Source of the DNA: a virus
Strand: one strand, 5' to 3'
Virus record (IMG/VR): IMGVR_UViG_3300050166_000165
Span: 1-24,009 of that record
Length of the DNA stretch: 24,009 nucleotides
In this document: in pieces, positions 1-24,009 of the stretch
Layout of the letters: every line of letters starts with the position of its first letter
Position numbering within the stretch: position 1 is the first letter of the stretch
Program-made: the position numbers and the translations under genes
The notes under the pieces: model-generated
The model's input: only the letters and a program-made list of their open reading frames with translations
The model's database searches: none
What the model was told of the DNA's origin: nothing

Positions 1-624
1 ATGCCTATGCAGTTGATCACCCCGCCTGCAGGAGAGCCGGTTTCGCTTGCCGAGGCCAAGCTCCACCTGCGGGTGGACTTCGATGACGACGATAGCCTGA
101 TCCAGGTCCTGATCTCGGCCGCCCGACAGGCGGCTGAGACGCTGACCAATCGGCAACTGGTCACGGCCCGCTGGCGCATGGTGCTCGACAGCTTTCCTGG
201 CAGCGGCCTCATGGGGGTTCCTGCAGGGCAGACCTTCTGCCTGCCCGGGCATGCCATCCTTATCCCTAAGTCACCGCTGCAATCTGTGGTGGAAATCCGC
301 TATCTGGACATGGCGGGTGCTTGGCAGGCCATGCCAGCAGCGAACTACACCGTCGACAGTGCCTGCGAGCCTGCCCGCATCACGCCAGTGTTTGGGCAGA
401 TCTGGCCCGTATCTCTTCCGCAAATCGGAGCCGTCTCGGTGGTCTTTGATGCCGGGTATGGCGGTGCAGAGCAAGTGCCCGAAGGCCTCAAAAGCTGGAT
501 CAAGCTGCGCCTGGGCAGTCTGTATGCCCACCGAGAGGAAGTGGCATCGATGGCCCGAGGTCGCATTGATCCCTTGCCTTTCGTCGACGGCTTGCTCGAT
601 CCCTACAAGGTACCCCTGATATGA
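1..624 (+). CDS. Phage head-tail connector (HK97 gp6 / phiE125 gp8-like adaptor)
   Basis: 207 aa. The N-terminus has the typical pattern of this adaptor family: a short lead ending in PPAGEPVSLAEAK, then HLRVD and an acidic turn (DFDDDDSLIQ), then a helix (LISAARQAAETLTNRQL). A beta-rich middle follows, and a C-terminal helix (GLKSWIKLRLGSLYAHRE). Family members form a ring under the portal and connect the packaged capsid to the neck. It is the first of an ordered head-to-tail block, and head closure, gp10-like, terminator and tube genes follow in the expected order. The window opens exactly on its ATG. A second in-frame ATG at 7 is an alternative, and the true start cannot be judged because upstream sequence is absent. 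The family call rests on pattern recognition plus synteny. Confidence 0.85.
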   Translation: MPMQLITPPAGEPVSLAEAKLHLRVDFDDDDSLIQVLISAARQAAETLTNRQLVTARWRMVLDSFPGSGLMGVPAGQTFCLPGHAILIPKSPLQSVVEIRYLDMAGAWQAMPAANYTVDSACEPARITPVFGQIWPVSLPQIGAVSVVFDAGYGGAEQVPEGLKSWIKLRLGSLYAHREEVASMARGRIDPLPFVDGLLDPYKVPLI

Positions 625-631
625 GGCTTCT

Positions 632-982
632 ATGAACCCGATCGGAGCCGGCGCATTGACGCGCCGCATCAAGATCCAGCGCCCCAGCACAACCAAAGAC
701 CGCCTGGGTGGCCCCTGCCGAACCTGGCTCGATGTGGCGACCGTGTGGGCCGACATCCAGCCCCTGTCCGGGCGTGAGGCGGTGATCGCTGGCCGACTCT
801 CAGCTGAACTGACCCACCAGATCACGGTGCGCTACCAGCGTCTTTTTGACGACCCTCAGCAGGTGGCCCAGATGCGCGTGCTCTACAAGACCCGGGTGTT
901 CAACATTCACTCAGCCTTGGACGAAGACGAGCGCCGGGTCAAACTCATTTTGTTGGCTTCGCAAGGGCTCGATGATGGCTAA
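632..982 (+). CDS. Phage head closure / head-tail joining protein
   Basis: 116 aa, the usual size for the SPP1 gp16/HK97 gp7-like head-tail adaptor family. Visible family traits are the N-terminal LTRRIKIQRPS strand, a W.DVATVWADIQPLSGRE segment, and the ITVRYQ strand before a C-terminal RVFNIHSALDEDERRVKLILLA hairpin. Proteins of this family sit below the adaptor ring and gate DNA exit from the head until the tail joins. It starts 7 nt after the connector stop. Its 3' end overlaps the next gene by 11 nt, so translation is probably coupled. No anomalies were seen. Confidence 0.85.
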   Translation: MNPIGAGALTRRIKIQRPSTTKDRLGGPCRTWLDVATVWADIQPLSGREAVIAGRLSAELTHQITVRYQRLFDDPQQVAQMRVLYKTRVFNIHSALDEDERRVKLILLASQGLDDG

Positions 983-1463
983 ACGTGAAACCGTGAAGGT
1001 CGAAGGTCTGGCAGAACTGGGCAAAGCCCTGCGCGAATTACCAGGGCGTGTCGCCAGAAACGGTCTGCGTGCCTCGGTCTACGCCGGGGCCAAGGTCGTG
1101 CGGGACGAAGCGCGTGCTCAGGCACCCAAAGCAGCTCAGTCCTTGGGCGCAAACCAGCCTCCGCCGGGAACGCTCAAACGCTCTGTGATCATGAAGCACA
1201 TCCCCGAGCTCTCTAGCCTGACGCGTCAGACCTTCTTTGTGACCGTGCGCCACGGCAAGAAGTACCGCAAGCAGGGCAAGAAGGGCAACTTGTCCCAGGA
1301 CGCTTGGTACTGGCGCTTTGTGGAGTTTGGCACCCGCAAGATGAGTGCACGCCCCTTTCTGCGCCCGGCACTTGAAGCCAAACGCCGCGAAGCCGTGCAG
1401 GCCATGAAGGACCGATTGAGTGAGCGCATCGAGCTGGAAGCCAAGAATCTAAACAAGAAATAG
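972..1463 (+). CDS. HK97 gp10-like neck/tail completion protein
   Basis: 163 aa from the tandem ATG ATG at 972/975; either could be the start. An earlier in-frame ATG (846) lies in coding sequence of the previous gene and gives a Cys/Arg/Ser-rich stretch typical of an out-of-frame reading, so I rejected it. The protein begins with V.GLAELGKALRELP and a long amphipathic helix (ASVYAGAKVVRDEARAQAP). It carries a basic KKYRKQGKKG loop and ends in the characteristic YWRFVEFGTRKMSARPFLRPA segment, the best family signature. HK97 gp10-type proteins act at head-tail joining. The position between head closure and the DUF3168-like terminator is standard for lambdoid and HK97-like phages. Confidence 0.88.
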   Translation: MMAKRETVKVEGLAELGKALRELPGRVARNGLRASVYAGAKVVRDEARAQAPKAAQSLGANQPPPGTLKRSVIMKHIPELSSLTRQTFFVTVRHGKKYRKQGKKGNLSQDAWYWRFVEFGTRKMSARPFLRPALEAKRREAVQAMKDRLSERIELEAKNLNKK

Positions 1464-1465
1464 CC

Positions 1466-1825
1466 GTGCAGGACTTCTTTGACGCCATCAAGGTTTTGGC
1501 AGGTGGCGAGGTGTATGCCCTCGTGGCCCCACAAAGCACCCAGTACCCGGCCATCGTCTACACGCCCATCGCGCAAGAGCACATCTTTGGCATCGATGGG
1601 CCTAATTTGTCACGTGGCCTGCAGCGCGTGCGCGTGCAGGTCGACGCCTACGCCAGAACCTACCAGGAGGCCTTGCACTTGCAAGACCGGGTCCTGGCGG
1701 CGCTGCTGGCGGACAAGAGCACCGTTGCCGACGTGCGCATGGGGCTCAGTGAATTTGAAGATCAGGCCCGGCTGTACCGGGTGAGCGTGGACTACACCTA
1801 CTACCGACAGGGCAGTTCAACATGA
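1466..1825 (+). CDS. DUF3168-like tail terminator / tail completion protein
   Basis: 119 aa starting at GTG 1466, two bases after the previous stop. The protein has an N-terminal helix (QDFFDAIKVLAGGEVYALVAP) and a P.IVYTPI strand. The segment LQRVRVQVDAYARTYQEALHLQDRVLAAL is typical of DUF3168/lambda gpU-like tail terminators, and the C-terminal strand is LYRVSVDYTYYRQ. These proteins cap the finished tail tube and help it dock to the neck. Size, fold pattern and position directly before the tube gene all agree. I see no Shine-Dalgarno stronger than the A-rich AACAAGAAA upstream, so expression is probably coupled to the preceding gene. Confidence 0.8.
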   Translation: MQDFFDAIKVLAGGEVYALVAPQSTQYPAIVYTPIAQEHIFGIDGPNLSRGLQRVRVQVDAYARTYQEALHLQDRVLAALLADKSTVADVRMGLSEFEDQARLYRVSVDYTYYRQGSST

Positions 1826-1841
1826 AACAAGGAGCATGTGC

Positions 1842-2252
1842 ATGAGCAGCACCGCCATCACCGCACAGGGCATTGCCATTGCCCGCTTTGGCACTACCAC
1901 CTTTGAAACCATTCCCAACGTGGTCTCGTTTCAGGGCCCCGGTGGTCAGGCCTCGGTCATCGATGTGACCAATCTGGCTTCGACCTCCAAAGAAAAACGC
2001 GTGGGACTGCGAGACGAGGGTCAGCTATCGCTCAGCCTGCACTTCAACCCCGAAGACGCGGTGCACCAGGGCCTTCGTATCGATCGCGCCAACCGTACCC
2101 GTCGCCAGTTTCGGATCACCTTCACCGATGTGGCTGCAGCCACCTGGACCTTCTACGGCTATGTCACGCAGTTCAGCGTGCAAGGTGGTGTGGACGCGGT
2201 GGTTGAAGCCAGCGTGAGCATTGAAATCGACGGCGACATCACTGAAAGCTAA
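1842..2252 (+). CDS. Major tail tube protein
   Basis: 136 aa. The start is set at ATG 1842 because AAGGAG (1829-1834) lies 7 nt upstream. The in-frame ATG at 1836 is only 1 nt from that site. The protein is almost entirely beta: VVSFQGPGGQASVIDVTNLAS, then LSLSLHFNP, FRITFTDVAAATWTFYGYVTQFSVQGGVDAVVEASVSIEIDG. The late 'TFYGYV..FS...G....VEASVSIEIDG' stretch is typical of lambda gpV/HK97 tube subunits. It should polymerise as stacked hexamers round the tape measure protein. The gene sits between terminator and chaperone genes, as in lambda-like phages. No C-terminal Ig-like decoration domain is present. Confidence 0.85.
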   Translation: MSSTAITAQGIAIARFGTTTFETIPNVVSFQGPGGQASVIDVTNLASTSKEKRVGLRDEGQLSLSLHFNPEDAVHQGLRIDRANRTRRQFRITFTDVAAATWTFYGYVTQFSVQGGVDAVVEASVSIEIDGDITES

Positions 2253-2257
2253 AACCC

Positions 2258-2623
2258 ATGAACATCCTGTCCAAAGAAGCCATCCTCGCTGCAGATGATC
2301 TGCCGCGTGAAATCGTCAGCGTCCCCGAGTGGGGCGGCCAAGTTTGCGTGCGCACCATGACCGGTACGGACCGTGACGCCTTCGAGGCAAGTCTGCTTAG
2401 CCGAGATTCCAGCCCGTCGTCCCAAGACCAGCGCATGCAAAACGTGCGCGCGCGTCTGGTCTCGCTCACCCTTTGTGGTGAGTCAGGCGAGCGCCTATTC
2501 CATGACGCCGACATCGAATCCCTCGGACGCAAGAGCGCCCGCGCGCTGGACCGGGTGTTTGCCGTGGCCCAGCGCTTGAACGGCATTGGCATCGATGAGG
2601 CCCAAGCCACAAAAAACGCCTGA
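2258..2623 (+). CDS. G: Tail assembly chaperone, lambda gpG-like (zero-frame product)
   Basis: 121 aa. It begins with LSKEAILAADDLPREIVSVPEWGG.V.VR.MTGTDRDAFEA, the usual opening of phage tail assembly chaperones, followed by VRARLVSLTLCGESGERLFHDADIESLG and a helix (ARALDRVFAVAQRLNGI). It is small, not predicted to be in the virion, and lies directly before the tape measure region. In lambda the equivalent gpG coats the tape measure protein and recruits tube subunits. The last codons before the stop read ACA AAA AAC GCC TGA and contain a slippery heptamer, so a fraction of ribosomes should make a longer G-T fusion. Confidence 0.88.
   Translation: MNILSKEAILAADDLPREIVSVPEWGGQVCVRTMTGTDRDAFEASLLSRDSSPSSQDQRMQNVRARLVSLTLCGESGERLFHDADIESLGRKSARALDRVFAVAQRLNGIGIDEAQATKNA
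2611..2617 (+). promoter_or_regulatory. Programmed -1 ribosomal frameshift site (A AAA AAC)
   Basis: The heptamer AAAAAAC is in the zero-frame register A_AAA_AAC, which fits the X_XXY_YYZ rule for simultaneous -1 slippage. It lies one codon before the G-like stop (GCC then TGA at 2621-2623). After slippage the next codon is CGC at 2617, and the -1 frame is open without a stop through the whole T-like frame to 2970. The position matches the conserved G/GT frameshift of long-tailed phages. I did not identify a firm downstream pseudoknot, although the following sequence is GC-rich. Confidence 0.88.
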
Positions 2624-2970
2624 TTGCCAGCCCCGCCCGGCGCTTTGTGTTTCGGCTGGCGCTGGCGATGGGCCTGCCTGTTCGGGAACTCCTGGCTCGC
2701 ATCGGCTCGGACGAGCTCACCGAGTGGATGGCGTTTTATCAGCTCGAGCCCTTTGGAGATTTTCGGGCAGACCTGCGCTCGGCCATCGTGGCTTGCACCT
2801 TGGCCAACGCCCACCGCAGCAAAGAGGGCAGGCCGTTCACGCCTGAGGACTTCATGCCCTTTGTGGACAGGCAGCACAAGGCAGATTCACCCAAGACGCC
2901 GGCCATCGACGAGTCTGTACTGAACATCGTCCGTTTCAAGGCCATGTTCGCTCACCGGGTTAAAAGATGA
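2617..2970 (+). CDS. T: T-like frameshift extension of the tail chaperone (gpGT C-terminal part)
   Basis: This is the -1 frame part of the chaperone fusion. Read from the slippery site it adds 117 residues (RLIASPARRFVFRLALAMG...) to the first 120 residues of the G product, giving about 237 aa. GTG at 2647 could be mistaken for a separate start, but the frame is open back to the slip site and the family (DUF4035-like) normally starts just so: RRFVFRLALAMGLPVRELLARI.S.EL.EWMAFYQLEPFGD.RAD. The C-terminal half contains RPFTPEDFMPF. In lambda the gpT moiety binds the tube protein while the G moiety binds the tape measure. The gene ends 9 nt before the tape measure start. Confidence 0.85.
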   Translation, partial: RLIASPARRFVFRLALAMGLPVRELLARIGSDELTEWMAFYQLEPFGDFRADLRSAIVACTLANAHRSKEGRPFTPEDFMPFVDRQHKADSPKTPAIDESVLNIVRFKAMFAHRVKR

Positions 2971-2979
2971 GGAAACCCC

Positions 2980-5457
2980 ATGGCTGATATCGGCTCTCTG
3001 GTCATCAAACTTGCTGCCGACACCGCCGAGTTTCAGGCCGATCTCGGGCGCAGCGCGCGTCTTTTGGACAGGCATGCCTCGGACATGAAAGCCTCGCTGC
3101 AGCAAGTGGCAGGCGTTGCCAGGACCGCCTTTGCGGTGGTCATTGGCACCACTTCGGTGGCCGCGCTGCGCGACTTTGTCGTTCAAACCCTGGAGACATC
3201 GGCTGCGCTTCAGGGCCTGGCTGAGCAAACGGGGGCGAGTGCCACGGCACTGTCAGGCTTTGCGCCGGTGGCCACCATCTCGGGCACCGCGATGGACGCT
3301 ATTGGCGGGAGCCTTGCCAAACTCTCCAAGGGCCTGGCAGGCGTGGACGATGAAACGGCCGGGGCCACCAAGGCGCTGCGGTTTCTGGGCATCCGGGCCA
3401 AGGATGCCAGCGGTAACCTGCGCGATCCGGCTGAGGTCATGAACGATGTGGCCTTGAAGCTGTCCGAATTTGAGGACGGTGCGGGTAAAACAGCGCTTGC
3501 CATGGAGCTCTTTGGCAAGTCGGGCGCGACCATGCTGCCTTTCCTCAAAGACCTCGCAGAAAACCAGGACCTGAACATCCGCCTCACGGCCCAGCAGATC
3601 GAGGAAGCGGACAACGCCTCCAAGGCCCTGGCGCGCATGAAGGCCGAGACCGGCTTTGTCGCGCAGACTCTGGTGACGGCCGCCATTCCGTCCATGACGG
3701 TGTTGGCGCAAGAGCTCAAACAGGTGCTCTTTGGCACCGACGATGCTGTGGGCGGCATCCAGCGCTTGCGCACCGATGGCGCGCTCACCACCTGGGCCCA
3801 GAACTCCGCTTACGCCATTGCCGTAGTCATCGACGCCCTGCGCGGCATCGGCCAGACCGTCAAATCGGTGATCGGCAGTTTCCAGGCGGTATGGGCAGAC
3901 ATCGAGCTGGCAGGAACTTTCCTCGCAGGTGGCGATGGCGTGAACCCGTTTTCTGAAGAAAACCGCTCTCGCCTCAAAGCGGCGCTCGATAAGCGCAACG
4001 CGATCGTCGCGCAAGCCAACCAGAACTATGTCGAACTTTGGGACATGCCGCTGCTGGCCGATGCGGTCTCCAAGCGCTTTGAAGACATTCGCAAAGGCAC
4101 CGATGCAGCCAATGCTGAAACTGCTGTGAATGCTCCCCGCAAGCGCCTGAACTACAACACCGCCACCACGGCCGTCACAGCCACAGCCTTGGCGGGCATC
4201 GACAGTGAGCTCAAGCGCCTGCAAGGCCTGGTGGATGTGGAGTCGGGCATCCTCAAGGACCGACAACGCATCATCGATCTTTATGAAACCCAGGGCTACC
4301 TCAGTTTCAAGGAGGCCAGCGACGCCCGCCTGGCTGCGCAGCAAGATTTCACGCAAAAGCTCGGTGCCTTGTCTTCTGATGAGGAAGCTGTTTTGCGCCG
4401 AGGTCTGGATACGGTCGCTAAAACCAGTCAAGACAAACTCAAGCTTCAAGACAAACTCGCGGAAATCGCCCTCAAGCGTCAAAAGCTCGAGCGCGATGCC
4501 CAGCAGTCGGACCTGGAGCGCCAGATCCGCTTGCCGGGTGAATCGCTCAAAGACCTGCAAGAGCAGGCCTCGCGTGGCCAGGCCCAGTTGCGTGCGAGCG
4601 AAGAGCAGATCAAGACTCTGCGAGAGACCGGCTCCATCAGCGAGCTGGACTCGCTGAGCCGTTTGGCTGAGGCCAGGCAGGCAAGTGCCAACCAGCTGGC
4701 CACCCTGGCCCAGCAGGCGCGTGCGCTGGCAGACGCCGCCCCCGGCAACGAAAAACTCGCCGACGCTCTCCAAAAAATCGAGGACGCTGCGCGCCAGGCG
4801 GCAGACGGTGCTCAGCTGTTGACGCAGCGGGCCAATGAGCTCTCGGACCCCGAGGCCGGATTTGCCAAAGGCCTGCGCGCTATGGCCGAGGAAGCCGAGC
4901 AAATTGGCAAGCAAATGGAAGCGGCCACCATCCGCGCTTTCAACGGCATGACGGATGCGCTGGTGGGCTTTGTGATGACGGGCAAGCTCGATTTCAGGTC
5001 ACTGGCGAACTCCATCATCTCGGATCTGATCCGCATCCAGATCCAGCGCGCCATCACGCTGCCTCTGGCCAAAGCCATGAGCAGCTTCTTTGGCTTTGCC
5101 GATGGCGGCGTCATGACGGCAGAGGGACCACTGCCGCTACGGGGATACGCCAGTGGCGGCATTGCCAACTCACCTCAACTGGCTGTGTTTGGCGAGGGCT
5201 CGCGGCCAGAGGCCTATGTGCCCTTGCCCGATGGACGGACCATTCCCGTGACCATGAGCGGTGGCGCTGCGGGTGCCGGCTTGGGGTCAGGCACCGTCTT
5301 CAACATTGCCGTGAACGTCTCCGATGCAGGTGCATCAACACGAGGCGACAACGCTGGCGGTCGTGACCTGGGTCAGGCGGTGGCCAATGCGGTGCGCCAG
5401 GAGTTGCTCGCGCAAAAGCGGGCCGGTGGTTTGCTCGACAGCAGGAGGGCTTTGTAA
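2980..5457 (+). CDS. H: Tail tape measure protein (lambda gpH-like)
   Basis: 825 aa. It is long, helical and rich in Ala, Gln, Lys and Glu, with heptad-like stretches around residues 400-640 (for example DKLKLQDKLAEIALKRQKLE). The N-terminus (IGSLVIKLAADTAEFQADLGRSAR) is typical of tape measure proteins. The C-terminal part carries the lambda-type segment MTDALVGFVMTGKLDF then LANSIISDLIRIQIQ. It continues with the Gly-rich ADGGVMTAEGPL, YASGGIANSPQLAVFGEGS and EAYVPLPDGR.IPV motifs. The length is close to lambda gpH (853 aa), so a tail of similar length, roughly 120-135 nm, is expected. GAGGAAACCCC precedes the ATG as a ribosome site. The stop TAA is directly followed by the next ATG. Confidence 0.93.
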   Translation: MADIGSLVIKLAADTAEFQADLGRSARLLDRHASDMKASLQQVAGVARTAFAVVIGTTSVAALRDFVVQTLETSAALQGLAEQTGASATALSGFAPVATISGTAMDAIGGSLAKLSKGLAGVDDETAGATKALRFLGIRAKDASGNLRDPAEVMNDVALKLSEFEDGAGKTALAMELFGKSGATMLPFLKDLAENQDLNIRLTAQQIEEADNASKALARMKAETGFVAQTLVTAAIPSMTVLAQELKQVLFGTDDAVGGIQRLRTDGALTTWAQNSAYAIAVVIDALRGIGQTVKSVIGSFQAVWADIELAGTFLAGGDGVNPFSEENRSRLKAALDKRNAIVAQANQNYVELWDMPLLADAVSKRFEDIRKGTDAANAETAVNAPRKRLNYNTATTAVTATALAGIDSELKRLQGLVDVESGILKDRQRIIDLYETQGYLSFKEASDARLAAQQDFTQKLGALSSDEEAVLRRGLDTVAKTSQDKLKLQDKLAEIALKRQKLERDAQQSDLERQIRLPGESLKDLQEQASRGQAQLRASEEQIKTLRETGSISELDSLSRLAEARQASANQLATLAQQARALADAAPGNEKLADALQKIEDAARQAADGAQLLTQRANELSDPEAGFAKGLRAMAEEAEQIGKQMEAATIRAFNGMTDALVGFVMTGKLDFRSLANSIISDLIRIQIQRAITLPLAKAMSSFFGFADGGVMTAEGPLPLRGYASGGIANSPQLAVFGEGSRPEAYVPLPDGRTIPVTMSGGAAGAGLGSGTVFNIAVNVSDAGASTRGDNAGGRDLGQAVANAVRQELLAQKRAGGLLDSRRAL

Positions 5458-5796
5458 ATGGCAGAGTTCACATGGATCCCTTCCTTGGGTGCCAGTCTGG
5501 CCATGCGGCCCAATGTGCGCCGGGTGGCATTTGGCGATGGCTATGAGCAGCGCCTGGCCTTTGGCATCCACACGCAAGCCGAGGTCTGGACGCTGGAGTT
5601 TCGCAGCCGGACCACGCAGGACGCGAGTGCCATCGATGCGTTTTTGCGTGCTCGCGGGGGTGTGCACGCCTTTGAGTGGACCACCCCTGCAGGCACTGCG
5701 GCCAAGTTCACCTGCGAGGAGTGGAGCCGCTCGGTGGATGAGCCCAACGTCGAGACGGTGCGGGCCACGTTCAAACAGGTGTTTGATTTGTCATGA
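5458..5796 (+). CDS. M: Minor tail protein M-like
   Basis: 112 aa. The protein begins FTWIPSLGASLAMRPNVRRVAFGDGYEQRLAFGIHTQAEVW, closely following the lambda gpM/phage minor tail pattern. It continues with L.FRSRTTQDASAIDAFLRARGG and ends with FEWTTPAG....FTCEEW and VRATFKQVFD. In lambda gpM is a tail tip component between the tape measure/tube and gpL. Its ATG abuts the tape measure stop, and its stop overlaps the L-like start in ATGA. Gene order H-M-L-K-I-J is fully conserved here. Confidence 0.9.
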   Translation: MAEFTWIPSLGASLAMRPNVRRVAFGDGYEQRLAFGIHTQAEVWTLEFRSRTTQDASAIDAFLRARGGVHAFEWTTPAGTAAKFTCEEWSRSVDEPNVETVRATFKQVFDLS

Positions 5797-6512
5797 CTGA
5801 GACCGCCCACACCAGTCCAGCGATCACCGCAGAAATCCAGAAACTTGCACCCAGCGCCGTGATCGAGCTGTTTGTCCTCGATCTGTCCCTGTTTGGTCAA
5901 GGGCCGGTGCGGTTTCATGCCGGTACCAACGCACTCATGCAGCGCGTGGTCTGGCAAGGCCATGCCTACGAGGCATTTCCGATTCAGGTCGAGGGCTTTG
6001 AGTTCAACGGCGGCGGACAGGTGCCTCGCCCCCGGCTGCGGGTGGCCAACGTCACGGGCACGATCACCGCGCTCGTGCTGAGCTACCAGGACCTCGTGGG
6101 TGCCAGGATCACGCGTAAACGCACGCTTGCCAAGTACCTGGATGCGGTCAATTTTGCAGACGGCGTGAACCCGGCCGCTGACCCACAGGCCGAGTTTGCC
6201 GACGATGTGTACTGCGTTGATCGCAAGTCGCGCGAGACCCGCGAGGCGGTCGAGTTCGAATTGGCCGCAGCGTTTGACTTGGAAGGCGTCAGCTTACCTC
6301 GCCGTCAGATCGTGCAAAACGTCTGCCCCTGGTCCTACCGGGGTGCCGAGTGCGGCTACACGGGCAGCGCGTTCTTCAATGCCAATGATGAGGTGGTGAG
6401 CGGCAAGGCGCAAGACGCCTGTGGCAAACGCCTGGCGTCTTGTCAGAGGCGCTTTGGGGCCAATGCCGAGTTGCCGTTTGGGGGCTTTCCTGCCGCTGGC
6501 TTGTTTCGATGA
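5793..6512 (+). CDS. L: Minor tail protein L-like, with four clustered cysteines
   Basis: 239 aa. It starts at ATG 5793, overlapping the M stop. The body matches lambda gpL: IQKLAPSAVIELFVLDLS, then VWQGHAYEAFPIQVEGFEFNGGGQVPRPRLRVANV, then DLVGARITRKRTLAKYLD. C-terminal cysteines lie at about 178, 187, 210 and 217, in the contexts NVCPW, AECGY, DACGK and LASCQ. In lambda gpL the C-terminal domain is known to bind an iron-sulfur cluster, and these four residues are the likely ligands here. An extra cysteine at 141 is outside this group. The protein forms the ring between the tube end and J at the tail tip. It ends 33 nt before the K-like start, in a short repeated region. Confidence 0.9.
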   Translation: MTETAHTSPAITAEIQKLAPSAVIELFVLDLSLFGQGPVRFHAGTNALMQRVVWQGHAYEAFPIQVEGFEFNGGGQVPRPRLRVANVTGTITALVLSYQDLVGARITRKRTLAKYLDAVNFADGVNPAADPQAEFADDVYCVDRKSRETREAVEFELAAAFDLEGVSLPRRQIVQNVCPWSYRGAECGYTGSAFFNANDEVVSGKAQDACGKRLASCQRRFGANAELPFGGFPAAGLFR

Positions 6513-6523
6513 TGGCTCAAGGC

Positions 6524-6561
6524 AATCCATTAATGAAATCAATCCATGAATGAAATCAATC
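6524..6561 (+). repeat. 17-bp tandem repeat at the L/K junction
   Basis: Two copies of AATCCATNAATGAAATC sit side by side (6524-6540 and 6541-6557), differing only at the eighth base (T or G), followed by a partial AATC. The second copy supplies the ATG of the K-like gene at 6546; in the first copy the same position reads ATT. This looks like a recent local duplication across a start site. No clear ribosome binding site is visible in it. Confidence 0.8.
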
Positions 6562-7262
6562 AGTCTTTGGCATTGGCCCACGCCGCGCGCGAGTATCCCC
6601 GGGAAGCCTGTGGATTGGTGGTTGTTCAAAAGGGCAGGCAGGTGTACTGCCCCTGCCGCAACATTGGCCTGGGGACCGACCAGTTCGTGATTCACCCGGA
6701 AGACTATGTGCAGGCCCATCATCAGGGTGAGATCGTGGGTGTCTTTCACTCACATCCGAATTTGCCTGCGCAGCCCAGCCAGGCCGATCGTGTGGCTTGC
6801 GAGGCCACAGGCTTGCCATGGTTCATCGTTTCCTTTCCCGCCGGTCAGTGGGCGCAGATCAAGCCTGAGGGGTACGTTGCGCCCCTGGTAGGTCGTCAAT
6901 GGGCACATGGTGTGCTCGACTGCTACGCCCTGGTTCGCGATTGGTACGCCCAGGAGCGGGGCATTGAGCTGCCGAATTTTGAGCGCTTTGACGAATGGTG
7001 GAAGCGCGGCATGAACCTGTACCTGGACAACTTTGGTTCGGCTGGATTTGAGGTTGCTGATCTGACCGATCTCAAAGTAGGCGATGTGCTTTTGATGCAG
7101 GTGGCTTCACCGGTACCCAACCATGCATCGGTGTATCTGGGCGATGGTTTGATCCTGCACCACCTGCAAGGCAGGCTCTCCAGCCGGGACGTGTACGGCG
7201 GCTACTGGCAAAAGGTCAGCACTCACGCGTTGCGGCATCCAGATCTGCACCCGCATCTTTAA
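6546..7262 (+). CDS. K: Tail tip protein K-like: JAMM peptidase plus NlpC/P60 domains
   Basis: 238 aa with two enzyme domains. Residues 1-110 are a JAB1/MPN metalloprotease domain. Glu20 lies in PREACGLVV, and an exact H-x-H-x7-S-x2-D motif is formed by His68, His70, Ser78 and Asp81. Residues 115-225 are NlpC/P60-like, with the catalytic Cys126 in GVLDCYALVRDWY and His193 in PNHASVYLGDG. In lambda gpK is needed for tail tip assembly, and the cysteine peptidase fold suggests peptidoglycan or scaffold cleavage at entry or assembly. Only the ATG at 6546 is possible in this frame, because a stop lies at 6534. No good Shine-Dalgarno is visible. Confidence 0.92.
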   Translation: MNEINQSLALAHAAREYPREACGLVVVQKGRQVYCPCRNIGLGTDQFVIHPEDYVQAHHQGEIVGVFHSHPNLPAQPSQADRVACEATGLPWFIVSFPAGQWAQIKPEGYVAPLVGRQWAHGVLDCYALVRDWYAQERGIELPNFERFDEWWKRGMNLYLDNFGSAGFEVADLTDLKVGDVLLMQVASPVPNHASVYLGDGLILHHLQGRLSSRDVYGGYWQKVSTHALRHPDLHPHL

Positions 7263-7274
7263 CCATTTCCTTTA

Positions 7275-7289
7275 CCGCTTTTTAAGCGG
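7275..7289 (+). other. Small perfect hairpin in the K-I gap
   Basis: CCGCTT (7275-7280) and AAGCGG (7284-7289) form a 6-bp stem with a TTT loop in the only gap inside the K-I-J block. No T-tract follows, so it does not look like an intrinsic terminator. It could affect mRNA stability or I-gene translation, or be chance. Confidence 0.35.
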
Positions 7290-7306
7290 GCAGAACGAGT
7301 CTTGCG

Positions 7307-7915
7307 ATGGCCACGATCCTTCTTCTTGGTGAACTGGGCAGGCGCTTTGGTCGTCGCCACCAGATGGCGGTGGCCTCGGCCGCAGAGGCTGTTCGGGCCC
7401 TGTGCGCCAATTTCCCTCAATTCGAGCGGGAGCTGGTGTCCTCTGGCGAGCGGGGCGTGGGCTACCGGGTACTGGTCGGGCGCGATGCTTTGGTGCTCGA
7501 TCGCCTGCATGAGCCCACCGGCCAGCAGCGCATCACCATCGCGCCCGCTGTCTCGGGTGCTGGAGGTAATGGCATAGGCCAGATTCTCTTGGGGGCGGCG
7601 CTGATCGCGGTGTCCTGGTGGAACCCGATGGGCTGGGCAGCAGCGGGTTCATTCCTGTCCCAAGCCACCCTGTATTCGGTGGGCACATCCATGATCTTGG
7701 GCGGTGTGGCCCAGATGATTGCGCCTACGGCCAAGGCCTCTGAGCCATCCGAGCGCCCAGAAAACCGCCCCAGCTATGTCTTCAACGGGGCCGTGAATAC
7801 CACCGCCCAAGGCCATCCGGTACCCGTGGGCTATGGCCGAATGATCGTGGGCTCGGCCGTGATCAGCGCAGGCATAGATGTAGATGAAATACCTGTCGAT
7901 GAGATCCCCACATGA
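7307..7915 (+). CDS. I: Tail assembly protein I-like
   Basis: 202 aa. The N-terminus (ILLLGELGRRFGRRHQMAVASAAEAVRALCANFPQFERELVSSGERGVGYRVLVG) follows the lambda gpI pattern, which has a ubiquitin-like fold. A Gly/Ala-rich hydrophobic middle follows (GGNGIGQILLGAALIAVS and SVGTSMILGGVAQMIAP). The C-terminal segment ENRPSYVFNGAVNTTAQGHPVPVGYGRMIVGS is the family hallmark. gpI acts in tail tip assembly and is not found in the mature lambda virion. The tail of the protein repeats a short acidic unit (VDEIPVDEIPT). It overlaps the J start in ATGA. Confidence 0.9.
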   Translation: MATILLLGELGRRFGRRHQMAVASAAEAVRALCANFPQFERELVSSGERGVGYRVLVGRDALVLDRLHEPTGQQRITIAPAVSGAGGNGIGQILLGAALIAVSWWNPMGWAAAGSFLSQATLYSVGTSMILGGVAQMIAPTAKASEPSERPENRPSYVFNGAVNTTAQGHPVPVGYGRMIVGSAVISAGIDVDEIPVDEIPT

Positions 7916-8682
7916 CGAAGCACATGAAGCCAGGCCTAACCCCTTTGATCATCGGCGCAGGTGGTGGGGGTAAGTCCGGTGGGGGCAGCGCCCGTGTGGC
8001 GCAAGAGGCTGCCGACAGCCTGCGCTCCAAAGCCTATGCACGTGTGGTGGATCTGGTGTGCGAGGGAGAAATCGAAGGCCTGGTCCAGGGGCTGGAGTCG
8101 GTCTTTCTGGACGACACGCCTATCCAGAATGCCGATGGCAGCTACAACTTCTCCGGAGTCACACTCGAGAGTCGTCCGGGCACCCAGCAGCAGGGCTACA
8201 TCCCCGGCTTTGCCTCGGTAGAAAGCGAGGTTTCGGTTGGGTGTGGAGTGCAAGTTTGGTCAGCCAGTCGTGCGCTCCATCACGGACCCCGATGTCGACG
8301 CTGTGCGTCTGAAGGTCAGCATGCCCGCGCTGACCTTGCAGGACACGACCAATGGCGATTTGAATGGCACATCGCTCAGCTATGCGATCGATGTGCAGTC
8401 GGCAGGCTCCGGTTTTGTTCAGGTGATCACCGATACGGTTTCTGGCAAAACCACCTCACGCTACCAGCGCAGCTATTACGTGCCGCTGCCAGGCACTGGC
8501 CCTTGGGATGTGCGATTGCGCAGGCTCACCGAAGACGCGACCCAAAGCAGCCTGCAAAACAAAACCTTTCTGGACTCGTACACCGAGGTCATCGAGAGCA
8601 AGCTGCGCTACCCCAACAGCGCCTTGATGGCCCTGCGGGTGGACGCATCTCAGTTCAACGCAATCCCTCGGCGCAGCTATGA
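7912..8682 (+). CDS. J: Tail tip protein J, N-terminal segment (interrupted by frameshift)
   Basis: The start codon overlaps the I stop (ATGA). Residues 1-109 match a J/TipJ N-terminus: a Gly-rich start (GAGGGGKSGGG), then AADSLRSKAYARVVDLVCEGEIEGLV.GLESVFLDDTPIQNADGSYNF and GFASVESEVSVG. From about 8239 the frame turns to Arg/His/Ala-rich nonsense up to its stop at 8682, while the expected J sequence continues one base over (VECKFGQPVVRSITDPDVDAV). Removing one G from the GGG at 8239-8241 gives a continuous reading V-S-V-G-V-E-C-K-F-G. The gene is therefore either truly frameshifted or carries a sequencing/assembly indel. Only 7912-8238 should be regarded as meaningful in this frame. Confidence 0.8.
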   Translation: MTKHMKPGLTPLIIGAGGGGKSGGGSARVAQEAADSLRSKAYARVVDLVCEGEIEGLVQGLESVFLDDTPIQNADGSYNFSGVTLESRPGTQQQGYIPGFASVESEVSVGCGVQVWSASRALHHGPRCRRCASEGQHARADLAGHDQWRFEWHIAQLCDRCAVGRLRFCSGDHRYGFWQNHLTLPAQLLRAAARHWPLGCAIAQAHRRRDPKQPAKQNLSGLVHRGHREQAALPQQRLDGPAGGRISVQRNPSAQL

Positions 8683-11449
8683 CTTGAAGCTCCTGCGGGT
8701 TCGCGTACCGACCAACTACATCCCTGAAACTCGGTCATACACCGGAATCTGGGATGGCACGTTCAAGGTGGCCTGGACCGACAACCCGGCATGGTGCTTT
8801 TATGACCTGGTGACCAGCACCCGCTACGGTCTTGGCAACTACATCCCAGAGTCTCAAGTGGACAAATGGGCGCTGTACCGGGTAGCGCGTTACTGTGACG
8901 AGCTGGTGCCCGATGGTCTGGGCGGGTATGAGCCCCGCTTCACCTGTAACCTGTACCTGCAGACCCGTGAGCAGGCCTACAAGGTCGTGCAGGACATGGC
9001 CTCGGTGTTTCGGGGCATGGCCTACTGGTCCGGCGGTACCATTACGGTCACGCAGGACGCGCCGCAAGACCCGATCTACCAGTTCACCGCTGCCAACGTC
9101 ATCGACGGAGAGTTCGCCTACCAGGGCTCATCTGCCAAGGCTCGCCACACGGTGGCCCTGGTCAGCTGGGTGGATCCAGAAGATTTTTATCGGCAAAAGG
9201 TGGAATACGTCGAGGATGTTGCGGGCATCGCGCGCTATGGCGTGGTGCAGGCCGATGTGGTGGCCATGGGTTGCACCTCGCGCGGCCAGGCCAATCGGGT
9301 GGGCAAATGGCTGCTGTACTCCGAGCAGTCCGAGTCAGAAATCATCACCTTCCGCACAGGCCTGGAAGGGGCTGTGGTGCGCCCAGGGGATGTCATTCAG
9401 GTGGCCGATCCGAGCCGCGGTGGCATGCGCTTGGGAGGACGCATCGCAGCGGCTACCACCACCACCGTCACTCTGGACCAAGATTTGCCAGCCGACTTGC
9501 CTTGGCGGCTCTCGGTCATCTTGCCAAACGGTACCGTGGAAGAGCGTCTTGTTGGTGCCGCCGTTGACGCACCAAGGGGCCGAACGCTTATGGTGACCAT
9601 CCCCTTCAGCATGGCACCGCAAACCGATGCCATCTGGGTGCTGGCTTCATCGATCATTGAGCCGCAACTGTTTCGGGTGGTCTCGGTGGCCGAGACCGAG
9701 CCTGGTGTGCATGAGGTCACGGCGCTGTCCCACAACCCGGGTAAGTACGCTGCCATCGAAGAAGGCCTGGCGCTGCAGCCGCGCGCCATCACGGTGTTGT
9801 CGGACACGCCAGCCCTCCCGACGGGTCTCATCATGCAAGAGCGCCTGTACCGGGTCAAAGACCGGGCCCAGGTGCTGGTGCAACTGTCCTGGGCTGAAGT
9901 GCCAACGGCCATTGCCTATCGACTGTCTTACCGAGTGGCGGGCGGCAACTTCGTGAGCTTGCCGCTGACCAGTGCCAATTACATTGAAATTCGCGATGCA
10001 CAGGAGGGCGATTACGAGTTCAGCCTGAGGGCCATCGGCATCACCCGAAAGGAGAGTGCTCCCTCCACACTCAGCGCCAAGGTGCTGGGCAAGACACTGC
10101 CGCCGTCGGATGTGACCGGCTTTACGGTCCAGCGCCGCATGACCGATTTGCTGCTGAGCTGGGAAGAACTGCCCGATGCCGACTTGGCTGGCTACGAGGT
10201 GAGGGTTGGGCCCGGCTGGGACGACGCCCAACTGGTGGCCACCACCTCGGGCACGCAGATGGTCCACGATCAGGATGCGGCCGGGCACTACCCGTACCAC
10301 ATCCGTGCTTATGACACCTCGGGCCACTACAGCGCGCACGTCACCACCTTCGTGCTGACCTTGCTGGCTCCTGCCACGGTGCGCCAGTTCGATGTGGTGC
10401 AGTCGGCCAACCGGCTGGAGTTTCGCTGGCAACCAAACCCCGAGCCCGAGGTGGTGGGTTATGAGCTGCGCGAAGGGGCAGCCTGGGACGCATCGCTTTT
10501 TGTGGCCGAGGTCAAGTCCACCAGCTACACGCTGCCCTCGGGCTTTGATGGTGAGCGCAAGTTCTGGATCAAGGCGATCGCCTCGCCCGGCATCTACAGC
10601 GACACGCCCACCTTCGTCTCGACCGTGGTGGCTCAGCCGCAAAACGCCAACCTGATCCTTGAGCGAGATGAGCAGGCTGCTGGCTTTGCTGGCACCAAGC
10701 ACTTCGCCTCGGTGGTCACGGTCAATGGCCGAAACGTGCTGCGCATGAACACCGGTGCACAAGTGGCCGAATACCTCTTTGAGCTGGATCTGGTCTCGCC
10801 CATCCGGGCGCAGAACACCTTGCTCAGCAGTTTGGGGGCGTCGGTCGACGACCGTACCACCTGGCAGGAAGCCAACTTTGCCTGGAGCGGTGACGCTGCC
10901 AGGCGGCAATGGACTTATGACGGAGCCATCGCCAACGTGGATGCGCGGTTCCAGATGGCGCGCCAGGACGTCTTGCACCCAGGTGAGTTGTACGGCTGGC
11001 GGCTGAGCGGCTCGGTGATGGGCATCGGCAACCTGCAAGCGAACCCCTCGGCGGGTGTGAGCTACGGCGATGGCCGCTATGGCGAGGGGCTCATGGTCAA
11101 GGACACCACCCAGGTGGCCTGGGGCGTGAACATTCCTCAGGTGTTCCACACCTCGTTCTGGTTCATCCCGCAAGAGGTCACGACTTGCGTGATTTGGAAA
11201 GCAACGGGCCCTGGCGGTGCTTTGCTGCTGGGCTATGACGCCCAAACCCAAGCCTTCTTTCTGGAAGACCACTTGTCCCGGCGTGTCACGCTCGCTTTTG
11301 AGTTGGCGGCGTCTGACCGGGTCTGCCTGGGGGTTTGCCAGACCCGTACAGAGCGTCGCCTGTTTACTTGCAGGATGGGCGGCCCTGTCCATTCGGCCAG
11401 CGTAGGGATGGAGCCCGTGGGTGGGTTCAGCAGTCTGCAGCTGTACTGA
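8237..11449 (+). CDS. J: Tail tip / host specificity protein J, main part
   Basis: 1070 aa when read from TTG 8237. Joined to the 109 residues upstream it gives about 1179 aa, close to lambda gpJ (1132 aa). Family segments are VDAVRLKVSMPAL, TSRYQRSYYVPLPG.GPWDVRLRRLTEDA, SYTGIWDGTFKVAWTDNPAWCFYDLVTSTRYGLG and GMAYWSGGTITVTQDAP. They are followed by the tail-hub fold, then by three fibronectin type III-like units at roughly 9810-10110, 10110-10360 and 10370-10630. A C-terminal region of about 270 residues is probably the receptor-contacting part. J forms the central tip fibre. GAGG at 8227-8230 lies 6 nt upstream of TTG 8237, so an independent start is possible. A product without the N-terminal hub segment would not be expected to assemble. 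Confidence 0.87.
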   Translation: MGVECKFGQPVVRSITDPDVDAVRLKVSMPALTLQDTTNGDLNGTSLSYAIDVQSAGSGFVQVITDTVSGKTTSRYQRSYYVPLPGTGPWDVRLRRLTEDATQSSLQNKTFLDSYTEVIESKLRYPNSALMALRVDASQFNAIPRRSYDLKLLRVRVPTNYIPETRSYTGIWDGTFKVAWTDNPAWCFYDLVTSTRYGLGNYIPESQVDKWALYRVARYCDELVPDGLGGYEPRFTCNLYLQTREQAYKVVQDMASVFRGMAYWSGGTITVTQDAPQDPIYQFTAANVIDGEFAYQGSSAKARHTVALVSWVDPEDFYRQKVEYVEDVAGIARYGVVQADVVAMGCTSRGQANRVGKWLLYSEQSESEIITFRTGLEGAVVRPGDVIQVADPSRGGMRLGGRIAAATTTTVTLDQDLPADLPWRLSVILPNGTVEERLVGAAVDAPRGRTLMVTIPFSMAPQTDAIWVLASSIIEPQLFRVVSVAETEPGVHEVTALSHNPGKYAAIEEGLALQPRAITVLSDTPALPTGLIMQERLYRVKDRAQVLVQLSWAEVPTAIAYRLSYRVAGGNFVSLPLTSANYIEIRDAQEGDYEFSLRAIGITRKESAPSTLSAKVLGKTLPPSDVTGFTVQRRMTDLLLSWEELPDADLAGYEVRVGPGWDDAQLVATTSGTQMVHDQDAAGHYPYHIRAYDTSGHYSAHVTTFVLTLLAPATVRQFDVVQSANRLEFRWQPNPEPEVVGYELREGAAWDASLFVAEVKSTSYTLPSGFDGERKFWIKAIASPGIYSDTPTFVSTVVAQPQNANLILERDEQAAGFAGTKHFASVVTVNGRNVLRMNTGAQVAEYLFELDLVSPIRAQNTLLSSLGASVDDRTTWQEANFAWSGDAARRQWTYDGAIANVDARFQMARQDVLHPGELYGWRLSGSVMGIGNLQANPSAGVSYGDGRYGEGLMVKDTTQVAWGVNIPQVFHTSFWFIPQEVTTCVIWKATGPGGALLLGYDAQTQAFFLEDHLSRRVTLAFELAASDRVCLGVCQTRTERRLFTCRMGGPVHSASVGMEPVGGFSSLQLY

Positions 11450-11518
11450 GCCGGGCCGTTCACACCATCTGCATTTGCAGATTCAGCGCGGGCATCACAG
11501 GCAACGCGCTCGACACAG

Positions 11519-11552
11519 GCGCTGCTCCCCAAAAGGGCAGCGCTTTTTTTTA
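11519..11552 (+). terminator. Intrinsic terminator after J
   Basis: GCGCTGC (11519-11525) pairs perfectly with GCAGCGC (11537-11543), extended by a T-G and a C-G pair, with a 7-nt loop (CCCAAAA). A run of nine T residues follows (11544-11552). It lies in the 139-nt gap between J and the fibre genes. It would end the lambda-type tail transcript unless read through. Confidence 0.9.
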
Positions 11553-11588
11553 GCCATTCACTTTCAGTGACTTTTTCCAAGGCAACTC

Positions 11589-12035
11589 ATGATTGACGAA
11601 ACCATGCAACTGCAGGGGGCGATGACCCTCATTGTTCGACGCGCCAGTGGTGACATCGAAACCGTTCACAAAGACAACATCATCGTGAATGTTGGCTTTG
11701 ATTTCATCGCCGACGCGATTGGCAAATCAACCAGCCGCCCCTCGGTCATGGGTTTCATTGCTTTAGGCACAGGCGCCACGGCGGCTGCGGCCAGCCAGTC
11801 GGCCCTGGTCTCCGAACTCGACCGAAACGCCGCCACTTACGCGCATACGGTTGGCACCAAGGCTTTCAGCTTCACGGCAGACTTCCCAGCGGGTGACGGC
11901 ACGGGGGCGATCACGGAAGCGGGGGTGTTCAATGCCGCATCGGGCGGGATCATGCTCGACAGGGTGGTGTTCCCGGTGGTGAACAAGGGAGCAGATGACA
12001 GTCTGACCGCAGTGTTCACCTTCACCATGAGCTGA
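11589..12035 (+). CDS. Putative tail fibre-associated structural protein
   Basis: 148 aa, beta-rich, no signal peptide. It opens with MQLQGAMTLIVRRASGDIETVHKDNIIVNVGFDFIADAI. A segment FIALGTGATAAAASQSALVSEL follows, a 'G-T-G with A/T and L..E' pattern I associate with phage tail fibre and baseplate accessory proteins. It ends in AITEAGVFNAASGGIMLDRVVFPVVNKGADDSL.AVFTFTMS. I cannot name a specific family with certainty. Its place right after J and before two fibre-like genes supports a virion role. A weak AAGG lies 9 nt upstream of the ATG. The next gene starts 5 nt after its stop. Confidence 0.65.
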   Translation: MIDETMQLQGAMTLIVRRASGDIETVHKDNIIVNVGFDFIADAIGKSTSRPSVMGFIALGTGATAAAASQSALVSELDRNAATYAHTVGTKAFSFTADFPAGDGTGAITEAGVFNAASGGIMLDRVVFPVVNKGADDSLTAVFTFTMS

Positions 12036-12040
12036 TCGCC

Positions 12041-13393
12041 ATGGCTGAGACGGTCACCGTAGCCGAGTCTCAAGGCCCGCGCTACACCTGGGCCAATGCC
12101 AGTTTCACCTGGGCAAGCGCCAGTGCAGGCAAGTCCTGGCTCACCGCGTACCCCGCTGTCTATGTGGTGGCCGTGGCTGCCACCCTGGCTTGGGTGGAGG
12201 TGTCAAACCGCCAGCACGGCAAGCGTCTGAGCGAAACCGTGTCCCTTGCAGAAACCCGGCGGCTTCAAGTCGCGCTGCAAAAGACGGAGTCGCTCGGGTT
12301 TGCTGGCACCTACTATGACCTGATCGCTTATGTCCTGCGCTGGGTCGAGTCGCTTGGGGTGGCTGAAGGCATTTCCAAGTCGAGCCGCAAGTCTGTGAAT
12401 GAAAACCTCCAAACGCTGGACGGCTTGGCCCGCTCGGCGGTCAAAGCACTGCAAGAAGGTTTACCTGTCACTGAAGGCTTGTCCCGTCAGATGCGTCAAA
12501 CGCACGCTGAGAGCCTGCCGATCGCATCAGCTTCCGCTCGGATAACCACCAAAGCACTGGCTGAAGGGATGGTCTTGAACGATGGCCTGGATCAGGCATT
12601 CAGCAAACGGGTCATCGAAGCACTGAACTTTGCCGAAACCTATTACGACCTGATCGCTTTCATCCTGCGCATTGGAGAGGGGCTGGTTTTGAGCGATCAG
12701 GCCACCAAGCAATTCCAAAAGCCAGTCGCTGAGGTCTTGAACACAAGCGAGCAGCTCACCCGCCAGTCTGTCAAACAGGTGGCAGAAGCTCTAACGTTTG
12801 CTGAAGTCTTGGGCCGAACCGTGGCTTACAAGCGCTTCTTGCATGAAGGGCTGGGGCTCTCGGGTGCCCTGCGTCGGGCACTTGGCCTTAAGGCTCAGGA
12901 AGCCTTGGCCCTGGCCGAGCAGTACCGCCGACACGCCAACGGCGTGATCAGCGACATGATCGTGGCCAGCACCGAAATCACCGAGGCCGATTTTGCAAGC
13001 ATCGTGGAAGCCGGTCATCCGCCGGGCTACACGGACTTTCGTGATTTCATCCAGGGCGACTACACATACCAGCGTGCGCTGTTCCGGGCTATTTTGAAGT
13101 CCAGAAACTCAGACCGGGGCTTCATCGACGCGCTGCGCGTGACGGTGGACGTGCCAGATGTTTTTGATCGCGGCACTGTGCAGATCACCGATGCGGCAGC
13201 GGGTGCAGTCATTGGCTTTGCTCGCAGCTTCAGGGTGCCCCCCGAGGTGACCATGACCCACAAGGGTGGCACGGTGGTGGCCATTCCCCGCTTGGCCAGT
13301 GCAGTCACCCGTACAGGTTTTGCTGCCCTTTTGGAAAACACCGCTGGCACGCGCGTGACGGGCACCTTCACCTGGATCGCGCAGGGCTACTGA
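12041..13393 (+). CDS. Tail fibre-like protein with 13 regular E-x-L repeats
   Basis: 450 aa. Residues 1-55 are a head region with W/A-rich repeats (TWANASFTWASASAG). Residues about 61-303 are a tandem array of 13 units with Glu-x-Leu anchors at residues 65, 83, 103, 121, 139, 157, 175, 193, 213, 231, 249, 269 and 287. The spacing is always 18 or 20. Residues 305-450 form a different domain: DMIVASTEITEADFASIVEAGHP, FIQGDYTYQRALFRAI, VPPEVTMTHKGG, and a final GTRVTGTFTWIAQGY typical of phage tail/receptor-binding C-termini. It probably forms a fibre shaft with a terminal knob. No chaperone-type intramolecular domain was recognised. The name is inference from repeats, C-terminus and position. 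Confidence 0.7.
   Translation: MAETVTVAESQGPRYTWANASFTWASASAGKSWLTAYPAVYVVAVAATLAWVEVSNRQHGKRLSETVSLAETRRLQVALQKTESLGFAGTYYDLIAYVLRWVESLGVAEGISKSSRKSVNENLQTLDGLARSAVKALQEGLPVTEGLSRQMRQTHAESLPIASASARITTKALAEGMVLNDGLDQAFSKRVIEALNFAETYYDLIAFILRIGEGLVLSDQATKQFQKPVAEVLNTSEQLTRQSVKQVAEALTFAEVLGRTVAYKRFLHEGLGLSGALRRALGLKAQEALALAEQYRRHANGVISDMIVASTEITEADFASIVEAGHPPGYTDFRDFIQGDYTYQRALFRAILKSRNSDRGFIDALRVTVDVPDVFDRGTVQITDAAAGAVIGFARSFRVPPEVTMTHKGGTVVAIPRLASAVTRTGFAALLENTAGTRVTGTFTWIAQGY
12227..12950 (+). repeat. Array of 13 degenerate 18/20-residue protein repeats
   Basis: Consensus approximately x-E-x-L-x-x-x-E-x-x-x-R-x-x-x-K-x-x. Ten of the twelve intervals are 18-residue and the rest are 20-residue units. 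The longest units share YYDLIAYVLR / YYDLIAFILR. The DNA copies are diverged, so this is an old protein-level repeat and not a recent DNA duplication. Confidence 0.8.
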
Positions 13394-13433
13394 ACCACAG
13401 CCATTAACCCCAGCCATTTGTCTAAAAATCACC

Positions 13434-14369
13434 ATGCAAAACTTCACCGACATCCCGTCGTCGCGCACGCTCTCTGATTCTCTGATCGAGATCCTGAACA
13501 ACGACAAGACAGCGATCTCCTGCAACAGCGGAACCACGTTCCCGACCACCAACCAGCAGGTGGGCATGTTGTGCTACCGCACCGACCAGCTCAAGCTCTA
13601 TCAGTTGATCGGGACCAACCCGGACAACTGGCGCTTCATCATGGATTTGGCCAGTGGGATCGATGCGCAGTTCGCAGCCAAACTCAACGCGGCAGCCTAC
13701 ACCGCAGCGGATGTGCTGGCCAAGTTGCTCACGGTAGATGGCTCGGGGTCCGGTCTGGACGCCGACCTGCTCGATGGACAGCACGCCAGCGCTTTTGCCT
13801 CCGCTTCGCACAACCACAACGCAACCTATCTGGGCATCAGCGCCAAGGCAACGGATTCCGATCGGCTCGATGGCTACGACTCATCGGCCTTTGTCCGCTC
13901 GGTCAATGGTGGTGGTCCTGACGCAAACGGAAACGCTACAGTCAGCATTGACCTGTCGGGCCGTGTCGCCCGTAGCGGTGACAGCATGAGCGGTCGGCTC
14001 ACGCTGCCCAGTCAAACCGTCCAGAGCACCTCGCCCACGATCGACTTTTACGACACGGACCAGGGCAGCACCCGCTACTTGCATGTCAACAGCAACCTGA
14101 TGGGGTTTTTGAAGACCGACGGCAACTGGGACATGTACATGAACAACGGCGGCTCCATGTGGACCGCCAACTACGGCTGGTTGCACGACTATTTTTTCAG
14201 GCAAGTAGCTAACTGTGGCGGCACAGGTTATGCCATCAATTGCTATGGCAGCGGCAACATCACATCAAGGCATGACTACGAGTTGATTGATGAAGGTGGT
14301 CAGCTGCGGCTGCGCACAGTGAACGTGTTAGCCAACTGCAATTGCAACTGCAATTGCTGCGGCTGCTGA
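13434..14369 (+). CDS. Tail fibre protein with an Asn-Cys repeat C-terminus (candidate modified substrate)
   Basis: 311 aa. The N-terminus (MQNFTDIPSSRTLSDSLIEILNNDKTAISCNSG) is fibre-like. The middle carries the phage fibre motif LDADLLDGQHASAFASASHNH and its variant SDRLDGYDSSAFVRSVNG. The next part, SGRVARSGDSMSGRLTLPSQTVQ, is also typical of tail fibres. A C-terminal Trp/Tyr/Asn-rich domain has NCGGTGYAINCYGSG. The last eleven residues are NCNCNCNCCGC, with cysteines at 302, 304, 306, 308, 309 and 311. Such a tail is very unlike ordinary fibre C-termini and resembles a RiPP core region or metal-binding tail. Its stop overlaps an ATG of the next gene (TGATG). The following five genes are chained to it by overlaps and include a radical SAM/SPASM enzyme and two oxygenase-fold proteins. 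That this tail is their substrate is inference. Confidence 0.85.
   Translation: MQNFTDIPSSRTLSDSLIEILNNDKTAISCNSGTTFPTTNQQVGMLCYRTDQLKLYQLIGTNPDNWRFIMDLASGIDAQFAAKLNAAAYTAADVLAKLLTVDGSGSGLDADLLDGQHASAFASASHNHNATYLGISAKATDSDRLDGYDSSAFVRSVNGGGPDANGNATVSIDLSGRVARSGDSMSGRLTLPSQTVQSTSPTIDFYDTDQGSTRYLHVNSNLMGFLKTDGNWDMYMNNGGSMWTANYGWLHDYFFRQVANCGGTGYAINCYGSGNITSRHDYELIDEGGQLRLRTVNVLANCNCNCNCCGC
14334..14357 (+). repeat. 12-bp tandem DNA repeat coding for the Asn-Cys tail
   Basis: AACTGCAATTGC occurs twice without mismatch (14334-14345, 14346-14357). Each copy encodes Asn-Cys-Asn-Cys, and the alternating AAC/AAT codons make hexamers AAYTGC four times in a row. Gain or loss of a unit would stay in frame and change only the number of Asn-Cys pairs. 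Confidence 0.9.
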
Positions 14370-14383
14370 TGGAGAGCTTGTCC

Positions 14384-15178
14384 ATGAAAACCATCCGCAT
14401 GCCTTACCCCTTGAAAAGTCCTGCAAGCACCACCAACGCGCAAAGTACCAATAAGGTTCGAATCGAGCGCATTGATGGTGATTTCTACATTGAGCATCTG
14501 CTGCCAGCCTATGAAATGGCGCTGGATGCATCTGGGCGTGTCATTGATGAAACCGCGCAGCCCAGACTGGCAGGATATCAAAGTGCATTCATTCATTGCC
14601 TCAAGCAATCTGACTTGGAAGCTATGGCGCAAGACCCAGGAAACGCTTACACCGTCTGGCTTTTTGCCGTGCGCTCAGGTGCGGTCGAGCCGCTGTGGAT
14701 CAACAAGTTCGCCCAGACTGCTCTTTCCAAAGACGGGTTCCGGGAATACTGGAATCAGCAGCCCATGCTGGTCTTGGCCCAGCTTTGGATTCCGCCGCTC
14801 GGTCTGGAGCCCTCGCTGGTGCTCATGTGTTCGCCACAGTCGGACCAGACTGAAGTGACTGGTTTTGATTTTGATCACGCGTGGGAAACCAATTCTGTTG
14901 CCATGGTCATGGCGTTTCCGCTGTTTCGCCTAGCCGATGAAGGAGGCGATCCACGGCGCATCCGCATCATGGCGGTCAATGACCAAGGGGTGGTGATCCC
15001 GGCGTCCGGGCAGGTGCTCCTGAGCACCACGGCCGGAGCCTTGAGTAACAGCCGCCCAAGCTTGGAGCAAGGGCAAGCCCTGGTCACACTCTTTGGCGCA
15101 GATCCTGGGGCTCTGGCCAAGATCAAGCTGGGGTTCAAGTGGTTCAGTGGTGTCGAAGAGCGGGAGGTGCGGGTGTGA
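14384..15178 (+). CDS. Unknown phage protein with C-terminal Ig-like (Big_1-type) domain
   Basis: 264 aa. I choose ATG 14384 because GGAGAG (14371-14376) lies 7 nt upstream. An in-frame ATG at 14369 overlaps the fibre stop and is possible by coupling. The first 190 residues (KVRIERIDGDFYIEHLLPAYEMALD, then AYTVWLFAVRSGAVEPLWINKF) match nothing I can name. Residues about 195-264 look like a bacterial Ig-like repeat: RRIRIMAVNDQGVVIPASGQVLLSTTAGALSNSRPSLEQGQALVTLFGADPGALAKI. No signal peptide or membrane segment is present. It overlaps the next start in GTGA. It could be a second adhesin or an accessory factor of the modification cassette; I cannot decide between these. Confidence 0.7.
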   Translation: MKTIRMPYPLKSPASTTNAQSTNKVRIERIDGDFYIEHLLPAYEMALDASGRVIDETAQPRLAGYQSAFIHCLKQSDLEAMAQDPGNAYTVWLFAVRSGAVEPLWINKFAQTALSKDGFREYWNQQPMLVLAQLWIPPLGLEPSLVLMCSPQSDQTEVTGFDFDHAWETNSVAMVMAFPLFRLADEGGDPRRIRIMAVNDQGVVIPASGQVLLSTTAGALSNSRPSLEQGQALVTLFGADPGALAKIKLGFKWFSGVEEREVRV

Positions 15179-16164
15179 CCCTGGCTGAAAATGTCCGTGC
15201 GCGCTTCCTGCAGCGGGTCGATGAGTTCACACAGCCGCTGGCCGTAGAGGTTCTGGCCGAAGCTGATCATCTGTCTTGGCGACTATGGGAGCCATTGGAG
15301 ATGTTGCGGCCAGATAGTCCGGTCGGCAAGGTCACCCAGATGCAATATCGGGTCCATCCTTCAGGCGCTTCAATGTCAGACGCGTATTCATTGCCCAGGC
15401 GGGGCCAGTCCAGTCCCTATATCTTGCCGGTCAGGTCGGACATGCCATCTGGGCACACTGAGATCATCGATGGCGTTCGGTGGGGCCTCGTCGATGAAAT
15501 CGCCCTGGATCCACAGGCCATGCGCGCCAAACCACGCATGTACGGGCAGCACCTCAGCGACTGGGCCGCGTGGATGTTTGTCCTGTGCACGGACACCTGG
15601 CGCTTCATGGCACCCTTTAACCGTCATGTTCTGACCCGCACCAGCCAGGTAGACAGCGAAGGCTTTACCGGCTTGTCCTTGCCGCTGACCAAGGCACGCC
15701 AGAAGCACTTGGTCGCCGGGTCTTGCCTGGTGCCTTGGCATGAACTTCCGCTCAGTGCTCAGATGGTGCTTCGCATCAACGCCTACCCCGGGGGCGCGCT
15801 GTGGACCAATCTACCTGTGGATGAACATGTGCGCTATGCCAAGGCAAGCGATGCACTGCTTGGGCACGCGCACACCATTACCAGTCTGCACACGCATTTG
15901 CCCACATTCAGTGTTCATGTTCCGCCAGTGGTTGCACCTGATCAGTGGGTCGAGATTGAAATCCGGGCTTCCGAGCCTGTCGATGTCTGGCTGCATGTGC
16001 ACGCCGTATCGGGTTATGTCCCGCAACACCGCGTGCGCATGCAAGTAGGTCGCGCCCAAGTGCGAGCACTGGCCTTGGGCCTGCGTGCTGGAGAAAACCT
16101 GCACCTTCAAATTGGATTAGGGGCCGTCACCGCACTGGCCCAAGGAGTGATTCATGTCATTTGA
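15175..16164 (+). CDS. Unknown phage protein, His-rich C-terminal beta region
   Basis: 329 aa from GTG 15175, which overlaps the previous stop and has GGGAGG (15162-15167) 7 nt upstream. Earlier in-frame ATG 15139 lies inside the previous gene and gives an unlikely leader. N-terminal residues 1-25 are helical (LAENVRARFLQRVDEFTQPLAVEVLAEADHL). The middle is Trp/Met-rich (WAAWMFVLCTDTWRFMAPFN). A late segment is rich in histidine (LLGHAHTITSLHTHLPTFSVHVPPVV) and is followed by Ig-like strands (WVEIEIRASEPVDVWLHVHAVSGYV). I recognise no family. It could bind metal, or be a structural protein. It overlaps the oxygenase-like gene by 11 nt, so it belongs to the same chained unit. Confidence 0.7.
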   Translation: MTLAENVRARFLQRVDEFTQPLAVEVLAEADHLSWRLWEPLEMLRPDSPVGKVTQMQYRVHPSGASMSDAYSLPRRGQSSPYILPVRSDMPSGHTEIIDGVRWGLVDEIALDPQAMRAKPRMYGQHLSDWAAWMFVLCTDTWRFMAPFNRHVLTRTSQVDSEGFTGLSLPLTKARQKHLVAGSCLVPWHELPLSAQMVLRINAYPGGALWTNLPVDEHVRYAKASDALLGHAHTITSLHTHLPTFSVHVPPVVAPDQWVEIEIRASEPVDVWLHVHAVSGYVPQHRVRMQVGRAQVRALALGLRAGENLHLQIGLGAVTALAQGVIHVI

Positions 16165-16873
16165 CACATCAGCGCACGCTTCACCACCCATCATGGCGGT
16201 GGCCACACCAGGCAGCCCGCACCCGGTCTCATCGACCGTCGCCTCAGAAAACCACCCAACGTCACCCCAACGTTGGGTTTTTTCTTTGTGGCCCAGCACC
16301 GTTTATGTCCAGCCGTCGGGCTTGTCACCCCTGCTGCTTGAGCGGCTGGCGCAAGCCGTCATGCGGGAGGACGCCCACCACCGCTGGGGTCCCGAGGCCT
16401 GGCAGTGCCGTAGCCACGACTTGCTGCAGGCAGGCATATCTCCAGCCGATGGTCTTGGCGACATGCTGGCGGAGGTCCGCGCGCACCTGCAATCCATCTG
16501 GGGCACATACCGCTATCGGCTGAGCGCCCACATCATGCGCTGCCAGCCGGGCTTTCATGTGGCTGAGCACATTGCCAGCTCGCGTCCTGGGCTCAATACG
16601 GTGCTGTTTTTGCAAGCGGACTACCCGGCAACCGATAGCCCCAATGTACGAACGCCCGGCTGCATGGTCATAGGCAATCCCGCCAAGTGTGTTAATGAAA
16701 GTCTGCTGCCTTGGGAGACCCCAGTGCATTTTCCGATCACCCCGCAGCCTGGCCTGCTGGTGACCATGCCGCTGTGCACGCCGCATGGGTATTTTCCGCT
16801 GCGCACCCAGTCGCACGACACCCTGGCCATCGAGTTTCACTCGGTGGCCGAACCGGAGGACGATCATGCTTAA
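16154..16873 (+). CDS. 2OG-Fe(II) oxygenase-like protein with incomplete metal site
   Basis: 239 aa from ATG 16154, which has AAGGAG about 7 nt upstream. Residues 1-47 are Ser/Pro/His-rich with no fold and contain a terminator hairpin at the DNA level. TTG 16286 is a weaker alternative start that would skip them. From about residue 115 the pattern resembles the putative 2OG-Fe(II) oxygenase (PF13759/TIGR02466-like) double-stranded helix. CQPGFHVAEHIASSRPGLNTVLFLQADYP and later ITPQPGLLVTMPLCTPHGYFPLRTQSHDTLAIEF correspond to the first and last metal strands. His139 aligns with the first ligand and His211 with the distal one. The middle ligand position holds Ala141, and the usual Arg appears as His221. 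It may be a non-catalytic partner, a recognition subunit or an unusual enzyme. The call is tentative. Confidence 0.55.
   Translation: MSFDTSAHASPPIMAVATPGSPHPVSSTVASENHPTSPQRWVFSLWPSTVYVQPSGLSPLLLERLAQAVMREDAHHRWGPEAWQCRSHDLLQAGISPADGLGDMLAEVRAHLQSIWGTYRYRLSAHIMRCQPGFHVAEHIASSRPGLNTVLFLQADYPATDSPNVRTPGCMVIGNPAKCVNESLLPWETPVHFPITPQPGLLVTMPLCTPHGYFPLRTQSHDTLAIEFHSVAEPEDDHA
16254..16283 (+). terminator. Intrinsic terminator inside the 5' part of the oxygenase-like gene
   Basis: ACCCAACGT (16254-16262) and ACGTTGGGT (16270-16278) form a perfect 9-bp stem with loop CACCCCA. The T run begins at 16278 and spans six T residues to 16283. It lies at codons 34-44 of a gene with a good ribosome binding site at its start, so translating ribosomes would disrupt it. 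It may act as an attenuator or mark an older gene boundary. Confidence 0.8.
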
Positions 16874-17474
16874 TCTGCGCAGCCCGGTCTCGTTTGCCGA
16901 TGGTGTTTTGGATCAGTCGACCTCTCAGGCGCTCATCGATTGGCTGCAGCACCTGCAGTACCGCTACTACCGCATCACCAACAAAAACGAGCCAGAGCCT
17001 TTCCCGATCTGGCACCGTGAGCTGATGGGGCGGGATTGGCCCATCAACCAGACCTCTGACTACAGCTGCACGCAGCAATTCCTCCAAGACGAATCCAGCG
17101 TGCTACCCCAAGTCTGGATGTCTTGCATGCGCGCACTGAAGTTACCCGTCATGACCCAGTGCCATGGCGTGTACGCCAATGCCAACACCCATGGCAACGA
17201 GGGCAATGTCCACATCGACAGCCAGCATCCTTTGGACAGAACCCTGTTGATTTATGGCGTGCGGCACTGGCAAGCGGGGTGGGGCGGGGAGACAGTGTTC
17301 TACGACCAGGACGACCGCCTGCTCGGCTCCGTCATGCCCGCACCGGCTCGGGCGGTGTTCTTTGCCGGGCATATCCGCCATGGCGTCAACCCCATCTCCC
17401 GCGCCTGCCGCGATCTGCGGCCCGTGCTGGTGTTCAAAACGCGGCTTCAGGAGCCGCAAAAGGCACTCTCATGA
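16866..17474 (+). CDS. 2OG-Fe(II) oxygenase (prolyl 4-hydroxylase-like fold)
   Basis: 202 aa. ATG 16866 overlaps the previous stop by 8 nt and has GGAGG (16855-16859) 6 nt upstream. The metal triad is intact: His116-x-Asp118 in GNVHIDSQHPLDRTLLIYG, and His172 in FFAGHIRHGVNPIS. Arg182, ten residues on, is positioned for 2-oxoglutarate binding. GWGGETVFYDQDD matches the usual 'W.GGE...Y' strand of P4H-type enzymes (PF13640). Such enzymes hydroxylate amino acid side chains (Pro, Asn, Asp) or free substrates. The place between an oxygenase-like protein and a radical SAM maturase, in a unit headed by an Asn-Cys-tailed fibre, suggests a protein substrate. Asn is an attractive target, but that is inference. 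The stop overlaps the radical SAM start in ATGA. Confidence 0.88.
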   Translation: MLNLRSPVSFADGVLDQSTSQALIDWLQHLQYRYYRITNKNEPEPFPIWHRELMGRDWPINQTSDYSCTQQFLQDESSVLPQVWMSCMRALKLPVMTQCHGVYANANTHGNEGNVHIDSQHPLDRTLLIYGVRHWQAGWGGETVFYDQDDRLLGSVMPAPARAVFFAGHIRHGVNPISRACRDLRPVLVFKTRLQEPQKALS

Positions 17475-18829
17475 AATTTGAAATTCACGCCTTGAGCCCG
17501 GACGGCCAATCAGTCTTGCTCCACTACGACAACCAGCTTTCTGAGCTGACTTGGCAGGACGGCACGCCCGTGCTGCCGGTTCAACCGGGAACGTTTCGCG
17601 ATGCCTCTGTGGTCTCGGTCAACCAGCCTGGTTGCAAGGGGAACATCCGCGTTCTCAAAATCAGCTTGGGTCTGTCCTGCAACTACGAATGCAGCTACTG
17701 CAACCAGCGCTTTGTGCCGCATGCGGATGCCAGCCATCCGGATGACATTGAGCCTTTTATCAGTCAACTGACGGACGCGCTGATTGAACCCCCAGAGCGC
17801 ATCGAGTTCTGGGGCGGTGAGCCGTTGGTCTATTGGAAGACGCTCAAACCGCTGGCTGAGCGCCTACGTGGCCTGTATCCACATGCCCAGTTCAGCTTGA
17901 TCACCAATGGCAGCTTGCTCGATGCGCAAAAGATCGAGTGGCTCGACCAGATGGGGTTTTCTGTAGGCTTGTCACATGACGGTCCGGGCCAGTCCAGCAG
18001 AGGCCCAGATCCGCTCAGTGACCCTGAGGGACACGCTGCCATCATGGCGCTCTATGCTCGGCTTCATCCACAAGGCCGCATCAGCATCAATGCCATGGTG
18101 CATGCTGGCAATCAGAGCCGCGCACAGATTCAGGCCTGGCTGCAGCAACGGTTTGGCCAGGATGTGCGCATCGGGGAGGGGACTTTCATTGACCCCTATG
18201 ACGAGGGTGGCTTGGCATCAACCCTGGAAACCCCTCAGGACCATTTGCGCTTCAGGGCCCAGGCCTACAAAGAGCTGCGGATGGGCCTGGCTTCTCGCAT
18301 GTCGGTTGCGCAGCAGCGCATCATGGATTTCGTGCAATCCATCCGGACCGCGCGCCCTGCCATTTCCTTGGGGCAAAAGTGCGGCATGGACCAGGCTAGC
18401 CATCTGGCCGTGGACCTGCACGGCAATGTCCTCACCTGCCAAAACGTGAGCGCTGCGGCTATCGCACCCAACGGGCAGTCGCACAAGATCGGCCAACTCT
18501 CAAACCTGGCCAACGTACAGATGCGGACTGCTACCCACTGGAGCCAAAGAGCCGACTGCCCCAGCTGTCCGGTCTTGCAGCTGTGTAAGGGCTCGTGCAT
18601 GTTTTTGGATGGTCCTCTTTGGGATGCTGGTTGTGACGCAGCGTTTTCTGACAATGTGCCCTTTCTGGCCGCCGCCATCGAATACCTGACCGGCTGTATC
18701 CCGTACTACATCGACGGTGACTTCAGACAGGACCGAAAAGACGTTTTCGGGCAAGTCCACGGAGTTTCGCAGCAACCCCGCAAACGCGTGATTCCCATCT
18801 TGGCGCACGACATGTCTGTCGCCGCCTGA
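17471..18829 (+). CDS. Radical SAM/SPASM domain protein maturase
   Basis: 452 aa from ATG 17471 (ATGA overlap). The radical SAM 4Fe-4S motif is Cys70-x3-Cys74-x2-Cys77 (SCNYECSYCNQ), and the SAM-binding Gly-Gly-Glu-Pro lies at 115-118 (FWGGEPL). The C-terminus has a full SPASM signature. Cys304-x13-Gly-x4-Cys323 is followed by Cys363-x2-Cys366-x5-Cys372-x3-Cys376, and then Cys388. SPASM enzymes modify ribosomal peptides or proteins (sactipeptide and ranthipeptide thioethers, other cross-links, anaerobic sulfatase maturation). No sulfatase is encoded here. Residues 1-58 form an extra beta-rich N-terminal region that may bind the substrate; I cannot show an RRE. It is the last gene of the chained unit and is followed by a terminator. 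The best substrate candidate nearby is the Asn-Cys-tailed fibre. Confidence 0.95.
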   Translation: MKFEIHALSPDGQSVLLHYDNQLSELTWQDGTPVLPVQPGTFRDASVVSVNQPGCKGNIRVLKISLGLSCNYECSYCNQRFVPHADASHPDDIEPFISQLTDALIEPPERIEFWGGEPLVYWKTLKPLAERLRGLYPHAQFSLITNGSLLDAQKIEWLDQMGFSVGLSHDGPGQSSRGPDPLSDPEGHAAIMALYARLHPQGRISINAMVHAGNQSRAQIQAWLQQRFGQDVRIGEGTFIDPYDEGGLASTLETPQDHLRFRAQAYKELRMGLASRMSVAQQRIMDFVQSIRTARPAISLGQKCGMDQASHLAVDLHGNVLTCQNVSAAAIAPNGQSHKIGQLSNLANVQMRTATHWSQRADCPSCPVLQLCKGSCMFLDGPLWDAGCDAAFSDNVPFLAAAIEYLTGCIPYYIDGDFRQDRKDVFGQVHGVSQQPRKRVIPILAHDMSVAA

Positions 18830-18856
18830 TTCAACATCCATTCATCCCAACATCCG

Positions 18857-18886
18857 CCCGCCTGACCTGGTCAGTGCGGGCTTTTT
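18857..18886 (+). terminator. Intrinsic terminator after the radical SAM gene
   Basis: CCCGC-CTGAC (18857-18866) pairs with GTCAG and GCGGG (18870-18874 and 18876-18880), with loop CTG and one bulged T. A CTTTTT tract follows. It sits in the 72-nt gap before the holin-like gene and separates the modification cassette from the lysis genes. Confidence 0.85.
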
Positions 18887-18901
18887 ACTTTGGAGACTCG
18901 T

Positions 18902-19285
18902 ATGCCTGAACCGACAAGCTCTGGCGTTGCAGGAGCGGCCGCTGCTTACAAGGCCTTTGGGGGCACTGCGGCGGCGGTGGCCAGTGGTGCCACGCTGGCC
19001 GCCGTGGTGGTCATGCTCATGACGCCACCGCGCGACAAACGTGAATGGGCCGTGGGCCTCATCAGCACTGTGGTTTCCAGCATTGGGGGCGGTGCCATCA
19101 CGGTGGAGCATTTCCAACTGCACCACTGGGCGTTCTCAACCGTGGGTCTGTGCGCTTTGGGCGGCCTCATGTTCGCCTGCGGATTGCCAGGCTGGGCCAT
19201 GGTGCGTTGGGTATTCAACTTCATTGGCCAGCGCCGCGACGCCTCCATTGATCAGGTGGCCAGGGACGTGAAGGAGATGCTGTGA
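18902..19285 (+). CDS. Putative holin (three membrane segments)
   Basis: 127 aa. I start at ATG 18902 because GGAG (18892-18895) lies 6 nt upstream; the TTG at 18890 would overlap that site. Three hydrophobic segments are visible: about 18-40 (KAFGGTAAAVASGATLAAVVV), 49-68 (AVGLISTVVSSIGGGAITV) and 76-94 (AFSTVGLCALGGLMFACGL). An amphipathic, charged C-terminal tail follows (GQRRDASIDQVARDVKEML). Size, topology and position directly before the endolysin fit a class I holin, which would permeabilise the inner membrane and release the endolysin. The name depends mostly on context, because holins are poorly conserved. The GTGA overlap with the endolysin indicates coupling. Confidence 0.78.
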   Translation: MPEPTSSGVAGAAAAYKAFGGTAAAVASGATLAAVVVMLMTPPRDKREWAVGLISTVVSSIGGGAITVEHFQLHHWAFSTVGLCALGGLMFACGLPGWAMVRWVFNFIGQRRDASIDQVARDVKEML

Positions 19286-19752
19286 AACCGCAAGACTTCA
19301 TCGCCCTTATCGGTCCTGCAGCGCAAGCCAGTCGCTTGCAGACGGGCATCCCGGCCAGCTTTGTGGTGGCGCAAGCCGCGCTGGAGTCCGGCTGGGGTGA
19401 GTCGGGCCTGGCCAAGCGGGCCAAGAACCTCTTTGGCATCAAGGCCGACCGCAGCTGGATAGGCCAGCGTGTCACGCTCAAAACCCGCGAGTTTTTGAAC
19501 AATCAGTGGGTAGTCATCCCTGCGGACTGGCGCGCCTACCCAGATTGGCAGGCTTGTTTGGTCGATCATGGCCAGTTTTTGCGCCGCAACAAGCGCTACG
19601 CCGCTTGCTTTGCCTGCACCACGGGCAAGACTTTTGCGCAGGCGGTGGCGAAGGCAGGCTATGCCACCGATCCGCGCTATGCCGACAAGTTGATCAACAT
19701 GATCGACAAATACCAGCTCGCAATGCTGGACACGCCGTCGGGGGCAGCATGA
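19282..19752 (+). CDS. Endolysin, glucosaminidase (GH73-type)
   Basis: 156 aa from GTG 19282, overlapping the holin stop. The sequence follows the bacterial glucosaminidase domain: SFVVAQAALESGWGESGLA with the likely general acid Glu35, then NLFGIKADRSWIG, a WRAYPDWQACLVDHGQFL segment, and the terminal KAGYATDPRYADKLINMI. It would cut the N-acetylglucosamine-beta-1,4 bond of peptidoglycan. It is a single domain without a cell wall-binding module or signal peptide, as usual for holin-dependent endolysins of phages infecting Gram-negative hosts. The Rz-like gene overlaps its stop in ATGA, giving a compact holin-lysin-spanin operon. Confidence 0.92.
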   Translation: MKPQDFIALIGPAAQASRLQTGIPASFVVAQAALESGWGESGLAKRAKNLFGIKADRSWIGQRVTLKTREFLNNQWVVIPADWRAYPDWQACLVDHGQFLRRNKRYAACFACTTGKTFAQAVAKAGYATDPRYADKLINMIDKYQLAMLDTPSGAA

Positions 19753-20330
19753 GTACCTGGCTAATGCCCCGGCTCAGCGCCTTACCCCTGCGATGGATCA
19801 TATCAAGCCTATTGGCTGCGGGCCTGTTTTTGGCCGGCCACCGGCTGGGGCAGCAGGGCGTCCAGCAGGCCTGGGACGCAGAGCGCATGCAGCAGCAAAC
19901 CGCTGCCTTAGCCCAATCCCTGCAGGTGGCCCAGGTTCAAACCCAACAAGAACAGATCAACCAGCGCATCAGCACCGACCATGACACCCGAAAAAACCAA
20001 CTTCAGCACCTCTGGCGGCCCCAAAAACCGCCCACTTCGCCCATCTCATCGGTTTTTGCTTCGTCTGGGACTAATGACCAGCGCTCTGACGCTGAGCGCC
20101 TGCGCAAGCCCGCCTCCAGCCCCGACAGTCCCAGCACCGTGTCCGCCCATGCCGACCCTGCCCGCGGTGTTGATGCAGCCCCCTCCCACGCTGTATCTGA
20201 TCCCGCCAGCGCTCAGATCCCCGTGACTTGTGAGCAATTGGCCAGCGACGCCGCGCAGGCCACGCTCATGGTCTTGTCATTCCAGCGCTGGTATGCGGAA
20301 CAAGCCAGAGACCTGGAGCAGAGCCGGTAG
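19749..20330 (+). CDS. Rz: Rz-like inner membrane spanin
   Basis: 193 aa from ATG 19749 (overlap with the endolysin stop). A single N-terminal membrane anchor at about 14-33 (LRWIISSLLAAGLFLAGHRLG) is followed by a Gln/Ala-rich coiled-coil-like periplasmic helix (AERMQQQTAALAQSLQVAQVQTQQEQINQR). This is the i-spanin architecture. From about residue 78 the sequence turns Ser/Pro-rich, because the same DNA also encodes the Rz1 lipoprotein in another frame. The C-terminus returns to a helical CEQLASDAAQATLMVLSFQRWYAEQARDLEQ. Together with Rz1 it would fuse inner and outer membranes in the last lysis step. It implies a Gram-negative host. Confidence 0.88.
   Translation: MSTWLMPRLSALPLRWIISSLLAAGLFLAGHRLGQQGVQQAWDAERMQQQTAALAQSLQVAQVQTQQEQINQRISTDHDTRKNQLQHLWRPQKPPTSPISSVFASSGTNDQRSDAERLRKPASSPDSPSTVSAHADPARGVDAAPSHAVSDPASAQIPVTCEQLASDAAQATLMVLSFQRWYAEQARDLEQSR
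19981..20226 (+). CDS. Rz1: Rz1-like outer membrane spanin, nested within Rz
   Basis: 81 aa in the +1 frame, wholly inside the Rz gene. It carries a lipoprotein signal (FLLRLGLMTSALTLSAC) with the lipobox Leu-Ser-Ala-Cys, the lipidated residue being Cys41 if the ATG 19981 is used. A short Pro-rich mature part follows (PPPAPTVPAPCPPMPTLPAVLMQPPP), as in o-spanins. ATG 19981 gives a longish, basic n-region. Internal TTG near 20053 could give a more usual signal length. Embedded Rz1 genes are known from lambda and many phages of Gram-negative bacteria. Confidence 0.85.
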   Translation: MTPEKTNFSTSGGPKNRPLRPSHRFLLRLGLMTSALTLSACASPPPAPTVPAPCPPMPTLPAVLMQPPPTLYLIPPALRSP

Positions 20331-20418
20331 CCACAGTCCAAAAAAACGCGGTTCTTTCGCTTGACTTGTGCCCCCGCCAGAGCGTTCATGCGGGTATGAC
20401 ATTTCAAACAAGCCATGT

Positions 20419-21336
20419 ATGACCCCCAGGTTGCTCACCACGCAAGAGGCGGCTGAGCGCCTGGGCCTCACTCCCGGCAGCCTGCAAAAGCTGCGCTGGC
20501 AGGACGATGGCCTGCCCATCTTTCAGCAAGGCCTCGATGTCCATTACCGGTTGGAAGACCTTGAGGCCTTCGAGCAGCGGGAAGTTAGAGCTCTCCTCAA
20601 GCAAGTGCTGCAGCATGAGCGGCCCCTGCCGCTTATCCGATCCATAGCCCGCTCGCTCGATCTGGCGGTAAATACCCAAGGCATTGAATCTGATCCCACG
20701 GTCTTTAAGCCAGCGGTGCGCGAAGACCTCAAGCCAGCGCCCAAGGTCAAGGCACCTGCGCACATGGCCGGATCCAAGCCTGAGTCCCAAGCGCAAACCA
20801 AGTCACCTCAAGACCTGACATTAGCGCCGGGTCACGCCTGGTATCTGGTCCACACCAAGGGACGGCAAGAAGACACGGCCATCACCAACCTTCAGCGGCA
20901 GAACTTCCGCTGCTACATGCCCATGCTCTATGTGGAAAAGGTCCGCAAGGGCAAGCCTGCGGTGGTGGCCGAGCCCATGTTCCCCAGCTACGTGTTCGTC
21001 CAGCTCGACACCAGCGACAACATCAAGGGGCAAAGCTGGTCACCCATTCGCTCCACCCTGGGCGTGCGGGATCTGGTCAAGTTTGGTGGCCATCCCGCCA
21101 AAGTTGATGCCGATCTGATCACGGGCCTTCACGAGCGCGAGCAACTGCAGCAGTCCAACCCTCAGGCTCTCTTTGCCGCAGGCGACAAGGTCGTCATCAC
21201 CGATGGCCCGTTCGCTGGCATTGAGGCGATCTACCAAACGGCGGACGCTGAACGCCGCTCAATGATCCTGCTGTCCATGCTCAACAAGCCCGTGGCCATG
21301 CGCATTGAGCTGGGCAAGTTGCGTAAATGTGGCTGA
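20419..21336 (+). CDS. Helix-turn-helix / NusG-like fusion protein
   Basis: 305 aa from ATG 20419. An upstream GTG (20368) is possible but adds a poor leader, and neither has a strong ribosome site. Residues 4-55 resemble the MerR/excisionase-type HTH_17 domain (LLTTQEAAERLGLTPGSLQKLRWQDDGLPIFQQG...YRLEDLEAFEQ). A Lys/Pro/Ala-rich linker runs to about 138. Residues 140-245 match a NusG N-terminal domain (AWYLVHTKGRQEDTAITNLQRQNFRCYMP, MFPSYVFVQLD, then GVRDLVKFGG.PAKV). Residues 252-305 match a KOW domain (FAAGDKVVITDGPFAGIEAIYQ). NusG/RfaH proteins bind RNA polymerase and control pausing and termination. The added DNA-binding-type domain is unusual and could direct the factor to a promoter-near site. 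It is 88 nt downstream of Rz and before the recombinase. Confidence 0.85.
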   Translation: MTPRLLTTQEAAERLGLTPGSLQKLRWQDDGLPIFQQGLDVHYRLEDLEAFEQREVRALLKQVLQHERPLPLIRSIARSLDLAVNTQGIESDPTVFKPAVREDLKPAPKVKAPAHMAGSKPESQAQTKSPQDLTLAPGHAWYLVHTKGRQEDTAITNLQRQNFRCYMPMLYVEKVRKGKPAVVAEPMFPSYVFVQLDTSDNIKGQSWSPIRSTLGVRDLVKFGGHPAKVDADLITGLHEREQLQQSNPQALFAAGDKVVITDGPFAGIEAIYQTADAERRSMILLSMLNKPVAMRIELGKLRKCG

Positions 21337-21440
21337 TCGCAAAAAAGTTTGCACAGATGGTCAAGAAATGACTTGATAGCTCTGCCGCTTCGAAGCCAAC
21401 ATGGTCCGAACGAACAGAACCCAGCAGTCCACAAGTCCAA

Positions 21441-22988
21441 ATGACCCCAGAAGATCCACCCAAAACATTCCGCGCCGCGCAGTACGTGCGCATGTCCACC
21501 GAACATCAGCAGTACTCCACCCACAACCAGGCCGACAAGATTCTGGAATATGCCGACCGGCGTGGCATCGAGATCGTGCGCACCTATGCCGACGAGGGCA
21601 AAAGCGGCCTGTCCATCGACGGCCGCGCCTCCCTGCAAAAGCTCATTGCCGATGTCGAATCCGGTAACACCGACTTCAACCTCATCCTGGTCTATGACGT
21701 CAGCCGCTGGGGCCGGTTTCAGGATGCGGATGAATCGGCCTATTACGAATACATCTGTAAGCGCAAGAACATTCATGTCGCCTACGTGGCCGAGCAGTTT
21801 GAAAACGACGGCTCCCCCGTTTCGACGATCGTCAAAGGCGTCAAGCGTGCCATGGCCGGTGAATACAGCCGCGAGCTCTCGGCCAAGGTCTTTGCCGGGC
21901 AATGCAGGCTCATCGAATTAGGGTTTCGCCAAGGCGGTCCTGCGGGCTACGGCCTGCGCCGGGTGCTGATCGACCAGACCGGCGCCATCAAGGGCGAGCT
22001 GAAGAACGGCGAGCACAAAAGCCTTCAGACCGACCGCGTCATCCTCATGCCTGGCCCTGACCATGAGGTGGCCACGGTCCTGCAGATGTTTTCCTGGTTC
22101 ATCCAAGACGAATTGCCCCTGGCTGAAATCGCCAAACGCCTCAACGCCCAAGGCGTCCGCACCGACTACCAGCGGCCCTGGACCTACAGCACCGTGCGCC
22201 AGGTCCTCACCAACGAAAAGTACATCGGCAACAACGTCTACAACCGCCATTCCTTCAAGCTCAAGAAGAAGCATGTCAACAACCCGCCCCCAATGTGGAT
22301 CCGCAAGGAGGGTGCGTTTGAAGGCATCGTGCCACTGGAAACCTTTCTCAAAGCCCAAGAGGTGCTGGCAGAGCGCACCCGCCGTTACAGCGACGAAGAA
22401 CTGCTGTTTCACCTCAAGCGCCTGTATGCCAAATGCGGCACCTTGTCAGGCGTCATCATCAACCAGGCCCCTGGGTTGCCGTGCGCCATCACTTTCGCCC
22501 AGCGCTTTGGCAGCCTCAGCCGCGCCTATGAGCTGGTGGGGTTTCACTCCTCACGCGATCAGGGCTTCATTGAGGTCAACCGGCGGCTGCGCCAACTGCA
22601 CCCCGAGATCGTGCGCCGCACCGAAGAGACCATTGCCGAGTTGGGCGGCAGCGTACGCAGGGACGGTAAGACCGACCTGTTGACCCTCAACGACGAGCTG
22701 GTCATCAGCCTGGTGCTGGCTCGCTGCCAAACCCTGCCCAACGGCCAGCAACGCTGGCGCATTCGGTTTGACACCGAACGCTTCAACCCCGACCTCACCG
22801 TCGCGGTGCGGCTGGATGCGCACAACACCAACGAGCTCGACTACTACCTGCTGCCCCGCCTGGACCTGCCCGAGCAGGAAATCCGGGTCTGCAACCGCAA
22901 CAGCGCCAACTTCGAGTGCTTTCGGTTTGACGACCTGAACTTTTTTTACGGCATGTCAGAGCGCGAGCGGTTGCAGCGCAAGTTTTAA
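21441..22988 (+). CDS. Large serine recombinase
   Basis: 515 aa. Residues 10-155 are a serine resolvase/invertase catalytic domain with the nucleophile Ser19 in YVRMSTEHQQYS. DEGKSGLSIDGR, LILVYDVSRWGRF and AGEYSRELSAKVFAGQ are the further active site segments. Residues 165-260 form a Recombinase domain (GGPAGYGLRRVLID and TDYQRPWTYSTVRQVLTNEKYIGNNVYNR). Residues about 315-375 (YSDEELLFHLKRLYAKCGTLS...AITFAQRFGSLSRAYELVGF) resemble the repeat found with homing endonucleases. No Cys4 zinc ribbon is seen. Such enzymes integrate and excise phages and islands at att sites. The 104 nt before it hold no obvious gene, and I could not locate an att core without the flanks. No clear Shine-Dalgarno is present. 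Confidence 0.93.
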   Translation: MTPEDPPKTFRAAQYVRMSTEHQQYSTHNQADKILEYADRRGIEIVRTYADEGKSGLSIDGRASLQKLIADVESGNTDFNLILVYDVSRWGRFQDADESAYYEYICKRKNIHVAYVAEQFENDGSPVSTIVKGVKRAMAGEYSRELSAKVFAGQCRLIELGFRQGGPAGYGLRRVLIDQTGAIKGELKNGEHKSLQTDRVILMPGPDHEVATVLQMFSWFIQDELPLAEIAKRLNAQGVRTDYQRPWTYSTVRQVLTNEKYIGNNVYNRHSFKLKKKHVNNPPPMWIRKEGAFEGIVPLETFLKAQEVLAERTRRYSDEELLFHLKRLYAKCGTLSGVIINQAPGLPCAITFAQRFGSLSRAYELVGFHSSRDQGFIEVNRRLRQLHPEIVRRTEETIAELGGSVRRDGKTDLLTLNDELVISLVLARCQTLPNGQQRWRIRFDTERFNPDLTVAVRLDAHNTNELDYYLLPRLDLPEQEIRVCNRNSANFECFRFDDLNFFYGMSERERLQRKF

Positions 22989-23017
22989 ACCACCACCATC
23001 CTGAAAGGACCCATCCC

Positions 23018-23059
23018 ATGCACCGCACCCCAACCAACACACCACGGAGGCCGTCATGA
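23018..23059 (+). CDS. Possible 13-codon leader peptide before the ParB-like gene
   Basis: ATG 23018 is preceded by AAGGA (23005-23009) at 8 nt spacing. It reads MHRTPTNTPRRPS and then TGA at 23057-23059, overlapping the ParB-like ATG 23056 in ATGA. The coupling geometry resembles that of the main genes. It is Pro/Arg/Thr-rich. It could be a translational coupling leader or simply chance; there is no conservation evidence in hand. Confidence 0.3.
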   Translation: MHRTPTNTPRRPS

Positions 23060-24009
23060 TGACCGACACCCCAGAAAACGTGACCCTGGTGCCCATTGCG
23101 CGCATCGAGGTGCTCAATTCCCGCGACCGCAACATGAAGGTTTTTGAGGAGATCGTCGAAAGCATCCAGCTCATCGGCCTTAAAAAGCCCATTACCGTGG
23201 CCGAGCGTGCCGGTGAAGACGGCCAGCCCAAATATGTACTGGTCTGTGGGGAAGGGCGCTTGAACGCCTTCCGCATCTTGGGCGAGACCCACATCCCCGC
23301 TCTGGTGGTGGACGTGAGCGATGAAGACGCCTTCATCATGAGCCTGGCCGAAAACATCGCCCGCCGGGGCTACCGGCCGCTGGAAATCCTGGCCGATATC
23401 GAGCTCTTGCGCAACCGGGGCTACTCGGCTGACGTCATCATCCAAAAGACAGGCCTGTCACCTAAATACGTGCGCGATATCGTCTTTTTGTTGGAGCAAG
23501 GCGAAGAGCGCCTGATCGAAGGTGTGCAGCGCGGCTCCATCCCGCTCACCACTGCCTTGGAAATTGCCCGGGCCAGTGCCAACGACCCAAACAATGCCAA
23601 CAGCAGCGCCAATGGCGAGGGGCAGGGTGAGGGCGGTGGATCCAACCTGGGTGACCTGCTGCAAGAGGCCTATGAAAACGGCCAACTCAAAGGCCGCCAG
23701 ATCATCGAGGCCAAACGCCTGATCGAAAAACGCCAGCAGTTGGGGCCGTCTTCGCCCAATGCGGCGCAGATCAAACCTCCCACCTCCAGCTACAGCCTGG
23801 TGCGCACCTACCAAAAAGAGGTGGAGCGCCAGCGCAAGATGGTCCTCAAAGCAGAGCACGCGCATCAGCGCCTGTTGCTGGTGGTGCAGGGCCTCAAAAA
23901 ACTCTTTGCCGACGAAAACTTTGTCACCTTGCTGCGCGCCGAGGGGCTGGATACCCTGCCCAAGTACCTGGCCGAGCGCATCACCCATTTTGAAGGAGCA
24001 CCAGCATGA
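23056..24009 (+). CDS. ParB/RepB-like partition family protein
   Basis: 317 aa. ATG 23056 has GGAGG (23045-23049) 6 nt upstream; ATG 23059 is an alternative. The ParB N-terminal domain is clear: VPIARIEVLNSRDRNMKVFEEIVESIQLIGLKKPITV, then the nucleotide-binding CGEGRLNAFRILG and the SLAENIARRGYRPLE box. A HTH region follows (YSADVIIQKTGLSPKYVRDIVFLLEQGEERLIEGV). A short Asn/Gly-rich stretch (residues about 175-195) precedes a RepB-type C-terminal region. ParA is not visible, so plasmid-like partition cannot be claimed. Pairing with a serine recombinase suggests a mobile cassette or a recombinase accessory factor. The stop at the window end overlaps an ATG (24006), so another gene probably follows. 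Confidence 0.85.
   Translation: MMTDTPENVTLVPIARIEVLNSRDRNMKVFEEIVESIQLIGLKKPITVAERAGEDGQPKYVLVCGEGRLNAFRILGETHIPALVVDVSDEDAFIMSLAENIARRGYRPLEILADIELLRNRGYSADVIIQKTGLSPKYVRDIVFLLEQGEERLIEGVQRGSIPLTTALEIARASANDPNNANSSANGEGQGEGGGSNLGDLLQEAYENGQLKGRQIIEAKRLIEKRQQLGPSSPNAAQIKPPTSSYSLVRTYQKEVERQRKMVLKAEHAHQRLLLVVQGLKKLFADENFVTLLRAEGLDTLPKYLAERITHFEGAPA

Follow-up and report, generated by a model that had tools for sequence, protein, structure and literature searches.

Gene chain at the tail-fibre locus

The window, the whole stretch of DNA analysed here, comprises 24,009 bases from an IMG/VR virus record and carries tail genes of siphophage type, which encode a tape measure, tail tip proteins and a J/TipJ homologue (8237-11449) followed by fibre genes, past which lie lysis genes, a serine integrase and a ParB-like gene. 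Between 13434 and 18829, a chain of genes runs in the order of tail fibre, companion A, companion B, degenerate 2OG oxygenase (C), intact 2OG oxygenase (D) and radical SAM/SPASM enzyme:

13434..14369, + strand: tail-fibre protein, 311 aa, the presumed substrate, with the terminal NCNCNCNCCGC (phrog_7389 match; tract kept in relatives)
14328..14366, + strand: codons of the terminal (Asn-Cys)n tract and of the residues just upstream (direct reading; unbiased scan)
14369..15178, + strand: companion protein A, paralogue of B (iterated profile)
15175..16164, + strand: companion protein B, with a predicted Ig-like C-terminal domain (iterated profile; structure prediction)
16154..16873, + strand: degenerate 2OG oxygenase (C), of the main accessory family, the metal-ligand Asp/Glu missing (family profile; alignment)
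16866..17474, + strand: intact 2OG-Fe(II) oxygenase (D), HxD...H...R (PF13640)
17471..18829, + strand: radical SAM/SPASM maturase, 452 aa (PF04055, TIGR04085, motifs, model)
18856..18886, + strand: intrinsic terminator at the cassette end (RNA folding)

These genes are joined by the junctions TGATG (14367-14371), GTGA (15175-15178) and ATGA (17471-17474) and by overlaps of 11 nt (16154-16164) and 8 nt (16866-16873); on this direct re-reading, the overlapping chain and the terminator described in the original prediction are correct to the base. The terminator stem (18856-18881) is followed by TTTTT and folds with -20.1 kcal/mol (z = -5.7). This hairpin was missed by a terminator scan because its stem contains a bulge, and was found by RNA folding.

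The fibre gene lies downstream of the TipJ/J homologue and its product matches phrog_7389 'tail fiber protein' (2.7e-11), by which homology and position after the tip protein it is identified as a phage tail fibre.

The last gene of the chain encodes a member of the radical SAM superfamily with a SPASM domain, matching PF04055 (2.9e-7) and TIGR04085 (6.3e-8; 32.9 bits against a cut-off of 27). The enzyme contains the motif CxxxCxxC (C70, C74 and C77) and the SPASM cysteines 304, 323, 363, 366, 372, 376 and 388 (CX2CX5CX3C and partners), all of which are invariant in 59 diverse homologues; the complete enzyme expected from the original reading is present with every cluster cysteine. It belongs to the same protein family as PHROG 1802, 'radical SAM domain-containing protein' (gp30 of Achromobacter phage JWF), whose profile it matches at 2.3e-57 over residues 58-415, most of the profile length, but that annotation carries no function. 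The window enzyme falls far under the cut-off of every characterised maturase family; among NCBIfam families it comes nearest to the PapB thioether maturase (2e-15; 56.7 bits against an equivalog cut-off of 340), while anSME is a middling match (1.2e-12). The predicted structure (pLDDT 93.5) begins with three strands that are not accompanied by the winged-helix helices of an RRE, and its fold neighbours in the PDB are anSMEcpe, ChlB and CteB, the top match being anSMEcpe with a bound Cys peptide.

Oxygenase D matches PF13640 (2.3e-7; 32.1 bits against a cut-off of 27) and contains HID and H...R, confirming the intact 2OG oxygenase that had been proposed; it also matches NCBIfam FlmC (NF052475; 7e-14, 52 bits, under the cut-off of 240). 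A literature search under the names FlmC, FlmE and OhkG returned no relevant paper. As aligned, protein C retains both histidines and has lost the HxD/E acid; it has no Pfam match, while a relative matches PF13759 (5e-5). The description of C as degenerate is right for the window copy, but its family is the commonest oxygenase family in the cassettes (34 of 70 clusters, against 6 for that of D) and is probably intact in most relatives. Another candidate 2OG-like family, assigned by eye with no Pfam match, occurs in 8 clusters, and desaturase-like diiron proteins (PF00487, NF049918) in 6. Achromobacter phages JWF and 2-1 have no oxygenase beside the enzyme.

Companions A and B, predicted as two unknown proteins, are both there, but are in fact paralogues of one conserved family, which an iterated profile joins with homologues in 51 of 70 SPASM clusters among the matches listed. 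Residues ~240-329 of companion B form a predicted Ig-like domain (pLDDT >90). No confident PDB fold match was found for this protein, the generic Ig-like matches lying above E = 1e-3, and folds like it were seen only in uncharacterised Caudovirales proteins. The model of B is not RRE-like.

The Asn-Cys signature of the fibre tip

The fibre ends in ...VLANCNCNCNCCGC, as read directly. The terminal Asn-Cys tract noticed originally is only part of the conserved signature, which also includes Asn-Cys dipeptides spread over the final ~60-90 residues. Across 88 non-redundant substrates, Asn precedes 69-73% of the cysteines within these 60-90 residues, a proportion reaching 186/210 (89%) for isolated tip cysteines (those with no second Cys within two residues), as compared with 4.3% in other ORFs of the same loci. 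This preference points to the dipeptide Asn-Cys, with Asn at -1, as the modification unit. The NxxC (i, i+3) spacing known from NxxcA was rejected as the unit, since Asn at -3 of isolated tip cysteines is at background level. The terminal run tolerates Asn, Ala, Asp or Lys before Cys, with (KC)n and (AC)n versions seen, and this replaceability makes a single fixed acceptor chemistry uncertain.

It is the protein sequence of the tract that is conserved, not a DNA repeat, since NCNCNCNC is encoded by 59 different 24-mers among 116 in-frame cases. N-terminal scaffolds of about 11 families carry the tract. Relatives of the window fibre are nearly identical over the first 250 residues and divergent in the tip region, where the tract is retained; one of them (locus L007) shares 247/250 N-terminal residues with the window fibre as against 25/67 in the tip region. 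A divergent tip on a constant N-terminal part is the pattern that would be expected for a host-binding tip.

The dense CxC pattern and its (KC)n and (AC)n versions resemble metallothionein-type sites, and the tract could be a metal- or cluster-binding tip that the SPASM enzyme and the oxygenases build or protect, no cross-linking being involved. This is improbable, as a metal site can do without an Asn in front of every Cys and would leave the almost constant presence of a dedicated radical SAM enzyme unaccounted for.

A free C-terminus of the tract seems to matter. The last run ends at most 5 residues from the C-terminus in 75 of 90 non-redundant cases. In several lineages, a domain of a type that self-cleaves directly follows the tract: a Hint domain in Achromobacter phages JWF and 2-1, in loci L099 and L129 and in Rhodospirillaceae loci L299-L302 (for JWF and L129, the match to Pfam Hom_end_hint exceeds the cut-off), and Peptidase_S74 in the (Lys-Cys)n proteins of L420 and L432. 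Self-cleavage by either domain would expose the tract as the C-terminus; the window fibre differs in having neither domain, its tract being C-terminal already. Another C-terminal domain (KIICTKL...) occurs in L018, L019, L020 and L121, and had no Pfam match in L020, the one scanned.

Coupling of the tract and the SPASM enzyme

IMG/VR was scanned for the DNA pattern (AAYTGY)4 with the enzyme ignored, which makes this an unbiased scan. The loci were picked by conserved peptides, and the figures describe a large sample among the matches listed, not a census; clustering at 80% identity lessens the effect of shared ancestry but leaves some. Among the matches listed, the fetched loci contained 88 cases of NCNCNCNC in frame at an ORF C-terminus, and 81 of these 88 have a SPASM gene in the same record. 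The gene lies within the fetched DNA, downstream and on the same strand, for 73 of the 88 tracts; a search of the whole records of 13 misses recovered it in 8 of 13, and the remaining 7 of 88 tracts end 72-1420 bp from a contig end (2 of these 7 covered by fetched loci only). Throughout the pattern scan, the SPASM gene is invariably downstream of the tract on the same strand.

The controls behaved differently. With the same DNA pattern out of frame, the SPASM gene was found in 0 of 18 fetched loci (Fisher p 3e-17) and in 0 of 14 whole control records. None of 39 ORFs with in-frame (Asp-Cys)4 among the matches listed was accompanied by the gene, the single match to the enzyme in that scan being out of frame and weak (31 bits). 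Lys-Cys tracts in four further records are likewise accompanied by the enzyme, at a distance of 5-7 kb. The notion that any alternating-Cys tract will do was rejected, as (DC)4 ORFs are without the enzyme though long (KC)n tracts have it.

Viewed from the enzyme side, 57 of 58 SPASM clusters (80% identity, at least 5 kb upstream, among the matches listed) have the tract, while the 58th (locus L077) has the short end TNCNCDCGNS. The tract persists while enzyme identity drops to 33-40%. Among homologues in bacterial genomes, the same coupling is seen in prophage-like loci of Limnohabitans, Polaromonas, Rhodoferax, Rhodobacteraceae and Rhodospirillaceae. No tract is visible beside the host-chromosome homologues of Variovorax (L295, L297 and L298) and Bacteriovorax (L305) and in L282, which show 33-36% identity and whose loci are not phage-like, or in L070, L248, L267, L287 and L294.

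The coupling of tract and enzyme is thus strongly shown to be real and general, and holds with hardly an exception across hundreds of environmental phages whose tail-fibre-like protein ends in such an alternating run. The original prediction of a Cys-rich fibre end and a SPASM enzyme as one conserved unit is upheld in both directions (81/88 and 57/58), and the counter-example it had invited, a cassette whose fibre lacks any Cys-rich end, was not found in the viral contigs of these 58 clusters. Its expectation that such ends co-occur with both enzyme types holds for the SPASM gene but only partly for the oxygenases, which are present in 37 of 58 clusters among the matches listed. An action of the oxygenases on Asn was considered and rejected, the Asn fraction of the tract showing no difference between cassettes with and without an oxygenase (p = 0.19). 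As some cassettes do without the oxygenases and these are uncorrelated with Asn content, hydroxy-Asn is possible but would lie outside the core of the system.

Two readings that detach the enzyme from the fibre may be weighed against these counts. 2OG oxygenase and radical SAM genes are often phage-borne, and PHROG 1802 and phrog_61 exist, so the locus might be an ordinary fibre with a disulphide-rich end beside independently acquired auxiliary metabolic genes. This is barely credible, as the two-way association is far above chance, is specific to frame and residue, and is contradicted by the controls. Alternatively, the SPASM enzyme might make an unrelated small peptide or modify the companions, its adjacency to the fibre being merely inherited; the A/B family is indeed met almost as widely as the tract, in 44 of the 58 clusters that have 5 kb or more upstream. 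We regard this as very unlikely, given that the tract is kept in the 14 of 58 clusters without A/B and sits on unrelated scaffolds, and that the four (KC)n phages keep both enzyme and tract though these lie 5-7 kb apart.

Putative maturation of the fibre tip

The window probably carries a phage fibre-tip maturation cassette, in which the SPASM enzyme modifies the Asn-Cys tip of the fibre, most likely to thioether cross-links. The core of the cassette would be the fibre, with its Asn-Cys-studded C-terminal domain and xCxCxC end, together with the dedicated radical SAM/SPASM enzyme. The fibre being the inferred substrate, the enzyme would process it inside the infected cell, either ahead of tail assembly or in its course, and would abstract a hydrogen from the residue preceding each Cys, usually Asn, whereupon the Cys sulphur would attack to form a thioether cross-link, a chemistry likened to that of ranthipeptide and sactipeptide maturases. 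Companions A and B probably serve to hold the fibre or to assemble it, unless they are tip subunits in their own right, and the 2OG oxygenases may be optional modifiers that act later or in parallel. The putative product is a fibre tip that is rigid and redox-stable, has its C-terminus free and may serve in receptor binding on the host.

Radical SAM/SPASM enzymes that act on full-size proteins instead of small peptides are exemplified by anSME, of which anSMEcpe produces formylglycine, and by QhpD, which forms Cys-Asp/Glu thioethers. These are host enzymes for sulphatases or quinohaemoproteins, and we know of no phage fibre among their substrates. The SPASM enzyme might act on the tract by a reaction other than thioether formation, such as anSME-like conversion of Cys to formylglycine, epimerisation, dehydrogenation or C-C bonding, and leave a tip that is reactive and not cross-linked. 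The top fold match to anSMEcpe with a bound Cys peptide, the NCBIfam anSME match and the ability of anSME to work on full-size proteins, as needed here, speak for such a reaction; however, the CxP/AxR motifs borne by anSME substrates are not seen here, the strong Asn-before-Cys rule suggests that the neighbouring residue takes part, and PapB-type maturases outscore anSME by sequence. On these grounds, another reaction seems rather unlikely.

By analogy, the most likely chemistry is a thioether that joins Cys to the residue before it, because the Cys-Xn-Asp spacings accepted by PapB (n = 0-6) extend to Cys/Asp pairs in direct contact along the chain (PMC9413430), and because a radical SAM enzyme installs a Cys-Asn C-beta thioether in the ranthipeptide NxxcA of Streptococcus orisratti (PMC8326336), although the spacing there is NxxC and here Asn stands at -1 of isolated cysteines. 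The PapB ranthipeptide maturases (PapA/PapB, freyrasin), whose products are Cys-Asp/Glu thioethers, resemble the window enzyme in being radical SAM/SPASM proteins that modify several cysteines per substrate; they differ in that no RRE is seen in the model of the window enzyme and that the presumed substrate is the end of a ~300-aa fibre and not a leader-core peptide.

The earlier interpretation thus stands in its coupling of fibre end and enzyme, while its term 'RiPP-like' applies as a likeness only. The modification cassette resembles those of RiPPs, but in place of a short precursor with a leader it has a full-size virion-type substrate, the 311-aa fibre with the tract at its extreme C-terminus; no RRE was found in the enzyme model or companion B, and no gene for a leader-removing protease was seen in the cassette.

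A widespread and so far undescribed class of virion maturation, in which a radical SAM enzyme cross-links Asn-Cys into a locked tip, the tract is C-terminal or becomes so by self-cleavage, and oxygenases or desaturase-like enzymes diversify the product, is plausible and on balance favoured. The coupling points to such an undescribed system, one for the chemical finishing of a host-binding fibre tip; a literature search, mostly of open-access papers with bioRxiv preprints outside its scope, turned up no account of a radical SAM maturase serving a phage fibre. If this reading is right, we know of no earlier case in which radical SAM peptide chemistry finishes a virion protein, and a host-recognition fibre would bear a cross-linked tip of ribosomal origin, encoded in the genome. 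PHROG 1802 would then be accounted for, together with a very large number of unannotated genes of environmental phages (at least 597 matching stretches in IMG/VR), and the system would be a source of enzymes able to act on the C-terminus of large proteins that lack a short leader.

In a set of 50,697 isolate phage records, close relatives of the enzyme occur only in Achromobacter phages JWF and 2-1, and this scarcity may be the reason that the system has escaped notice. JWF is a temperate phage that can be induced by UV (PMC3899368). Its fibre, gp28, carries NCNCDCNCNCSC, and the JWF locus differs from the window in having a Hint domain after the tract and no adjoining 2OG oxygenase; in this isolated phage the system is directly testable.

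A hairpin in gene C and the lifestyle of the phage

The 5' end of gene C, the degenerate 2OG-oxygenase family member, contains a terminator-like hairpin with a T-run (window 16254-16278; -16.4 kcal/mol and z -3.5 by RNA folding), and the homology to the 2OG family begins at this same site. The hairpin is possibly an attenuator separating the fibre and companion genes from the modification genes. In the window, a ParB-like protein also comes after a serine-type integrase, a pair that suggests a temperate phage.

Window 21441-22988, serine-type integrase
Window 23056-24009, ParB-like protein

Domains and oxygenase alternatives in related loci

Among the compared loci (L-numbers), several lineages carry a Hint domain immediately C-terminal to the fibre Cys tract, and a 'KIICTKL' domain of ~170 aa is found C-terminal to the Asn-Cys region. 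The SPASM gene lies upstream and the presumed substrate downstream in L018-L020. In some cassettes, 2OG oxygenases are replaced or joined by fatty-acid-desaturase-like proteins.

L030:9664-11115; L099:5013-6437; L129:758-1585; L299-L302, fibre Cys tract, then Hint domain
L018:8087-8980; L020:5855-6742; L121:41-934, Asn-Cys region with 'KIICTKL' domain
L020:4378-5819; L208:5314-6042; L012:7157-7873, fatty-acid-desaturase-like proteins

Lys-Cys tracts and small proteins

Phage proteins of four loci contain very long Lys-Cys tracts (a run of 25 in L026), continued in L420 and L432 by a Peptidase_S74 domain.

L420:4309-5103; L432:3684-4424; L026:3814-4521; L423:11967-12689, Lys-Cys tract proteins

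A SPASM gene lies 5-7 kb from the Lys-Cys protein in the same records; in the (KC)n phages the SPASM matches, L445-L448, are each listed with one internal stop codon (TGA, TAA or TAG). Alongside a divergent radical SAM enzyme, L116, L122, L157, L165 and L180 encode small proteins of 67-79 aa, which end in 'HTHIFYDDYSTACNCNCNCNC..'; G006, a record of this group, has three radical SAM matches.
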